Origin: Candidatus Rifleibacterium amylolyticum
GTDB taxonomy: Bacteria; Muiribacteriota; Ozemobacteria; Ozemobacterales; Ozemobacteraceae
Assembly: GCA_009917695.1 (NCBI GenBank)
Contig: JAACJG010000016.1
Location: 1-64,000 of the forward strand
Direction: 5' to 3'
Length of the DNA: 64,000 nt
Position 1 is the first letter of the stretch, and every line of letters starts with the position of its first letter. A program made the position numbers and the translations under genes. The notes beneath the pieces were generated by a model that ran no database searches, was not told the DNA's origin, and saw only the letters and a program-made list of their open reading frames with translations. This document shows positions 1-64,000 of this stretch, one piece after another.

Positions 1-104
1 CTTCTAAATTCAAGTGCAGATCCTCTTCCGCCGCGAAGAGCCTTTTTCAGAAACTTTCGTTGTGAATCAGAAAGCTTGACCACAAACTGCTTTTTTCGGC
101 CCAT
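1..104 (-). CDS. IS630-family transposase, N-terminal fragment (cut by window edge)
   Basis: An open frame starts at the ATG at 104 on the minus strand and runs off the left edge, so only about 34 residues are visible. It begins MGRKKQFVVKLSDSQRKFLK and continues with a basic, Gly/Arg-rich stretch. This resembles the helix-turn-helix start of IS630-type transposases, in which 'LT/SxxQRxxL' is followed by a basic segment. A strong Shine-Dalgarno (AAGGAGGG) lies six bases upstream, which fixes the start. The DDE catalytic part is outside the window, so intactness cannot be judged. Another HTH protein is possible from so few residues. Confidence 0.5.
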   Translation of the reverse strand, partial: MGRKKQFVVKLSDSQRKFLKKALRGGRGSALEFR

Positions 105-301
105 GATGCCCTCCTTCTGGTGCCCTGCTTTAAAAACAGGGTTCAAAGAAGATGATCGCTCAGATAGGAAAAAAGTACAAGCTTTTTCTTGTGCTTCAAC
201 TTTGACAGACCACTAGATCAGCCGAAAAACACTTTGGGGAAAAAATATTTCAGAATAATTTTCAAAGCGAAAATTCGCAATTTTTGTTCAGAAAAAATCA
301 A

Positions 302-320
302 TGTTCACAAAAAGTGAACA
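302..320. repeat. Perfect inverted repeat TGTTCAC-N5-GTGAACA
   Basis: Seven-base arms match perfectly around AAAAA. The site lies in the AT-rich gap between the transposase and the next genes. It could be a protein-binding operator or a weak terminator hairpin. No uninterrupted T-tract follows on either strand, so an operator is at least as likely. Confidence 0.45.
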
Positions 321-326
321 AAGCAA

Positions 327-839
<513 letters not shown>

Positions 840-846
840 TTCAAAT

Positions 847-2130
847 CTACTCGAAGTGGCATTCGATGATGCGTGCAATGTAGCTTTTTTCTGAGAGTTT
901 ACGCAGAACTTCTTTAAAATTTTCCTGGTGAGTCGAGCCTATGCAAAGACACTCATCTTTGCCGGCGCCGATTCTGCCGCGCGAACCCGGCATGAACTGA
1001 ACTGTCGGGTCGGTGGCCTTGACCTCGGCCCGGCAGGCATCATTGTCAGGTATGCAGAATTCGTAAGAGACCGCGACTTTGCCGTCTGAAGGCCCTCGTA
1101 GACCGTCTTTGTCGAGACTGCTCAGATCAAACTCAATCTTGCTCAACGAATCAGCGCCCGGCGCCCGCCGGGGCAGGGCGAGATCGACGATAACCGGGAA
1201 ATGGTCAGACTTTACATCCGGGCCGATCGTTCTCTGTAAGACGACGATGTCGGGCGAATGCAGAACATGATCGAGCGGAATGCGCAAAAATGGATTGTTG
1301 TTGGGCCATGATGGCTGCACCCCGAAACCCTTCGCGCTGTCGAGAAGCCCTGTTTGCTGTAACAGCTTTCTAAAGTGGTAGTTCCAGGGTGTGATGTTCA
1401 AATCTCCGATCAGCAACGTCGGTTTTGTTGCGTCAACAAACCTGGGTAGCTGTTCGAGCTGAGCGTTGCGCCAACCGGCATAATCGCTGTTGACTGGCGG
1501 CAGCGGGTGGGTCGCAAGTATATGCAGTTCACCATGCTTCGTTATCACTTCCGCAATAATTGATGGAACGCCATTTTCAAGAAGGCTGACGACTTCACTT
1601 CTGGCAAAGGGCAGCTTGCTGAAAACGGCTATGCCGAAATTGTCATCTCTGGGTTCGGCCAGCGAATGAGGGTAGGGGGTATGCAGCCAGGCAAGGTTTT
1701 TAAGCCATCTGGAGCTGGTTTCCTGGAGCACCAGCAGGTCCGGATCAGCTTGGCGAATGAACTCGCTGACTTTCGCGGCATCGCCAAGCTTCGTATTCAC
1801 ATTGATAAGCGTGACCCGCAGCGTCAGCGCGCTGGCGGGTGGTGTCTTTTGAGCTTCCAGATAAAGCGGGAAAATCTGAAACAGGTTGATCAACGCGAAC
1901 ACCAGAAACAGCGCGGCCGTTTTATGATGCCGGGCCGCCAGCAGAACGATGCCAGACAAGGTTAAAAAGACGAGATACTGCACGCGAAAATGTGAAAAGA
2001 GGTCAAGAAACCATGAATGCCGGCCGGCAAAGCCAAACAGCGTAGCCGCACATAGCATGGCTCCCACAATAGTAATAAATCGCCAGAGCTGGGAACTAAT
2101 GCTTGAATTTGCTGGTATTTTTTCGTTCAT
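847..2130 (-). CDS. Membrane-anchored endonuclease/exonuclease/phosphatase (EEP) family protein
   Basis: A 427-residue protein. Residues 15-95 hold about three membrane helices. They are followed by an EEP (DNase I-like) domain at about 105-320. Visible motifs are the metal Glu in 'DLLVLQETSS', 'LLIGDLNITPWN' (Asp/Asn) and the C-terminal 'SDHFPVIVD' with its catalytic Asp-His. This is the layout of small membrane EEP proteins of unknown substrate, either a phosphodiesterase or a nuclease facing the periplasm. Past the EEP domain there is an unusual extension of about 105 residues with four Cys and no family I recognise. There is no clear ribosome-binding site before the ATG at 2130. The gene is convergent with DUF6122. 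Confidence 0.8.
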   Translation of the reverse strand: MNEKIPANSSISSQLWRFITIVGAMLCAATLFGFAGRHSWFLDLFSHFRVQYLVFLTLSGIVLLAARHHKTAALFLVFALINLFQIFPLYLEAQKTPPASALTLRVTLINVNTKLGDAAKVSEFIRQADPDLLVLQETSSRWLKNLAWLHTPYPHSLAEPRDDNFGIAVFSKLPFARSEVVSLLENGVPSIIAEVITKHGELHILATHPLPPVNSDYAGWRNAQLEQLPRFVDATKPTLLIGDLNITPWNYHFRKLLQQTGLLDSAKGFGVQPSWPNNNPFLRIPLDHVLHSPDIVVLQRTIGPDVKSDHFPVIVDLALPRRAPGADSLSKIEFDLSSLDKDGLRGPSDGKVAVSYEFCIPDNDACRAEVKATDPTVQFMPGSRGRIGAGKDECLCIGSTHQENFKEVLRKLSEKSYIARIIECHFE

Positions 2131-2228
2131 TGTTGCTGAAAGAATTTTCTATGAGCTTGATATAGTTAATCAATATGGCCGGGAAGCGAGCCAGACTGCC
2201 TGACCTATGAGAACAATCAATCCGTCGG

Positions 2229-2804
2229 TTATTCAATCGGCGGATTATCAGCCTTCTGGATAAATTCCATGTTGCCGACAGCCTCGATCAGCTGAGGAAT
2301 ATAGTTTTCGTGCGGGGCGTTGGCCGGTGTCGTCAGAACCACCAGATGAACGCCATCGAGAAATCTAAGATAGACGATTGTTTCCTGTTGCCCGTTGTTT
2401 TTGTATTCGAGGTCGAGGCAATAATACTTTTCGAAATTGCTAATTTCGATCTTTCGTTCTTTCAAGGTTGCGCTGCCTCTTTCTTCATGCAGCCTGATAT
2501 CTTCATCGACATAGGCTTTCAAACCCTCGTCGGTGGCGTTTCCCAGGCGGGCAGAGTTAAAGTAGATAATCGGCGGCAGGCTGGCCGTGTCATCGATTGA
2601 GGTGCCTTTTGGATAAAACAGCGCATATATGCCGCTATCTACCCGTGACTGGTTGTCGAGAATCCAGCCTTCAGGCGCTTTTATCATGCACATCCAGCCC
2701 TGGCCATGCAGAAAACCGCCCACTGGCGGCTCGTCTTTTATTGCCTGAGAGTAGGCGAGAAGGGGAACGATAAACAGAAAGAAAGCCACCAGCAGTTTTT
2801 TCAT
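2229..2804 (-). CDS. Hypothetical exported protein
   Basis: 191 residues with a clear signal peptide (MKKLLVAFFLFIVPLLAYSQ, cleavage after about residue 20). The mature part is soluble, with alternating strands and two or three Cys. The 'APEGWILDNQS' start and overall pattern resemble small PsbP-like or DUF1795-type secreted domains, but no family can be assigned by eye. A strong GAGGAG ribosome-binding site precedes the ATG at 2804. It lies downstream of, and on the same strand as, the JAMM gene, with a 48-base gap that permits co-transcription. Confidence 0.65.
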   Translation of the reverse strand: MKKLLVAFFLFIVPLLAYSQAIKDEPPVGGFLHGQGWMCMIKAPEGWILDNQSRVDSGIYALFYPKGTSIDDTASLPPIIYFNSARLGNATDEGLKAYVDEDIRLHEERGSATLKERKIEISNFEKYYCLDLEYKNNGQQETIVYLRFLDGVHLVVLTTPANAPHENYIPQLIEAVGNMEFIQKADNPPIE

Positions 2805-2852
2805 AAAGCTCCTCTAACGATTCTTTGTATGCTCGAACTTATCAAATACTTG

Positions 2853-3488
2853 TCAGCTGCGGAAGTCGTAGTTGCTGATGCTCGAAGCGAAGGGGCAGAT
2901 GAGGTTGTCGACCTCTTTGACCGCGTTCTCGCTGCGTTTGGTGACGTAGCCGGCCAGAGTGTATTTGTAGTTGCCGCAGTAGTTCTGAACGTAATTCCAG
3001 TTGAGTTCAGGGCCGGTGTTCATGCTGCGAGTGAGGTAGGTGAGCGCAAGAATCAACTCGAGCAGGTCTTCGCCGATGAATTCAGCGTCGTTGAGGGCAA
3101 GATCGCGGTCCGGGCCTGAGCAGCGTGCTGATGCCGGGCCTTTGTATTCGTCTTTTTTAAAAGGGTGACTGTGAAAGGTTCCGAGATACTGATACATCGG
3201 AAACGGCTCGATGATACTTTTAATTTTGTCGAAGTGGCGCTCAGAAGGACTGACACAGTGGTCTTTTTTGTCCATCAGAACCTGCATCGGCGTCGCGATC
3301 GATATGTTGTAAACCTGCTGCTCGCCGCGCACGGTTTTCTGCCCGAAAAGCAGGCCGAAGACCTCGCCCTCGGCGTAAGAATTACGGGCCTTACGCCGCC
3401 CCTCATACTTTGATGGAAACGACTCTATTGCCGAAACCAGCATCGAAATAAAAGCGGTATCAGCTATGTAGATAACGGTGTCGGGCAT
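2853..3488 (-). CDS. Stand-alone JAMM/MPN (JAB) metalloprotease-like protein
   Basis: 211 residues if translation starts at the ATG at 3488. A GGAG ribosome-binding site six bases upstream supports that start, and the longer frame would need a TTG at 3500. The JAMM signature is present. There is a Glu in 'AEGEVFGLLFG', 'GTFHSHPF' (the HxHP pair, near residue 105) and a later 'CSGPDRD' supplying the Ser-x-x-Asp. The spacing between HxHP and SxxD is about 15 residues, longer than the usual 7-10. Such proteins are zinc isopeptidases or peptidases, and prokaryotic members often act in Cys/sulfur-carrier or ubiquitin-like processing. No ubiquitin-like partner is visible nearby. Substrate unknown. 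Confidence 0.7.
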   Translation of the reverse strand: MPDTVIYIADTAFISMLVSAIESFPSKYEGRRKARNSYAEGEVFGLLFGQKTVRGEQQVYNISIATPMQVLMDKKDHCVSPSERHFDKIKSIIEPFPMYQYLGTFHSHPFKKDEYKGPASARCSGPDRDLALNDAEFIGEDLLELILALTYLTRSMNTGPELNWNYVQNYCGNYKYTLAGYVTKRSENAVKEVDNLICPFASSISNYDFRS

Positions 3489-3613
3489 GTTGGTCTCCAA
3501 TCAACAAAGAGTTTAAACCTTCATACGAGTTAATGCAATACGCTGTCAGGAATACTCAGTAATTCTCGATAAGAACCTTTGAAAAAAAATGTTGAAAAAA
3601 ATGCAGAAAATAC

Positions 3614-3643
3614 TTGACGTTGTTATTTGGTTTGTGTTATAAA
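3614..3643 (+). promoter_or_regulatory. Sigma70-like promoter (TTGACG-N18-TATAAA)
   Basis: The -35 TTGACG is at 3614-3619 and the -10 TATAAA is at 3638-3643. Using TTATAA at 3637 gives spacing 17. Transcription would begin near 3650, about 210 bases ahead of the CDS at 3862, which implies a long structured leader. Confidence 0.6.
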
Positions 3644-3726
3644 TGCCGACCGTTGAATGCGCTGTAAGTTTTTTGACAATCGAAAAATGTGTCGAAGGGC
3701 GGTTAATATCCGCTCCAGAAAGAGTG

Positions 3727-3748
3727 GCGACCAGATGGGTCGCTTTTT
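3727..3748 (+). terminator. Intrinsic terminator/attenuator within the leader
   Basis: The stem GCGACC / GGTCGC (3727-3732, 3738-3743) has a five-base loop and is followed directly by five T. It lies about 80 bases after the predicted transcription start. It could end a small RNA of about 100 nt or act as an attenuator for the downstream secreted-protein gene. Confidence 0.55.
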
Positions 3749-3759
3749 ACATTTTAGAG

Positions 3760-3837
3760 GGGCAGGTAATTTCTTAAAGAAATTGCTGCCCGAACAATGA
3801 AAATGACCGGAGCAACTCGTCAGAGCAAACCGTCCGG
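3760..3837 (+). promoter_or_regulatory. Structured leader RNA: two further hairpins
   Basis: The first hairpin (3760-3791) pairs GGGCAG with CTGCCC and continues through AATTTCTT/AAGAAATT. The second (3807-3837) pairs CCGGA with TCCGG around a loop of about 20 bases. A GAGG ribosome-binding site follows before the ATG at 3862. I do not recognise a known riboswitch class here. With the terminator at 3727 this makes the 3489-3861 gap a transcribed regulatory leader rather than empty DNA. Confidence 0.4.
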
Positions 3838-3861
3838 ATCTATATACAGAGGTTAAGTTTT

Positions 3862-4473
3862 ATGTTCTCTACTACAATCAACTCACGTCGTGCCCTCATT
3901 TGTTTCATTTTTGTCTGCGCCGCAGTGCTTTTTTCGACCGGTTCTGCCCGGGCGATGTCTGACCAGGCTCCGGCATTCACTCATATCGAAGTCGAACAGG
4001 TATCTGCACCCGATAATTTTGAAAACACCACCCGCTACTTCATTACCTATTTCGTCGAAAATGATGGCAGCAAAATGCAGGTGTTTCCGAGCCGCGAAGA
4101 AAAGCTGCGCGACGTCGATCTTATTCTGGCCCGTGTCGTAAGGCAGTATTTGCACGACGAATACGAAGCTCAGGGCAAATGGATGGACGAACATGTCGTT
4201 GAAGAAGCCAATATGGGCCAGATTCTCGACCTCGTCGGCACCGACCATCTTTCCCAGTCCTGGAAAAGCACCGCAGCCAATGAGCTTCGCCAGTATATGC
4301 ACAAATATGCCAAGTATCTGCAGCTCTACACCCTGCATGTGTATCTTGACTACAAGGCCGGTACCAATAAGTATTTCAGCGGCCTCGACATCGACCCGAT
4401 TCTGCTCAAACTAAACGACAACAATCACCCCGACGTCGCCAATTTTATTCTGGTGAACTACACCGACAAGTAA
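3862..4473 (+). CDS. Hypothetical secreted protein (203 aa)
   Basis: The N-terminus has a basic start and a hydrophobic core (residues 8-30) ending in an Ala-rich SPase site near 'SARA'. The mature protein is acidic, predicted mostly helical in its second half, with several His/Asp/Glu residues and no recognised domain. The GAGG ribosome-binding site upstream fits the ATG at 3862. The gene is monocistronic: a structured leader lies ahead of it and a strong terminator behind it at 4495. Function unknown. Confidence 0.7.
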   Translation: MFSTTINSRRALICFIFVCAAVLFSTGSARAMSDQAPAFTHIEVEQVSAPDNFENTTRYFITYFVENDGSKMQVFPSREEKLRDVDLILARVVRQYLHDEYEAQGKWMDEHVVEEANMGQILDLVGTDHLSQSWKSTAANELRQYMHKYAKYLQLYTLHVYLDYKAGTNKYFSGLDIDPILLKLNDNNHPDVANFILVNYTDK

Positions 4474-4494
4474 AATTTCTCAGAAGATTTCGAC

Positions 4495-4533
4495 GGCTGT
4501 TTCGCAAACCTGCGAAGCAGCCTTTTCTTTTTT
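4495..4533 (+). terminator. Rho-independent terminator
   Basis: Twelve-base arms (4495-4506 and 4511-4522) pair with a single G-U, around a four-base loop, and are followed by a T-rich run to 4533. It ends the secreted-protein transcript from 3862. Confidence 0.85.
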
Positions 4534-4577
4534 AGAAAAAATGTGCACAGATTCTTCCGGGTTGGCATAACCGGGAG

Positions 4578-4583
4578 TATAAT
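4578..4583 (+). promoter_or_regulatory. Consensus -10 box TATAAT six bases before the ATG
   Basis: A perfect TATAAT sits at 4578-4583 and the next ATG is at 4590, where transcription should begin. No well-placed ribosome-binding site exists, so the endonuclease mRNA may be leaderless. A good -35 at 17-base spacing is not obvious; TTGGCA at 4562 is too close. Confidence 0.5.
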
Positions 4584-4589
4584 CGTTAT

Positions 4590-5501
4590 ATGATTTTCAA
4601 ACGCAAAACCTCATTTTTGCTGTTGTTTGTTCTGTTCGCGACCGCCCTTGCCATTTCGGTTCCGGCCCAGGAGGGGAAGCCGACCGAAAATACCAGAGAC
4701 AAGGCGATGCGCGAAGCTGTTGACCTGCTTGAAAAGATCGAGCTTGCGGCGCCGCGTGCCCATTCCGATCTGGTCAAGCTGCGCGAAAGGTTGCAGGTGC
4801 TTTATGACAGCCAGCAGTATGCCGATTCCCCCGGCGAACCTCAGATCATGTATGCTCGCCGCAACAATCGCACCCGCTCAGACTGGTCAGGGTTTTACGA
4901 CAGCCTGCGCAGCCTCAAGAATGATGAATTGCGCCAGCGCCTGCAACAGCAGATCAGCCGCGCCCGTTCATGTGATTACACCACGGCCCGCCGCCACGTA
5001 ATGCTTGAGATCGATAATTACGATCATTATGTCGAATGTGTTTACACTGGCAAAGTCATCGCGGTCAGTGACATGCCCAAGACTACGGTCATGAACATCG
5101 AACACACCTGGCCGCAGTCGAAAGGCGCAACCGGCGTAGCAAAATCAGATATGCATCATCTTTTTCCGACCGATCCGGTGGCGAATTCTACCCGCAGCAG
5201 TCTGCCGTTCGGCATGGTAGATAACCCGAAATGGCAGGATGGTGGCAGCGAGTGTGACCTCAAGCGTTTTGAAGTTCGCAAAAAGAGTCGTGGAAATACT
5301 GCCCGTGCCATCTTCTATTTTGCGACAAGATATGGTAAAACTATTAGTGAGGGCGAAGAAAATGTTTTACGTGCCTGGCACCGCGAAGACCCGGTCGATG
5401 CCAACGAACGTGCACGTAATGACCGTGTTGAAGGAGTTCAGGGTAACCGCAATCCTTTTGTTGACAGACCTGAACTTGTTGATTATATTAGTGATTTCTA
5501 G
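4590..5501 (+). CDS. Secreted endonuclease I family nuclease
   Basis: 303 residues beginning with a signal peptide (about residues 1-27, ending near 'VPAQ'). The endonuclease I (EndA/NucM/Vvn-type) core is clear. There is a 'NIEHTWPQSKG' beta-beta-alpha metal motif, then 'KSDMHHLFPTD' and a conserved Asn-Arg. The closing 'AWHREDPVD' and 'RNDRVEGVQGNRNPFVDRP' match the family's C-terminal signature. These enzymes cut DNA and RNA non-specifically in the periplasm or outside the cell, for nutrient scavenging or defence against incoming DNA. Several Cys could form disulphides. The length is somewhat above the roughly 235 residues of E. coli EndA because of an N-terminal helical extension. It is monocistronic, bounded by terminators. 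Confidence 0.9.
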   Translation: MIFKRKTSFLLLFVLFATALAISVPAQEGKPTENTRDKAMREAVDLLEKIELAAPRAHSDLVKLRERLQVLYDSQQYADSPGEPQIMYARRNNRTRSDWSGFYDSLRSLKNDELRQRLQQQISRARSCDYTTARRHVMLEIDNYDHYVECVYTGKVIAVSDMPKTTVMNIEHTWPQSKGATGVAKSDMHHLFPTDPVANSTRSSLPFGMVDNPKWQDGGSECDLKRFEVRKKSRGNTARAIFYFATRYGKTISEGEENVLRAWHREDPVDANERARNDRVEGVQGNRNPFVDRPELVDYISDF

Positions 5502-5520
5502 ATCCTAACCAACCTTTTGG

Positions 5521-5546
5521 GGCGGCCAACCAGCCGCCTTTTTTTT
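5521..5546 (+). terminator. Rho-independent terminator
   Basis: GGCGGC and GCCGCC (5521-5526, 5533-5538) pair around a six-base loop, followed by eight T. It ends the endonuclease I transcript. Confidence 0.9.
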
Positions 5547-5669
5547 GTACGCTTAACATTGCTTTTACTTCGATTTATGATACTTTATATAAATTGAGGT
5601 ATTTTCAGTCTCTTCTTAGTTGCGATTTAATCACATATTCGAGGTGACTGTCACAAACATGGAGGTTTT

Positions 5670-6314
5670 ATGGTCAGAATCATGAACCGGGTTCTACTGG
5701 CAGTTCTGCTTGTAGTGCTGCTGGCACCGGCTGGTCTCGAGGCCGGCGGTTACGTTTATCACAAGGTTGATATCGGTGCGCCTTTCACGCATTTCGATAT
5801 CGAAGACATCTATCAACAGCGGTGGGTCAGCACTTTTTTGCGCGGCAAGCCAATCATAATGCTGACTGCGCATCGCTATCAGCGCTATGAAGTGCTCAAA
5901 TGGGCCGAGACTTTCCGGCGCGAATTCGGTCTGCCCGGTCATGTGCACCTTCTTTGGGTTGCCAACCTGCGCAAGTTTCCCTGGTCGACCAGTCGTGGCA
6001 CAGTTACCCGCCAGTGGCGCGATTTCAACGCTCCGATTCCTGTTCTTCTCGACTGGGACGGCGTTATCGGCAAAAGCCTGCGCATCAACTACAACGTGCC
6101 CAATATAATTCTGATCGATGCATTTGGCCGCCTGGCTTTGCATGAAATGCACTCATACAACCCCGAAGTCTACGCCGCTATTTCGGCGCGGGTTAAGAGT
6201 CTGCTTTCGGTCAATCCCGGTGTAGATCCTTATCTGGCACCAATGATGGCGCAGCCGGTAATGCCCGGCCAGACGGTAACCAGTCAGAGAGGCCGCCGCG
6301 GCGACTCGAACTGA
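5670..6314 (+). CDS. Secreted protein, possibly thioredoxin-fold
   Basis: 214 residues with a signal peptide in the first 25 residues. A GGAGG ribosome-binding site eight bases upstream supports the ATG at 5670. The middle has the beta-alpha-beta rhythm of a peroxiredoxin/thioredoxin fold: 'LRGKPIIMLTAHRY', then a helix, 'HVHLLWVANLRKFPW', then 'PIPVLLDWDG' and 'YNVPNIILIDAFGRL'. There is no CxxC or peroxidatic Cys, so it cannot be a redox enzyme. A degenerate thioredoxin-fold binding protein is the best guess. The C-terminus is a short Pro/Gly/Arg-rich tail. It is monocistronic. Confidence 0.6.
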   Translation: MVRIMNRVLLAVLLVVLLAPAGLEAGGYVYHKVDIGAPFTHFDIEDIYQQRWVSTFLRGKPIIMLTAHRYQRYEVLKWAETFRREFGLPGHVHLLWVANLRKFPWSTSRGTVTRQWRDFNAPIPVLLDWDGVIGKSLRINYNVPNIILIDAFGRLALHEMHSYNPEVYAAISARVKSLLSVNPGVDPYLAPMMAQPVMPGQTVTSQRGRRGDSN

Positions 6315-6332
6315 TCGATTCTCGATATAAGC

Positions 6333-6374
6333 AACGGGGCTGTTTCATTTAAAGTGAAACAGCCCCGTTTTTTT
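6333..6374. terminator. Terminator shared by convergent genes
   Basis: A 15-base near-perfect stem (6333-6347 with 6355-6369) is followed by T residues to 6374 on the plus strand. It lies between the plus gene ending at 6314 and the minus gene ending at 6389. The A-rich 5' flank could make it work in both directions. Confidence 0.85.
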
Positions 6375-6388
6375 GCAGCTTTTATCAG

Positions 6389-7681
6389 CTATTTTTCGGC
6401 GATGATTTTGATTTCGGAAGGGCGCAACGAGTAGTCGAGAGTCTGCGGAATAGCCGACAGCGCGTATTCCGGGCTGACATCGACGAGGTTACCCGAACCA
6501 AGAACAGCCATCACATCTGGAATGTAGACATGCTGGTGGTTGGCGCGATCTTTATTAAGAATGATAAATATTTTTTTCATTCCGGGCTGTGATTTTTTGA
6601 AGCAGAAAACATTTGGCCAGTTGGCCTGATCGACGATCTCGATCCCGGGTTCTACTTTGAGAACCGGGTAGCGGTCTTTGAGTTCGGCAATCTGCTTGAT
6701 GTATGGGCAGAGATCGATGCTGGTTTCTTCCCACCATGTCGGGTCGGTTTTTACGACATTGAGCGTTTTGTGGAAGCCATATTCAAACCCGATCGGAATC
6801 ATGTACCCCGCGCTGAAGACCGCAGAAAAAAGCAGTTGCCGCTTGATTGCAGCGAGGTCGCCGTTATATTGCTCCATCAGTCTTGGCGTGTCATGTGATT
6901 CAGGAAAAGCGATCGAAGGCTTGATCGTCGAAAGCGTGTTGTACTGTTCCATGGCCCAGGGTTCGTTGAAGTCCCAGTATTTTATCGAGTTGAACAGGTA
7001 ATCGAAACCCATGCCGGCCAGCACCTTGACCTGTTTGAAATCGCAGCCGAGCGATTCGGCCAGAAACAGGCAGCCAGGCTTTTGGCCGCGTGCCTTCGTC
7101 ATCAGGTATTCCCAGAGTTCGCCGGGAACCTGGTAAGCCATGTCGCAACGGAAGCCATCGACGCCCATCTCGATGTAATGCGACATCATTTTCCACCAGA
7201 AGAGCCAGAGATTGTTGCGGTCCTTCGATTCCAGGTTATCGACCTCGACGAGGTCGCCCCAGGCAACCCATTTGCCATCATGCATGGCGCCAGGGTGAAC
7301 AATTTTTCCCTCTTCATCACGCTTGAACCAGTCCGGGTGCTCTTCAACCAGGGTGCAGTCAAAGGCGGTATGGTTGATGACGAGATCCATAACGAACAGC
7401 AGGCCGCGCTTATGGCAGGCGCTGATAAAATCCCGCAGCTGTTCTGCCGGCGCTTTTGCCGAGTCATTATTGATGAACAGCGGGTTAAACTTGTAGTAAT
7501 CTTTCGGAGAATAGAGACTGCCGCTGAAACCAGGATAATGAAAGGGATTTACCCATACCGAATTGAACCCCATGTCTTTGATGCGGTCGAGATGCTCTGT
7601 CCATCTGCTCATGCTGCCAAGCAGGCGTGGGTAGAGGTTATACAGCCTTATGCTGTCGTTGCCGAGCAAAGGGTGGTTCAT
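6389..7681 (-). CDS. GH13 alpha-amylase family glycosidase
   Basis: 430 residues forming a compact (beta/alpha)8 GH13 enzyme. 'FVMDLVINHTA' (region I, near 95) is followed by 'GVDGFRCDMAY' with the nucleophile Asp near 177, 'FLAESLG' with the acid/base Glu near 208 and 'PESHDTPRL' with the stabilising Asp near 263. All catalytic residues are intact. A small beta-sandwich C-domain follows. There is no signal peptide, so it is cytoplasmic. The short N-terminus (LYNLYPRLLG) recalls maltosyltransferase-like GH13 members, but the exact specificity cannot be read. The start codon overlaps the stop of the upstream membrane-protein gene by four bases (ATGA). It is the last gene of a five-gene operon that otherwise builds lipid-linked sugars. 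Confidence 0.88.
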   Translation of the reverse strand: MNHPLLGNDSIRLYNLYPRLLGSMSRWTEHLDRIKDMGFNSVWVNPFHYPGFSGSLYSPKDYYKFNPLFINNDSAKAPAEQLRDFISACHKRGLLFVMDLVINHTAFDCTLVEEHPDWFKRDEEGKIVHPGAMHDGKWVAWGDLVEVDNLESKDRNNLWLFWWKMMSHYIEMGVDGFRCDMAYQVPGELWEYLMTKARGQKPGCLFLAESLGCDFKQVKVLAGMGFDYLFNSIKYWDFNEPWAMEQYNTLSTIKPSIAFPESHDTPRLMEQYNGDLAAIKRQLLFSAVFSAGYMIPIGFEYGFHKTLNVVKTDPTWWEETSIDLCPYIKQIAELKDRYPVLKVEPGIEIVDQANWPNVFCFKKSQPGMKKIFIILNKDRANHQHVYIPDVMAVLGSGNLVDVSPEYALSAIPQTLDYSLRPSEIKIIAEK

Positions 7682-8190
7682 GGTGATTCCTCCTCCGATT
7701 TTTTACGCAGCTCATCGAGAGCGCCGACTATACTGTTTATCTCGCCACGGTTGACGCTCTTGTAAAAATCACGCAGACCCTGTTGGGTCTTGAGCTGAAT
7801 TTTAATGTAGACTTCGCCTTTTTCGATGGGTTCGCCCTTTTCGTTCTTTGCGACTTCTTCCTCGGTCTTGATGCCGAGCCAGTCGGCAGGCTTGAGGTCG
7901 ATCGCAACCGCCGGTTCTCGCAGGTTCTGATAAAATGAATAGCCAATCTCGCTGCGACGAGCTGAAAGGCTCTGCAGGGTAAGCGACTTTCCCATAAAGA
8001 AGAACAGCACGAAAAAACCGGCGCAAAAAAGCAGTTCGCCCCATTGTTCGGCTTTTATGCCGTTATAGACGACAAACAAAATTGGCACGACGAACGACAT
8101 TATCAGCAGAAATACGCCGACCCCGATCTCGAGCAGCGGGTAATAGGTAAAAGCCGGCATTTTTGGCCCGGCACTGTTCCAGCTTATCAT
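7678..8190 (-). CDS. Hypothetical two-helix membrane protein
   Basis: 170 residues. Two membrane segments (about 18-42 and 50-68) are followed by a charged cytoplasmic domain of about 100 residues. The tail has a beta-hairpin and a helix ending in KKSEEESP. No family recognised. It shares one base with the preceding ArnT-like gene (TGATG) and four with the following GH13 gene, so translation is coupled on both sides. Context suggests a regulator or scaffold of the glycan-transfer operon, which is inference only. Confidence 0.65.
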   Translation of the reverse strand: MISWNSAGPKMPAFTYYPLLEIGVGVFLLIMSFVVPILFVVYNGIKAEQWGELLFCAGFFVLFFFMGKSLTLQSLSARRSEIGYSFYQNLREPAVAIDLKPADWLGIKTEEEVAKNEKGEPIEKGEVYIKIQLKTQQGLRDFYKSVNRGEINSIVGALDELRKKSEEESP

Positions 8191-9854
8191 CAGTATCCTG
8201 TCTTTCGCCTGGGTATTGCAACCCGCCAGTTGCCCTCGCCGGTGAGCGTCTCCAGATCGCAGTCGAGTATGGCCTTGACGCGCTCGAAATGCTTTTCAGG
8301 CATGACCAGCATGGTATCGTTGTCGACTGCACGGCGCAGGGCTTCGTCTCCGTTCAATACTAATGCAGCCGCGGCTTCCTTGTCAAATCCGGTATTGCGT
8401 TCGACATCCCAGGTAATTACATCGCGGCCCGTGTAAAAATACCAGCCTTCGATCATTTTGTCGATACAGATAATTTTCTGGGCGGCGGGAAGGGTCGCGA
8501 CGCGTTTGAGCAGGCGCCACTGACTGGTCAGGTAACGATTTTTGGCATAAGCTTCGTTGCCATGAAGTCCGGGAAGCACGAAAAACATCAGTCCCGGCAC
8601 CAGCAGGCAGCTTACCGCAAGCACGCCGACGCGATGCCCCATGTGCACGAACCAGCCAAGAAAAGCCGCCGCAAAAAGCCAGAAAACTCCCGAAAAAATA
8701 GCGATCTGCGCGATATTTTTGAATTCATCGAGACGTTGATAACCGGCAATTATAAGAGCTGCACCAGCAATTCCAACCACAATTGCCAGGCCGGCAAAAT
8801 AACGGAGCCTTGTTGTGACTGGATTTGCTCTCAGCAGAGTCTGGCGAAGCATTTGCGCGGTCAGAAGGGCGAGCGGAACCAGCAGCGGCAGAGTGTAGCC
8901 AGCGAGCTTCGAGCGGCTAAGAGTAAATATCAGCAGCGGCACGCCGACCCAGAGCAGCATGAAAGTTGCGCTGCGGCTTTTCCGGAAGCGGCCGATCTGA
9001 TCTTTCAGAGCCATCAGCAGATAGCCTGTCCATGGAAAAATCCCGGCCGGCAGCAGAATCAGAAAATAAAAGAATGGCGCCGACCGCTGGTGCGCATCGC
9101 TGGCCACGCGCTTAACCGTTTCATCGATGAGAAAATAGCTGAGCAGGCCCGGGTTCATGAAGGCCACGAGCAGATACCAGCCGAGGCCGAAGATCACGAA
9201 AATTGCCCAGCCGGCAGCGGTGCCGAAAAGTTTTTTGAGCTGCAGGCGATGACCGGTGAGCAGTGCCGCCGGAATCAGTCCGGCCAGTGGAAGCAGGCCC
9301 GGCGGCCCTTTGGTCAGCATCGCCGCCGCCGTCGCCAGCCAGAATGTGAAATACCAGCGTTTTTTCTGGCGGCTCAACCATGCGAAGAAAGCAAGTGCCA
9401 TCAGGGTTTCAAAAGCGGCCAGAAAAGGATCTGTGGTCAGCCCGCGAAACTGCGTCTGAAAATAGATCGAGCTGATCAGCACGAGAGAGGCGATAAGGCC
9501 GGTGATTCGGCAGAACAGCAGTTTGCCGAGATACCAGGTGGCAAGTGCTGTGGCGCCGGCGGCAATGCTTAAAAAGAAGCGGGCGCCAAATTCGTTGATT
9601 CCGAAAATTTTCATGCCGGCAGCAGCAAACCAGTAGGTGACCGGCGGCTTGGTGAAATGGCGCAGCCCGTTGTGGCGTGGTGTCAGCCAGTCGCCCGAAT
9701 CGAGCATGCGCCGGGCAACTGAGGCATAGCGACCTTCAGAGGTTTCAAACAGTCCGGCAGTGCCGCAATGAAACATTACTGGCAGCATACCGGCAAGAAA
9801 AATCAGCAGCCCCAGCGATTTAAAGGCAAATCGTGGAACTTGCAGATTATTCAT
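8190..9854 (-). CDS. ArnT-like family 39/83 glycosyltransferase
   Basis: 554 residues with about 11-12 membrane helices and a C-terminal periplasmic part. The N-terminal loop has the GT39/83 hallmark: 'TSEGRYASVARRML' (catalytic acidic residue near 37), then 'DWLTPRHNGLRHFTKPPVTY', matching ArnT/PMT-type enzymes. Such enzymes take a sugar from undecaprenyl phosphate on the periplasmic face and add it to lipid A or another envelope acceptor. The acceptor here is unknown. Gene order GT2 - LABN - ArnT-like mirrors lipid A modification operons. It overlaps both neighbours. Confidence 0.85.
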   Translation of the reverse strand: MNNLQVPRFAFKSLGLLIFLAGMLPVMFHCGTAGLFETSEGRYASVARRMLDSGDWLTPRHNGLRHFTKPPVTYWFAAAGMKIFGINEFGARFFLSIAAGATALATWYLGKLLFCRITGLIASLVLISSIYFQTQFRGLTTDPFLAAFETLMALAFFAWLSRQKKRWYFTFWLATAAAMLTKGPPGLLPLAGLIPAALLTGHRLQLKKLFGTAAGWAIFVIFGLGWYLLVAFMNPGLLSYFLIDETVKRVASDAHQRSAPFFYFLILLPAGIFPWTGYLLMALKDQIGRFRKSRSATFMLLWVGVPLLIFTLSRSKLAGYTLPLLVPLALLTAQMLRQTLLRANPVTTRLRYFAGLAIVVGIAGAALIIAGYQRLDEFKNIAQIAIFSGVFWLFAAAFLGWFVHMGHRVGVLAVSCLLVPGLMFFVLPGLHGNEAYAKNRYLTSQWRLLKRVATLPAAQKIICIDKMIEGWYFYTGRDVITWDVERNTGFDKEAAAALVLNGDEALRRAVDNDTMLVMPEKHFERVKAILDCDLETLTGEGNWRVAIPRRKTGY

Positions 9855-10149
9855 CTGGCAGAGCGGCTTCCTGGGCGGCCATAGTGTTGCGCTTGTCGCG
9901 CCCGATCAGCACGAGGTTACGAAAATAAATCACCGAGCCGAGCGACTGCCCGAGAATGAATACAGGATCCTTGCGGTGAATCGAGTAGGCCAGCAGCAGA
10001 AAAGAGCCGGCAATGCTGAAATACCAGAATGAAATCGGAATAACGCTTTTTTTATGCCTCTCAGAGGCAATCCATTGTACGATAAAGCGCATCGAAAACA
10101 TGACCTGCCCAATCAACCCGATAATCAGCCATAAATCATATTTGCTCAT
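9847..10149 (-). CDS. Lipid A biosynthesis N-terminal (LABN) domain membrane protein
   Basis: 100 residues with three helices. 'GLIGQVMFSMRFIVQWIASE' with the following 'IPISFWYFSIAGSFLLLAYS' and 'IFILGQSLG.VIYFRNL' pattern is the LABN domain, otherwise found at the N-terminus of some LpxB proteins and as small flippase-like partners of GT2 enzymes. It probably helps to translocate or present the lipid-linked sugar. It overlaps the GT2 gene by 14 bases and the ArnT-like gene by 8. Confidence 0.85.
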   Translation of the reverse strand: MSKYDLWLIIGLIGQVMFSMRFIVQWIASERHKKSVIPISFWYFSIAGSFLLLAYSIHRKDPVFILGQSLGSVIYFRNLVLIGRDKRNTMAAQEAALPDE

Positions 10150-10855
10150 CTATCTGATACCTCAATTTGCGCCATTTCATCCATCTTATCGCCAGCAGGT
10201 CGAGAAACGATCTGAAAACGCGGTTCCAGACGTTGTATTTAGAAACGCCTTTCTGGCGGGGATGATGGCTTACTTCGATCTCGATAACAGTGCCGCCATT
10301 CATTTTTACCAGTGTTGGCAGAAAACGGTGCATGCCTTCGAAAAGCTCTATCGGCTTGATTGCTTCCGCTCTGAAGGCTTTCAGCGAACAGCCGGTGTCT
10401 TTGATTGTTTCGCTGCTGACGACGTTGCGCACCCAGTTGGCAAAGCGCGAAGAAAGGCGGCGTATCAAAGTATCGTTGCGCTTTTTCCGCCAGCCGACGG
10501 CGGCTGTGTAGCCCTGTTCGATACCGGCCAGCAGCAGCTGAATATCAGCGGGGTCGTTTTGCAGATCTGCGTCGAGAGTTATAATCAGCGCACCGCGTGC
10601 AGCGCGAATGCCGGCTCCCATGGCAGCAGTCTGTCCGTTGTTCTTGCTGAATTTAAGTGCGCGCAGCCAGGGTCGGCTCGACTTGAGTTCGCGAATTTTG
10701 TCAAAACTGCCGTCGCTCGAACCATCGTCAACCAGTATCAGTTCCCAGTTGCGGCCTATTTTCTTGAGGCTGGCTTCGACGCGCGCGACAAGTTCTTCGA
10801 GGCTGTCTATCTCGTTATAAACTGGTATTGCGACGCTGATATCGATGTTTTCCAT
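10136..10855 (-). CDS. GT2 family glycosyltransferase (ArnC/dolichyl-phosphate mannose synthase-like)
   Basis: 239 residues. 'VAIPVYNEIDSLEELVARVE' opens a GT-A fold. It is followed by 'LILVDDGSSDGSFDKI', the DxD-like 'ITLDADLQNDPADIQ' and 'DTGCSLKAFR', all typical of DPM1/ArnC. There is no C-terminal membrane pair, so it is the short soluble form that charges undecaprenyl phosphate with a sugar for the ArnT-like transferase downstream. It is the first gene of the operon. A TATAAT-like box is present on the minus strand about 50 bases upstream and a TGGAAG ribosome-binding site precedes the ATG. Confidence 0.88.
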   Translation of the reverse strand: MENIDISVAIPVYNEIDSLEELVARVEASLKKIGRNWELILVDDGSSDGSFDKIRELKSSRPWLRALKFSKNNGQTAAMGAGIRAARGALIITLDADLQNDPADIQLLLAGIEQGYTAAVGWRKKRNDTLIRRLSSRFANWVRNVVSSETIKDTGCSLKAFRAEAIKPIELFEGMHRFLPTLVKMNGGTVIEIEVSHHPRQKGVSKYNVWNRVFRSFLDLLAIRWMKWRKLRYQIDEQI

Positions 10856-10928
10856 GCTTTGTCTTCCATTTTAGTGGCTTGCTGAATTAGCGTCACAATT
10901 ATACCACAGAATACATCTCTGCATATGG

Positions 10929-10982
10929 TATCGTTTTCGTTCTCGTAATCGTAATCGTAATCGCAATCGTTGTCTTAATCAG
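10929..10982. repeat. GATTAC hexamer array
   Basis: Read on the minus strand, this gap carries consecutive GATTAC-type hexamers with flanking degenerate copies. Similar arrays occur at 26238, 30720, 30843 and 46715. It lies between the GT2 promoter region and the hairpin at 11008. Confidence 0.7.
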
Positions 10983-11007
10983 CAATTCACTGTCAAAAAG
11001 TCGGCTG

Positions 11008-11043
11008 AATGAAACAGCGCCCTGAAAAGGGCGCTGTTTCATT
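11008..11043. terminator. Perfect 16-bp hairpin, likely terminator
   Basis: Arms 11008-11023 and 11028-11043 pair perfectly around GAAA. It stands downstream of the minus-strand NlpC/P60 gene ending at 11103. On that strand a short T run (CTTTTTG) follows a few bases later, so termination is plausible. The outer arm sequence resembles the terminator at 6333. Confidence 0.6.
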
Positions 11044-11102
11044 AGTTCATTTGAGCCTGCTTTACAGCTCACCGGAAATTACTGTGTCGGTCTCTGCCCG
11101 CA

Positions 11103-12374
11103 TCAGGCGGTCAGGGCCTTGCGCACCTGATCCATGCCGTTCAGACGGTAGGTGCCTTTGTAAAACTGGTACTTGTGGGCCGGCAGAACACTGACTTCAG
11201 CTGTGTCACCCATCTGCATGACCAGTATGTTGCCCTGGGCATCGCGGCCCTTGTAGATCATCGAGTGGCCGTAGCGGTTATGACCGTAGTCGAGAAGAAT
11301 CATGTCGCCGGGTCTGATATCGGGTGGCGGCGGCGGTTTAACGCCGGGATTGATCGACTTTGTGTATTTTTCAGACCACAGGCCGCTGGTCGAAACACGG
11401 CCGCTGGTTATCGGGTATTTGACGCCGGCCTGCTGATAAGCGTGTTTCTGAATCATCTGCACAAAACCACTGCAGTCGATGCCGCCGATCTTTTCGAATT
11501 CTTTGTAGGCCGAGTTAGAGCGCCATTTCCAGGTTTTTATATCGACGTATTTTTCGTAATACTCGTCAGAGTTGAGTCCGAGACGATTGCCTGAGCTCTT
11601 CTTTTCGCGATAGGCGTCTATGTTGTCGAAGCCGCCGAATTTAAAAACAATCGGTTCTTTTATGTAGGGATCGGCCAGAGCCTGCATTTTGCGTTCAAAT
11701 ACAATGTCTTCAAACCTTTTCTCGAGTGCTTTCAGAAGCTTTGCTGATTCTTCGTGGCGGCCGAGTTTGTCGAGACATTTTGCCTGCATGTAGGCCGCTT
11801 CGACAGGGTTGCCTGAGGCTTTGCAGGCCAGTTCATAGGCGCTTTTATAATCGCCCTTTTTAAAGGCTTTGCTGGCACGGTTCAGCCGCCAGTACCAGGG
11901 AAATTTATCGTAGTTGAGAAGGTCGCCGCCAAGATGGCGATCCCAGCGCTCGAACTGTTTGCTGTTGGCAGCTGCAACAGAAGAGGTGTTCGTATTTTCA
12001 CTCGAAGGTGGCGAAGCGACTTCGCCGGTTACCTCGAACCCCTTGACCAGGTCGCCGCGCACCCAGCCAACCAGGCCGCTGCCAAAGTCCAGTTTGAACC
12101 AGCCGTTCTTTTCTTCGAGCTTTATGCCGGCGGTTCCGCGTGGCAGCGTCTTGAGTACTGCATTTCCGGTGCCCGGACCCGAGCGCACATTGACCCATGA
12201 GCCATTGATTTCGAAAACTTTTGGCGAAACCGCAGTATCGACACCAAACATGTCACCTGAAGACTGCGGATTGCTGACCGTCGTCTGCTCGCCAAACGGG
12301 TCATTCTGCGCCATCAAAGCGCCAGATGAAAATATTGCCCAGACCAGGAACATTGCTGCTAATTTCCTGTACAT
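11103..12374 (-). CDS. Secreted SH3b - NlpC/P60 cell-wall hydrolase
   Basis: 423 residues from the ATG at 12374, chosen because a GGAG lies eight bases upstream; the frame is open further to 12401. A signal peptide covers about residues 1-22. A bacterial SH3 domain lies at about 50-110 ('SWVNVRSGPGTGNAVLKTLP'). A helical TPR-like middle part with 'GDYKSAYELACKA' follows at about 150-225. The C-terminal half is an NlpC/P60 papain-like peptidase, with 'GGIDCSGFVQMI' giving the catalytic Cys and 'YGHSMIYKG' the His. It should cleave peptide stems of peptidoglycan in the periplasm. The long insertion between SH3b and peptidase is unusual. Confidence 0.82.
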   Translation of the reverse strand: MYRKLAAMFLVWAIFSSGALMAQNDPFGEQTTVSNPQSSGDMFGVDTAVSPKVFEINGSWVNVRSGPGTGNAVLKTLPRGTAGIKLEEKNGWFKLDFGSGLVGWVRGDLVKGFEVTGEVASPPSSENTNTSSVAAANSKQFERWDRHLGGDLLNYDKFPWYWRLNRASKAFKKGDYKSAYELACKASGNPVEAAYMQAKCLDKLGRHEESAKLLKALEKRFEDIVFERKMQALADPYIKEPIVFKFGGFDNIDAYREKKSSGNRLGLNSDEYYEKYVDIKTWKWRSNSAYKEFEKIGGIDCSGFVQMIQKHAYQQAGVKYPITSGRVSTSGLWSEKYTKSINPGVKPPPPPDIRPGDMILLDYGHNRYGHSMIYKGRDAQGNILVMQMGDTAEVSVLPAHKYQFYKGTYRLNGMDQVRKALTA

Positions 12375-12442
12375 AATATACTCCATGCTGAAATTATACA
12401 TTCATTGTACCCGAAAAGCTGTCAGCTGTCGAGACAACGGCG

Positions 12443-13354
12443 CTACATTTTACCGTCGTAGCGGAGAATCTTGAAGCCGCCAGTGGCGGTGCCTTCGAAC
12501 CCGTAGAAGCGACCGTCACTGCACAGTTTCCAGCTGCTGGTAAGGAACGGCGCTTCGAGAACCGGCAGCTCAGCATGCTTCTTCGGCTGCTGTTGCTGGT
12601 CGAGCGAATAAAGGCTCAAAAAGGCTGGTTTCGATTTAGTGACTACCATGAAAGCCGGGCGCTGGTTAATCAGTCCGGCCATTTTGCTGAAAACTATGCT
12701 GTCGCCAGCTTCAAAGAGGGTGACGGTTTCGGGCTCCTGTGGCTGTTCTGCCAGTTCGGCGCTGACGATGGTGCGCGAACCTTCTTCAAAGTTGTATTGC
12801 AGACCATATATCGTTTTGCCGTCGCTCACGGCTTCGAGGCTGATGGCAGGATGCAGTTCGGCTTTGCCGTTGCGAACGAGCCACAGGCCGACGCCAGGCT
12901 CTTCGACGCCGATAATGCCGGCAGTGAAAATTCTGATGCGTCCGGGGTTGTTGAAGCTGATACGCAGCTGTTGCTCGACCTTGCCGCTTTCCGGGTTGAT
13001 CACCGCAACGCCGTCCGGTGCGCGGGTCACAACATAGAGTCTTTTTTCGAAGCAGGCGATGTCGCCCATTCTGTCGAAACTGGTCATGACGTAAGACCAT
13101 TCTTTATTTTTCCAGCTTTTGAGCATGCGATTAACCGAGTCGGTCAGCCAGAATCTGCCGCTTTCATCGACGTCATAGCCGCCGATGCACTGGTAAGGGG
13201 CTACCGGCATCACGCCTGGTGACGGAAATCTGATGCCGATCTGGTTGGTTTCTTTTCCCCATTGGCCCTGCACAACAAGGCTTATATCGGCAGCTTGCAC
13301 TGCATTTGCAGCAACCATGAGCAATATGGCTGTCATTATTAAAAACACTCGCAT
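12443..13354 (-). CDS. Hypothetical secreted beta-propeller-like protein
   Basis: 303 residues from the ATG at 13354, supported by CTGGAG seven bases upstream; the frame extends to 13393 without a better site. A signal peptide ends near 'AVQAAD'. Repeated strand-turn patterns ('IGGYDVDESGRFWLTDSVNR', 'YVVTRAPDGVAVINPESGKV', 'RFYGFEGTATGGFKILRYDG') suggest an NHL/YncE-type propeller, but no repeat is canonical. It lies 68 bases upstream of the NlpC/P60 gene on the same strand, so the two may be co-transcribed. Confidence 0.6.
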   Translation of the reverse strand: MRVFLIMTAILLMVAANAVQAADISLVVQGQWGKETNQIGIRFPSPGVMPVAPYQCIGGYDVDESGRFWLTDSVNRMLKSWKNKEWSYVMTSFDRMGDIACFEKRLYVVTRAPDGVAVINPESGKVEQQLRISFNNPGRIRIFTAGIIGVEEPGVGLWLVRNGKAELHPAISLEAVSDGKTIYGLQYNFEEGSRTIVSAELAEQPQEPETVTLFEAGDSIVFSKMAGLINQRPAFMVVTKSKPAFLSLYSLDQQQQPKKHAELPVLEAPFLTSSWKLCSDGRFYGFEGTATGGFKILRYDGKM

Positions 13355-13406
13355 GTTTATACTCCAGCAACATGATTTTGAACATTCTAACACAAACCCA
13401 TGAAGT

Positions 13407-13435
13407 TTGACTTGCCTGCTGTAACGCGGTAGTAT
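13407..13435 (+). promoter_or_regulatory. Sigma70-like promoter of moaA (TTGACT-N17-TAGTAT)
   Basis: The -35 TTGACT is at 13407-13412 and the -10 TAGTAT at 13430-13435, with 17-base spacing. A CTGGAG ribosome-binding site follows before the ATG at 13455, giving a leader of about 12-14 nt. Confidence 0.75.
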
Positions 13436-13454
13436 GGTGCATCTGGAGATTTAA

Positions 13455-14396
13455 ATGTTCAAGTATCTGCGCGTTTCGGTGACCGATCGCTGTAATTATC
13501 GCTGTGTCTATTGCATGCCCGAAGAAGGCATCTGTAAACAGTCGCATGAGCAGATAATGCGCTACGAAGAAATTCTCTCGGTCATTAAAACCGCTGTTGC
13601 TCAAGGGGTTGAACAGGTGCGCATCACCGGCGGCGAGCCGCTGGTGCGTGGCGGTATCGTTGACTTTATCGCCGAAGTTGCACAAATTCCAGGTTTGAAA
13701 GATCTGACACTGACCACTAATGGCACTTTGCTGACCCGCTATGCCGAAGCACTGAAAAAGGCCGGGCTCAATCGTGTCAATGTCAGCCTCGATTCGCTGA
13801 ACCCGGAAACCTTTAAAGAAATTACCCGCGGCGGCAAACTGGATGAAGTTATTGCCGGTATCGACGCTGCTGTCGCGGCCGGACTCAATCCGGTAAAAAT
13901 CAATACAGTGTTGATACCGGGTGTCAATGATGGCGAAATTATCAACTTTATCGATTTCGTCGTTGCCCGCGCCATCAGCGTGCGCTTTATCGAAAGAATG
14001 CCATTCAAAGCGGTCGAACTGCCGCCTGACGATCAGTTTATTTCAGAAAATCAGGTTCTGGCAGTAATTTCGCAAAAGTATCAGCTCGAAAAAATTGATA
14101 ATGATTCATTCGGGCCATCGAGCGCTTATCACATCGCTGGCAGCGGGGCTGGTGTCGGTTTTATCAGTTCGCGCTCGCGCCCGTTTTGTCAGTGCTGCAC
14201 CCGGTTGCGACTGACGGCCGACGGTTACCTGCTTCCCTGTCTCGACTCAGAAGTCGGCGTATACGTAAGAGGAATGACTCCTGAGCAGATCAGTGAAAGC
14301 ATGACGCAGCTGGCCGAGCAGAAATCATCCTGGCAGAAGCGGCATGCCTGCTATGCATCGACCTTTGCGTCGTCACTTTCCAAAATTGGCGGTTAG
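13455..14396 (+). CDS. moaA: GTP 3',8-cyclase (molybdenum cofactor biosynthesis)
   Basis: 313 residues, slightly shorter than the usual 325-340. The radical-SAM cluster motif is 'CNYRCVYC'. 'TGGEPLVRGGI', 'LTTNGTLL' and 'RVNVSLDSL' follow. The second, C-terminal cluster motif CxxC-x13-C is present ('FCQCCTRLRLTADGYLLPC'), and the protein ends in the functional Gly-Gly. MoaA converts GTP to the cyclic intermediate used by MoaC for molybdopterin. No other moa gene is near. Molybdenum cofactor would be needed by a molybdenum hydroxylase such as those of anaerobic purine breakdown. The downstream ROK gene begins 12 bases after the stop, so a shared transcript is likely. Confidence 0.93.
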   Translation: MFKYLRVSVTDRCNYRCVYCMPEEGICKQSHEQIMRYEEILSVIKTAVAQGVEQVRITGGEPLVRGGIVDFIAEVAQIPGLKDLTLTTNGTLLTRYAEALKKAGLNRVNVSLDSLNPETFKEITRGGKLDEVIAGIDAAVAAGLNPVKINTVLIPGVNDGEIINFIDFVVARAISVRFIERMPFKAVELPPDDQFISENQVLAVISQKYQLEKIDNDSFGPSSAYHIAGSGAGVGFISSRSRPFCQCCTRLRLTADGYLLPCLDSEVGVYVRGMTPEQISESMTQLAEQKSSWQKRHACYASTFASSLSKIGG

Positions 14397-14408
14397 AGGA
14401 GCAAAAAT

Positions 14409-15362
14409 ATGGCTAAGCAAAAGAAACTGAGTCTTGGTATCGATCTGGGCGGAACCAAAATTGCCGCCGGGCTGTGCCGGGATGGGGAAATCCTCAAGAA
14501 GGTCATTTTTCCGACGCATGCCGCTGCCGGCTTCGACAGCGTCATTTCTGTCATTCTCGGCGCCGTCGAGAAGGTTGTTGACGGCCACGATCACAAAGAT
14601 ATCGCAGGGCTTGGCATCGGTTCAGCCGGCCAGATCAATCCTGTCACCGGCGAGGTAATTTATGCTCCCAATCTGAAGTGGCAGAACGCACCACTGGGAA
14701 GCACTCTGGCGAAGGCGCTCAAGCTTAAAGTGCAGGTGCTCAACGATGTGCGTGCTGCAACTCTGGCCGAACACAGATATGGAAACGGCAGGGATCTCGA
14801 AAATTTTGCCAACATTTTTGTCGGAACCGGCATTGGCTCGGGTTTTGTCTTAAATGGTCAGCTGGTTCACGGATCTACCAACTCTGCCGGTGAGATCGGT
14901 CATATCTGCATGGATCCTGAGGGGCCTGTGTGTGGCTGTGGTAATAAAGGTTGTCTCGAAGCCTATGCTTCCGGCACTGGCATGGAAAATTACGTGAAAG
15001 CCGAGCTGAAAAAAGGGCGCAAAAGCCTGATCAAAGAGCTTGCTGAAAGTAAATTCGAAAATGTCAGAGGGCCGTTGATCGGCAAAGCTGCTGAGCAGGG
15101 CGACGAGCTGGCGTTGGCCGCAATCGACAGGGTGGGGGAATATCTTGGGCTCGCGCTGGCCAATATTCATACTTTGATCAATCCTGAAATGATTCTGCTC
15201 GGCGGCGGCATGATGGCGCTCAAACAGTATTTCATGCCGACCATGCTGAGAACCATGAAGAAGCATATTCTGCCGGTAGCCGACCAGGGGCGCGAACTGG
15301 TGCGCGAAGCGCGCTTCGAAAACGATGCGGTTCTACTGGGCGGCGCCGCAATTTTCGCATGA
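14409..15362 (+). CDS. ROK family sugar kinase (glucokinase-like)
   Basis: 317 residues. 'GIDLGGTKIAAGL' is the ATP-binding phosphate-1 motif. 'VLNDVRAATLAEHRYG' carries the catalytic Asp, and 'GTGIGSGFVLNG' follows. 'GEIGHICMDPEGPVCGCGNK' with 'GCLEAYASG' is the ROK zinc site (Cys-x-Cys-x4-Cys type) with its His. All key residues are present. The substrate is probably glucose or another hexose, giving hexose-6-phosphate. A GGAG ribosome-binding site lies before the ATG. It overlaps the degenerate phosphohexomutase gene by four bases, linking phosphorylation to hexose-phosphate handling. Confidence 0.9.
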   Translation: MAKQKKLSLGIDLGGTKIAAGLCRDGEILKKVIFPTHAAAGFDSVISVILGAVEKVVDGHDHKDIAGLGIGSAGQINPVTGEVIYAPNLKWQNAPLGSTLAKALKLKVQVLNDVRAATLAEHRYGNGRDLENFANIFVGTGIGSGFVLNGQLVHGSTNSAGEIGHICMDPEGPVCGCGNKGCLEAYASGTGMENYVKAELKKGRKSLIKELAESKFENVRGPLIGKAAEQGDELALAAIDRVGEYLGLALANIHTLINPEMILLGGGMMALKQYFMPTMLRTMKKHILPVADQGRELVREARFENDAVLLGGAAIFA

Positions 15363-16297
15363 AACCGCTTTATCCTGCCATATTCAACGAGTCGCAGGCG
15401 AGTCGTCTCGCCTGGGCCGAATTGCCGGAAAACCGGATATTTTATAACCACCTGCTCAACAGCTGTCGCACCTTTCCCAGCCTGATACTTGCTTATTCGG
15501 CCGCAGAAGGACTGCCTGATCTGGCGGCAACCATCACCGAAAGCCTGCTTTCTGCTGGCATCAACGTGTTCCTGCCCGCTGAAGCGGCGCCGGTCTGTTC
15601 GCTGTCTCAGGCTCTGACCAGTCGCAATATGCCGCATTCTCTTTATCTCGATCGTGTCGGCGACGATTCGATGTTGACGTTGACCCTGCTTGCCAGCCAT
15701 GGTGGGCCGCTTGACGAGAAAGACATTCTCGATGCGCAACCCGCTGTGCCGCCGCAGAAATCAGGTCTGGCCGGCACTACTGAGCTTGACCGCTATTACG
15801 TAAATAATCTGTCCGGCCTTGTCGATCGTTTTATCGAGGATGGGCCCGGTTTCAAAGATATAGAGATTCCATTTTCCGGACTTGAAAAGAGTCTGCGCGA
15901 AGCAGCCGATCTGTCGATTCTTTTCGAGAGCGACCCGAATGGACCTTCTGTGCGGGTCAGCCGCGATGGCCAGGGCTTGCAGATTATAGATAAAAGTGGG
16001 CGTGCGGTGGAAGCCGGCGAAATTGCCGGTGATATCGCGCGTTATCTCGTAAAAGAACGTTTCGCCTCAGGTACCATAATCGGTCCAGCAGGCCAGGTCA
16101 GCGATTTTTCGACCGGTTGTGAAACACTTGGTGTTGCCGGGTCTTCGTTTGATATGAGCTACCACGCGGGTTTTTCTGATCTCCTCGTTGGCTGGTGGGA
16201 CGACGGTGTTTTTGCGCATCAGGGCAGCAGTTGCTTCGGCGATGCCATTCTAACCGCTATCTACTACCTCGAAGCCCATCGCAGCAAAAAAGTCTGA
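15359..16297 (+). CDS. Degenerate, shortened phosphohexomutase-like protein
   Basis: 312 residues, against about 450 for phosphomannomutase/phosphoglucomutase. Domain I is traceable: 'LTLLASHGGPLDEKDI' stands where active enzymes have TASHNP, so the phosphoserine site is altered to ASHGGP. The metal loop, normally DPDGDR, appears as 'ESDPNGPSVRVSRDG' and lacks the Asp triad. The Gly-Asp helix of domain III survives as 'CFGDAILTAIYYLEAHR'. The protein is probably not a mutase; a regulatory or substrate-binding role is possible. This assignment rests on motif positions judged by eye. It is translationally coupled (ATGA) to the ROK kinase. Confidence 0.5.
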   Translation: MKPLYPAIFNESQASRLAWAELPENRIFYNHLLNSCRTFPSLILAYSAAEGLPDLAATITESLLSAGINVFLPAEAAPVCSLSQALTSRNMPHSLYLDRVGDDSMLTLTLLASHGGPLDEKDILDAQPAVPPQKSGLAGTTELDRYYVNNLSGLVDRFIEDGPGFKDIEIPFSGLEKSLREAADLSILFESDPNGPSVRVSRDGQGLQIIDKSGRAVEAGEIAGDIARYLVKERFASGTIIGPAGQVSDFSTGCETLGVAGSSFDMSYHAGFSDLLVGWWDDGVFAHQGSSCFGDAILTAIYYLEAHRSKKV

Positions 16298-16310
16298 AGC
16301 CAGAAGAAGT

Positions 16311-16642
16311 ACCTCGCACAAAGCCACAAAGACACAGAGAAGACTTTACCCACAGTCGCCCACATGAGGAGTGGGTGATACTTGAGCGCATCAGGAAAGT
16401 GGCGACCGCTTGATTACGCCGGTTGTCGCACATTTTTTGAGGAGAGGTATCCGGTTTCGCTCGCGATCTGCGCCGCGACGAACAGCCAGCGTAAGCTGGA
16501 TTCTGCGACTTCGCTTAGCTGCGCGCAGAATGACGGTATAGAGCTCTTTCTTCGCGTCTCTGTGTCTTAGTGCGAGATCTCTTGTTTTCGGCACAGCTCG
16601 TGCTTTCTTAGTGTCTCTGTGTCTTAGTGCGAGATCTTTTCT
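16311..16642. repeat. Intergenic repeat cluster with inverted cacaaagacac-type ends
   Basis: This 351-base gap has no gene. A forward copy of the 'cgcac-aaag-cacaaagacac' repeat is at 16311-16347 and two inverted copies are at 16545-16582 and 16608-16642. Between them, at 16494-16533, lies a copy of the 'gattctgcgac...gcgcagaatgac' element with internal dyad symmetry. The inverted outer copies make the block look like a small non-autonomous element, but no target duplication is evident. Confidence 0.6.
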
Positions 16643-16648
16643 TACGAC

Positions 16649-17989
16649 TCAGGCTTTTTCGAACAGGCAGATGAGCTCGACGTGGTGGGTGCGCGGGTAG
16701 AGGTCGAGGCCGGCGGCTTCGCTCAGTTTGTAACCACTTCTGATGATTGCGGCACTGTCGCGTTCGCAGGCATCGAGATCGCAGAATACGCAGACCACCT
16801 TTTTCGGCTGCAGCTTTGCCAGCGTGCGCCCGATCGAGGGCGTGCCGGTACGGGGTGGATCGAGCAGCAGAACGTCAGGTTCAGGTTTGAAGCGTGCGAG
16901 CTCTTTTATCGCGTCGCCTTCGAGCAGAGTTATTCTGTCTTCGAAGCCGCTGCGCTTGATGTTGCGGATGCCGGTTCTGACTGCGCCAGGGTGCGATTCG
17001 ATCGCTTCAACGCGGGCGCCTTTGGCTGCGAGCGCGAGCGTAAAGTTTCCAGCGCCGGCAAAGCCTTCGACGATTCTGATTCCCTGTGCAGGTTTACATA
17101 ACTCGACAACCTTGCGAACCAGCACCGGGTTCTGAAAGATGTTTCCCTGCACGAAAAAAGAGGGCTCGGCATCGTAGGGACCGCCATCGACATCGGGAGC
17201 GATCAGGCCGGTAACGTTTACCGTTCCCTGAACTTCTTTGATTTTGCCCTCGTGATTGGCAACCGAAAGGCCCTTGAGGTTGACAGCACGCATGATTTTG
17301 GCCAGATCCTTGTAATGATGACCGGTCGGGCGGCCCTTCATCAGCACGGCATGGCCGACAACGCGGTCAGAACGGTGCGATGACGACGACATCAAAGTCA
17401 GGCTTTCGAGAAAAATCGGGACCTGACTGAGAATCTTGCGGGCAGCCACCAGTCGGCGGGCCAGGGGTTGCGTGATGATGGCGCAGGCGGTAACCGGAAC
17501 GACGCCGCCTGGGACCTGTGCGGCATAGTTTTCAGAGGCCAGATAGCCGGCTTCGCGCTCTTCGTAGTTGCGCCCCTGATGCAGACGCACGCGGGGCAGA
17601 TAGCGAATGATCTCGCGCGATGCCGTGAAGCTGTGCAGATAAGCTTCACTGCCACCGGGAATGCGGCTGAGCGCGCGCGTAATCATTGCCTGCTTTTCTT
17701 TTTTGCGGCCCTTTTCAGAAAGTTCCAGCAGATCGCAACCGCCACAGGGGCCATGAAAAAAGCAGTCCGGTTTTACGCGTTCCGGTGATGGTTCGACCAT
17801 CTGCGCGTCGATGATTCGGCCTGAGCCATCGAGCTCGACGTCAATCTTGTCGCCGGGCAGAAAGCCGGGCACGCGCAGCAGCGCACCGTTGCAGTTAATA
17901 AAGGCCTGACCGCTGGCGGTCAGACCTTCGACAACTTCTATCGATCGCGGATTCTTGCCCTTGTTCACTTTTTCGGCACTTTCGGGCAT
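16649..17989 (-). CDS. TrmA/RumA-family RNA m5U methyltransferase
   Basis: 446 residues. An N-terminal TRAM beta-barrel (about 18-65) is followed by Fe-S ligands 'CFFHGPCGGC' (about 97-106). The SAM domain starts at 'IVEGFAGAGNFTLALAAKG' (about 305) and includes 'LLLDPPRTG'. The C-terminal signature has the catalytic Cys in 'VCVFCDLDACERD' and the closing 'THHVELICLF' Glu. RlmD and its relatives methylate uracil-5 in 23S rRNA or tRNA. The catalytic loop reads FCDL rather than the usual SCNP, so the target may differ. The ATG at 17989 lies 25 bases inside the end of the PPi-PFK gene. Confidence 0.82.
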   Translation of the reverse strand: MPESAEKVNKGKNPRSIEVVEGLTASGQAFINCNGALLRVPGFLPGDKIDVELDGSGRIIDAQMVEPSPERVKPDCFFHGPCGGCDLLELSEKGRKKEKQAMITRALSRIPGGSEAYLHSFTASREIIRYLPRVRLHQGRNYEEREAGYLASENYAAQVPGGVVPVTACAIITQPLARRLVAARKILSQVPIFLESLTLMSSSSHRSDRVVGHAVLMKGRPTGHHYKDLAKIMRAVNLKGLSVANHEGKIKEVQGTVNVTGLIAPDVDGGPYDAEPSFFVQGNIFQNPVLVRKVVELCKPAQGIRIVEGFAGAGNFTLALAAKGARVEAIESHPGAVRTGIRNIKRSGFEDRITLLEGDAIKELARFKPEPDVLLLDPPRTGTPSIGRTLAKLQPKKVVCVFCDLDACERDSAAIIRSGYKLSEAAGLDLYPRTHHVELICLFEKA

Positions 17990-19176
17990 TGCAGGCGTTC
18001 GTAGCTCGGCATATTGCCAAGCAGCGGGCGGGCGTAATTGAGGAAGTCAGTGGTGACGCCATTTCCGGCTTCGTTGATGAAGGTGCGCGGCATTGACTTG
18101 GTTTCGCGTGCGACTGTGTCGAGCGGCGTCAAAAAGTAATCGACCGAATAGTCACCGGTTCGGCGAATGGCGACCGAACCATCGACGTTGTTCCAGAGTG
18201 CGAATTGAGCGGCTTTTTCGCCGACTTCGCGGGCTTCAGCCTGATCGACTTCAGATACTATGCCGAGAAAGCTGCGCTGCAGGTAGCCAAAGGTATCTGA
18301 GCGAACACGTTTGATTTTGAGACGGTCTTTGATCGTCTTGCCCAGGGCATCGCCAAGTGCGCCGGTGCCAGAGAGCTGAACGTTGCCATGCGCGTCTTTT
18401 TCTGAATCGCCACCCATGAGCTGAGTGATGATCGGCTTGCCATCGGCGCCGACAATACCTTCTGATACAGCGATAACGCAGCGGCCAAAGCGTTTGTAAA
18501 CTTCATCGACATCTTTGAGGAAAGCATCGGTGTCGAAAGTTCTTTCGGGCATATAGATGAGGTGCGGGCCGTCGTCTTCATATTTCTGGGCGAAGGCCGC
18601 TGCGGCGGTGAGGAAACCGGCATGGCGTCCCATGACGACTCCGATATAAACGCCCGGAATCGCACGGTTGTCGAGGTTGATCCCGGCAAAGGCAGAAGCC
18701 ACGAATTTGGCGGCAGAACCGTAACCCGGGCAGTGATCAGTTACGCGCAGGTCATTGTCGATAGTCTTGGGAATATGGATACATCTGAGTTCGTATCCGG
18801 CAGCAGCGGCATTGTCGTTGACTATGCGCACGGCATCGGCCGAGTCGTTGCCGCCGTTATAAAAGAAATAGCGCACGTTATGCCGCATGCAGACCTTGAA
18901 AATCTTCTCGCAATAGTCTGCGTCAGGCTTGTCGCGGGTAGACAGGAGTGCTGAGCTCGGAGTGCAGGCGACACGCTCAAGGTTATGAGTCGTAGCCTGA
19001 GTCAGGTCGATGAAATCTTCTTCGATAATGCCGCGAACGCCATGCAGCGCGCCATAAACACGGTCAACTTCTGGAAACTTTCTTGATTCGAGAACCGCTC
19101 CAACCAGACTCTGGTTGATAACAGCAGTCGGGCCGCCGCCCTGGGCGATGAGAACGTTGCCTACGAGTTTAGCCAT
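17965..19176 (-). CDS. pfp: Pyrophosphate-dependent 6-phosphofructokinase
   Basis: 403 residues from the ATG at 19176, set by AAGGAG eight bases upstream. 'AQGGGPTAVINQSLVG' is the N-terminal phosphate loop. 'YNGGNDSADA' replaces the GGDGS of ATP enzymes, as in PPi-using relatives. 'IPKTIDNDLRVTDHCPGYGS' carries the TIDND catalytic Asp and the Lys typical of PPi-PFK. 'GVVMGRHAGFLTA' is also diagnostic. It interconverts fructose-6-phosphate and fructose-1,6-bisphosphate reversibly with PPi, which saves ATP in anaerobes. The GGDD position reads GGND, a variation seen in some group III enzymes. The downstream methyltransferase overlaps. Confidence 0.85.
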   Translation of the reverse strand: MAKLVGNVLIAQGGGPTAVINQSLVGAVLESRKFPEVDRVYGALHGVRGIIEEDFIDLTQATTHNLERVACTPSSALLSTRDKPDADYCEKIFKVCMRHNVRYFFYNGGNDSADAVRIVNDNAAAAGYELRCIHIPKTIDNDLRVTDHCPGYGSAAKFVASAFAGINLDNRAIPGVYIGVVMGRHAGFLTAAAAFAQKYEDDGPHLIYMPERTFDTDAFLKDVDEVYKRFGRCVIAVSEGIVGADGKPIITQLMGGDSEKDAHGNVQLSGTGALGDALGKTIKDRLKIKRVRSDTFGYLQRSFLGIVSEVDQAEAREVGEKAAQFALWNNVDGSVAIRRTGDYSVDYFLTPLDTVARETKSMPRTFINEAGNGVTTDFLNYARPLLGNMPSYERLQCPKVPKK

Positions 19177-19296
19177 GTGTTGATCTCCTTGCAAAAATTA
19201 GCTTGATACCGCGCTATTATGCCCCTGAGCCTTGTCAGAGGTCAAGTACAAGTTTTTGTTGAACGTACATTGACAAAGGGGGGTAGGAACAATACA

Positions 19297-21891
19297 ATGC
19301 AGCGCATGTCAGCTGCAAAAGCGAAAAAATCCACCAGAAAAAGCGCCGAGCCGGTAGCCTGTCCGCTTCCCACGGACGAGCAACAGACGCTTGTCGAAGC
19401 CATCGAACAGGCGCACGGCGCCGAGGTATTGTCGGCAGCCACCTGTCGTGCCCCAGGCGCCTGGGATAACCTGCGCATACTCGCGCGCGGCAACAACGAT
19501 TCTGCCCCTGCCATCATTCGCAGCCTCCGCCCCGGCGATGTCATGCTGCACAATCACCCCGATGGCAATCTGCAGCCTTCTGACGCTGACATTTCGGTAG
19601 CATCGCTGTGCGGCAAGTCTGGCATAGGTTTTGCCATACACAACAATGAATGCACCGAGTTCTACGTCGTTGTCGAGCCTTTTGTCGAAAAAGCACCAGA
19701 ACTGCTTGACAGCAAAGAAATGGTCGAATTCATTTCGCGCGGCGGGAAAATCGCCGCGAAACTTGATAATTTTGAGGAACGCATCGGCCAGAAACAGCTG
19801 ATGGGCAAAATTGTCGAGGCGCTAAATACCCCGTGCCATGCGATTCTCGAAGGCGAGACCGGTATCGGCAAGAGTATGGCCTATCTGATTCCGGCTGTGC
19901 ACTATGCTCATAAAAACCGCTGCCGAGTTGCCATCTCAACCAATACCATCAATCTGCAGCACCAGCTGGTCAACAAAGACCTGCCTTTTCTCGCCTCGAT
20001 TCTACCGTTCAGCTTTAAATACTGCCTGGTCAAAGGACGCCGCAATTATCTGTGCCTGCGCCGCCTAGGTGAGGCTCTGGCTGCCACTGACGGCGAATTT
20101 CTGCTGGAGAGCGAAGAAGTAGAACCTTTCAACCGTATCGTGGCCTGGTCCGAAACGACAAGCGACGGTTCACTCAGCGATCTCAGCTGGGTTCCGGCTG
20201 AACCCCTCTGGGAAAAAATCTGTTGCGACAAAGACAGCTGCCCCGGTATCAAATGCCATGAATACAATGATTGTTTCTTCTATACTGCGCGTCGGCGCAC
20301 TTGTGAAGCAGATATCCTGGTAGTCAACCATTCATTGCTGTTTTCTGATCTGGCCATGCGCGCGATTACTTCAGAATATGCCCAGACAGCTGTCATACCT
20401 GCCTGTAAGGCTGTGATTCTCGATGAAGCTCATAACCTCGAAGAGACCGCTACACGGCACTTTGGTTTCAGAACGACGGCGATTGGCATGCAGCGCCTGT
20501 TCGGCAAGATCTACCAGCGCCGCGGCCGCCGCGAAACCGGCACTTTTTCGACAATTTATTCGATGCTGTCGGTCGGGCGCGGCGATATTTCGCCAGCTGA
20601 GCGTGCCGCGCTGTTGCAGGAACTCAGTGATGAGCTGATTCCGACGCGGCTTGAAGCTGCCGACCTCAGCCGCATGCTTTTCGACAACATAACCACATTT
20701 TTTGTCGATCCGTCACGCGCCATGCCTGGTGAACATCGGGTGCGTATCGGCCAGCGCGAAGAAAATCGCGCCGAATTTGCCACTCTGGTTCATCATGCCA
20801 ACAAGCTGCGTGATGAATGCAAACGCCTTGCTGCCCGCATGAAAAAGTTCGCGCGGCGCCTCAACAACCTGCTCAATGAGTATGATGACGATGCCGAACA
20901 TTTTGAAATTCCGCTCGTCGAGCTTGGGTCTCTGGCTGGTCGTCTCGATGAAGCCGGCACTGCGCTGACAAGGCTTTTCGATCTGGAATCTGCCAACCGT
21001 GAGCTTTATGTGCATTTTTTTACGACCAATGTTCGCAAAAGCGGCACCTACACAGCCTTTCATTCGCTGCCAATTGAAGTGTCTCAGCCAATGCTCGATT
21101 ACTGCTTCAAAAAGATTCCCTGCACGATTCTGGTTTCCGGCACCCTGACGACAGCGCGTAATTTCAATTTTATCAAGGATCGTCTCGGGCTCGACGATGA
21201 AGAATTGACACCAACACCGACCGAAGGCCGTTTCCCGTCGCCATTCGACTATCAGAAGCAGGCGCGATTGTTTGTGCCTACCGATATTCCTGACCCGGTC
21301 AGCCCGATGTTCGTCGAAAAGGTCAGTGTGCCTCTGTTCGACATCATTAAGGCATCGCAGGGCGGGGCGCTGGTTTTGTGCACCTCATACGGACACCTCA
21401 ACCAGTTCTACAACAATCTGTGCGGCCCGCTTTCAGCTGAAGGCCTTGAATGTTACAAGCAGGGCGAGCTCGAGCGCCATCATCTGCTCGAACTGTTCAA
21501 AGAAGACGGCAACGCTGTACTGTTTGCCACCGATAGCTTCTGGGAAGGCGTGGACATACCCGGCTCCGCGCTGCGCAACCTTATTATCACGCGCCTGCCT
21601 TTCGCCATGCCGAATGACCCGGTGCTCGAAGCCCGCAACGAAAAGATCAAAGAGGCCGGTGGGAACCCGTTTCGTGATTATCAGCTGCCCATGGCGGCAA
21701 TCAAGCTCAAACAGGGCTGTGGCCGTCTGATTCGTCACAAAGAGGACCGCGGCACCATCTGGCTGCTCGACAACCGCATTGTCAGCAAGAGTTACGGCAG
21801 CTTTTTCATCGAGTCACTGCCAGAAATGCCGGTAATGCGTGGCAAGTTCGCCGTCCTCGCAGCTATGGCGCGCAAATTTTTTACCGATTGA
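19297..21891 (+). CDS. JAB-DinG fusion: XPD-like helicase with N-terminal JAMM domain
   Basis: 864 residues from the ATG at 19297. The frame is open to 19219, but a TATTAT box at about 19213 and the absence of an upstream ribosome-binding site favour the inner start. Residues 20-130 form a RadC/JAB-type domain with a full metal motif 'LHNHPDGNLQPSDAD'. The rest is a DinG superfamily 2 helicase: Walker A 'GETGIGKS' near 187, three clustered Cys in 'DSCPGIKCHEYNDC' plus 'YLCLRRL' for a 4Fe-4S cluster, 'ILDEAHNLE' near 375 and the C-terminal 'QGCGRLIRHKEDRG'. DinG proteins unwind R-loops, forked DNA and G-quadruplexes. A JAMM domain at this end, in place of the exonuclease domain of other DinG forms, is unusual. 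Confidence 0.85.
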   Translation: MQRMSAAKAKKSTRKSAEPVACPLPTDEQQTLVEAIEQAHGAEVLSAATCRAPGAWDNLRILARGNNDSAPAIIRSLRPGDVMLHNHPDGNLQPSDADISVASLCGKSGIGFAIHNNECTEFYVVVEPFVEKAPELLDSKEMVEFISRGGKIAAKLDNFEERIGQKQLMGKIVEALNTPCHAILEGETGIGKSMAYLIPAVHYAHKNRCRVAISTNTINLQHQLVNKDLPFLASILPFSFKYCLVKGRRNYLCLRRLGEALAATDGEFLLESEEVEPFNRIVAWSETTSDGSLSDLSWVPAEPLWEKICCDKDSCPGIKCHEYNDCFFYTARRRTCEADILVVNHSLLFSDLAMRAITSEYAQTAVIPACKAVILDEAHNLEETATRHFGFRTTAIGMQRLFGKIYQRRGRRETGTFSTIYSMLSVGRGDISPAERAALLQELSDELIPTRLEAADLSRMLFDNITTFFVDPSRAMPGEHRVRIGQREENRAEFATLVHHANKLRDECKRLAARMKKFARRLNNLLNEYDDDAEHFEIPLVELGSLAGRLDEAGTALTRLFDLESANRELYVHFFTTNVRKSGTYTAFHSLPIEVSQPMLDYCFKKIPCTILVSGTLTTARNFNFIKDRLGLDDEELTPTPTEGRFPSPFDYQKQARLFVPTDIPDPVSPMFVEKVSVPLFDIIKASQGGALVLCTSYGHLNQFYNNLCGPLSAEGLECYKQGELERHHLLELFKEDGNAVLFATDSFWEGVDIPGSALRNLIITRLPFAMPNDPVLEARNEKIKEAGGNPFRDYQLPMAAIKLKQGCGRLIRHKEDRGTIWLLDNRIVSKSYGSFFIESLPEMPVMRGKFAVLAAMARKFFTD

Positions 21892-21948
21892 TTTTCGCCG
21901 TTGCCTAACTTATCATGATTTTACAGTAAATTTTATGGAGGGTTTTTC

Positions 21949-22209
21949 ATGAGCAAGCACATTCTCGCCATCCTGGTCGGCAAGCGCAAGGAAACAGCGG
22001 TTAACGTACAGAAAATACTTACGGGCTGGGGATGTATGATCAAAAGCCGCCTTGGTCTACACGACGGCACTCTCGATAAATGTTCTGAGTCTGGCCTGAT
22101 CATACTTGAACTTGTCGGCGAACTCGAAAAAATGGAAGAGTTGCACCGCAAGCTCGAGTTGCTTGAAGATGTTCACGCCAAACTGGTATCACTCACACTC
22201 GACAAATAA
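21949..22209 (+). CDS. Small ACT-fold protein resembling the TM1266 family
   Basis: 86 residues. 'HILAILVGKRKETAVNVQKI' then 'IKSRLGLHD' and 'GLIILELVGELEKMEELHRK' follow the beta-alpha-beta-beta-alpha-beta order of the TM1266 group, annotated as putative iron-only hydrogenase system regulators. No hydrogenase gene is nearby, so the name should not be pressed. A GGAGG ribosome-binding site lies before the ATG. A hairpin at 22228-22260 overlaps the end of the convergent ankyrin gene and could terminate this transcript. Confidence 0.55.
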   Translation: MSKHILAILVGKRKETAVNVQKILTGWGCMIKSRLGLHDGTLDKCSESGLIILELVGELEKMEELHRKLELLEDVHAKLVSLTLDK

Positions 22210-22232
22210 TCATTTCTGTGTAAGAGATTTCC

Positions 22233-23504
22233 TCAGGCAATGTTGTGTTGTCTGAGGAAACGGGCGATTTCGGTCTGGTCAAGGCTTTCGGCGATCTGTA
22301 CCAGACCCATGCCTGCTTCATTTTTGAGTGAGACATCCGAACCTGCATAGATCAGGGCCTTGACCATTTCAAGCTGCCCGTCTTCGATTGCGCACATCAG
22401 CGCAGTATTGCCGGCGTCGTCGCGGCGGTCGAGCAACGAACCATATTCGAGCAACAGAGCCAGCACTTCCATGTGACCTTCGATTACAGATCTGATCAGT
22501 GGAGTCTGTCCGAAAATACCTTTGATCTCTGGGTCAGAACCTGACTCCAGCAATATTTTCACTATGCCGGCGTTGCCGATATTTACCGCCAGCAGCAGTG
22601 GTGATGAGCCCTGAACGGCTTCGCAGCGGTGCAGATCGGCGTCTTTTTCAATAAGCAGTTCTACCGCTCGCCGGTTCTCTTTTTGAATGGCCTTGAACAA
22701 AAGCGTCATACCGTTATCGTCGTTTTCATTGATCAGATTCGGGTATTGCGCCAGCAACGCGCCGAGGTCGGTGAGCCTGTTTTCTTCGAGCAGTCCGACC
22801 GCCCTGGCAAAATGTCCGGTAACATTGATGGTGCCGGGAATATTGTTAATGGCATCGACCAGTTCAACCAGGCGCAGGCGATCGATGTTATCAGGCAGAG
22901 ACTCCAGATAGCCGGCGAGATCGCCAAGGCTGTTGAGCAATATTGCTGCAATGGTCAGGCTGCCGGACTGTTTGTAGTTGGCGAGCAGACACTCAAGCCC
23001 CTGAATGAAAAGCACCGGGATATCATTGCTCTTGCCAAAGCCCGTGAGAAAACGGGCAAACCCGAAGTTGAGCCGGCTTTGTCGCAGGCGTTCGCAGTAA
23101 ATACAGGCGTTTTGCGCTTTCTGAACACGTGAAATGATATCGGGGTCACGAAATGACATCGTCCAGGCGAGTCGCGACAGTTTGAGGGCAAGCCCGATGT
23201 TATCGCTGTTGCAGGCCAGTTCGGCAGCTACCGAAGTCATGTATGTGGTCTGGTTGCGGTCGAGAATGAACGGATGTTGCTCGGTGGTAAGAAAGAACTC
23301 AAGCGCTTCGCGATCCTGTTCCATTTTAACCAGACAGGTGAACTCGTAAAAGCGTTGCCAGCCAAGCATCATCGGGTCTACCGGTGGGTTGGCGAGCAGG
23401 CGCGCGCGCATCTCGCGGCACAGGTCGAGCGCGGTGCTCAGCATGTTTTCTTTTAACTTGGCTGAAATCTGGTTCAGATAAAATTCAAATACGTTGCTTT
23501 GATT
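22233..23504 (-). CDS. Ankyrin-repeat protein
   Basis: 423 residues from the ATG at 23504, seven bases below the pseudopilin stop; a longer frame to 23645 would overlap that gene wholly and is rejected. Residues 1-250 are helical without a recognised domain. About 255-423 hold roughly five ankyrin repeats, such as 'GMTLLFKAIQKENRRAVELL', 'GSSPLLLAVNIGNAGIVKIL', 'GQTPLIRSVIEGHMEVLALL' and 'GNTALMCAIEDGQLEMVKAL'. No signal peptide. It is probably a protein-binding scaffold. Coupling to a pseudopilin gene suggests a role near a pilus or type II secretion machine, but that is inference. Confidence 0.8.
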   Translation of the reverse strand, partial: NQSNVFEFYLNQISAKLKENMLSTALDLCREMRARLLANPPVDPMMLGWQRFYEFTCLVKMEQDREALEFFLTTEQHPFILDRNQTTYMTSVAAELACNSDNIGLALKLSRLAWTMSFRDPDIISRVQKAQNACIYCERLRQSRLNFGFARFLTGFGKSNDIPVLFIQGLECLLANYKQSGSLTIAAILLNSLGDLAGYLESLPDNIDRLRLVELVDAINNIPGTINVTGHFARAVGLLEENRLTDLGALLAQYPNLINENDDNGMTLLFKAIQKENRRAVELLIEKDADLHRCEAVQGSSPLLLAVNIGNAGIVKILLESGSDPEIKGIFGQTPLIRSVIEGHMEVLALLLEYGSLLDRRDDAGNTALMCAIEDGQLEMVKALIYAGSDVSLKNEAGMGLVQIAESLDQTEIARFLRQHNIA

Positions 23505-23511
23505 CATGCTG

Positions 23512-23886
23512 TTACTCGTAAAAGCCGTGATCGCTGCCGTCGGTAGTCTCGTTGCAGCTGATGCGCAGCTTGTCTTTCTCTCCCTGTATCCAGTATTTGC
23601 CGCCCGACGGGCAGGTCGGGCGCCGCCGCATATAACCTTCTTCATAAAGCATTTTGACGGTCAGGTTGTTGCCGTCGACAGATCGTTCAGTCTGGCATAG
23701 CGTGGCCGCTTTGTAGATAACCCGCATGTTTTCGAGGCAGCTGGTTTTTCTGATTCTGTCGCGAATGCCGACATAACTGAATGAAACCAGCATCATCAGC
23801 ACCGAGATGATCGTAATGACGATCATTATCTCGACGAGGGTAAACCCGCGTTTGCCGTGACTGACTTTTAATTCACTTTGCTTCAT
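23512..23886 (-). CDS. Type IV pilin / type II secretion pseudopilin
   Basis: 124 residues. A short leader ends in Gly, followed by 'FTLVEIMIVITIISVL', the class III prepilin cleavage and N-methylation motif with Glu at +5. After the hydrophobic helix come 'KTSCLENMRVIYKAATLC', a spacer and 'RPTCPSGGKYWI', the GspG-like pattern found in minor pilins and in a large family of environmental pseudopilins. It would be cleaved by a prepilin peptidase, not encoded here. Four Cys may pair. The ankyrin gene starts just after the stop, so the two are co-expressed. Confidence 0.9.
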   Translation of the reverse strand: MKQSELKVSHGKRGFTLVEIMIVITIISVLMMLVSFSYVGIRDRIRKTSCLENMRVIYKAATLCQTERSVDGNNLTVKMLYEEGYMRRRPTCPSGGKYWIQGEKDKLRISCNETTDGSDHGFYE

Positions 23887-23965
23887 AACACCCTAGATAA
23901 TATACTGTTTCTCTGGTAAATTAAAGCATACAAAATTTGAAACCTATCACCGGCAGGAGAAAACC

Positions 23966-25009
23966 ATGAGTCTGACCACAAAACTGGTGCTTAAAGCAAT
24001 TGAGACCGGCATTGTGCCAGAGCGCGCAACTCGCGCCTGGATTCGTTATCTCTGCCGGCAGGCTACTGAGCGTGGTGCGCTTGGCGACGTCGAGGCCAGA
24101 CATGCGGTTTTTCGTCAGCTCCATAAGGAACTCAAAATGGGAGCGGCTCTGCGACTGCCTATCTCAGAAGAACCAGCTAATATTGAGCTCGAAGAAGATT
24201 TTTTCAGACTGTTTTTTGGGAAAAGGCTCAACTCTGGTTGCTGCTATTTCCCGACCGGTGCTGAAGACCTTGATGAAGCCGAAGATACCATGCTCTGGAT
24301 GTCAGCCGACCGGGCCCGGACCCGCGATGGTATGAACATTCTCGAAATTGGCTGCGGCTGGGGAGCCATGACTCTATGGCTGGCCCGGCAATATCCTCAG
24401 GCTCACATCACTGCCGTCATCGACTCGACCAAGCGAAGTATTCATCTGCAAAAGCAGATTAACGAACTTGACATAAAAAATGTAAAAATCGTTGCGGCCG
24501 AATTTGAAGACCTCGATTATCACGAAGAATTCGACCGAATCATCTGCCTCGAACGCTTTGACCTGCTCAGTGCGACCCCGGACTGGGAAGCCAGACTCGA
24601 AAAATGGTTAAAGCCTGGTGGCAAATTCTTCCTGCAGCAGCAGGTACATGCTTCGCTCGGCTATTATCAGGATTCAGTCGGACTTGCCGATTTTCCCGGT
24701 AATTCTGTGGTCAATCAGCGCCTGGTTATGCCGGCTGAGTTGCTGATGCTCTTTCAAAGCCGCCTGCACGTGGAAGACTACTGGAAAGTCAGCGGCGAAC
24801 AGTATCGCATGACTGCCGAGAGCTGGCTTGCCCGCTATTATGACAACCGCCTCGATATTCTGCCGCTTCTTGAAAAAGTTTACGGTAAAAAAATGGCCTG
24901 GACCTGGTATCAACGCTGGCGACTTTTCCTTATCGCCACTGCCGAACAGGCTGGATTCAATCGCGGCCAGGACTGGATCGTCGCCCAATATCTCTTTTCC
25001 CGCCGCTGA
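23966..25009 (+). CDS. CFA-synthase-like SAM-dependent methyltransferase
   Basis: 347 residues. An N-terminal helical part with 'GCCYFPTGAEDLDEAEDTML' resembles the lipid-binding lead-in of cyclopropane-fatty-acid synthases and coclaurine N-methyltransferases. 'ILEIGCGWGAMTLWLARQYP' is SAM motif I, 'ITAVIDSTKRSIHLQKQI' motif II, and 'RIICLERFDLL' stands at the active-site Glu position. The C-terminal 'YDNRLDILPLLEKVYGKK' and 'RWRLFLIATAEQAGF' also fit the family. The probable product is a modified lipid or a small methylated amine. GCAGGAG precedes the ATG. It is convergent with the J-domain gene six bases away. Confidence 0.75.
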   Translation: MSLTTKLVLKAIETGIVPERATRAWIRYLCRQATERGALGDVEARHAVFRQLHKELKMGAALRLPISEEPANIELEEDFFRLFFGKRLNSGCCYFPTGAEDLDEAEDTMLWMSADRARTRDGMNILEIGCGWGAMTLWLARQYPQAHITAVIDSTKRSIHLQKQINELDIKNVKIVAAEFEDLDYHEEFDRIICLERFDLLSATPDWEARLEKWLKPGGKFFLQQQVHASLGYYQDSVGLADFPGNSVVNQRLVMPAELLMLFQSRLHVEDYWKVSGEQYRMTAESWLARYYDNRLDILPLLEKVYGKKMAWTWYQRWRLFLIATAEQAGFNRGQDWIVAQYLFSRR

Positions 25010-25014
25010 TTGAT

Positions 25015-25455
25015 TTACTTCTGTAACTGTTCGTAGGCGCGGTTGAGCTGGGTGGTTTTTTCGCGGGCCAGCGCCTGCAGCTCAGGTCCGAGACTGTTGA
25101 CCCGATCGGGGTGATACTGCTTTACCAGCTCGTAATAAGCTTTTTTGATTTCTTCGGGGCTGGCATCGCGGCGAACACCAAGAACCTGCCAGGGGTCGGC
25201 TGCAGTTTGCCGGTCTGATTCATGTCGGTTGTGCGTGCCTTTGCCATCACGTTTAGAGTAGCGCTTAGCCATGATTTCATCGACGAGTGGCTTTATAAAC
25301 AGCCAGAAGATGATGATCAGCAATACTAAGATATCGTCGATTCGGCCAATGCGCCCACCACCGTCAGGAAGCAGATCATAAGGCAGCAGAAAATAAAGCA
25401 CCGCCAGGATCATCATGGCGATGAACCTGGCGGCGGCTTTGAGCTGATTAATCAC
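25015..25455 (-). CDS. DUF1232-like membrane protein with C-terminal J domain
   Basis: 146 residues, apparently from a GTG at 25455 that overlaps the upstream BI-1 stop by eight bases. Residues 8-55 contain two membrane helices and the '[20 protein letters not shown]' motif of DUF1232 (YkvA-like). After a charged linker, residues 88-146 are a J domain with '[20 protein letters not shown]' and the HPD tripeptide that stimulates DnaK. It is a membrane-tethered DnaK co-chaperone of unknown client. Confidence 0.85.
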
Positions 25456-26218
25456 GACGCTGCAAAATCAGCAGCAGGCGGAGTATCTCGATATACAGCC
25501 AGATCAGCGTTACCATCAGGCCGAAGGCGGCATACCATTCAAAGTGCTCGGGAGCATTGTTCTCGGCACCTTTGAAGATCATGTCGAAGTCGAGAATCAG
25601 GTTGAAGGCGGCAATGCCGACAATGATCAGACTCAGGCCTATGCCGAGGAGACCACCAGTGTGAAGAGGGCTCATAAAACCCATCCAGCCAAGTATCATC
25701 GAGAACAGGTAAGCAAAGAATACGCCGGCAGTGGCCGACAGGACGCCTGCCTTGAACTTCTCGGTTACCTTGACTATACCTGTCTTATAGAGAAACAGCA
25801 TGCCGCCAAGTGTCATGAAGGTTAACAGAATTGCCATCATCACTATGCTTTCAGCCAGCAGGCCATCCGGGCCGGTGCCGGCGGCAATTTTGACCATTGC
25901 TGACAGCGAACCGAGCAGCAGTCCTTCAAAAACTGCATAAATCGGTGCAGTGAAGCGCGCTTTTGCCGGCGCCATGATAGTGATGATCGCCATGATCAGG
26001 CCACCGATCATGCCGGCCATCATCAGGCCGCCAGCTGCTGAGTTGTATTCCAGGGTCATTTTCCAGGTGAAACTGGCAGCCGAAAATACCAGCACCAGCA
26101 GTATCGCGATTTTATTGATCGCGCCCTGCACGGTCATCACGGCGCCAGCGCCGGAATGTGCCCGTTCAAAATATTCCGCCCGCATGGCGGGATTAGAACT
26201 TCGATCGAATCTGCTCAT
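25448..26218 (-). CDS. Bax inhibitor-1 / YccA family membrane protein
   Basis: 256 residues with about seven membrane helices. An N-terminal soluble stretch '[15 protein letters not shown]' and the C-terminal '[20 protein letters not shown]' with '[20 protein letters not shown]' are the YccA/YetJ signature; the Asp pair gates ion flow in the family. AGGAGG lies before the ATG. Downstream it overlaps the DUF1232-J gene, and YccA proteins are known to modulate membrane proteolysis, so a membrane quality-control unit is plausible. Confidence 0.9.
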
Positions 26219-26237
26219 ATTCTTATTCCTCCTGTCT

Positions 26238-26275
26238 TATCGTGCTCGTAATCGTAATCGTAATCGTTTTCGCTC
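26238..26275. repeat. GATTAC hexamer array
   Basis: Three perfect GATTAC units and degenerate flanking units, read on the minus strand, fill most of the 86-base gap between the coiled-coil gene and the BI-1 gene. Confidence 0.7.
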
Positions 26276-26304
26276 TTTTAATCGAGCTTGCTTTCCAATC
26301 AGCC

Positions 26305-27330
26305 TCATCGTCGCAGCTTTTCTGCTTCGATCAGTCCCTTCTCTAGGTCGTCGAGGCCTGACCTGAGATTTTCGACTTCTTTAACCATACTGTCACTCGA
26401 TGCTTCCATCGTCATAACATCAGTAAATTTCAAGGTGTTCAGATGATCCATCAGGCTGTTGAACATTTCACGCATCTGAAGTTTCTGCATCTTCACCCTG
26501 TTTAGACTCGTCTCGAGATCATTAAGTTTCAGGTTTCTTTCTTCTTTCATTTTAATGGTCGATTCGAGCTGAGCCTTAACCACATCGTCGCTGGCAGTCG
26601 CCAGTTGCTGTCTGAGGCTCTCGATTTCGGAATCGAGCTTATTGCGGTCGATCGTTTTGAGAAACCCGGTCAGGCCGGCGCTGCGTGCGAGAACTGCAGC
26701 ATGCTTGACCTGTAGCTCTTCGACCTGGGCGATGCTTTTGTTCAACAGATTTTTCATTGCCGGCTTGGCGCTATGGTGAACCTTTTTCGCCTTGATCAAT
26801 TCGCCCTCTATCTCACGGAATTCGCCGAGGTCTTCTTCGAGCAGAAGTTCGGCTTCGATATCGCTTTGCGAGAGCTTGAGAATTTTGCGGCGCAGATTGC
26901 TCTGGCTCAAAGCATCGGCGAGACCACTTGCGCCTGCAGTCAGACTTTTCATGGTGACACCGCGTTGAAAGCCAATTACAACCGCGCCGGCTGCTATTGC
27001 TGCCAGTGAGTAAACGCTGAGACCGGCCGCGAGAATTATATATGGAATATAGAACAAGGCAAAGGCCGAAAAGAAGTAGCTGGCGTCGCGCTCTCTTACA
27101 GTTACCACCAGCATGACGAATGCCAGCAGATAGAAAAACAGCTGTGATTCAGACGAAACGCCTTCGCTGGCCTTGAAGATCCACATCATGTAACCATTGA
27201 CCGTGAACCCGCAGAATGAGGCCAGCGTGCGTTTGATTTTGGCGTCGTCTATCGCTTCTTCCGTTTGCAGGTTCTGCACTTCCCGCACCGCTATGGGTGC
27301 TGGGCGTCTTGGTTGCTGAGGTGTCGACAT
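26305..27330 (-). CDS. Hypothetical membrane protein with long coiled coil
   Basis: 341 residues. A polar N-terminus is followed by three or four helices (about 38-120), then more than 180 residues of charged heptad-like sequence predicted to be coiled coil ('KLDSEIESLRQQLATASDDV', 'KEERNLKLNDLETSLNRVKM'). A PspA-like or scaffold role is conceivable, but no family is recognised. GGAGGGG precedes the ATG. Only 16 bases separate it from the VIT-VWA gene upstream, so they are likely one operon. Confidence 0.7.
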   Translation of the reverse strand: MSTPQQPRRPAPIAVREVQNLQTEEAIDDAKIKRTLASFCGFTVNGYMMWIFKASEGVSSESQLFFYLLAFVMLVVTVRERDASYFFSAFALFYIPYIILAAGLSVYSLAAIAAGAVVIGFQRGVTMKSLTAGASGLADALSQSNLRRKILKLSQSDIEAELLLEEDLGEFREIEGELIKAKKVHHSAKPAMKNLLNKSIAQVEELQVKHAAVLARSAGLTGFLKTIDRNKLDSEIESLRQQLATASDDVVKAQLESTIKMKEERNLKLNDLETSLNRVKMQKLQMREMFNSLMDHLNTLKFTDVMTMEASSDSMVKEVENLRSGLDDLEKGLIEAEKLRR

Positions 27331-27346
27331 GTTGCCCCTCCGGGGT

Positions 27347-29839
27347 TCAGGACTCTTTACCAGAGAACAGAGCTATAATACCGCCGATGATTTTGAACGG
27401 CACCGAAAGTATAGCGTACATCAAATACAGTGAGAAGACAAGACCGATGATGAACAGGGGCACGTTGATCAACAGGTTGAGCACATCTGCCAGCCAGCTG
27501 TTCCAGATACGGGTGAACCAGGTGTCGCCTTCATAGCGTACTTCAATTACTTCGCCTGATGTCTGACCGTCTGAGAAACTGAGGAAAGTTCCCTTACGGA
27601 TCTGATTGCGCACTTCATCGGAGGTGTTCTCGTCGAAAGGGTGATCGGGCGAACCATGAACGGCGCAGATGACTTTACCGCCGCGTATGAAACCTTCGTC
27701 GGTAGTTGCGAAGCAACAGGTTTGCTCTGCCATGACGATGGGTGATTTGAGATACTTGCCCTGCACGAGATCATTCATGGTATTTGCGTCGAGAGCATCG
27801 ATCATCTTTGAGTTATCCATGTTATACATCTCGATAGCACCCATGAGTACCCGCTGGTTGGCAAAACATGCTTTACCGCGAGCCTGCTGACGTGCTTTTC
27901 TGAAATTGGGAACGGCAAGCGCGCCTATAGGCAGGAAACCGGTAGCTCCCCAGAGTGAGAGTGATTTGGCTTCGGTGCGTTTTACAATAGTGCGGGTTGG
28001 CGCAGTGCCGGAAGGAACCGTCGGTCTGGCCATTACTGATACGTTGCGGGCACTGGCTGGTTCGTTGCGGGCTTTGCTGCGTGCTGCGGCCTGCTGGCTG
28101 ACCTGAGGAACCGGTGTCGTAGAAACCGCGACGAATGAAGTAAACGGAGTGGCAAACTGATACTTTTTGCTGAGCGCGATCACTTCGTCTTTGAGTTCAG
28201 GCTTCTGGCCGTAGGTCTGCATCTGCAGCATGAGGTCGTCTGCCTTCGCTTTGGCCCAGAAGCGGCTCACAAAGAGATTCTCGTTAGACTCCTCGGCAAA
28301 AACGGCCTTTACCGGGAAGCTCTGCTTAACTGTGTTGAGAAAGCCGGTTAAGTTGATATCAGCTGAGACACCCTTTTTATAGCGTCCGGTGATGACCAGC
28401 TGGGTGCCCTGATAAATGTTGGGCAGTGTTTTCGGGAACACATCGCTGACTTCGGCATTGCCCCAGTCAAGTGCGAGATCGACGAGCAGCGGTGTGCTGA
28501 TGCTTTCATAGAAAGCCATGAGTTCCTGGTCGATATTCTGCGAATTTTCTGACAGATAAAGTGCTTCGCCGCGATTTTCAACTGCGATTTTGTTGAGAAG
28601 AACGGTGTTGACGCTGCTGCCGACGCCGAGGGTGAAAGTGCGCACCTGGGCAGTGTTGGCAGCGTTGAAGTCACGCACAATTGTGTTGCTGTCGGTGATG
28701 CCTGTGCTGGCTTCGCCATCGGTCAAAAATACCAGCGTTCTGGTGCGGCCTTCTGACTGGTCGAACAGCTTGAGCGCTGCCTGCAGTGAGCCATAAATAT
28801 TGGTTCCGCCGCTGGCGTAAAGCATTTCAATAAAAGCGCCGGCGACTTTGCGGTTCTCGTCGCTGACCGGCAGCAGCTCAGGCATCCAGGTATTGACCTG
28901 TGACGAAAACGCCACAATACCAAAACGGTCATTCTCATTGAGGCGCTTGACGAAAAAATCGAATGCACGCTTGGTCTGTTCCATCTTGCGGCCAGACATC
29001 GAACCAGAAGTATCGACGACGAAAACGATGTCGCGCATTGCGATATCTTCAGCGCTGATGATCTCGGCGGGTGAAAGCATCAACATAAAATAACCGTCTT
29101 GTCCGGCTTCTGGTCGTGTTGTCAGGAAATTGGTGGCGAGAGCTTCTGCTTTGACGTCGTAATTGAGCCTGAAGTCGCCGGCAGGCAGGTAATTGTTTTT
29201 CTCGAATACAACGTTCCATGTGCCGTTTTCAGCCTTTTCAGCGTATATATCATGGCTGAGAGACACTACTGTGCTGATCTCTTTCTGGTCGGTGATGGTA
29301 ACACTGATCGCAGAGGTTTCTAGGTTGGGTTCCTGATACTGCTTGACGTTGAAAGGCAGCAGATAACTTACATTGCCACGACTGTAAGCAAGAATCTCGC
29401 TGTATTCAATCATTACAGTTGCGTGTGATTTGGGGCCAATTGCACCGATGCTGGTTTCGAAAACACCAGGCTGTTTCTGCACGGCCATTGCCGGCATCAT
29501 GCCTTCGGCCTTGGCTTCGTTGAATACCTGAGTAGCTTTGTTGCTTTCTTCGATGGTGCCGGCAAAAACGTTGCCTTCACTGTCGGTCAGCGAAAACTGC
29601 TGAACCGAAGCTTTCTCGTGTATGGGAAATCTTATGTTCGGTTGAATGGTGTAGTCGTTGGGGTTGTAAAACGACATCTCAAGCCTGGTTACTGCTACCT
29701 GGTTGTTGATGTCAACCTTGACTTTCTGCCTGACCATAGGCAGGGTGCCGTTCTGGTAAACCAGATAGGCAGCCTCGACCGGCATTGAACCGAGCACGAA
29801 AAACATTGTAATGATACAGAAGATAAAAGCCTTCTTCAT
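27347..29839 (-). CDS. VIT-VWA protein with a pilin-like C-terminal domain and membrane helices
   Basis: 830 residues. A signal peptide covers 1-23. A VIT domain (about 24-155, 'IRFPIHEKASVQQFSLTDSE', 'NEAKAEGMM') and a VWA domain (about 268-440) follow, the latter with an intact MIDAS 'VVDTSGSMSG' and 'SGGTNIYGSL' plus 'FLTDGEAS'. This matches inter-alpha-trypsin-inhibitor heavy-chain-like proteins. Around 632-760 the sequence changes to a pseudopilin body: 'VPNFRKARQQARGKACFANQ', 'AIEMYNMDNSKM', and later paired Cys. It is preceded by a hydrophobic segment but lacks a prepilin cleavage site. Two helices at about 785-825 anchor the C-terminus. A good ribosome-binding site (GAGGGGG) and a TATAAT (29875-29880, minus) lie upstream. 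Confidence 0.85.
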   Translation of the reverse strand: MKKAFIFCIITMFFVLGSMPVEAAYLVYQNGTLPMVRQKVKVDINNQVAVTRLEMSFYNPNDYTIQPNIRFPIHEKASVQQFSLTDSEGNVFAGTIEESNKATQVFNEAKAEGMMPAMAVQKQPGVFETSIGAIGPKSHATVMIEYSEILAYSRGNVSYLLPFNVKQYQEPNLETSAISVTITDQKEISTVVSLSHDIYAEKAENGTWNVVFEKNNYLPAGDFRLNYDVKAEALATNFLTTRPEAGQDGYFMLMLSPAEIISAEDIAMRDIVFVVDTSGSMSGRKMEQTKRAFDFFVKRLNENDRFGIVAFSSQVNTWMPELLPVSDENRKVAGAFIEMLYASGGTNIYGSLQAALKLFDQSEGRTRTLVFLTDGEASTGITDSNTIVRDFNAANTAQVRTFTLGVGSSVNTVLLNKIAVENRGEALYLSENSQNIDQELMAFYESISTPLLVDLALDWGNAEVSDVFPKTLPNIYQGTQLVITGRYKKGVSADINLTGFLNTVKQSFPVKAVFAEESNENLFVSRFWAKAKADDLMLQMQTYGQKPELKDEVIALSKKYQFATPFTSFVAVSTTPVPQVSQQAAARSKARNEPASARNVSVMARPTVPSGTAPTRTIVKRTEAKSLSLWGATGFLPIGALAVPNFRKARQQARGKACFANQRVLMGAIEMYNMDNSKMIDALDANTMNDLVQGKYLKSPIVMAEQTCCFATTDEGFIRGGKVICAVHGSPDHPFDENTSDEVRNQIRKGTFLSFSDGQTSGEVIEVRYEGDTWFTRIWNSWLADVLNLLINVPLFIIGLVFSLYLMYAILSVPFKIIGGIIALFSGKES

Positions 29840-30057
29840 AACTTTTTCCCCCTCTGATAATTTGCCCCACCTGCATTATACTTCAGAACAATAATGAATA
29901 ATATAGAACCTGATCTGCAAAGCTGGGCAAGTTAGATTAAAGCAAGGTGTGTGCCAAATGGCAAAAGCTGATCAACACAAGGATTTCTGAAATTTCGCCA
30001 TTGCCGCTGCGACATTTTTGTCGCCTATGCGCCAACCCTGCCGTAGTAGCAGCTTTT

Positions 30058-30672
30058 TCAGCGGGTGGGAGGGTATTCAGGGAAGACGAGGCTGTGTTTA
30101 TACAGATCTTCTCCGGTTTTGATGCCATGCTTCTCGAGCAGATCGATAAAATTGAATAGTATATCTCTGACGGCGCGGGTGTCGTTCATTGCTCGATGTG
30201 CGTTCTGCAGGTCGATATGGAAATAGTCGGCGACACTGCTGAGTTTGTTCGAGCGCAACCCGAGATATTTTCTCGCCAGACGCAGTGTACACAGCGATGG
30301 CATGCAAAGTGGCTTTTTGAGATGTTTGCGGAAGTAATAATCGAGAAACGCCCAGTCGAACGGAACATTGTGTGAAACGAAAATTGCATTGTTGAGCATT
30401 CCGTCGAGAATGGCTGCCAGTTCACTGATTTTTGGCTTGTCATAGACCATGGCGTCAGTGATTCCGGTTATTTTAGTTATTTCTGCGGGAATCGGTCGCT
30501 CCGGGTTGATGAGAGTTTCGAATGGTTCTTCGTTGCCGTTTACCAGTGAAATGATGGCAACTTCGGTAATGCCTGCTTCGTTTGGACTGAAACCGGTGGT
30601 TTCAAGGTCAAGAATGACGTAAGGCAGGTCTTTGAGCGGCTTTTTCATAAATTCTGGAATGATGTATTGCAT
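30058..30672 (-). CDS. DnaQ-like 3'-5' exonuclease (DEDDh)
   Basis: 204 residues. 'VILDLETTGFSPNEAGITEV' holds Exo I (Asp, Glu). 'ITKITGITDAMV' and 'VSHNVPFDWAFLDYYF' hold Exo II. 'NAHRAMNDTRAV' supplies the His and Asp of Exo III. All four metal and catalytic residues are present, so it should be an active DNA or RNA exonuclease. It resembles the Pol III epsilon proofreading fold but stands alone, without polymerase partners. The promoter at 30679-30707 ends six bases before the ATG, and no ribosome-binding site is visible, suggesting a leaderless mRNA. The 218-base gap downstream (29840-30057) holds only a small GCGACA/TGTCGC hairpin at 30009-30024. Confidence 0.88.
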   Translation of the reverse strand: MQYIIPEFMKKPLKDLPYVILDLETTGFSPNEAGITEVAIISLVNGNEEPFETLINPERPIPAEITKITGITDAMVYDKPKISELAAILDGMLNNAIFVSHNVPFDWAFLDYYFRKHLKKPLCMPSLCTLRLARKYLGLRSNKLSSVADYFHIDLQNAHRAMNDTRAVRDILFNFIDLLEKHGIKTGEDLYKHSLVFPEYPPTR

Positions 30673-30678
30673 GCTGCT

Positions 30679-30707
30679 ATACTATAGCTAATCAACGCCA
30701 ACGTCAA
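30679..30707 (-). promoter_or_regulatory. Sigma70-like promoter directly abutting the exonuclease ATG
   Basis: On the minus strand TTGACG (30702-30707), 17 bases and TAGTAT (30679-30684) are followed by only six bases before the ATG at 30672. The predicted start of transcription coincides with the start codon. Confidence 0.65.
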
Positions 30708-30719
30708 ATTATCTCTCTC

Positions 30720-30890
30720 TTTCGTTCTCGTTATCGGTATCGTAATCGCGGAATCGTCATCCTGCGAGTAGTCGCAGGAGCCAGAATTCCGGCAAGGTCA
30801 TGGATTCTGCGACTGCGCTTCGCTCCGCGCAGAATGACATGTTGCTCTCAGTCTCGTAATAGTAATCGCATTCGCTATCGTTTTTCTTCT
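30720..30890. repeat. Intergenic repeats: two GATTAC-type arrays around a palindromic element
   Basis: Degenerate GATTAC arrays (minus-strand reading) are at 30720-30752 and 30843-30890. Between them, at 30757-30841, is a copy of the 'gattctgcgac...gcgcagaatgaca' element, also present at 16494-16533, preceded by an inverted partial copy ('gtcatcctgcga'). No coding capacity is evident. Confidence 0.65.
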
Positions 30891-30920
30891 ATCAGTTCAC
30901 CGCAAATCGGAGGTTTACTC

Positions 30921-31292
30921 ATGCAGATGCAGAAACTCAAAGGGGTTATTGCCCGCCGCGAAGGCGCAACGCTGGTAGTCAAAGCCGACAAGGGTGGCAT
31001 CGAGTATCGCTTTAACGCCTCTGATCTGGGCGATGCCGAGACTGGCGAGCGCGTCGATCTGCTTATTGCTCCGGCTGATGACCCCGATGACATTTCCACC
31101 ATACTTTCAATAAAGAGCAAAAAGAAGGTTAAGCCGATAAAGATTGGCAATTTTAACACTCTTGTTGGTCACATGATCAAAACACGTGACCGTCTCAACG
31201 CGACTCTGGCCGAAATTGCCGACCCCGCCGCCGCTTCTGACCTGCGCGAAAAAATCACCTGGCTCGACCGTGGCATCGACCTGTTTTCCTGA
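30921..31292 (+). CDS. Hypothetical protein (123 aa)
   Basis: The start at 30921 is chosen because GGAGG lies nine bases upstream; the longer frame from 30834 runs through repeat DNA. The first 60 residues look like a small beta-barrel ('LKGVIARREGATLVVKADKG'), followed by a helical C-terminal half with 'MIKTRDRLNATLAEIADPAA'. It has no signal peptide or membrane segment. No family recognised. It ends three bases before the convergent 2H phosphoesterase gene. Confidence 0.6.
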   Translation: MQMQKLKGVIARREGATLVVKADKGGIEYRFNASDLGDAETGERVDLLIAPADDPDDISTILSIKSKKKVKPIKIGNFNTLVGHMIKTRDRLNATLAEIADPAAASDLREKITWLDRGIDLFS

Positions 31293-31295
31293 AAA

Positions 31296-31907
31296 CTATC
31301 TTACCGGGGGGCAGATGAGGGGTGCGGTGAGGTTGTCGGTGACCGGGAACAGGCGGTTGGGGCCCATTACCACGAGGTCGTCGATCTTGAGATGGCGCTT
31401 GGCCATTTTGCGTGAGCGCGATACCGCACGCATGATCTGGTCTTCGTTGTCGGGTTTGAGGTCTTTGCTCAGCGTAATGTGTGGCTGAAAATTCTCTTTG
31501 TCTGCATGCTGAAAGCAGTCGAACTCAGCAAAATGCTCACACAACTCATTATGCAGTGCATTAAGCCGTGCATTTGGCATGACCTTTAAAAATACAACTG
31601 TGATGCGGTTATGTTCGTATCTGAACACGTCGAAACCGCGCAGATAAATCTTGAGCGGCAGGTATTTCGCGGCAATATCGTGAATCTGCGGCAGCAGCTC
31701 GATGATCTTTTCGTCATCAAGGTAGCCGGTGGCCCGGCCCATGAATTTAACGGTAAGGTGTGCGCTTTCGGGTGTCTCGAATGAATTGCAGATACTTGTC
31801 AGCTTCTGCTGGCAGGCTGACAGATAACTGCGAAAGCTCAACGGCACCCTGAATGCCAGGGTGTAAGGCAGGCTGCGGTTTTCGCTGTCATGCTTGTGCG
31901 CGTTCAT
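31296..31907 (-). CDS. 2H phosphoesterase (2'-5' RNA ligase / ThpR-like)
   Basis: 203 residues with the two His-x-Thr motifs of the 2H superfamily: 'AHLTVKFMG' and 'QPHITLSKD'. Bacterial members act as RNA 2',3'-cyclic phosphodiesterases or reversible 2'-5' ligases. The length fits the family. Upstream on the minus strand a GTATAAAC box sits close to the ATG and there is no clear ribosome-binding site. It is convergent with the 123-residue protein. Confidence 0.85.
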   Translation of the reverse strand: MNAHKHDSENRSLPYTLAFRVPLSFRSYLSACQQKLTSICNSFETPESAHLTVKFMGRATGYLDDEKIIELLPQIHDIAAKYLPLKIYLRGFDVFRYEHNRITVVFLKVMPNARLNALHNELCEHFAEFDCFQHADKENFQPHITLSKDLKPDNEDQIMRAVSRSRKMAKRHLKIDDLVVMGPNRLFPVTDNLTAPLICPPVR

Positions 31908-31977
31908 GCTGGCTACAGTTTATACCCTCTGATATCTTTGTGCAATCCTGCTTTCATTGGCAGATAAGGATTCTTTA

Positions 31978-32349
31978 AAACACCGCACAAAGCCGCAAAG
32001 ACACGAAGAGAACTCGGTGATCAGGACGAAGATATCATCGCACAGAGACTCTAAGACACGAAGAGGGTTCGGATCAGGACCAAGAGATAAGAGAAGAAAG
32101 ATAAGATAGAGAAGAAAACCTCGCACAGAGGCGCAAAGACACGAAGAAAGCTCGGAAAACAATGAAGAAATAAAAGAAAAGAAATAAAAGAAGAGAAAAA
32201 AAAGAAAGAAAAAGCATCCGCAGATGGCTCAGATTACACAGATGAGGCGCAAATTTTTGAGGCTTTTTGTAAAGTTATATCTGTAGGGGTTCAACATGTT
32301 GAACCCCTACGGCGCTCTTTGTGTCTTCGTGGCTCTCTGTGCGAGGCTT
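31978..32349. repeat. Intergenic repeat cluster (cacaaagacac family and others)
   Basis: This 500-base gap has no gene. Forward copies of 'cgcac-aaag-cgcaaagacacgaag' occur at 31978, 32036 and 32119. An inverted copy is at 32317-32349. A purine-only stretch (about 32155-32215) and an 'agattacacagatg' element near 32230 lie between them. The forward and inverted ends again bracket the block. Confidence 0.65.
32283..32310. repeat. Perfect 28-bp palindrome
   Basis: GTAGGGGTTCAACA and its exact complement abut without a loop at 32283-32310. It lies within the intergenic repeat cluster and has no adjacent T-tract, so it looks like a dispersed palindromic element rather than a terminator. Confidence 0.7.
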
Positions 32350-32370
32350 GCAGTTGTTCTCTCAAGAGAA

Positions 32371-32398
32371 CAGCCCCGCCGCATAGGCGACGGGGCTG
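32371..32398 (-). terminator. Terminator-like hairpin after the PLP gene
   Basis: CAGCCCCG (32371-32378) pairs with CGGGGCTG (32391-32398), with a further short inner GCC/GGC stem. It lies just downstream of the minus-strand PLP-enzyme gene. The following minus-strand bases are T-rich (TTCTCTT) but not a clean run. Confidence 0.6.
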
Positions 32399-32414
32399 GC
32401 GGTGACAACTTAGA

Positions 32415-33905
32415 TCAGAGAGCTTTGAGCAGGCCGGTGCGTTCGTTGAAATCGACGATCATTTCGTCCCAGTGTTTGATTACTTCGGGGCTGTATACAT
32501 CTTCCCAGAATTCGAGATCCCACAGGTTGTTGAGGTCTTCGACATCGCGCATCTGCTGCTCGACCCAGGTGTAATACTTGAAGTGATGCAGGCGCTTGCG
32601 ATCGTGATAAGTGAGTTCCATCATGTTCTGGCTGCCTTCGCCGAGCATGAAGCGTTCAAAATCTGCGAGAGCGCGCGATGAATCGAGCTTGCCATGTTCG
32701 GTCGCCAGTTCGACCAGACGCGACTGATACATCTCAGCAGAGTCGGTCAGACAGGTGAACAGTATGTCGTTTTCGTCGAGATCGTAAAACTTGGCAGTTT
32801 TGACTGCCGAGAGAACGTTGCTGATGCTGCTGATGCCCATCAAAGCAAGCTTTTCGACGACTTCTGCAGTGACGCCGGCATCTTTGAGCATTTCCTGGCC
32901 AGCCGGGGTGTTGAATACCCTGAACAGACGCATGCAGTTTTCGTCATCAACAGCAACGACCGTGTCTGTATTACGGGTGTTGTGAATCCAGGGCACATGC
33001 TTGTCGCCGATACCTTCGATGCGATGTCCGCCAAAGCCGCAGTTGAGAAGGGTGGGGCACTGGAGCGCTTCCGAGGCGACGATGCGCGCGTGCGGGTGAG
33101 CGTGCTTGATGCGGTCGCCAGCGGCAATAGTACCGGCGGAACCGGTGGCGCTGACCCAGGCCGACAGGCGGCTACGTGGCCCTTTGATTTTTTCATAAAC
33201 TTCGAGAACAGCGTTGCCGGTGAGGTTGTAGTGCCAGATTGAATTGCCGAATTCTTCAAACTGGTTGAAAATTACAATGTTTTCGCCGCGCTCTTTGCGC
33301 AGTTCCCAGCACTTGTCATAAATCTCTTTTACGTTCGATTCGCAACCAGGGGTTGCAAAAATTTCGCTGGTGCCGATTTCTTTGAGCCAGTTGAAACGTT
33401 CAGGACTCATATCCTGGGGAAGAATAGCAATCGCAGGTGAGGCGAGCAGGGCGCAGTCATAAGCGCCGCCGCGGCAATAGTTACCGGTGCTCGGCCAGAC
33501 GGCCTTCTGGCGGGTCGGGTCGAATTCACCGCTGACCAGCCTCGGAACCAGACAACCGAAAGCAGCTCCAACCTTGTGGGCGCCGGTCGGAAAATACTTG
33601 CCGACGAGGCCGACGATGCGAGCCTTGACGCCGGTCAACGAACTTGGCAGTTCGACGAAGTTGACATCGCCATACAGACCGGTTGTGGTATCGTTTTTCC
33701 AGGTGATTCGGAACAGGTTGCGGGGATCAACATCCCACAGCCCGAGAGGTTTTACCTGCTTTTTAACCTTTTCTGGGATCAATTCTGGGTTTTTCTGCTG
33801 GGCGAAGGTCGGAATGATGATGTTGCGCTCTTTTGCGCGCTGAACCGTGCTTTTCAGCACTTCTTCGTTAACTTTGAGCTTGAACTGTTTTAGATACTTT
33901 GGCAC
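32415..33905 (-). CDS. Fold-type II PLP-dependent enzyme (cysteine synthase/Trp synthase beta-like)
   Basis: 496 residues, apparently from a GTG at 33905 with AAGGAG seven bases upstream. 'PTGAHKVGAAFG' carries the Schiff-base Lys. 'WPSTGNYCRGGAYDCALLAS' corresponds to the Asn-containing substrate loop, and 'SATGSAGTIAAGDRIKHAHP' is the Gly-rich phosphate clamp. 'IEGIGDKHVPWIHNTRNTDT' resembles the cysteine-synthase segment before the C-terminal domain. It is longer than YgeX (about 400 residues) and has a helical C-terminal extension. It lies 15 bases below the carbamate kinase gene. In enterobacterial purine clusters, a PLP lyase (YgeX) releases ammonia from 2,3-diaminopropionate; this enzyme could fill such a place, but its reaction is not known from sequence. 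Confidence 0.75.
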   Translation of the reverse strand: MPKYLKQFKLKVNEEVLKSTVQRAKERNIIIPTFAQQKNPELIPEKVKKQVKPLGLWDVDPRNLFRITWKNDTTTGLYGDVNFVELPSSLTGVKARIVGLVGKYFPTGAHKVGAAFGCLVPRLVSGEFDPTRQKAVWPSTGNYCRGGAYDCALLASPAIAILPQDMSPERFNWLKEIGTSEIFATPGCESNVKEIYDKCWELRKERGENIVIFNQFEEFGNSIWHYNLTGNAVLEVYEKIKGPRSRLSAWVSATGSAGTIAAGDRIKHAHPHARIVASEALQCPTLLNCGFGGHRIEGIGDKHVPWIHNTRNTDTVVAVDDENCMRLFRVFNTPAGQEMLKDAGVTAEVVEKLALMGISSISNVLSAVKTAKFYDLDENDILFTCLTDSAEMYQSRLVELATEHGKLDSSRALADFERFMLGEGSQNMMELTYHDRKRLHHFKYYTWVEQQMRDVEDLNNLWDLEFWEDVYSPEVIKHWDEMIVDFNERTGLLKAL

Positions 33906-33920
33906 GATATGGCTCCTTGC

Positions 33921-34871
33921 TTATGGAAATACGTGAGTTCCGGCTTCGCCTTTGACAGCTTTTGCGAGATTCTCGGGATTGGTTATGATGGCGTGTTTGC
34001 CGCCAGCTTTGATGAACTTGATGATCGCTTCACACTTGGGAAGCATCGAACCCGGCTTGAAATGGCCTTCGGCACAATACTTTTCGAGTTCGGCGACTGT
34101 AACCTTGTCGAGAGGTTTCTGGTCGGGTTTGCCAAAATTGAGACAGGCTTTTTCGACGGCAGTTGATACGATGAAAGTGTCTGCCTTGATATTCGAGGCG
34201 AGAAGTGCCGAGGCAAAGTCTTTGTCGATAACTGCGGCAGTTCCCTTGAGGTCGCCGTTGTCTTCGCGGATGACCGGAATTCCACCGCCACCGACGGCTA
34301 CCACGCAGAATCCCTTGTCTGCGAGAGTGGTGATGGCGTTTTCTTCGATGATTTCGATCGGCAGCGGCGAGGCCACAACCCGACGCCAGCCGCGGCCGGC
34401 ATCTTCTACCATATCCCAGCCGTCTTTGGCAATACGCTCTTTGGCTTCGGCTTCAGTATAGAACTGGCCGATTGGCTTGGACGGCTTTTTGAACGAGGGG
34501 TCGTTCTTATCGACAAGAACCTGGGTAACTACAGTCACTACTGGCTTTTTGATGCCACGTTTCTTGAATTCGTTGCCGAGAGCCATCTGAAAATTGTAGC
34601 CGATGGCACCCTGAGTATCGGCACCGCAGGAGTCGAGCGGAACCGGGTGGATCTGGCTGCGGGCGATCTCGCTGCGCAGAAGAATGAATCCAACCTGTGG
34701 GCCGTTGCCGTGCGTGATGACGACGTTGTAACCCTGTTCGATCATGTCAGCGATATGAACCATAGTTTTTGCTGCGGCATTGTATTGATCAGGAACAGAC
34801 TGATGTTTGCTGTCGAGAATCAGTGAATTACCGCCTACTGCTACTACTGCGAGCTTTCCATTAGTTGCCAT
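33921..34871 (-). CDS. arcC: Carbamate kinase
   Basis: 316 residues, the normal family length. 'VVAVGGNSLIL' opens the amino-acid-kinase fold. 'NVVITHGNGPQVGFILLRSE', 'CGADTQGAIGYNFQMAL' and 'GFCVVAVGGGGIPVIRED' are carbamate-kinase signatures, with the acidic 'AVIDKDFASALLA' nucleotide site and 'GSMLPKCEAIIKFI'. It makes ATP from carbamoyl phosphate, yielding ammonia and CO2. With the YgeW carbamoyltransferase it would close a substrate-level phosphorylation route. GGAGGAAGATG precedes the ATG. It is the first gene of a two-gene operon with the PLP enzyme. Confidence 0.95.
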   Translation of the reverse strand: MATNGKLAVVAVGGNSLILDSKHQSVPDQYNAAAKTMVHIADMIEQGYNVVITHGNGPQVGFILLRSEIARSQIHPVPLDSCGADTQGAIGYNFQMALGNEFKKRGIKKPVVTVVTQVLVDKNDPSFKKPSKPIGQFYTEAEAKERIAKDGWDMVEDAGRGWRRVVASPLPIEIIEENAITTLADKGFCVVAVGGGGIPVIREDNGDLKGTAAVIDKDFASALLASNIKADTFIVSTAVEKACLNFGKPDQKPLDKVTVAELEKYCAEGHFKPGSMLPKCEAIIKFIKAGGKHAIITNPENLAKAVKGEAGTHVFP

Positions 34872-35099
34872 TCATCTTCCTCCGTCAGTTTGCGAACTGA
34901 CAACGAAATATATTGCATGCAACGAGGCGCCTTGAGCCCCCGTTCGTGAACTATTGTAACTTCTTTCCCTGCGGTCTTATATATAGCGCTGCAATTATAA
35001 CCACAAGTGTGGGAAAATTTAAAGCGAATTCGACGCTTGTAATTATTTGTGATAAAATTATTTTAGAGAAATTGAGACTTTACATTTTCGGGTGGATCT

Positions 35100-35858
35100 A
35101 TGAGACCAGCAAAGCCAGCAATCAGAGCTCCAAAAGTATCATTACAACAGGAAATCAGAGAAAAGCAGAACAACGGCTTCGTCTCGACAAAACAGGGTGT
35201 AGTAAAGCCTGTTTCTGAAGAAGAAGCGACAATAAGCTTTGGAAACCTTATCAGCAGTCTTTTTTCGCGGCAATTTGTCGTAACTGTTGCGATTATAGCT
35301 GTAATATTCACACTGGTTGTCTTGGTTAACTATTTGCCTGGGTGGCTGGCAGCCAGCAGCCGGCTCCACCACACCACCGCCCTGCCTTTCGAGTTGCCGC
35401 CTGAAATCGAAAACCAGCACGTCCCGGTCAGTGGCAACCCATCGCCATATAATGCCCAGGCTGAAGCCTGCTACATCGAGGGTAACAAGTTACTGGCAGC
35501 CGGGTTCAAGCATCGCGCTGAAAAAATGTTTCGGCAGGCAGCCGAATACAGCCCTGACAACCAGAAATACTGGGATGCCTGGCAGGCACTGCGACGGGAA
35601 GCAGATTTTGAAAGCTTCCGCCTGCAGATGCAGGCTTTGCTCGATGCTGGCCGTGCAGATGAGGCCTGGGAGGCCTACGTTAACGGCGTCAAGCGTGACC
35701 GCCGCTTTTTCCATCGCTATACTCCCGATTTTGCCGAACGTCTGGTGAAAGAGGGCTATCTTGCATCAGCTGCATCGATTCTGATGACATTCAATGAGCT
35801 TCATCCGGTAAATGCCAAGGCAAAGCCATTGCTCGAAAAGATTCGAAATACCCCCTGA
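35100..35858 (+). CDS. Single-pass membrane protein with TPR-like periplasmic domain
   Basis: 252 residues. A cytoplasmic basic N-terminus is followed by one membrane helix (about 58-80) and a C-terminal helical domain with TPR-like pairs ('AEACYIEGNKLLAAGFKHRA', 'EKMFRQAAEYSPDNQKYWDA'). GGTGGATCT precedes the ATG. It ends three bases before the giant convergent gene at 35862. No family recognised; a scaffold role is likely. Confidence 0.65.
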   Translation: MRPAKPAIRAPKVSLQQEIREKQNNGFVSTKQGVVKPVSEEEATISFGNLISSLFSRQFVVTVAIIAVIFTLVVLVNYLPGWLAASSRLHHTTALPFELPPEIENQHVPVSGNPSPYNAQAEACYIEGNKLLAAGFKHRAEKMFRQAAEYSPDNQKYWDAWQALRREADFESFRLQMQALLDAGRADEAWEAYVNGVKRDRRFFHRYTPDFAERLVKEGYLASAASILMTFNELHPVNAKAKPLLEKIRNTP

Positions 35859-35861
35859 GAC

Positions 35862-38800
35862 TTACCATTCTGAATACAGCGCCTTGCCTTCGAGATCGAT
35901 TCGATTGTTGGGCGAATAGATCTTCGCGCCTTCACCATATGCTGTTGGACGATCGCGGCCGCTGGCTTTTTCCAGCTGCACGCCGTCGAACCAGACATCT
36001 GTTCCGACGATGCTGGAACTGTTGCTGAGAATAAGATAGGTACTTTCGGTCAGGGCATCGAGTGAACCGTTGAATTTAAGAAACAGACGATACCAGGTTT
36101 TGTTGCCGGTTCTTATGCGGCCGGCTATGCCACCGGCGCCTGCCGGGTCGAGATTGCCGTTCTGATCTATGGTGACATAGATCATAGGCACAGAAGGTGT
36201 GTCGTCATTTTTGTCCTGCCGGAAGCCGATGGTCGCTGAAGCCGGCAAGCCATCTTCGAATCCGACATAGGCAGAGAAGATGAAGTCGTCGCCACCGCTG
36301 AAGGTTTCGGTAGCGATGCTTTGAAAAACGGTACCAGCTTCAAGATTTTTCGGCCCGGTCTGGGCAACGACCAGAACTGATGGAGCAATATTCACTGATG
36401 CAACCGGATATACTGTACTGTCCAGCGTTTGGACACCAGTGTAAGTGCCGGTTGCCTGGGCTGGATCAGCTTCAAATGTGATGCTGGCGATATAGGTCGC
36501 GCCCGGCGCCAGAGATGGCAACGGGTTTGGCGAGAAGGTCGGCACCATGGTGCCGCCGTCGCTTCCGTTCATTGTAGCCATTGGCGCTCCCCAGCTCAGG
36601 TCGCTTAGTGTGACATTGCCGGTGTTCTGGTAGGTAACGTTCACCGCAACTTTCTGCCCAAGCGAAACCGTCACCGGAAAAGCGGTATCAACCGCCGTAA
36701 TCGACAATCCTGGACTTTCTGCAACAGTAAGCGTCAGCAAAAATGTGTCTGATGCTTCCCTTATTGGGTCAAGTGCATTGTCGAATGGCGTTAGATCATC
36801 ATCGAATACTGTTTGAATAGCTGAATATATTCCTGGAGGAGTGTATTGCGGAATGATCACGCTTGCCGTGCAGTTGAGAGTGCCGCCTGCTGCTACTGAA
36901 CCAGGTGGCGTAAGAGTCGGGGTTAACGTCGCCGTTCCGTCACTGATTCCCTGTGGGATCCATCTTATGCGATTCGTATTGATATTGCCAGTGTTACTTA
37001 GTGTGAAATTAGTTGTGGCTGTTGTAGCATGCGCATGTGAGCCCATATTTACATCGTTTACGCTGATCAGTTTGGTTCCAACCAGAACTTTTGTTGTAAA
37101 GGTCGCAGTAACTTCACCTGAAGTATAAGAAATGTATGGCGCATCAGTATCGACATAGGCTCTCTGCGTTCCTTGGTAGTTGCCTGTGGCCTGCCCGACA
37201 GGAATTGTCAGAGTCGCAATTGCAGGGGATGAGCCGCCAACAGCCAGGTTCGTGGCGAAAGGAATGGGGTCGAACTGAATCTGCGCGTCTGGTATAGGAA
37301 TGCCAGGCCCAAGCGGCGGTAACCAGCTGGCAATTTCTCTTATATCGCTTGCTATTGGCTGATTGCCAAGATTGACTATGTTGAAACTGACAGCTGAAGA
37401 CCGGTCTGGTGCAACAGTTCCGAAGTCTAAGGTGGTCGGGCTGATACCGATAACAGTTTTGGCAATAACTCTCAACTTAAGATTGGCAGTATCTGAAGCT
37501 TCAGCTGGATCATCTATGTCACTGTTACCATTCGTGTCGTTCCAGACAGTTATTGTGCCTATATATTCGCCTTCCGGGGTGCCGGGCGGAACATTGACCT
37601 GCCATGTTCCGGTCAGGGTCTTGTTTTTGATCATGTATTCAAAAACGCTCGGTATAAAAATCGATGCAGTCGCTGGAATGGTCGTAGGCCCAACCAGAGC
37701 TGAGGCAGTGGCCATAGGTCGGTTCAAAATCAGCGTGCCGATGTTGTCAATTGTGAATTCGCATGTGTCAGATATGAGTGAAGGCATAGCATCTTCGATC
37801 AGCAGATCAGTTTCTACAATATCGATGAATTTAGTACCAACCTGGCAGGAAACGGTGAAAAATGCCTGAGGGTCACCTGTCAGATCAGGGTAATCACCCA
37901 GCAGATCATCATATATCGAGGCATATTGGCCAATATAATCGCCGTCAAGAATCGCCGGGTCGTTGGGGACCGTCAATGTCATGGTAGCAGGAAATATTGT
38001 GTTTGCCGGCTGGGGCGGCTGCGGATCAAAATCGTAATTGATGTCACTTAATAGTGGCACTCCATCGAGGCTGAGCGGAATTTTCTCCCAGCCAAGATCG
38101 CTAAGTAGAATGTTGCCTGTGTTTTTTACACTGAAAGTTGCAACACCAGTTTCAAGTTTGGAAAGAGGGCCGGCATCGGCTATTGGTGTAAGCACGCGTA
38201 GGCCACGGTAGGGAACGACATACATTTGTAGCGTCAGGATTTCAGGCGCTTCATTGTCATCGCCAAGATAGGTTCCGTCGCCGTCTTCGTCCTCGAATAC
38301 GGTAACAATACCGGAATAGGTGCCAATAGGCATGCCGGCAGGTACGTAAGCATTGATATAGGCTGTTCCTGTTGCCAGAACAGTTATGCTGGCCGGAAGG
38401 GTTAACTCGATTTCTTCTGCCGGTATGTAGAAGGCCGGGGTAGCGATGTTGTACATGTTGTCAATGATGCATTTGAGACAACTGAGAGTTTTGTCACCAA
38501 TGTTGGTGATTTTAAAACTGGCTTCTGGCAGCGGAAAGGTCGGTGTCGCATTGCCAAAATCGACAAGAGACGGGGTAAAATGCATCAGCTGGTTCCCGAT
38601 ACCGATTTCGAGTTGAAAGGTTGCGCTGGCACGGCCGTCGTTGGGGTTGCCGTCATCGTTGAGGTCTTCCCAGACGATAAAGTCGACAACATAATCGCCG
38701 TCGGTGGCTGCGGCATCTATATAGCCTGATATAGAAGCAATCTGGGCTGCTGTTGTCGTCATATCGCCGGCTGTAGCAGGTGTCACTGTTAAGGTAAAAT

Positions 38801-41800
38801 CAGTGGCCGTCTGTTGCTTGATTTTGACTTTTTCGAGCAATAGATTGCCCCCGTTAAAAATCGTAATGGATTTTGTGGCAATTGTATTGCCTATCTTCCA
38901 GTCGCCAAGGCTGACTGACTCTGGGAGTGTGTAGATAACCCGGCACTGACTGGCAGTGACAGTTGAGTTAAAGACATAGTTTGGCTCTCCGGCGTCAAGA
39001 ACGCCATTATACGGCGGCATATCTTCGAAAACGCTCATTGTTGCAATGTAGCTTCCGGCCGGTTGATTGTAAGGCATGTGCAGTTCTGCATAGGTGCTGG
39101 TAGCCGAGGGTGCTGCAACGGGAACAATGAAGCCCGACAACGGATACATGGTCAGCTGCGAAGGATGCAGCAGGTCTGCTGCAGCTGATTCATAAAAACC
39201 TTTATTCCAGCTGGTATGTGTCAGATCGGTCGAACCCAGATTGTTGACTTTACTGTTGCCGACGGTCTTATGCTCGCCGCAGACCATTGTGCCAAAATCG
39301 AGCGTTGCCGAGGCGTAAGACAGGTCACGATAACGTATTTTCAAAGGAGCAGAAATCGCAACGCCTGAAGTAGCATAACCAGGATCTGTCGATAGCAGAT
39401 TCGCGTCGTTGCCGGTGGCGCTTGCTATCATCTCCATAGTCCCAAGACCTGTATTCGTTAGCGCTCTGTATGTCCAGGTGAAACTCGCTGTGGCTCCGGC
39501 TTTTAGATCAATTGAAGGCGGATCCGGTTCTGTTAACCTCAACAGAGTTCCGCTGCCCGTGGAAAACTTGAGTGGATCGAGCGAAGGAATAATGTTTTCA
39601 ATCGTAGATCCCAGATTGACGTTGTTTGAAATTTCTAGAACAAGCGTGGTTTCCTGATTTTCTTCAATATCATCAGGTATAAAAGTAAGCTTAGCTGTGA
39701 TGCTACCAGGGTTTTGCACTTCGAAAAACTGTCTGGAGAGAAAAGTCTGGAGATTACCATTCCCAGAGTTACAGGTATACAAAAGTGTTTTCCAATCGCC
39801 GGCAGGACCAGGAATTGTGTAATTTTGAATTCTGACACCTACATTGGCTTTTTCATGGTCTGTAACCGGGGTTGCATTGTTTTCCGTTCCATTTCTTGCC
39901 AGGAAAAGTACCCTTATATTGTCTGCTCCCGGTATGTCTGTGTATTTGGCCCAGATCTCCTGCCCGACGTTGAATGTATATTGTTCGGTAGTGAACGCAG
40001 AATCTTTCGAACAATATCCAACAATGTTGCTGGCCATGATTAACCATGAATCACTGTCTGCACTGGTAGAACTAATTGCCGGTGAGGTTGACCAGTTTGC
40101 ATCTATACCTTCCGCAAATCCTCTTATGACAGGTGTTACCCCGGTAGCTGAATCGCTGGCAACAGCTACTTTAAAAGTGAAGGTTACAGGTGTGTTAGCT
40201 GCGAGTAAGAAAGGAAGAGCAGGATTTTCAAGCGTCTGATAATGAGTTCCCAGTGAAAAGGTTAAGCTGGCAGTATTTAACCATATAGAAGCTTGCCCGG
40301 TATTCTCAATATCCATTGTTACAACTAGATCGTGCTGGTTGAGATAGACTTGCGTTTCTGCGGCTACTATATTTCTTACTTCTAAAACAGGTGGTGTCTG
40401 TATGTCACAGGTATTGCTTGTGTCGGTTGCAGCAGTTAAAGAGCGCAGGTCATTCGAATCGACGCCATAACCACTGCCATGAAGGGTAAATGAACCTGGT
40501 GTCGCGGCAGTGTAGTTCCATGTTATGTCGGTGTAACTATAAGGTTCAACCGTAACCAGTCCTTGACTGGGACCCGAATTAAAGACAGCGGTACCTACGT
40601 TGCCCAAATCGAGGGTCAAAACAGATGCATAGGCTGTATCGACGCGGCTACCACCGCTGTTTACAAGCCGGGATGTTGCCTGAAAGGGTTGATTTACTGT
40701 TACTGAATCTGGCAGCAACACTTGAATACTAAGGCTGGCCGGATCGACAACGTCGAAATAGGTTTCGCACAGAGGAATCTCATTGGTTACACGCGAAACG
40801 ATGACACGCCACTTGCCGAGAAAAGTCGGGTCGTTGCTGAGCGTATAACTGTTGGTGAGAATGCCGGAGGGGTCTGTGAATACCATATCAGCCTGAACCT
40901 GCGATCCCCCCGGCTTATACCAGCGCATTCTGTAGTCGCGGTCTGGTTGCAGGTTGCTGCCTTTTGTATAGACGGTAAAGTTGCCGAGATTGAAGCTGTC
41001 AGCTTCGATTGTCCAGGCGGGAAATCCAAGTGGGCCGCGAAAAGTTTTCAGTACGCCGGATCTGATAGTCCAGCTGGGGGGAGTGGTATCACCAGTATTA
41101 TAGACAAAAGAATTGTAGGTGTTTCCATCAACATAACTCATACTGGCGTTTATAGTGCTTGTTCCGGTTGCTGATACTGGCGAAATGTCGATGTCGAATC
41201 TGATAACTTTCGTTTGGCCAGTCAATATAGTTTCTGAATAAGGTTCACTTACACCATAAGGACGCTGGTTGAGATAAGTGCCGAGACTGAAATGCAGTTC
41301 CGTGTCATTCCAGAGATCCCAGACTGCGGCTGCTTCACCATCGTTGCGCACGGTGATGTAAATGCCGGCTCCAGTCTGGTCGAGATATACTGTTGAAGAG
41401 GCAGTAATATCAAGAATTTTAAGGTTGGGTGGTTCTTGTATCTGCCAGAATGCTTTTACGTCAGATTCGTTATCTTCGATTGCTGCCAGAGTAATGCTGT
41501 TGCTGCCTGTGCACTTTGCGTCTATATAATCTATGCCTGATACGCTGTCGGTGCCTACTCCGACCAGCAGAGTAATGATCTTTGATTCGCCACCTGAGAT
41601 TGTAACAGGCAAAGTCGGTGATGGCGCGCCTATGATGTAGTCTCCATAAACCGGGGCATCGAAAATCAGTTCGATGGTATTCAGTGTTGCAGAGTTGCTG
41701 CCTGTATTTGCTACAGAAACCATTACAGGAAGCCCATTTTGCCCCTTTGTTACATTGGTTGTGGTTGTTTCTACTTTGGTGATCTGCAAACGGGCGCTGC

Positions 41801-42815
41801 GGTAAACAACTGGTAGAGAAAGCGGGGATTCAACGTCTGTGGTATCGACGTCAGATACGGCATACCAAGCTACATCCTGGGTTGGCGAGGCAGTATAAGT
41901 GGTGGATGCAGTTGAAGTGATTGTCGCAATCTGTGTCCATGGGCCATTTTCACTGTCATAGCTGCAATATATACGGTAGGGGTTGGTAGGTTTCAAGCCA
42001 TTTGCGCCGGTACCCGGCGTGCTGACATCCCAGGTGAGCTGGCAACCTCCTCTGGATGAACCGGAGACAGGAACGCTGGTTTCTACTGCTGTGAGGCCTG
42101 ATGGACTGATGTTGCAGGTAATATCATCTAACCACAGCTGAATGGTGTAGTTCTTATCGCCGGTAAGAGTCATAAAAAAGTGAACTATATAAGATTCTCC
42201 CGCCTCAAATAACATATCTGTTTGATTGGGAGTTGACCATGAGGTCTGGAGCGTTGCACCCGTGTGTGAAATTGCATGAAAAGTGCCACCGTCAATTACG
42301 GTGTCTGGAGCCGTAGATTTTCGAATAGTTCCCAGGTGTGCCGTTTTTGTTTCGGCTGTGGGGCTTGAGGCTTCCCGATATCTTAACGACACTCTTGCGT
42401 TAACGTTTGTATTTCGGGGGGGGGCAAGAAATTCTTGAAAAACAGTGAAATATGCACTGTAACCGAGGGTGGGGGCCTGAGTACCTTTGGTCTTGAAGTA
42501 GGACCATAAGGCGTCTACGCTATTGTCCTGGTCAAAGTCTGTTGTTCCTCCATCGTTAGTGGTTACCGGCTCAAGCGTCCAACCTGTTGTATCGGTATCG
42601 AAAGTGCTGTTTTGGATCTGATTGAGGGCGAAGGCATGGGATGAAATAAGTGTGAAAGCTATAATGAGCGACAGCAGGCAAGTAAAAAAGCGCAAAGATC
42701 GCGAAGTATTTGCGCGAGTGTTGGTGGGTGTTGCGTGGCGGCCAGTAAAAAATGTCGTTTCAGAACCTCTTTGCCTGCCGAATGCCGGCGTGGCGCTTAT
42801 GTGCTTATCTCTCAT
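35862..42815 (-). CDS. Giant secreted/surface protein with tandem Ig-like repeats
   Basis: 2317 residues from the ATG at 42815, supported by GGAG seven bases upstream; the frame is open to 42944. A long basic n-region leads to a signal peptide ending near residue 64 ('LISSHAFA'). About 65-220 is a jelly-roll-like region, about 230-320 an Fn3-like domain ('NPYRIYCSYDSENGPWTQIA'), and about 330-1170 CARDB/NEW3-like units ('VANTGSNSATL', 'ITVRNDGEAAAVWDLW'). About 1170-2150 holds eight units of roughly 125-135 residues with 'LDFG' starts, 'NLGN' or 'NTGN' strands and acidic DxDxDG loops such as 'FEDEDGDGTYLGDD'. The C-terminus is a lectin-like beta-sandwich. It is probably an extracellular adhesin or filament, with calcium-stabilised repeats (inference). 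No sorting signal was identified. Confidence 0.8.
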   Translation of the reverse strand: MRDKHISATPAFGRQRGSETTFFTGRHATPTNTRANTSRSLRFFTCLLSLIIAFTLISSHAFALNQIQNSTFDTDTTGWTLEPVTTNDGGTTDFDQDNSVDALWSYFKTKGTQAPTLGYSAYFTVFQEFLAPPRNTNVNARVSLRYREASSPTAETKTAHLGTIRKSTAPDTVIDGGTFHAISHTGATLQTSWSTPNQTDMLFEAGESYIVHFFMTLTGDKNYTIQLWLDDITCNISPSGLTAVETSVPVSGSSRGGCQLTWDVSTPGTGANGLKPTNPYRIYCSYDSENGPWTQIATITSTASTTYTASPTQDVAWYAVSDVDTTDVESPLSLPVVYRSARLQITKVETTTTNVTKGQNGLPVMVSVANTGSNSATLNTIELIFDAPVYGDYIIGAPSPTLPVTISGGESKIITLLVGVGTDSVSGIDYIDAKCTGSNSITLAAIEDNESDVKAFWQIQEPPNLKILDITASSTVYLDQTGAGIYITVRNDGEAAAVWDLWNDTELHFSLGTYLNQRPYGVSEPYSETILTGQTKVIRFDIDISPVSATGTSTINASMSYVDGNTYNSFVYNTGDTTPPSWTIRSGVLKTFRGPLGFPAWTIEADSFNLGNFTVYTKGSNLQPDRDYRMRWYKPGGSQVQADMVFTDPSGILTNSYTLSNDPTFLGKWRVIVSRVTNEIPLCETYFDVVDPASLSIQVLLPDSVTVNQPFQATSRLVNSGGSRVDTAYASVLTLDLGNVGTAVFNSGPSQGLVTVEPYSYTDITWNYTAATPGSFTLHGSGYGVDSNDLRSLTAATDTSNTCDIQTPPVLEVRNIVAAETQVYLNQHDLVVTMDIENTGQASIWLNTASLTFSLGTHYQTLENPALPFLLAANTPVTFTFKVAVASDSATGVTPVIRGFAEGIDANWSTSPAISSTSADSDSWLIMASNIVGYCSKDSAFTTEQYTFNVGQEIWAKYTDIPGADNIRVLFLARNGTENNATPVTDHEKANVGVRIQNYTIPGPAGDWKTLLYTCNSGNGNLQTFLSRQFFEVQNPGSITAKLTFIPDDIEENQETTLVLEISNNVNLGSTIENIIPSLDPLKFSTGSGTLLRLTEPDPPSIDLKAGATASFTWTYRALTNTGLGTMEMIASATGNDANLLSTDPGYATSGVAISAPLKIRYRDLSYASATLDFGTMVCGEHKTVGNSKVNNLGSTDLTHTSWNKGFYESAAADLLHPSQLTMYPLSGFIVPVAAPSATSTYAELHMPYNQPAGSYIATMSVFEDMPPYNGVLDAGEPNYVFNSTVTASQCRVIYTLPESVSLGDWKIGNTIATKSITIFNGGNLLLEKVKIKQQTATDFTLTVTPATAGDMTTTAAQIASISGYIDAAATDGDYVVDFIVWEDLNDDGNPNDGRASATFQLEIGIGNQLMHFTPSLVDFGNATPTFPLPEASFKITNIGDKTLSCLKCIIDNMYNIATPAFYIPAEEIELTLPASITVLATGTAYINAYVPAGMPIGTYSGIVTVFEDEDGDGTYLGDDNEAPEILTLQMYVVPYRGLRVLTPIADAGPLSKLETGVATFSVKNTGNILLSDLGWEKIPLSLDGVPLLSDINYDFDPQPPQPANTIFPATMTLTVPNDPAILDGDYIGQYASIYDDLLGDYPDLTGDPQAFFTVSCQVGTKFIDIVETDLLIEDAMPSLISDTCEFTIDNIGTLILNRPMATASALVGPTTIPATASIFIPSVFEYMIKNKTLTGTWQVNVPPGTPEGEYIGTITVWNDTNGNSDIDDPAEASDTANLKLRVIAKTVIGISPTTLDFGTVAPDRSSAVSFNIVNLGNQPIASDIREIASWLPPLGPGIPIPDAQIQFDPIPFATNLAVGGSSPAIATLTIPVGQATGNYQGTQRAYVDTDAPYISYTSGEVTATFTTKVLVGTKLISVNDVNMGSHAHATTATTNFTLSNTGNINTNRIRWIPQGISDGTATLTPTLTPPGSVAAGGTLNCTASVIIPQYTPPGIYSAIQTVFDDDLTPFDNALDPIREASDTFLLTLTVAESPGLSITAVDTAFPVTVSLGQKVAVNVTYQNTGNVTLSDLSWGAPMATMNGSDGGTMVPTFSPNPLPSLAPGATYIASITFEADPAQATGTYTGVQTLDSTVYPVASVNIAPSVLVVAQTGPKNLEAGTVFQSIATETFSGGDDFIFSAYVGFEDGLPASATIGFRQDKNDDTPSVPMIYVTIDQNGNLDPAGAGGIAGRIRTGNKTWYRLFLKFNGSLDALTESTYLILSNSSSIVGTDVWFDGVQLEKASGRDRPTAYGEGAKIYSPNNRIDLEGKALYSEW
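42416..42424. repeat. Homopolymer of nine G (C9 in the coding strand)
   Basis: A run of nine G on the plus strand lies inside the giant surface-protein gene, near codon 130. It encodes part of Ala-Pro-Pro-Arg. Gain or loss of one base would truncate the product, so the tract could switch the gene on and off. Confidence 0.6.
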
Positions 42816-43023
42816 CTGTTTGCTCCGCTTATTTAAATCCTGAACCAGCCTTTCTGCCTGTTGCGCAAAAAGACTGCTGTTTTCTTCTATATTCAGTATA
42901 ACAGACCTCCCGCCCGTACCGCAGCAAAATGTACGAAAAAACACCGCGACCTCTGCAACCGGACCTTTTTCAACGCAGAGTCAAAATATTGCGTCTGCTG
43001 GCAGAAAGCCTCAAAGTATCAGC

Positions 43024-43424
43024 TTAAAATCTCGATCTCGATGCTGCTTGTTTCTGTAGCAGTTTGAAGTCTTTATCGAAAGTGATCAACTTGGAGCAAT
43101 ATTCTTCAGCTGGCTTCAGATGCATGAGATCATTGATGTTTTCAGAAATTGCAGTTCAAGGCCTGACTTGGCTGCCCGAACGAAGATGTCCTGAGAAATT
43201 TCCCACGCGATGAATCTGGAGTAATATTCAAAGTCATTTCTGATGAGCTCTTCGTCAACCGATAGTTTTGACAAGGTGAAAAGAAGCTCCTGAAGAACCA
43301 GAACAGAGACTCTGAGTTATGATTTTTCGGCAAGCGACCGGATCAAATGAAGTGCAACCCGCTTCTTCTCTGGATCTTGTTCTACACTCGCATACACAAA
43401 CACATTGGTGTCAAGATATACCAT
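43024..43424 (-). pseudogene. Decayed PIN-domain toxin gene
   Basis: From the ATG at 43424 the frame reads 'MVYLDTNVFVYASVEQDPEK', the PIN N-terminus with its first catalytic Asp, then hits TAA at 43317-43319 after 35 codons. The same frame resumes as 'LRVSVLVLQELLFTLSKL' and 'WEISQDIFVRAAKSG' until near 43140. There, at an AAAA run, it must shift to reach 'INDLMHLKPAEEYCSKL' and 'ITFDKDFKLLQ', the PIN C-terminal Asp motif, ending at 43024. One nonsense codon and one single-base frameshift therefore inactivate it. The first codons overlap the end of the intact antitoxin-like gene by 14 bases, as in VapBC pairs. Confidence 0.8.
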
Positions 43425-43668
43425 TGTTCATGTCCTGCATCAGACCGTCGATTTCTGTGTCTTTGTCTATCTTGAAATGCCGGTTCTGCCAGGCATCGAA
43501 AAACTCTTCGTCTTGTCTGGTCCACTGAGGCTTTTCACAGGCATTATTCTGGGTGCTGGCCTCGGCTTTCAGATGCCTGATCAAATCGAGAAACTTGTTG
43601 CGCAGGTTCTCAGGCAAATTTCTGAAGTCTTCCAGAATTCTATCTTCAAGCGAATTCCTCGTATTCAC
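43411..43668 (-). CDS. Antitoxin-like partner of the PIN pseudogene
   Basis: 85 residues. A helical N-terminus 'EDFRNLPENLRNKFLDLIRH' resembles DUF2281/VapB-type antitoxin starts, and an acidic C-terminus ('EEFFDAWQNRHFKIDKD') would wrap the toxin. The stop codon TGA lies 14 bases inside the PIN reading frame, the usual coupling of antitoxin and toxin. With the toxin broken, this gene is an orphan. Confidence 0.6.
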   Translation of the reverse strand: MNTRNSLEDRILEDFRNLPENLRNKFLDLIRHLKAEASTQNNACEKPQWTRQDEEFFDAWQNRHFKIDKDTEIDGLMQDMNNGIS

Positions 43669-44023
43669 AGGATTCCCCCGATCTGCAAGAATGCGTTGCC
43701 GGTAGCATTATTGCTTCAAAACAGGCGTTAGTCAGATCAAACTATTGTTCTACTTTGAACATCATATCACCTTGTTATTAATGTGCCAATTCATCATCTA
43801 CCCAATCAACAAGCAATTCGTCGCCCCCTTACAACACAAAACCTCTTCGCGGCTCAAATCTGGTTCAGGCGCGGCCTGCCAGCCTTCCAATCGGCTCAAT
43901 CGGCCTGCTTCATCTGCGGATAGTCTTCTCTTCCGTATTTGCCTGCTTTTCTTCGTGTCTTTGCGGCATTGTGCGCGCTTTTCTTTTCCTTTTCACCTGC
44001 TGGAAAAATTAGTGCGGCTGTGG
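43669..44023. other. Intergenic stretch with one dispersed-repeat copy
   Basis: No convincing gene is seen in this stretch. A frame of 97 codons at 43745-44038 on the plus strand has no ribosome-binding site and odd composition. An inverted copy of the cacaaagacac-type repeat is at 43942-43975. The 208 bases between 42816 and 43023 likewise hold nothing I can name. Confidence 0.5.
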
Positions 44024-44052
44024 TTGCCGAAACCTTGACTCGCGGGTATAAT
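44024..44052 (+). promoter_or_regulatory. Promoter of ygeY (TTGCCG-N17-TATAAT)
   Basis: TTGCCG at 44024-44029 and a perfect TATAAT at 44047-44052 are 17 bases apart. The leader to the ATG at 44116 is about 57 nt and includes an AGGAG ribosome-binding site. Confidence 0.65.
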
Positions 44053-44115
44053 TAGCTTTCAATATCAGCCGATAGATTTGTTCGACTGAGCAAAATACAA
44101 CAACAGGAGAACGGA

Positions 44116-45318
44116 ATGAGCAACGCTAAAAAGATCATGGAACTGGCTGAAAAATACCGCGATTATACCGCCAAAAATCTCGGCAGCATGATAAAAATCC
44201 CTTCTGAAAGCATGCAGGAAAAAGACGTGCAGGCTGAAGTGGTTCGCCAGATGAAAGAAGCCGGTTTTGACGAAGTCCGTATAGATGGCCTGGGCAACGT
44301 AATTGGCCGCATTGGTAACGGCAAAACTGTATTGGCCGTTGATGGCCACGTTGATACCGTCGGCGTCGGCAACCGCGCCAACTGGGAATTTGATCCTTTT
44401 TCCGGCGAAGTTAAAGACGGCTTCGTCTGGGGCCGCGGCACTGTTGACCAGGAAGGTGGCATCGCCTCTGCCATCACTGCCGGCCGCATTCTCAAAGACA
44501 TGGGATTCGACCGCGACGTAACCTTTTATGTCGTCAGCTCGGTAATGGAAGAAGACTGTGACGGCCTGTGCTGGAAATACATCGTCGAAGAAGAAAAGAT
44601 TAAACCCGACTTCGTTATCAGCACTGAACCAACCAATCTCAATATCTACCGTGGCCACCGCGGTCGCATGGAAATCGGCGTCGATTTCCGCGGCATTTCA
44701 TGCCACGGCTCGGCTCCCGAGCGCGGCAAAAATGCAGTTTATATGGCCGCCAAATTCGCGCTCGAAGTCGAAAGACTCAACGAACGCCTCAAACACGACG
44801 ACTTCCTCGGCAAAGGCACTGTCACCATCTCTGAATTCAAGTCTGGCAGCCCGTCTCTCTGCGCCGTGGCCGATTCGGTTCACATTCACCTTGACCGTCG
44901 CCTGACCTGGGGCGAAACCAAAGAATCGGCAGTAAAAGAAGTCGAGGAAGCGATCAAGGCTGTTGGCCTCAAACTTGGCGATGAAGCCAAGGTCGAAGTC
45001 CTGCACTATGAAGAAGTCGCCTATACCGGTCTTAAATACGGCATGGAAAAATATTTCCCGACCTGGAAGATTCCCGAAACCGAACATGTCGTGCAGACTG
45101 GCGTTAAGAGCTTCAAAGAACTTTTCGAAAAAGATCCCAAGGTCGATAAATGGACCTTCTCGACCAACGGCGTCACTATCAACGGCTATTACAAGATTCC
45201 GATGATAGGTTTCGGCCCGGGCAACGAAGTACATGCGCATGCTCCGAACGAGAAGACTCCGGTCGACGATCTCGTAAAGGCATCGGCTTTTTACGCGCTC
45301 TACGCCTACTACATTTAA
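44116..45318 (+). CDS. ygeY: YgeY family selenium-metabolism-linked hydrolase (M20 fold)
   Basis: 400 residues. 'LAVDGHVDTVGVGN' carries the first metal His and Asp. 'GRGTVDQEGGIASAI' gives the bridging Asp, and 'SVMEEDCDGLCW' the catalytic Glu pair. 'FGPGNEVHAHAPNEKTPVDD' supplies the C-terminal His. The length and motif spellings match YgeY rather than ArgE or DapE. In enterobacteria and clostridia this gene accompanies ygeW, ygeX, ssnA and the molybdenum hydroxylase xdhD, now linked to anaerobic purine degradation. The enzyme is expected to hydrolyse an amide or ureido intermediate. It has its own promoter and a hairpin after it. Confidence 0.9.
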   Translation: MSNAKKIMELAEKYRDYTAKNLGSMIKIPSESMQEKDVQAEVVRQMKEAGFDEVRIDGLGNVIGRIGNGKTVLAVDGHVDTVGVGNRANWEFDPFSGEVKDGFVWGRGTVDQEGGIASAITAGRILKDMGFDRDVTFYVVSSVMEEDCDGLCWKYIVEEEKIKPDFVISTEPTNLNIYRGHRGRMEIGVDFRGISCHGSAPERGKNAVYMAAKFALEVERLNERLKHDDFLGKGTVTISEFKSGSPSLCAVADSVHIHLDRRLTWGETKESAVKEVEEAIKAVGLKLGDEAKVEVLHYEEVAYTGLKYGMEKYFPTWKIPETEHVVQTGVKSFKELFEKDPKVDKWTFSTNGVTINGYYKIPMIGFGPGNEVHAHAPNEKTPVDDLVKASAFYALYAYYI

Positions 45319-45331
45319 GTTGTGAAAGCGA

Positions 45332-45370
45332 ACCCGGTAAGCGTCTGTAACGACTCCTTACCGGGTTTAT
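45332..45370 (+). terminator. Hairpin between ygeY and ygeW
   Basis: ACCCGGTAAG (45332-45341) pairs with CTTACCGGGT (45357-45366), followed by a short TTTAT. It may be a partial terminator that lowers ygeW relative to ygeY, or an mRNA-processing site. Confidence 0.6.
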
Positions 45371-45399
45371 TGCGAAAATAAAGCGAAAGGTATTATCAA

Positions 45400-46590
45400 A
45401 TGAAAGAATTCAAGGCATTGTTGAAAGAGATCAAGGGCTATAAGACGAAAATGTTCGGCAAGGATCTGCTCCTGACCTGGGAAAAGACCACCGACGAACT
45501 TAAACAGATTCTGGCGATTGCTGACCTGCTCAAGCTTATGCGCGAGAACAACATCTCGGCAAAAGTATTCGACAGCGGCCTTGCGGTTTCGCTTTTCCGC
45601 GACAATTCGACACGCACCAGGTTTTCTTTTGCCTCGGCATGTAATCTGCTCGGACTGGCAGTTCAGGACCTAGACGAAGGCAAGTCACAGATCGCTCACG
45701 GCGAGACTGTTCGCGAAACTGCCAATATGATCTCTTTCCTTTCTGAAGTAGTCGGCATTCGCGACGATATGTATCTTGGCGCTGGCAACACCTATATGCG
45801 CGAAGTCGGCGAAGCCCTCGATGACGGGTTTAAACAGAAAGTTCTGCCGCAGCGCCCGGCCGTAGTCAATCTGCAGTGTGATATCGACCACCCGACCCAG
45901 TCGATGGCTGATCTCGGCTGGCTCAAAGAGCATTTTGGCGGCCTTGAAAACCTCAAGGGCAAAAAGATTGCCATGACCTGGGCATATTCTCCCAGCTACG
46001 GCAAACCGCTTTCAGTTCCGCAGGGTATCATCGGCCTGATGACCCGCTTTGGCATGGATGTTCATCTCGCCCACCCGGAAGGCTACAACCTGATTCCCGA
46101 TGTCATGAAGGTGGCTGAAAAGAATGCAAAAGCCAGTGGCGGCAAGTTTACTGCCGGCACCAGCATGGAAGAAGCTTTCAAGGGCGCTGATATCGTTTAC
46201 CCGAAGAGCTGGGCTCCTTATTCTGTCATGGAAAAGCGCACAGTGCTGCTGCGCAAGAATGACCATGACGGCCTCAAGGCTCTTGAAAAAGAATGTCTCG
46301 CCAACAACGCCAAGTTCAAGAACTGGGAATGCACCGAAAAGATGATGAAGCTCACCAATAAAGGCAAGGCACTTTACATGCACTGCCTGCCGGCTGACAT
46401 CACCGACGTATCCTGCAAACAGGGCGAAGTCGCTGCTTCGGTGTTCGACCGCTACCGCATTGAAACCTATAAAGAAGCCGGCTACAAGCCCTACATGATC
46501 GCTGCCATGATTCTGACCAGCAGATTTGCGAATGTTCCAGAAATGCTCGAAAAGCTGATCGAGAAAGATCGCAAAAGAATCAAAGTCTGA
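45400..46590 (+). CDS. ygeW: Knotted carbamoyltransferase YgeW
   Basis: 396 residues. 'LFRDNSTRTRFSFASACNLL' is the carbamoyl-phosphate motif (STRTR). 'QCDIDHPTQSMADLGWLKEH' follows and 'MHCLPADI' closes the active site. The extra residues around 'DLDEGKSQIAHGETVRETAN' and the length place it with the knotted YgeW family rather than OTCase (about 310-330). YgeW forms or splits a carbamoylated purine-derived intermediate, delivering carbamoyl phosphate for carbamate kinase. GAAAGG lies before the ATG. Confidence 0.92.
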   Translation: MKEFKALLKEIKGYKTKMFGKDLLLTWEKTTDELKQILAIADLLKLMRENNISAKVFDSGLAVSLFRDNSTRTRFSFASACNLLGLAVQDLDEGKSQIAHGETVRETANMISFLSEVVGIRDDMYLGAGNTYMREVGEALDDGFKQKVLPQRPAVVNLQCDIDHPTQSMADLGWLKEHFGGLENLKGKKIAMTWAYSPSYGKPLSVPQGIIGLMTRFGMDVHLAHPEGYNLIPDVMKVAEKNAKASGGKFTAGTSMEEAFKGADIVYPKSWAPYSVMEKRTVLLRKNDHDGLKALEKECLANNAKFKNWECTEKMMKLTNKGKALYMHCLPADITDVSCKQGEVAASVFDRYRIETYKEAGYKPYMIAAMILTSRFANVPEMLEKLIEKDRKRIKV

Positions 46591-46613
46591 TCGGTAACGA
46601 CTGATTCACTAAC

Positions 46614-46644
46614 GCAGCCTGGTGCCAGCATCAGGCTGCTTTTC
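46614..46644 (+). terminator. Rho-independent terminator after ygeW
   Basis: GCAGCCTG (46614-46621) pairs with CAGGCTGC (46632-46639), followed by TTTTC. Confidence 0.8.
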
Positions 46645-46654
46645 TGTTTTGCGC

Positions 46655-46758
46655 GGTCATTGCGAGGAGTGAAGCGACGAAGCAATCCTGACGAATGAGC
46701 ACAAATTTGATTCCGATGACGATCACGATGACGATCACGATGACGATCACGATTACGT
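46655..46758. repeat. Intergenic repeats: gcgaagc element and GATNAC array
   Basis: At 46655-46693 is a 'ggtcattgcgag...gaagcaatcct' element with dyad symmetry, a kind also present at 52295 and 52363. At 46715-46756 are seven consecutive GATNAC hexamers, the first six forming three perfect 12-base copies of GATGACGATCAC. Confidence 0.75.
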
Positions 46759-46840
46759 GAATGAATTGACTTATGCTGGCAATAACGTATAATGCAGCTG
46801 TGTACGAAGTTTTGATGTCAGAAGTACTGGAGATAACTTG

Positions 46841-47827
46841 ATGAAATTGCGATCCTTTGTTTATATGATCATTGCGGTACTGTTGCTCTGTCCGAACTTT
46901 GCGGCATGGGCTGAACAGGATGAGCTTACTCAGGAACAGCTCAAAGAAATGCAGCTGCAGCCATCTGGTCCGGTTCTCGAGTTTCTTGAAAAAGAAAATG
47001 CTGCTCTTGGCGAGAAGATTCAGGCCAAAATTGGTGACGGCTCTCTCGACCCCAGCAATCAGGCCAGCATGATCGCTGCACTGGGAGGCGAAGCGAAAGG
47101 CATTCTCGAGCGCGCGGTAGAACTGCGCAAAACTATCAAAGAACCGGCCCAGCGCCTGATTCTTGACATGGAAATGGTGACCCTCGGTTCACAATCCGGC
47201 CTGATGCAGGAAGTCATCGCCATTATCGCCAACTGGAAGGGCGATATGCGCGAAGCTATGATTATCACCGCCGCCCAGCGTTTTCAGATGATGAAGGTTG
47301 CGATGAGCGAAGATTTTGACGCATTGCTCAAAGAGCTGGAATCTTCAAAAGACCCCCAGATTGTTGAAGCTGCCGGCCGCATGCTCAATCCATTCTTCAG
47401 AAGCCCGGAAGGCAAACCTTTTCCGGAATTTCCGGCAGGTAAAAAGACCATCGACGGAAAAGATCTCAATCTTGCCAGATTCAAAGGCAAGGTTCTGCTC
47501 GTCGATTTCTGGGCGACCTGGTGCCCGCCCTGTCGTGCCGAAGTCGGCCCGCTGGTAAGCGTTTATAACAAATACAAAGACAAGGGATTCGAAATTGTTG
47601 GAATCTCGTTTGACAAAGAACGCGCCGATTTCGACGCTTTTGTCAAAGAAAACAAAATGGATTGGCCGCATTATTTCGACGGCAAGCACTGGGAAAACGA
47701 AGTTGGTCCGACCTATGGCATTCAGTCGATTCCCACCATGTATCTGCTCGATGGCGAAGGCAAGGTCATAAGCACTGACCTTCGCGACGGCAAACTCGAA
47801 AAAGAGCTCGAAAAAATTCTCAAATAA
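46841..47827 (+). CDS. Secreted TlpA/ResA-like thioredoxin-fold protein
   Basis: 328 residues from the ATG at 46841, supported by GGAG eight bases upstream. A signal peptide ends near 'AAWAEQ'. Residues 25-190 are a helical domain of unknown family. The C-terminal TlpA domain contains 'VDFWATWCPPCRAEVG' (redox-active CPPC) and the cis-Pro loop 'YGIQSIPTMYLLDGEGKV'. It is a periplasmic thiol reductase, probably for cytochrome or other disulphide maintenance. Flanked by terminators, it is a single-gene unit. Confidence 0.85.
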   Translation: MKLRSFVYMIIAVLLLCPNFAAWAEQDELTQEQLKEMQLQPSGPVLEFLEKENAALGEKIQAKIGDGSLDPSNQASMIAALGGEAKGILERAVELRKTIKEPAQRLILDMEMVTLGSQSGLMQEVIAIIANWKGDMREAMIITAAQRFQMMKVAMSEDFDALLKELESSKDPQIVEAAGRMLNPFFRSPEGKPFPEFPAGKKTIDGKDLNLARFKGKVLLVDFWATWCPPCRAEVGPLVSVYNKYKDKGFEIVGISFDKERADFDAFVKENKMDWPHYFDGKHWENEVGPTYGIQSIPTMYLLDGEGKVISTDLRDGKLEKELEKILK

Positions 47828-47844
47828 AACTCCGGCATATCATA

Positions 47845-47877
47845 GGGCTCCGGGTCTGAGATCCGGAGCCCTTTCTT
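47845..47877 (+). terminator. Rho-independent terminator
   Basis: GGGCTCCGG and CCGGAGCCC (47845-47853, 47863-47871) pair perfectly, followed by TTTCTT. It separates the TlpA gene from the convergent histidine kinase. Confidence 0.85.
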
Positions 47878-50848
47878 ATGCAGATTCGATTACCTGCCAG
47901 ATTGCCTGCTGCAGACTTTTGCTGTTGTATGGTTTGCTGATGAATGCCTGAGGTTGATCGGCATGTTCACCACGCATGACCATACTCTGGTCATACCCAC
48001 TGGCCAGAATGGCAGGAATATCCGGGTTTATTCTGCGCAGTTCAGCCAGCGTCTGCCAGCCATCAATTCCGGGCATAACCAGATCGCAGATGACAAGATC
48101 GATCTGATTTTTGAGCGCCTTGAATATCTCGATCGCATGGGCTCCGTCTGTCGCTTCTATTACTTTGTAATCAAAGTTTTCCAGAAGACTGCGGGTGATG
48201 AAACGCACCATTTCCTCATCTTCGACAACCAGAATCGTTTTGATCTTCAAAGCTTTCGCTGGAACTCCTGATATAATGGTCTTTTTTTCTGTGTCTGGCG
48301 CGGCGCCGGGAAAGTAAAAGCTGAAACAGCAGCCATTTTCAGGCACGCTGTTCAAGGTTATTCCACCGCCCACGCTACGCATAAACCCTAGCGCATTAGC
48401 CATGCCCAAGCCTCTTCCCGGCCCTTTGGTCGAAAAGAAAGGATCAAAAGTCTTGCTGATTTCTTCTTTTGCAATTCCCGTCCCCTGATCACGAATCCTG
48501 AGGCATACATAGCTGCTGTCGGATATAGGAACCCAGTCTGCTGGAAAGCGATTTTCTTCTGGTATGGAATCTGATGCGACCTGGTCGACTTCGAGTACAA
48601 TAGTGCCTGGCTTGTTGATCGATGCCTCAGAAGCGTTGGCGACAGTGTGCCTGATTATCTGTTGCAGCTGGTCGCGGTTCATGCGAATTGTCGCGTCGCT
48701 GTTTTTAACATGTATTTCAAGTTGATGAATTGCCGGAAGTTTATGTCTAAGTATTTCTAACTGATTTTGACATAGAGCTGACAGGTCTATGGCATGTAGT
48801 TCGGCCTGGTGCTGACCCAGATAAGTCAGCATCATTGAACTCATTTCAGCAGCTTTCTGGGTGGCGCGTATGGCATCGCCGACATGCTTTTTTGACTTCT
48901 CATCAATTTGCCGGTTCAGTCCCAGCAGTTCAAGATTTCCAAGTATTACCTGCAACTGATTGTTGAAATGGTGGGCAATAGCGCCGGCCATACGGCCGAG
49001 ACTGTCTGCTTTGAGGCTTTGCTGACGCTGAATGACAAGCAGACGCCTCTGCTCTTCGAGTTCTTTGCGTTCAGTTATATCGCGGGTTATGCCAATTATC
49101 TCAGCATGTCCGCTATCTTTGTTGATAACCCAGTTTTGTGTCAACTCGGTATGAACCAGGCGACCATCTTTAGCAAGTTGATCGAGCTCTTCTATGTAGC
49201 GGGTCTGACGGTTGTTGCGAAGATTGGCGAGTCGTTCCGGTAGATATCTGTTAACTGTTTCGAGCGATTCAGGCGGCAGATGAACACTTATGTCGAGCTG
49301 CATCAATTCTTCCGGAGTGTAACCAAAAATTCTGGTAAGAGTCGGGCTGATATATCGATATCTTTTTGTCTCGACGTCGAAAATCCAGATGATATCGTTT
49401 ATGTTCTCGCTTAAGAAGCGATAACGCTCGTCACTGTTGTGTATCTGGCGGTCTGCCCTCTGCTTCAGAAGAGCATTTGAAAACATTTCACCGATAATTT
49501 TGAGCAGTGTGATCTCTTCAGAATTCCAGCTGCGACAGCTATTAACGCAGTCATAGCCGAAAAGGCCGATAAATTTGCCCTGTGCGAGCATTGGCATAAG
49601 TAGAATTGATTTTACTTTGTCTTCAATAAGAAGCTTTTTAAAGTCTGTCATCGATTCTGGCATTGTTTTGATGTCTTCATAATGAAGGTATTCAACCGAA
49701 GAATCGATAAAATCGAGAACGCCTGGCAAATCAGCAAGTGGGTAATTCTGATATTTGTAAATGAGCGGTTCGATATTCTTGGCGTGCCATTCATGTGTGT
49801 TGCTTATTGTTTTATTAACAGGGTCAACTTGAAAGATATAGCCGCGGTCAGCTCCAAAGAATCGTGCACTCAGTTCCAGAGCGTTTTCCATGATCTTGTC
49901 AATGCGTTCCAGAGGCGACATTACCAGGCCTTGAGCAACGCTAGATATCATTTTCTCAAGCTGTAGCTGGTATTGCAGGCGATCCTGGGTTATTCTGTGT
50001 TCGCTGGTATCTTCGACGATGGCTATGCCGCCGACGACTCTTGATTCTGAGTTGTATATCGGGGTGGTGACCATCTTCAGCGGGGTCACCTTGTCAACAG
50101 TGATTGAGCGATAGTAGCCTTCGTAAAAGCCAGTATGCCCATGCAGGGCTGCTGCAAGTGCCTCGCACGCCTGTTTATCAGGCAGATCGAAGAGGCAGAT
50201 GCCTGCCGTCTTTTCTGCTGTTGTTCCAAAAACTTTCAGGAACTTGGCATTGTATTCCTTCAGGTAACCATCGCAGTCATATTGCATAATGCCGACTGGA
50301 GAATTATCGAGAAGGAACCTGTATTTCTCCGCTGTCTCATACAGTTGGGTGGCCAGACCGTGCAGAGGCCAGGGTTCGTTCTCCAGCGCAACAGCCTGCT
50401 GCTTTTGCGACCCATGCAGGTGGCAGATTTTCAAATTGCCTTCGCAGAGACAATAAACGGCGGTAAGCTGACAATCGATGTTTTCAAACGCAATGCCTTG
50501 AGCTGTTTTTCCTCTGATACTGAAATGGCCAGATACAACTGCACAGATATCGTTGAGTCGGGCGACTCTGAATGAGTGGTTGAAGATTTCTATTGCCTGC
50601 GGTATTTGCTTTACATCAGTTTGCAGGCTGTCGATCAGGGCGTTCGGGCTGGTCCAGAATTCGCCATCGGCTGAGCCGATCGCAGTAAGTTCTGGACTCA
50701 GGTATTTTCTCAGGCCATCCAGATTGCGTTTGTGCAGGTATTCATAAAGAATGCGCTGGTGAAGGTCAAGCAATGCTTTGTCAGAAGGTAAAGTCTGATA
50801 ATTTTGCGAATCACTCTCTACTTGAATGTCTTTTAACTTTTTGACCAT
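47876..50848 (-). CDS. Hybrid sensor histidine kinase (NTF2-like, PAS, GAF, PAS, HisKA, HATPase, REC)
   Basis: 990 residues from the ATG at 50848, just past the terminator of the upstream gene; a GTG at 50881 would start inside that hairpin. Residues 20-150 look like an NTF2/SnoaL-like fold. PAS 1 is at about 175-300 ('YRFLLDNSPVGIMQYDCDGY'), GAF at about 320-475 and PAS 2 at about 485-610. The H box 'AGAIAHHFNNQLQVIL' is near 622, the ATPase G boxes are 'DQGTGIAKEEI' and 'GRGLGMANALG', and a receiver (about 860-985) carries the phospho-Asp in 'ICDLVMPGIDG'. There are no membrane helices, so it is a cytoplasmic sensor. It lies next to the purine amidohydrolases, but a link is unproven. Confidence 0.88.
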   Translation of the reverse strand: MVKKLKDIQVESDSQNYQTLPSDKALLDLHQRILYEYLHKRNLDGLRKYLSPELTAIGSADGEFWTSPNALIDSLQTDVKQIPQAIEIFNHSFRVARLNDICAVVSGHFSIRGKTAQGIAFENIDCQLTAVYCLCEGNLKICHLHGSQKQQAVALENEPWPLHGLATQLYETAEKYRFLLDNSPVGIMQYDCDGYLKEYNAKFLKVFGTTAEKTAGICLFDLPDKQACEALAAALHGHTGFYEGYYRSITVDKVTPLKMVTTPIYNSESRVVGGIAIVEDTSEHRITQDRLQYQLQLEKMISSVAQGLVMSPLERIDKIMENALELSARFFGADRGYIFQVDPVNKTISNTHEWHAKNIEPLIYKYQNYPLADLPGVLDFIDSSVEYLHYEDIKTMPESMTDFKKLLIEDKVKSILLMPMLAQGKFIGLFGYDCVNSCRSWNSEEITLLKIIGEMFSNALLKQRADRQIHNSDERYRFLSENINDIIWIFDVETKRYRYISPTLTRIFGYTPEELMQLDISVHLPPESLETVNRYLPERLANLRNNRQTRYIEELDQLAKDGRLVHTELTQNWVINKDSGHAEIIGITRDITERKELEEQRRLLVIQRQQSLKADSLGRMAGAIAHHFNNQLQVILGNLELLGLNRQIDEKSKKHVGDAIRATQKAAEMSSMMLTYLGQHQAELHAIDLSALCQNQLEILRHKLPAIHQLEIHVKNSDATIRMNRDQLQQIIRHTVANASEASINKPGTIVLEVDQVASDSIPEENRFPADWVPISDSSYVCLRIRDQGTGIAKEEISKTFDPFFSTKGPGRGLGMANALGFMRSVGGGITLNSVPENGCCFSFYFPGAAPDTEKKTIISGVPAKALKIKTILVVEDEEMVRFITRSLLENFDYKVIEATDGAHAIEIFKALKNQIDLVICDLVMPGIDGWQTLAELRRINPDIPAILASGYDQSMVMRGEHADQPQAFISKPYNSKSLQQAIWQVIESA

Positions 50849-50855
50849 GATAAAG

Positions 50856-50893
50856 CACAATCCGCCCGGCTGATTCAGCACGGGCGGATTGTG
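50856..50893 (-). terminator. Terminator-like hairpin after the SsnA-like gene
   Basis: CACAATCCGCCCG (50856-50868) pairs perfectly with CGGGCGGATTGTG (50881-50893), with a smaller GCTGA/TCAGC palindrome in the loop. It follows the minus-strand gene ending at 50900. On that strand only CTTTATC follows, so termination efficiency is uncertain. Confidence 0.65.
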
Positions 50894-50899
50894 TCCTTT

Positions 50900-52237
50900 T
50901 CAGAATCTATTCCAGAGGGAGCCAGCAAGCTCTCTGGACTTTGCACAGAGTTCTTCTTCTTCGCCTTCTTCAAGGAAGGTGATAATGCCGTCATCCATCA
51001 GGGTTTTTCCCTGGCAGATGGTGGTCTGCACCCGACTGAACGGCAGACCAAAGGTGAGATGGCCAAAGGTGTTGGCGGCAGTAAGCGGGGTGGGGGGCAC
51101 GTAATCCCAGACGACTAGGTCGGGAGCACCGCCTTCTTCGATTGTGCCGATTTTCTTTTTAAAGAGTTTGCTGGCCAGGCGTGGGCCGTTAACCGCGAAC
51201 ATGCGCCAGGCTTCACCGTAGATTTTGCGGGGATCGCCGGCCTGATGCTTATGAAGAATGTTGGCAACCATGAGGTCTTCGAGCGGCGAGGCTGACATGC
51301 CATCGGTGCCGAAGCTGACGTTGATTTTTTCTTCCATCATTTTTTCGAGAGGAGCACAGCCAACCGCGTTATTCATGTTCGAGCGTGGGTTGTGAATGAT
51401 ATTTGTCTTGGTCAGACCCAGAGTTTGAATGTCCGGGGTGTCGCAGTGAACGCCGTGAACGAAGATACTGTCAGGGCCTGTGAGCTTGAAGCGGTGCAGG
51501 CGATCGACAACAGAGCGATAGCCGCGATTGACAGCATCATCATTGTCAGCCTTGTCTTCGGCAACATGAATGTGAACTCCGGTCTGCAGAGCTTTCATAA
51601 GTTCGGCGGCACGTTCGAGGCTTGTGTCAGACAGGGTGAAGCTGGCATGCATGCCGATCATGGCATGAATATCAGATTCGCTTTCGAGTTTGAGGCCTCT
51701 GATGAAGTTGGCGTTTTCAGTAAAACCTTCATCACATTTCTGGAAGCCATCGCGGTCGGAAATTTCATAGCACAGGCTGCCGCGCAAGCCACATTTTCGG
51801 AAAGCATCACGGAGAACCGAAAGTGACCCGGTAATGCAGTTCGGGCTGGCATGATGGTCGATCAGAGTGGTAACACCGTTGCGCACCGCATCGAGCAGCG
51901 GAATCATGGCGGTCAGATAAAGGTCTTCTTTGGTCAGTGCCTTGTCGAGCCGCCACCAGAGGCGTTCGAGGATCTCGACGAAGTTGGTCGGAGATGCGTC
52001 TTTCAGCGCAATACCACGGGCGAAGGTCGAATAAAGATGCATGTGGGTATTAACGATACCGGGCATCAGCACGCGGCCTTTAACATTTTTGAGCTTGGCC
52101 TTGGGAAACCTTTGTTTGATTTCTTCTGTTGTGCCAATTGCATGTATTTTCTTCTCGTCAAAAGCAACCGCTCCGTTTTCGATGACTCTGTGATTCTCGC
52201 CGAGTGTTACAACAGTAGCGTTACCGATAATCTTCAT
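50900..52237 (-). CDS. ssnA: SsnA-like amidohydrolase
   Basis: 445 residues, the SsnA length. 'PGIVNTHMHLYSTFARGIAL' is the first metal HxH. 'GVHIHVAEDKADNDD' supplies the next His and Glu, 'FVHGVHCDTPDI' another His, and 'VSFGTDGMSASPLEDL' the catalytic Asp. SsnA is a putative aminohydrolase in the selenium-linked molybdenum-hydroxylase/purine cluster of enteric bacteria and clostridia. It probably deaminates a purine or a ring-opened product. It lies about 200 bases downstream of the 8-oxoguanine-deaminase-like gene on the same strand, with repeat DNA between. No clean ribosome-binding site was seen. Confidence 0.82.
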   Translation of the reverse strand: MKIIGNATVVTLGENHRVIENGAVAFDEKKIHAIGTTEEIKQRFPKAKLKNVKGRVLMPGIVNTHMHLYSTFARGIALKDASPTNFVEILERLWWRLDKALTKEDLYLTAMIPLLDAVRNGVTTLIDHHASPNCITGSLSVLRDAFRKCGLRGSLCYEISDRDGFQKCDEGFTENANFIRGLKLESESDIHAMIGMHASFTLSDTSLERAAELMKALQTGVHIHVAEDKADNDDAVNRGYRSVVDRLHRFKLTGPDSIFVHGVHCDTPDIQTLGLTKTNIIHNPRSNMNNAVGCAPLEKMMEEKINVSFGTDGMSASPLEDLMVANILHKHQAGDPRKIYGEAWRMFAVNGPRLASKLFKKKIGTIEEGGAPDLVVWDYVPPTPLTAANTFGHLTFGLPFSRVQTTICQGKTLMDDGIITFLEEGEEEELCAKSRELAGSLWNRF

Positions 52238-52294
52238 CTTCTTATCAACCTCTTTCTGGATTATTAATTGATTAACTTAGATTGTACCTGCAAT

Positions 52295-52405
52295 CATAAA
52301 GATTGCTTCGCTTCGCTCGCAATGACCGTTTATTTTCGCTTCGCCCGCAATGTTCTCATTTCCGTCATTGCGAAGGGCGAAGCCCTGAAGCAATCTCCTG
52401 TATGT
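52295..52405. repeat. Two copies of the gcgaagc-type dispersed repeat
   Basis: At 52295-52333 a 'gattgcttcgc...gcaatgacc' element and at 52363-52402 its inverted partner 'gtcattgcgaa...gaagcaatct' face each other across about 30 bases. The whole could form a large hairpin between the two amidohydrolase genes. Confidence 0.7.
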
Positions 52406-52440
52406 CGAACTATTTTCTGCATATTGTGATGACTTAACAT

Positions 52441-53808
52441 TTAGCCGTTGTATATCTGTTGACTGCGTTCATTCTGCCGTTTGACCAGCTCTTTGAGCTC
52501 GGCATGGCTGAATCTGGTGAACTGACCATTTTCGATGAGAGTTTCGCCATGAACTATGCTTAGATCAACTGTGTCAACAGCACAGAATACCAGTGCGGCC
52601 AGCGGGTCAGTAGAGCTGCCGGCCTGACGCAGACTGTCGAGCTTGAACCCGACCAGGTCAGCTTCATAACCTTTTTCGAGCATGCCGATATCGTCGCGGC
52701 CAAGCACTTTGGCACCGCCGAGAGTGGCGACCTTGAGAGCATCGCGCGCAGTCATGCAGTCAGCGGTTTTGAGCACGCGCTGCAGCAGCATGCAGTTGCG
52801 TACTTCAAGCATCATGTTCGAACAGTCGTTGCTGGCACTGCCGTCTACCGCAAGGCTTACCGGAACATCTGCCCTGAGCATCTCGACAATCGGCGCAATG
52901 CCCGAAGCCAGACGCATGTTGCTGGTCGGGCAGTGGGAAACACCACCCTGTGCCTTGCCCATGGCAATAACTTCTTCGGGTGACATGTGAACGCAGTGCG
53001 CGTAGAATGAATTCTCGTCCATCCAGCCCAGGTCTTCCATGAGCTTGAAAGGTCGCACACCGAATTCCTTGATGCAGAATTCCTCTTCATCCTTTGTTTC
53101 AGCAAGATGGGTGTGGGCCTTGAGACCTTTGCTGTTGGCGTATTTTTTTGCTTCGATCATCAGTTCGCGGGTAACCGAGAAGGGAGAACACGGGGCGACA
53201 ATGATTCTCGTCATGCCGCCGCGCTGTGCTTCATGAACTTTGCTGACGAGCTCGTCTGTCTCTTTCATGATAACATCTTCGGTCTGGACAACAGTATCCG
53301 GCGGCAGTCCCCCGTCTTTTTTCGAGCGCGACATGCTGCCACGACAGAGATGGAAACGCATGCCGGTCTTGCGGGCAGCTTCCACCTGCCGGTAATAAAG
53401 GTCTGATTTGCCGTCGGGTACGAGATAAGAATGATCGACGGCTGTAGTACAGCCGCTCTGGAGCAGTTCGAGCGTGGCTACAGTGGTGGCGAGGCCAAAG
53501 TCTTCGGGTGTTATGCGTGCCCACAGCGGATAAAGGCGAACCAGCCAGGTGAACAGTTTGGCGTCCTGCACTTTTGGAAAATTGCGGGTCAGAGTCTGAT
53601 AAAAGTGATGATGAGTATTTACCAGTCCTGGAATGACAATCAGTTCAGACGCATCGATATTTCGGGCGTCAGCAGCCATAGACGCCAGTTGCGCCGCGTC
53701 GCCGACAGCTTTTATCTGTGAATCCTCGATCAGCAGTGATACGTTTTCTTTTACTTCGGAGTCGCCTCCGGCCCAGAAATATCTGGCGTTCTTTACGAAG
53801 GTTTTCAT
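52441..53808 (-). CDS. 8-oxoguanine deaminase-like amidohydrolase
   Basis: 455 residues. 'PGLVNTHHHFYQTLTRNFP' is the first metal site. 'KAHTHLAETKDEEEFC' gives the His and Glu, 'FYAHCVHMSPEE' the next His, and 'SLAVDGSASNDCSNM' the catalytic Asp. The 'VDGSASND' spelling and 'VPDGKSDLYYRQVEAARKTG' segment are those of the AtzB-like 8-oxoguanine/isoxanthopterin deaminase group rather than SsnA. It would turn 8-oxoguanine into uric acid, or act on a similar purine. AAGGAGCAGGT precedes the ATG. It belongs to the purine-related set of this region. Confidence 0.82.
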   Translation of the reverse strand: MKTFVKNARYFWAGGDSEVKENVSLLIEDSQIKAVGDAAQLASMAADARNIDASELIVIPGLVNTHHHFYQTLTRNFPKVQDAKLFTWLVRLYPLWARITPEDFGLATTVATLELLQSGCTTAVDHSYLVPDGKSDLYYRQVEAARKTGMRFHLCRGSMSRSKKDGGLPPDTVVQTEDVIMKETDELVSKVHEAQRGGMTRIIVAPCSPFSVTRELMIEAKKYANSKGLKAHTHLAETKDEEEFCIKEFGVRPFKLMEDLGWMDENSFYAHCVHMSPEEVIAMGKAQGGVSHCPTSNMRLASGIAPIVEMLRADVPVSLAVDGSASNDCSNMMLEVRNCMLLQRVLKTADCMTARDALKVATLGGAKVLGRDDIGMLEKGYEADLVGFKLDSLRQAGSSTDPLAALVFCAVDTVDLSIVHGETLIENGQFTRFSHAELKELVKRQNERSQQIYNG

Positions 53809-53881
53809 ACCTGCTCCTTGAATTTTTTCTTATATTACTACAGTCTGCCAGGTGGTCGCATTATTTTTGTGAATGGGCCGC

Positions 53882-56737
53882 TCAGCCGCCAAAGGGTTTT
53901 CCACAGGTGTTGCAATAATATTCCTTTATTGCATTGACTGCGCCGCAGTGCGGGCAAGTCTTTTGCGGACCACTTATCGGCGCCTTTGGTGGCGGAGCTG
54001 GTTTGACGCCAATGTCAGGGAAAGGCGGCGGAGGAGCTTCGTCACTTTCATTGCCGATGTTTTCGTAATCAGGAAAGCCACCTGATGTTGGGTTGCCTAT
54101 GTTTTCATAGTCAGGCATGGTGCCCGCAGGCGTGTTGCCGATGTTCTCGTAATCAGGCATTTCGCCCGGAGAGGTGTTTCCGATATTTTCGTAATCGGGG
54201 AAGCCTCCTGGGGTCGGGTTGCCTATGTTTTCATAGTCAGGCATGCCACCAGGTGTTGAGTTGCCGATATTCCCGTAATCTGGCAGTCCACCTGGCGTGT
54301 CGTTGCCTATGTTTTCGTAATCTGGCATGCCTCCGGGTGTGTCATTCCCAATGCTTGAATAATCAGGCATAGATTCAGAATACCCACTGGAAGGTCGTGG
54401 AGCTTTTGTACTGGTTTTACGGGGCTGGCCAGAAAAGGCTGGTTCGGCCGGGAAGCGTGCCGCCGCAGTTTCCCGCCATTTTTCAGCTTCCTGCGGATTA
54501 TCGAGCCGGTGGCAGTTTTCGATAATAGCTTCATAATAAGCGGGAACCTCTGGTGCAATCTTGATTGCGCGCTCGAAGATCTTTTGTGACTGCTGTGAAT
54601 AGACCTGACGCTTTATATAGATGTCAGCCAGATAGACAACAGCTTCGCTGTCGGACGGGTTGATCGAAATAGCCTTGAGGATGAAATCCTGTGCCATTTT
54701 GTGATCTGCCTGTTGTTTAATATAAGCATAAGCGAGATAGTTGATTACATCTTTACGTGTTTCATCGATTTTAAGCAGACCCTGAATATGTTCGAGCCCG
54801 GTAGGTGTCGTATCTTCAAGCAACAGACAGGCTTCTCCGGCGATTCTTTTAGCATTCGGATTGCGGCTGTCTTTTTTGAGCAGAGCCGAAACAATTTCAT
54901 ACGCACGCTGGGTGTTACCGGTGCGCAGCAGAGCCTCGGCAAGCATTACCGCTACCTGTTTGGGGTTAGGTGTGTCGTCTTTGTCGTAGCGCTCCTGAAG
55001 AAAAGCCAGATTGGCCTCGTATTCACCACTTTCCTTGATTCTCTCTATTTTGTTGAGTTTGCTTGAGGTTTTCCAGTTTGCCAGCATTTCCTTGCCTGCT
55101 TTTATGGCAGGGAAAAGCATCGCCAGAAGCAAAATGTAAATTCCCAGTTGAAATTTATAGAGATAAATCCAGAAAAGAGTCGTGTTCACATCTGATCTGA
55201 AGCCAGATTTCAGTTTGCCGAAATGCTCCAGCGCCAGCGCGTTATCGCCCTTATGGTAAGCCACCATAGCTCTGATATAGTTATACAGATCTTTATGTTC
55301 TTCATCAGTCTCGATATGGCGAAGCGTTTCTTTTGCTTCATCGTATTTTTCCAGGCGAAGACAGGTTTCGGCAAAGATCGGCGCAACTGTTTTGCGGTGC
55401 TCTTCGTAGTCAGTCAGAAGCTTTTTCCCGGTTTTGTAGGCTTCATCGAATTTATCTACTTTGAAATCATTATCAAATGAGGCAAAGCTAACCTGAAAGC
55501 TGTCCTGTCGGGCTTTGGCCTGAACCGATTTCTCTTTCAGTACCGCAATTTTCTTCGGGATATCTGTGTCTTCGGGCCTCAATTTAAGAGCGTTTTCGTA
55601 ATCGCTGATGGCAATATCGAAGCTGCCACGCTTTTCCTTTTCGACAGCTTCTTTGATGAAATTGTCGAACTGCCGGTTCAGTTCGATCTGCTTTTTCTTC
55701 TCCTCGATCTGGGCCGCATTTTTTTTGGCCTGTTCTGCCCTGTCCTTGTCCACCTGAGCGCTAACTTTTTTGAGTCTGCTGCTTACGCTTTCTTCTTCTG
55801 GATAACCAGCTGCAAGTTCCTGGAGTTTTTCGAGGGCTTCTTCAAATCTGCCGGCACGAGTGAGGTCGTCAGCCTGGGCCAGGGTCTGTTTGAGAGTGGC
55901 TTCACGCTCAATTTTTTCTTTCTTTTCCGCTATTTCGCCGACTTTGGCGCCGGGCATCTTTTCGGCTTGAGCGAGCAATTCCAGGGCCTTGCCGTAATTG
56001 CCTTCCCGGTAAAATTTTTCCGCTTCATCGACGACCTTCTGACGCTCCTGCTCTGATTTGTTGCGTATTTCGCGGCGCATCGCAAAAAGCTCGTCATTGG
56101 CGTGTCTGATACGACCCGCTGCATTGAGATACTTTTCAGCATTGGCGAAGTCGTTGTCGCGGTAGTATGCTCTGCCAACCAGTATCAGTGCAGCCTGTAA
56201 GTTTCTGTCGTCAGCCTGTTCAAGAGCTATGGTGTTGCCCTTGACAATCAGATCGCCCTCCTGCTTGATTTTTTCGAATTCATTGTTCTTCCACCAGTTC
56301 TCAAGAAGGGTCTGCCAGATTTTTGTGCCAGCGGGATAGGCGCGGCAGGCTTTGAGAAGATATTCATTCATCTCATCAGGCTTGCCGGCATTCTGGGCTT
56401 CTTTGGCCATGTTGATATAGAGCGCTCCGAGAGCTTTCTGAATATCGGTTTCCTGACTGTTCAGCTGATGCGCCTTTACCAGAAAACTTTCTGCTTCAAT
56501 TGGCTTTTTCTGGCGAAGCAGAACTGTGCCTGCCAGGTAGAAGGGTTCCCAGTTGTCTGGTTCGAGCTGAGTAGCCTGACGCAGCAGTGCCATAGCCTGA
56601 TCATACTGGAAAAGTGCAATATGATCGCGGGCCTTTTTGGTGACGGATTCGCTGGCTCCTTGTGCCAGCAAAAAAACCGTCAAACCACAAAACAGCAGTA
56701 ATGCGATGGTACGACTGATAAAAATCTTGTTTTTCAT
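53882..56737 (-). CDS. TPR protein with 14-residue tandem repeats and C-terminal zinc ribbon
   Basis: 951 residues. A signal-like helix at about 8-27 is followed by multiple TPR units (about 30-520; for example 'DHIALFQYDQAMALLRQATQ' and 'LEPDNWEPFYLAGTVLLRQK') with an intervening Lys/Glu-rich coiled stretch. A membrane helix near 535-550 ('YKFQLGIYILLLAMLFPAIK') leads to a second TPR set (about 570-770). Then come eight repeats of the form PDYENIGNxTPGG (about 790-900), a Pro-rich linker and a double CxxC zinc ribbon 'CPHCGAVNAIKEYYCNTCGK' at the C-terminus. It is probably a membrane-bound assembly scaffold with the ribbon in the cytoplasm if the topology is two-pass. Confidence 0.8.
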   Translation of the reverse strand: MKNKIFISRTIALLLFCGLTVFLLAQGASESVTKKARDHIALFQYDQAMALLRQATQLEPDNWEPFYLAGTVLLRQKKPIEAESFLVKAHQLNSQETDIQKALGALYINMAKEAQNAGKPDEMNEYLLKACRAYPAGTKIWQTLLENWWKNNEFEKIKQEGDLIVKGNTIALEQADDRNLQAALILVGRAYYRDNDFANAEKYLNAAGRIRHANDELFAMRREIRNKSEQERQKVVDEAEKFYREGNYGKALELLAQAEKMPGAKVGEIAEKKEKIEREATLKQTLAQADDLTRAGRFEEALEKLQELAAGYPEEESVSSRLKKVSAQVDKDRAEQAKKNAAQIEEKKKQIELNRQFDNFIKEAVEKEKRGSFDIAISDYENALKLRPEDTDIPKKIAVLKEKSVQAKARQDSFQVSFASFDNDFKVDKFDEAYKTGKKLLTDYEEHRKTVAPIFAETCLRLEKYDEAKETLRHIETDEEHKDLYNYIRAMVAYHKGDNALALEHFGKLKSGFRSDVNTTLFWIYLYKFQLGIYILLLAMLFPAIKAGKEMLANWKTSSKLNKIERIKESGEYEANLAFLQERYDKDDTPNPKQVAVMLAEALLRTGNTQRAYEIVSALLKKDSRNPNAKRIAGEACLLLEDTTPTGLEHIQGLLKIDETRKDVINYLAYAYIKQQADHKMAQDFILKAISINPSDSEAVVYLADIYIKRQVYSQQSQKIFERAIKIAPEVPAYYEAIIENCHRLDNPQEAEKWRETAAARFPAEPAFSGQPRKTSTKAPRPSSGYSESMPDYSSIGNDTPGGMPDYENIGNDTPGGLPDYGNIGNSTPGGMPDYENIGNPTPGGFPDYENIGNTSPGEMPDYENIGNTPAGTMPDYENIGNPTSGGFPDYENIGNESDEAPPPPFPDIGVKPAPPPKAPISGPQKTCPHCGAVNAIKEYYCNTCGKPFGG
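54034..54370. repeat. Tandem 42-bp coding repeat, eight copies
   Basis: Eight imperfect 42-base units encode M/F/L-PDYENIGN-x-TPGG. DNA copies differ at many third positions, so the repeat is kept at protein level rather than by recent duplication. It lies inside the TPR-zinc-ribbon gene. Confidence 0.8.
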
Positions 56738-56862
56738 TTTTAAACCGTTATTCAGGCATATACAATAACTTTTTCTACCCGGAGAAGTAAATAAAAAAAT
56801 TGAATCAGCTCAAGTTCTTGTGTTAAATTACACCGTCACAAATACCCTTAGGCAAATAAACA

Positions 56863-56891
56863 TTGACTTGCCATCAGTGCTTGAATATAAT
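56863..56891 (+). promoter_or_regulatory. Consensus promoter of secDF (TTGACT-N17-TATAAT)
   Basis: TTGACT at 56863-56868 and TATAAT at 56886-56891 have ideal 17-base spacing. Transcription would begin near 56898, with a leader of about 36 nt that includes a GGGAG ribosome-binding site. Confidence 0.85.
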
Positions 56892-56933
56892 ACGTGTCTA
56901 CTTTGGTCGACCTCAGCAAGGGAGTTTCTGTAA

Positions 56934-58616
56934 ATGAAGAGTAAACATAGTGTCAAAATCATTGTAGTATTAGCAGTATTACTGTTCTCTCTGTTCTACA
57001 CGCTGCCATCTACAAAAATGTGGGACAACGCATTCGGCACCATTTCTCCAGCCGAACAGCGCGCAGTTCCGCAGCGTCTGCTCGAATTCACTGCGGGTAG
57101 CGATGGCGCGTCAGCACTGATAAAATTTCAGGTTGACCGTATGGCCGAGATTTTCAATCTCCCCAAAAACCCGGCTCGCCCCGATGACGTTCTCAACAAT
57201 GTTGTTGACACTGCCAGAAAAGCCTTTGTCGATATGAATGTCGAGGCTCGTGTCTTCAATCCTGACTACGCAAACGGCAATGTCTCTCTGCGTGTCGCCG
57301 GTAAGACCAAAGAAGAAGCTCAGGCTCTTCTCGGAGCTGCCAACCTTTATTCCAAGCTCCCACTGGCCATTACTTCACTTTTTCCAAGATCGCGCATTAC
57401 CCTTGGTCTAGACCTCAAGGGTGGTATCGACCTCGTTTATCAGGTCGATCTTAACTCGATCCAGGAAAACGACAGTATCACCGATGCAGTCAGCCGCTCG
57501 GTTGAAATCATCAGAAACCGCATCGACATGTTTGGTATTGCAGAACCAAGTATTAAAGCCCAGGATGGCAACCGCATCAGAATTCAGCTGCCCGGCGTAA
57601 AAGACCCGGAACGGGTTAAGCAGCTGATTCAGAACACTGCCATGCTACAGTTCCACATGGTTAAAGACCAGGCTTTGACCGCTGCTCAGCTCGAACCAAT
57701 CAGCCCCGAAGGCGAAATCGTGTTGATGCAGCCAGGAACTCCTCGTCAGCAGGCAATGTGGTTCAAGCTTGTCCGCCGCCCCGAAGTTACCGGCCGCGAT
57801 CTCAAGTTTGCCAAAGTTTCGTTTGACGAAATGGGCGCCCCGATCGTTCATCTTGAATTCAATGCCGAAGGCGCAGCAAAGTTTGCCCAGGTCACTGGTT
57901 CGCACATTGGCGAACAGCTCGCTATCGTTCTTGATAACAAGGTTCACAGCGCTCCGGTCATTCAGTCAAGAATCACTGGTGGTATGGCTCAGATTACCGG
58001 CCGCTTTACTCTCGAAGAAGCCCAGAACCTCGCCATCGTGCTTCGCGCCGGCGCACTCCCAGCCAGCCTGATTGCACTTGAAAGCAGAGTGGTTGGGCCG
58101 ACCCTCGGTCAGGAATCGATTAAAGCCGGCTGGAGCGCAGGTATAATCGGCGCACTGCTGGTTCTGCTGTTCATGGCTTTTTTCTACAAATTCTGCGGCT
58201 TCCTTGCCGACCTTGCTGTTATTTTTAATACCCTGATTATCTTCGGAGTTCTTGTGTTCTTTGGTGGCACACTGACTCTGCCGGGTATCGCCGGTCTGAT
58301 TCTGACTCTGGGCTTTGCCGTCGATGCCAACGTTATCATTTTCGAACGCATCAAGGAAGAATTCCGCTCCGGCAAAACGGTGCGAGCTTCGATTAACGCA
58401 GGTTTCGACCGGGCCTTTTCATGTATCATAGACTCAAACGTCACTACCCTGCTTACCGTCGCGATTCTCTATATATTTGGTTCGGGGCCGATCCGCGGCT
58501 TTGCCACTACATTGGGTATTGGTCTTATCGCCAACGTCTTTACTGCAATTATCTGCGTGAAACTGGCTCTTGACCTGTATTACAGCGGCGACCGTGCCAA
58601 GACTCTCAGCATTTAA
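56934..58616 (+). CDS. secD: Protein translocase subunit SecD
   Basis: 560 residues. One N-terminal helix is followed by the periplasmic P1 domain. 'ITLGLDLKGGIDLVYQVD' is the D1 motif. The P1 base includes 'IIRNRIDMFGIAEPSIKAQD' and 'RIRIQLPGVKDPERVKQLI', and the membrane part carries 'AGALPASLIALESRVVGPTL' and 'TLGFAVDANVIIFERIKEEF' (D4, D5). Five C-terminal helices complete the RND half. It drives late protein export with the proton gradient. secF follows after 20 bases. Confidence 0.97.
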   Translation: MKSKHSVKIIVVLAVLLFSLFYTLPSTKMWDNAFGTISPAEQRAVPQRLLEFTAGSDGASALIKFQVDRMAEIFNLPKNPARPDDVLNNVVDTARKAFVDMNVEARVFNPDYANGNVSLRVAGKTKEEAQALLGAANLYSKLPLAITSLFPRSRITLGLDLKGGIDLVYQVDLNSIQENDSITDAVSRSVEIIRNRIDMFGIAEPSIKAQDGNRIRIQLPGVKDPERVKQLIQNTAMLQFHMVKDQALTAAQLEPISPEGEIVLMQPGTPRQQAMWFKLVRRPEVTGRDLKFAKVSFDEMGAPIVHLEFNAEGAAKFAQVTGSHIGEQLAIVLDNKVHSAPVIQSRITGGMAQITGRFTLEEAQNLAIVLRAGALPASLIALESRVVGPTLGQESIKAGWSAGIIGALLVLLFMAFFYKFCGFLADLAVIFNTLIIFGVLVFFGGTLTLPGIAGLILTLGFAVDANVIIFERIKEEFRSGKTVRASINAGFDRAFSCIIDSNVTTLLTVAILYIFGSGPIRGFATTLGIGLIANVFTAIICVKLALDLYYSGDRAKTLSI

Positions 58617-58636
58617 TCAAGGAAGGGTATAAAGAT

Positions 58637-59554
58637 ATGACTTTTCAGTTCATGAAAAACAGATATACATTTTTTGGACTCTCGATCACGCTGATAGTGA
58701 TTTCGATTCTGCTCCTTCTGGTAAAGGGCCTCAATTATGGTATCGACTTCAAAGGCGGCAGCATTCTGCATGTGCGTTTTGTCGATGAATCAAGCGAAAG
58801 CAAGATAAGAGACAACTTCAGACAGATTGCCAAAGATCGCAGCCTGTATTTCACTGCCGATCAGATTGTCGTGCAGTCGGTGGCTGGTGGTCAGAACCGT
58901 GAATTCATCATTCAGTATCCGGCTGCTCCGATGGATACCGCACAGAATGCCGAAGTTCATGATCACATTCTTTCGGATCTCAAACGTCTGGCACCTTTCT
59001 CAGATGAAGCGCTTGAAGTTTCAAACGTTGGTCCCACCATCGGCGACGAACTCAAAAAGCAGGGCCTGCAGGCCGCTGTTCTCTCGGTTGTCGGCATTCT
59101 GCTTTATCTCGCCTACCGTTTTGAATTTCAGTCAGCTACCGGCGCGATCATAGCTCTCGTTCACGATCTGCTGATCGTTCTCGGTGCAATATCTCTCATT
59201 GGCCTTGAATTCGACGTTACCGTGTTGGCTGCGATTCTGACACTGCTTGGTTACTCGGTCAACGACTCGATCGTCGTTCTCGATCGCATTCGCGAAAACC
59301 GCAAGATCACCAAGGAAACCAGTTTTGCTGCGGTAATCGATGCGTCGATCAACCAGACTCTGGGTAGAACGCTGAATACCTCAATTACAACTCTGCTTGC
59401 TCTGTTCGCTCTTCTTATCCTTGGTGGTATTTCGATCAAGGGCTTCGCAACCACTCTTACTATTGGTTGTATCATAGGAACCTATTCTTCGATCTTTATC
59501 GCCAGCCCGGTTCTTTATGAAATGACCGGCGACAAGATTGGCAGAGCCAAGTAA
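58637..59554 (+). CDS. secF: Protein translocase subunit SecF
   Basis: 305 residues with six helices. 'GLNYGIDFKGGSILHVRFVD' is the SecF D1-like motif. 'EVSNVGPTIGDELKKQGLQA' and 'LLGYSVNDSIVVLDRIREN' are family signatures, as is 'NTSITTLLALFALLILGG'. It pairs with SecD in the inner membrane. GGAAGGG lies before the ATG. A terminator at 59576 ends the transcript. Confidence 0.97.
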   Translation: MTFQFMKNRYTFFGLSITLIVISILLLLVKGLNYGIDFKGGSILHVRFVDESSESKIRDNFRQIAKDRSLYFTADQIVVQSVAGGQNREFIIQYPAAPMDTAQNAEVHDHILSDLKRLAPFSDEALEVSNVGPTIGDELKKQGLQAAVLSVVGILLYLAYRFEFQSATGAIIALVHDLLIVLGAISLIGLEFDVTVLAAILTLLGYSVNDSIVVLDRIRENRKITKETSFAAVIDASINQTLGRTLNTSITTLLALFALLILGGISIKGFATTLTIGCIIGTYSSIFIASPVLYEMTGDKIGRAK

Positions 59555-59575
59555 CTGTCTTATCACGTATTTTGC

Positions 59576-59600
59576 GGCGCCCGTTTTCGGGCGCCTTTTT
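59576..59600 (+). terminator. Rho-independent terminator after secDF
   Basis: GGCGCCCG and CGGGCGCC (59576-59583, 59588-59595) pair around TTTT, followed by five T. Confidence 0.92.
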
Positions 59601-59617
59601 AATTTGGAGGGAAAAGA

Positions 59618-60067
59618 ATGAAAGCTGTCATTCAAAGAGTTCAAAGCGCCTGCTTGAGCGTTGACGGGAAGCTGGTGTCGCAAATTGGCGATGGGCTGGT
59701 CTGTTATCTCGGCGTCGGCAAAGGCGACAGCGAAGACGATCTGCGCTGGCTGGTCAAAAAAACGGCCGGGTTACGCATTTTCCCTGACTCAGACGGAAAA
59801 ATGAATCTTTCACTTATAGACTGCGGGTTCGAAGCACTTGTGGTTTCTCAGTTTACTCTATACGGCAACGTAAAGAAAGGCTTCAGGCCCAGCTTTATCG
59901 ATGCCGAAGAACCAGAAGCTGCCCGCCTGATGTATGAGCGCTTCTGCAGCGAGCTTGCTGCGGCTGGAGTAAAAAAAGTAGCTACAGGTATCTTTGCCGC
60001 AGATATGCTGATAGAGCAGGTCAATAATGGTCCGGTGACCATACTGCTTGATTCACAACAGACGTGA
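59618..60067 (+). CDS. dtd: D-aminoacyl-tRNA deacylase
   Basis: 149 residues, the normal length. 'MKAVIQRVQSACLSVDGKLV' is the typical start. 'VVSQFTLYGNVKKGFRPSF' carries the SQFTLY motif and 'NNGPVTILLDS' the cross-subunit Gly-cis-Pro loop. It removes D-amino acids (and Gly from tRNA-Ala) in the cytoplasm. GGAGGG precedes the ATG. It starts 17 bases after the secDF terminator, so expression may depend on readthrough. Confidence 0.97.
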   Translation: MKAVIQRVQSACLSVDGKLVSQIGDGLVCYLGVGKGDSEDDLRWLVKKTAGLRIFPDSDGKMNLSLIDCGFEALVVSQFTLYGNVKKGFRPSFIDAEEPEAARLMYERFCSELAAAGVKKVATGIFAADMLIEQVNNGPVTILLDSQQT

Positions 60068-60074
60068 TAATCGA

Positions 60075-60497
60075 TCAAATGCCAGGAAAGAGCTTCTTTT
60101 TGAGCTTGAGCAGGTGTTTGAAACGATTGTTGTTTTCCGGGGTCTCGCCGTCTTCAAGCAGCTGGAGTCTGAAGCCTGTTTCGACTTTAAGAAACGCTTC
60201 AGGGTCGATAAAAATGTAGCCTGGCTTTACCTTATAGCTTAGCGCCAGTTCCAGCAAAAAGTCGCGGTCGAATTCTTCGAGACCCTTCTGGAGTCTCACT
60301 GTATCTATGAATTCCATGTCTTTGGCCGGTATCGATTCAAATGGATTAGCAGAAGACCGCCGGCTGTTAAGATAAAAGAGAAAAATTACAAGTGCACTTA
60401 TCGGCAGGATCAACATCAGGATAATTTCAGCTTCGTAATTAGCTTCGCTGAAAAACTGGCTGAGGCTGCGCAAAAACTCGCGACCACTGATTCTCAT
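60075..60497 (-). CDS. Hypothetical single-pass membrane protein
   Basis: 140 residues. One membrane helix (about 24-44) is followed by a cytoplasmic helical domain of about 95 residues with 'RDFLLELALSYKVKPGYIFI'. The start overlaps the stop of the large HEAT gene (TAATG), so it is the third member of the HEAT operon and translationally coupled. A PilZ- or flagellar-type accessory role cannot be shown; no family recognised. Confidence 0.65.
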   Translation of the reverse strand: MRISGREFLRSLSQFFSEANYEAEIILMLILPISALVIFLFYLNSRRSSANPFESIPAKDMEFIDTVRLQKGLEEFDRDFLLELALSYKVKPGYIFIDPEAFLKVETGFRLQLLEDGETPENNNRFKHLLKLKKKLFPGI

Positions 60498-62992
60498 TAA
60501 AGCACCTTGAAGCTGAGCTCTGTTACCAGCTTACGTATTTTTGCCGAAGTATCTTTGCGCAGGGCAGGAATATACTGCGAAAGCATCTGCGGATTGATAC
60601 GGCTGATCGCTTTTACGGCATTGAAGCGCAGCAGTTCATCGCGGTCGTTGAGATACGGAAAAATGTAGTTGAGAAAGTTTGCGTCGCCGATTTCGCCCAT
60701 GGCCCACAGAGCGCTTGCTTTCATGTTTTTATCTTTGTGTGCCAGCATTTTCTGCAAAACCGGAATCAGGTTGAAATTACCAATCTTTCGAATACCGACA
60801 ATAGCGTTGGCGCGGATTCGGTTATTAGAATCATCGAGAAACGGCAGCAGCACCTGAATGGCCTGGCGATCGCCAAGCGATGAGATTGCTTCGATGGTAT
60901 TGGCTCTGACGCGTGGGTCAGGGTCGTTGAAGAACCCGATCAACTGCTTGATCAGCTGCGGATCGCCCATTACGCCCAAAGTTTTGACCACTGCGGCGCG
61001 CACAAGCTTCGAGGGATCTTTCATGGCAGCCATCAGAGCATCTTTTCCCTTGTCGTCGAGCTGGATGTTTTCAAGCAGCAGGGCTGCCTGCAGGCGAGTC
61101 TGAGGATCGAGAGAAGACAGGTCCTGGACTATCTGGTCTGAAAAGCCCTGGTCGAGTTTTTGAATGACTTTGGCCGCCAGTTTTCGGGTTTCGGGTTTGA
61201 GATTGTTGAAATTGGCTTTAAACCGTTCTTTGCTTAGTTTTGCAATATGCTCAAGGGCAAACTCACGCATTTTTTCGTTATTGCTGTTGATAAAGCGCAC
61301 GAGCAGAGGAGCCAGCTGATTTGCCGTCAAAATGACCTTGAGATGCTGCAGTGCATTGAGCGAGACGTTTTCGTCCGGGTCGGCAAGTGCTTCTACAGCA
61401 TAGTTTTTGAACTGTGGAAAATGCTGTAGACTCATGCAGTTCAATGCCCCGATGCGCACTTCGGGCGCCGGGTCTTTGCTGGAGTTTTTGAGAAGTTCAG
61501 TCAGGCCATTGATTTTGCACTCACTGGCAAATTCTATTGCTGCTACCCGAACGTTGACATCACTGTCCTTGAGGAACTTTTCGATCGATATATTACGATT
61601 ACGCGTTACCAGATTGCGTTTGAACAGTTCGCGGTCTTCTTTATCGGAGATTACAGCCAGAAGCTTCAGAACTATTCTCCAGAGGTTGTCATCGACGTTA
61701 CCCTGGAGTGCGGTAAGCAGTAGCGAGCCAAAAGACGGGTCGTTGCTGATCAGCCATTCAAAAAGATTGAACTGCTCATCAAAAGGCCATTCTTTCAAGA
61801 ATAGATAAGTTTCGTGAAAATTTTTCTGGAAAAGCTCTCTGATAAAAGGCCTGACCAGAGCATGCCGGTTATTGGCAAGAGCATAGAACAGGCGGCGTGT
61901 CAATTTGCGCTGATCGTCTGGAAGCTGCTTGTCGCGCATCATGCTCAGGATTGTTTTTTCCCATGAGTCATAAAGACTGGCCAGCGCAATCCGGTTGGGT
62001 TCGCTCTTGTCCTGCATGCGCTCAAAAGTTTTTTTGATAAGTTGTGCGAGAGCACTTACCGCGAGACTTCTGATCTCTGACGCGCCATCGCGCACAAGTT
62101 CGAGAACGATATCGAAGCAGTAGGGGTCGATCTGTTTGAGCAGCTCTGGCATCACGCGGTAACGATAGCGGGTGTCAGCGATGCTGGCAATGAAAGCAAG
62201 AATTTCACTGCGCGCTTTGCCGAATTGTGGCAACAGAAGACGGTCACACAGATCGGTCAGACCATCAAATCCGCCCCGCACCAGTTTTTCGTTGAAATAT
62301 GGCAGCAGCTCCTGAATTGAATACTCGCCAAATATTTCGAGCATTTTGTCTTTGCGGGCCTGTGAAGCTTTACCGTAAAAATCAAGGTAGAGCGGTATGA
62401 AATCGAGTCGAGCAAACTTGATCAGAGTGTCAAAGTAGAAGTCTTTGATTTTCAGATCGGGGTGCGCAAAATTAGCCTTGATATCTGTAAACAGATCGAG
62501 ATCTTCAAGAATTCCGACTATTTCGAAATACAGCGGTGAATTGCGTTCTTCCGGCAGGGCTCTGATAAGTGCTCCCAGAGCCTCTTTGCCAAATTCGCCA
62601 GTGATGGCTGCCTGTACTTTCTGACGGATTCCGGGGTCGGAGTCGCCGAGGCATGATATCATCGCATCGAGGCTTTCCTGAGTGCCAAGAGCTGAAAGCG
62701 CCTGAAGAGCGCTTTCTCTCAGCTGTGAGTCAGATCCTTTGAGCAGCGCCCTGAATACCGGCATGGCTTCTTCAATCTGGCGCTTGCCGGCAATGTCGAT
62801 AAGGGGGAGTATCAGATCACGTGAGCTCTCGTTGAATGACTCGAGCGCGGCGAGAACCATCTGATCAGTTTTTTCGTCTTCGTGGTCTATCAATTCATGA
62901 AAAGCAGCTTCGCGCACTTTCGCGTCGGCGCTTTCCAGTTCTTTGAAAAGGATTTCAGGGTCTCGGTTTGAATTTCCAAATGGCCAGATCAT
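60497..62992 (-). CDS. Large HEAT-repeat protein
   Basis: 831 residues, nearly all HEAT/PBS-lyase-type helical pairs. 'SDSQLRESALQALSALGTQE', 'DPGIRQKVQAAITGEFGKEA', 'DPDPRVRANTIEAISSLGDR' and 'DSNNRIRANAIVGIRKIGNF' show the Pro-x-x-Arg and Asp-Arg ladder. There is no catalytic domain, signal peptide or membrane segment. The middle part (about 300-480) is less regular. It is probably a cytoplasmic scaffold. ATGA coupling with the upstream HEAT gene indicates a stoichiometric pair. Confidence 0.85.
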   Translation of the reverse strand: MIWPFGNSNRDPEILFKELESADAKVREAAFHELIDHEDEKTDQMVLAALESFNESSRDLILPLIDIAGKRQIEEAMPVFRALLKGSDSQLRESALQALSALGTQESLDAMISCLGDSDPGIRQKVQAAITGEFGKEALGALIRALPEERNSPLYFEIVGILEDLDLFTDIKANFAHPDLKIKDFYFDTLIKFARLDFIPLYLDFYGKASQARKDKMLEIFGEYSIQELLPYFNEKLVRGGFDGLTDLCDRLLLPQFGKARSEILAFIASIADTRYRYRVMPELLKQIDPYCFDIVLELVRDGASEIRSLAVSALAQLIKKTFERMQDKSEPNRIALASLYDSWEKTILSMMRDKQLPDDQRKLTRRLFYALANNRHALVRPFIRELFQKNFHETYLFLKEWPFDEQFNLFEWLISNDPSFGSLLLTALQGNVDDNLWRIVLKLLAVISDKEDRELFKRNLVTRNRNISIEKFLKDSDVNVRVAAIEFASECKINGLTELLKNSSKDPAPEVRIGALNCMSLQHFPQFKNYAVEALADPDENVSLNALQHLKVILTANQLAPLLVRFINSNNEKMREFALEHIAKLSKERFKANFNNLKPETRKLAAKVIQKLDQGFSDQIVQDLSSLDPQTRLQAALLLENIQLDDKGKDALMAAMKDPSKLVRAAVVKTLGVMGDPQLIKQLIGFFNDPDPRVRANTIEAISSLGDRQAIQVLLPFLDDSNNRIRANAIVGIRKIGNFNLIPVLQKMLAHKDKNMKASALWAMGEIGDANFLNYIFPYLNDRDELLRFNAVKAISRINPQMLSQYIPALRKDTSAKIRKLVTELSFKVL

Positions 62993-64000
62993 TGTTGTGG
63001 TGGCGGAGTTGGCTTGGCCGAAAGGACGGCCATAACCTCCTTCCTTACATTTTCGTCGGGATCGAATCTAAGAGGTCTGATATAGGGTGCCAGCATCATC
63101 GGATTGGTGATTTTGCCGAGCGCTTTGATTATATTGCGGCGAACATCAGGTTCGGGATCGCGAATCGACTGAATAAGTATCGGAAAGAATCTGCTGTCTC
63201 TGATTTCGCCAAGTGCAAAAGCGGCCGATGCGCGCATCCAGCGGTCGGGGTGACGAAGCATCTCGATCACAGCCTCGTATATCTGGTAATACCCGAGTTT
63301 CCAGAGAGTGATGATGGTATTGGCACGAACGCGATTGTGGTCATCGTGCAGCAGAGGCAATATTTCTTCGACCAGAGAGAGATCGCCGACAACCCCCATG
63401 GCTTCGACGGCATTGGCACGAACACGGTCGTCCTGGTCTTTGAGGAAGCCTACCAGCATGCCTGAAACCGAAGGCCCACCGATTTTACCAAGACCCATGA
63501 TTACAACAGCGCGCACATGCGGGTCAGGATCCTGAATCGCAACAATCAGATGGGTCTTGAGTTCAGGAGGAATGAAATCGCAGAGTACCTCAAGGATTTT
63601 GGCTGAAAGAACACGGGTGCGCTGGTCAGAAGCAGAGAGATCACGGGTGATGTCTTCCATGAACGAAGTATCCATTTTGATCAGCGAGGTGCCGATGGCA
63701 AGACGGGTTTCTTCGCTCATTTTGTCAAAGCCGGTCATGTATTTGCGGCGGGTGATATGAGCTATCGCCTTATGGGCAGCCTGTTTGATTTCTACCGTAT
63801 TGGACGAGAGCAGCTTGGTGAGACTGCTTATGATTGCCGGGTGATCGCGCTCCTTGAGTCGTTCTATCGTTTGCAGAACGATGCTGGAATCTGAATCTTT
63901 CAGCAGGTTGAGCAGCATTTCGCAGCCGGCGGCATTTTGAAAATGCGGCAGATCAAGGATTTTAAGGATATTTTCGCGAACCGAATAATCGGGGTCGCGC
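62989..64000 (-). CDS. HEAT-repeat protein, 5' end beyond the window
   Basis: The frame stays open from the stop at 62989 to the right edge. A Met codon at 63918 is internal, because the upstream codons continue a HEAT unit ('RDPDYSVRENILKILDL'). At least 336 residues are visible, with repeats such as 'DPDPHVRAVVIMGLGKIGGP', 'DQDDRVRANAVEAMGVVGDL' and 'DDHNRVRANTIITLWKLGYY'. These strongly resemble those of the downstream HEAT protein, suggesting duplication. It overlaps that gene by four bases. Confidence 0.85.
   Translation of the reverse strand, partial: RDPDYSVRENILKILDLPHFQNAAGCEMLLNLLKDSDSSIVLQTIERLKERDHPAIISSLTKLLSSNTVEIKQAAHKAIAHITRRKYMTGFDKMSEETRLAIGTSLIKMDTSFMEDITRDLSASDQRTRVLSAKILEVLCDFIPPELKTHLIVAIQDPDPHVRAVVIMGLGKIGGPSVSGMLVGFLKDQDDRVRANAVEAMGVVGDLSLVEEILPLLHDDHNRVRANTIITLWKLGYYQIYEAVIEMLRHPDRWMRASAAFALGEIRDSRFFPILIQSIRDPEPDVRRNIIKALGKITNPMMLAPYIRPLRFDPDENVRKEVMAVLSAKPTPPPQQ

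Follow-up and report, generated by a model that had tools for sequence, protein, structure and literature searches.

A pilin-derived body without its prepilin signal in a VIT-VWA protein of Candidatus Riflebacteria: a candidate docking module for PilA

Introduction

Pilins are normally defined by an N-terminal signal and a membrane helix. The gene at 27347-29839 of the window (the whole 64,000-nucleotide stretch of the Candidatus Rifleibacterium amylolyticum genome analysed here) encodes a protein, P0001, in which VIT and VWA domains are followed by a pilin-like body that has neither. The question raised by this locus is where the body comes from and what it does in a protein that appears unable to mature as a pilin. 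The order of its parts, from gene to C-terminus and downstream neighbour, is as follows.

27347..29839 (-), P0001, VIT-VWA-pilin body-TM protein of 830 aa; an open reading frame, with the same order in orthologues of families f1, f6 and f8
29768..29839 (-), signal peptide, about residues 1-24; KD19 peak of 2.0 at residues 4-22, and a hydrophobic N terminus in orthologues
29402..29731 (-), VIT domain, residues 37-146; Pfam PF08487, 2e-20, 73 bits
28529..29032 (-), VWA domain, residues 270-437; Pfam PF00092, 2e-23, 84 bits
27965..28105 (-), variable disordered linker, residues 579-625; pLDDT <50 over most of it, length differing among orthologues
27908..27964 (-), residues 626-644, SLSLWGATGFLPIGALAVP, where a pilin has transmembrane helix alpha1-N; no G|FxxxE site
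27638..27922 (-), pilin body, residues 640-734, with Cys 658, 708, 709 and 725; 62% identity to the genome's own PilA over 91 aa
27356..27508 (-), C-terminal membrane helix region, residues 778-828; KD19 peak of 2.4
26305..27330 (-), neighbouring gene downstream, same strand, 16 bp past the P0001 stop codon; no Pfam match

Results

Domain organization of P0001

The N-terminal hydrophobic segment is a predicted signal peptide, probably cleaved after VEAA. The VIT and VWA domains that follow it both exceed their Pfam cut-offs, and motif inspection finds a complete MIDAS in the VWA domain (D276, S278, S280, T346 and D374). The full-length model (pLDDT 76) matches inter-alpha-trypsin inhibitor (ITIH) heavy chain 1 (6fpy, E 2.7e-42). 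That protein and the bacterial VIT-VWA proteins share the architecture and fold of P0001 over VIT and VWA, but lack a pilin body and a membrane helix. The same region resembles the marine sortase targets described by TIGR03788, reaching 306 bits against a model cut-off of 552; P0001, unlike those proteins, ends in the pilin body and a membrane helix, and a motif search found no LPXTG sorting signal. Sortase anchoring was rejected for lack of this signal.

Beyond residue 437 P0001 has no Pfam match. Neither N_methyl nor the PilY1 beta-propeller (PF05567) was matched by Pfam anywhere in the protein, and NCBIfam gives a weak ComGC match at residues 641-699 (E 0.0014).

The gene lies away from the pil genes. 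Its adjacency to the downstream gene is kept at loci L120 and L121, as is that of the wider 25448-27330 (-) segment, where the VIT-VWA gene has behind it the uncharacterized gene and one resembling Bax inhibitor 1; at L123 both genes are again near a VIT-VWA gene. Elsewhere in the window, 35862-42944 (-) encodes a repetitive, secreted-looking protein of 2,360 aa.

The body resembles the genome's own PilA

When the genome was searched with P0001, an ordinary prepilin was returned at 58% identity (E 1.6e-30); in direct comparison, 56 of 91 residues (62%) are identical. This prepilin (G000:C6; L116:9370-9735) has 122 aa, a GFTLIE signal and a full alpha1 helix. Its gene belongs to a pilB-pilT-pilA-pilD cluster, flanked by pilT and the gene for the prepilin peptidase; we therefore call it PilA, and it is likely the major pilin. 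The similarity covers PNFRKARQQAR, the EMYNMD helix, the spacer, the YLK motif and the C..HG end, and so amounts to more than a shared basic amphipathic helix. The body occupies the same place in P0001 orthologues. On this alignment, the body is a homologue of the PilA body of its own genome.

A sequence-only reading of the locus had proposed a VIT-VWA protein with a C-terminal pilin-like body, and this description holds. The same reading had likened the body to the pseudopilin at 23512, a comparison that fails: the two are 24% identical over 80 aa with a pairwise E of 1.6, and the pseudopilin, being only a distant relative, was rejected as the source. Its open reading frame overlaps the 5' end of an ankyrin-like frame listed at 22233-23645 (the two together span 22233-23886 (-)), whose start probably lies further downstream than listed.

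What is retained is the homology of alpha1-C and the head to a true pilin; what is missing is the approximately 20-residue hydrophobic alpha1-N. Replacement in P0001 affects about the first 14 residues of the pilin helix: its first half, FTLIELMIVIAIIG, has given way to SLSLWGATGFLPIGA. The segment SLWGATGFLPIGA, standing in place of alpha1-N, has a KD19 value of 1.29, against 2.99 in the genome's own PilA. A motif search of P0001 found no class III (prepilin cleavage) site of the form G|FxxxE with Glu5, as the sequence-only reading had stated.

In the model, the body (pLDDT 84) consists of a long helix (residues 646-675), a short helix and a two-stranded beta-hairpin. Foldseek with the body alone against the PDB gave nothing significant, the best pilin match being CofA at E 9. 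Of the pilin-like helix plus beta-sheet expected for this region, then, the long helix is present and the sheet is reduced to a hairpin; with no significant fold match, the structural expectation is borne out only weakly, and the pilin homology rests on sequence. By sequence, PulG (5wda, E 1.1e-5) and other pilins are reached by a profile built from 51 bodies, true signal-bearing pilins among them.

Two terminal membrane helices had also been suggested. The C-terminal hydrophobic region is there, but the count of two is open to doubt: the hydropathy profile shows a single unbroken stretch (778-828), the model a single helix (774-825), and orthologues in genus g4 have space for one membrane helix only. 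With this helix separate from the body and the pilin's own membrane segment lost, the suggestion that the pilin domain serves as a fixed anchor is doubtful.

Comparison with VWA-bearing pilins

A VWA domain at the pilus tip is established for PilB of Streptococcus sanguinis (PMC8179133) and has been proposed to act in tip adhesion or surface sensing for CpaL of the Caulobacter Tad pilus (PMC12607857). A link between P0001 and a pilus is therefore plausible, although order, signal and anchoring differ. Like PilB, P0001 joins a pilin module and a MIDAS-bearing VWA domain in one polypeptide; the PilB module, however, is N-terminal, carries a class III signal and is polymerized (PMC8179133), whereas that of P0001 is C-terminal, lacks the signal and alpha1-N, and has a hydrophobic helix behind it. 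CpaL likewise combines a pilin-like domain with VWA, but its pilin-like domain is N-terminal with a membrane helix, its VWA domain is split by a beta-rich insert, and no VIT domain is described (PMC12607857).

The PilB precedent (PMC8179133) would allow P0001 to be a modular pilin built into the pilus so as to present VWA at the tip. The reversed order, the missing class III signal and Glu5, the loss of the pilin membrane helix and the presence of a separate C-terminal hydrophobic one make this very improbable.

The fusion is old

The order VIT-VWA-body-TM occurs in 17 genomes of three families: 15 of family f1 (where some fusions are split over contigs), G026 (f6) and G036 (f8). Within f1 the SLWGAxGF and TPWxTRIWN flanks are mostly conserved, and PNFRKAR(Q/E)(Q)(A/S)R is kept in nearly all fusions despite the replaced upstream membrane part. 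This region corresponds to the part of the pilin helix that packs against neighbouring subunits.

In a tree of the VIT-VWA region, 16 fused proteins fall on one side of a branch with support 97/95, against 17 unfused ones, the rows of G026 and G036 having very long branches. One clade of hosts implies an old fusion, and a single ancient event is the simplest reading of the tree; repeated independent fusions are disfavoured by the same clade, though the G026 and G036 branches are very long. The earlier proposal that a MIDAS-bearing VIT-VWA protein was fused to a pilin-derived module is supported by sequence, phylogeny and conservation.

The body is widespread in the phylum

Matches to the body occur in 39 of 40 Riflebacteria genomes, at 1 to 50 per genome, with 18 in the window's genome. 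Genomes G018 and G021 (family f1, genus g11) carry 47 and 50, far above every other genome sampled from the phylum. Among the bodies read in the window's genome only one belongs to an ordinary prepilin; the others are hosted by a 1,880-aa protein, a second VIT protein, a double-body protein and several lipoprotein-like or single-helix proteins. Our literature search turned up no account of pilin bodies in this phylum.

Two of these hosts deserve description. The 1,880-aa protein (L117:2625-8264 (-), G000:C1) has no Pfam match and contains an internal prepilin-like segment, GFRLAELMIVVAIIG, which includes GFRLAELMIV; a pilin body comes after it. It is unusual for a large multi-helix protein to have a prepilin site in its interior; the glutamate of this site is kept in most family f1 orthologues and lost in some. 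Directly after this gene lies a small multi-helix frame that contains FFHELSH and resembles a membrane metallopeptidase (L117:1919-2641 (-)). The second VIT protein (L118:5997-8102 (+), G000:C10) has 702 aa and a PilA-like body, with relatives in G001 and G002.

Its presence in many other hosts means that the body may be a general building block: an exposed domain of the phylum (for redox, metal or protein binding, for example), pilin-derived, spread by domain shuffling and with a role unrelated to pili. Host kinds as different as lipoprotein-like, zinc-ribbon, signal-peptide and multi-pass proteins, copy numbers of up to 50, and Cys and His positions largely retained across 51 bodies agree with such a domain. 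We consider it unlikely: the VIT fusion follows PilA more closely than the other hosts (see below), and this reading offers no reason for that. The many copies per genome would also suit a silent cassette reservoir for pilin variation, as in Neisseria, but the copies read lie in intact larger reading frames and their DNA is too diverged (the longest match in the window's genome is 14 nt), so that this explanation is extremely improbable.

The VIT-fusion body changes in step with the pilin of its own genome

Across the 17 genomes, the mean identity between fusion body and pilin is 0.643 within a genome and 0.516 with the pilins of other genomes (permutation p = 2e-5); none of 50,000 permutations reached the own-pilin excess, and using a single genome for each lineage gives the same outcome. 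In family f1 by itself the values are 0.642 and 0.560 (p = 5e-5). These coupling tests were picked after the data were seen. In all nine lineages, however distant, within-genome identity stays between 0.59 and 0.67.

The body trees, which rest on fewer than 100 columns, join the VIT-fusion body to the pilin found in the same genome or subclade: G026 (99/96, together with the body of the giant), G036 (98/95), G009 (97/97) and G000/1/2/5 (100/97). An AU test against a single clade of fused bodies gave p = 0.038, post hoc. Some columns match genome by genome, among them ANxR Q/M/I, RxQAR E/Q and IxPA A/P, in 15 of 15 cases each. In G009 a shifted cysteine, CPESGG, is found in both fusion body and pilin, and in G026 a loop insert containing TTVV is common to pilin, VIT fusion and giant.

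Two unrelated hosts of the body are coupled less. In a comparison over eight genomes the VIT fusion has an identity of 0.653 to its own pilin and 0.577 to others, an excess of 0.076. The excess is 0.019 for the double-body protein (0.550 vs 0.531, p 0.04) and 0.009 for the 1,850-aa giants in seven of these genomes (0.579 vs 0.570, p 0.17). With the full sample, the giants too are closer to their own pilin (0.604 vs 0.535), by a smaller margin than the VIT fusion, and in G010/G017 their bodies group with their pilins (100/98). Genome-wide residue bias is disfavoured as the cause of coupling because these two other hosts show little or none.

Discussion

The main rival to a functional tie is concerted evolution without shared function, in which pilA occasionally overwrites the fusion stretch by recombination, so that body and pilin stay alike, while the body itself serves as a disulfide-stabilized spacer or stalk by the membrane. 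The shared insertions and cysteine shifts in G026 and G009, the similar within-genome identity in all nine lineages and the many body copies per genome as templates favour it, and the shared loop insertions of G026 look more like copying than interface adaptation. The present DNA bears no trace of such exchange: among conserved residues, identical codons make up 0.44 between fusion and pilA in the window's genome and 0.42 between genomes, and the longest exact match of body to pilA is 14 nt. Recent gene conversion was rejected on this basis, and older copying between the two genes is possible. Moreover, the double-body host, an equal target, is hardly coupled. We regard concerted evolution as a serious possibility, though less likely than not.

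We favour, with a confidence somewhat short of the balance of probability, the reading of P0001 as a membrane-anchored VIT-VWA protein with a pilus-docking module. The signal peptide would export the protein and the C-terminal membrane helix would hold it, placing VIT and VWA outside the cytoplasm. The membrane-near body, apparently derived from the major pilin of a type IV pilus, no longer carries a leader or Glu5, and its first helix lacks the hydrophobic half; it would for that reason be neither matured nor polymerized like a pilin. The remaining helix and head were kept and have changed along with the cell's own PilA, which suggests that the body works with the pilus, though it is not built in in the usual way. 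It could make contacts of the pilin-pilin type with PilA, either with subunits pooled in the membrane or at the base of the pilus. Docking of this kind would tie a MIDAS domain that binds ligands or senses force to the pilus machinery. We infer the topology, the contact with PilA, ligand binding and sensing alike.

More broadly, we tentatively propose, as a possibility that falls clearly short of probable, that in Riflebacteria the major pilin has lent its body to envelope proteins as a reusable docking domain, grafted on without the polymerization signal. In the VIT-VWA proteins this copy would be kept matched to the pilus subunit of the same cell, giving proteins that are not part of the pilus a means to engage it or its pool of subunits. 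If this is true, a body that lacks signal and membrane helix and still tracks the major pilin would indicate that a pilin head can act as a detachable interaction module, and a large uncultured group would have a route that ties VWA-based sensing or adhesion to type IV pili.
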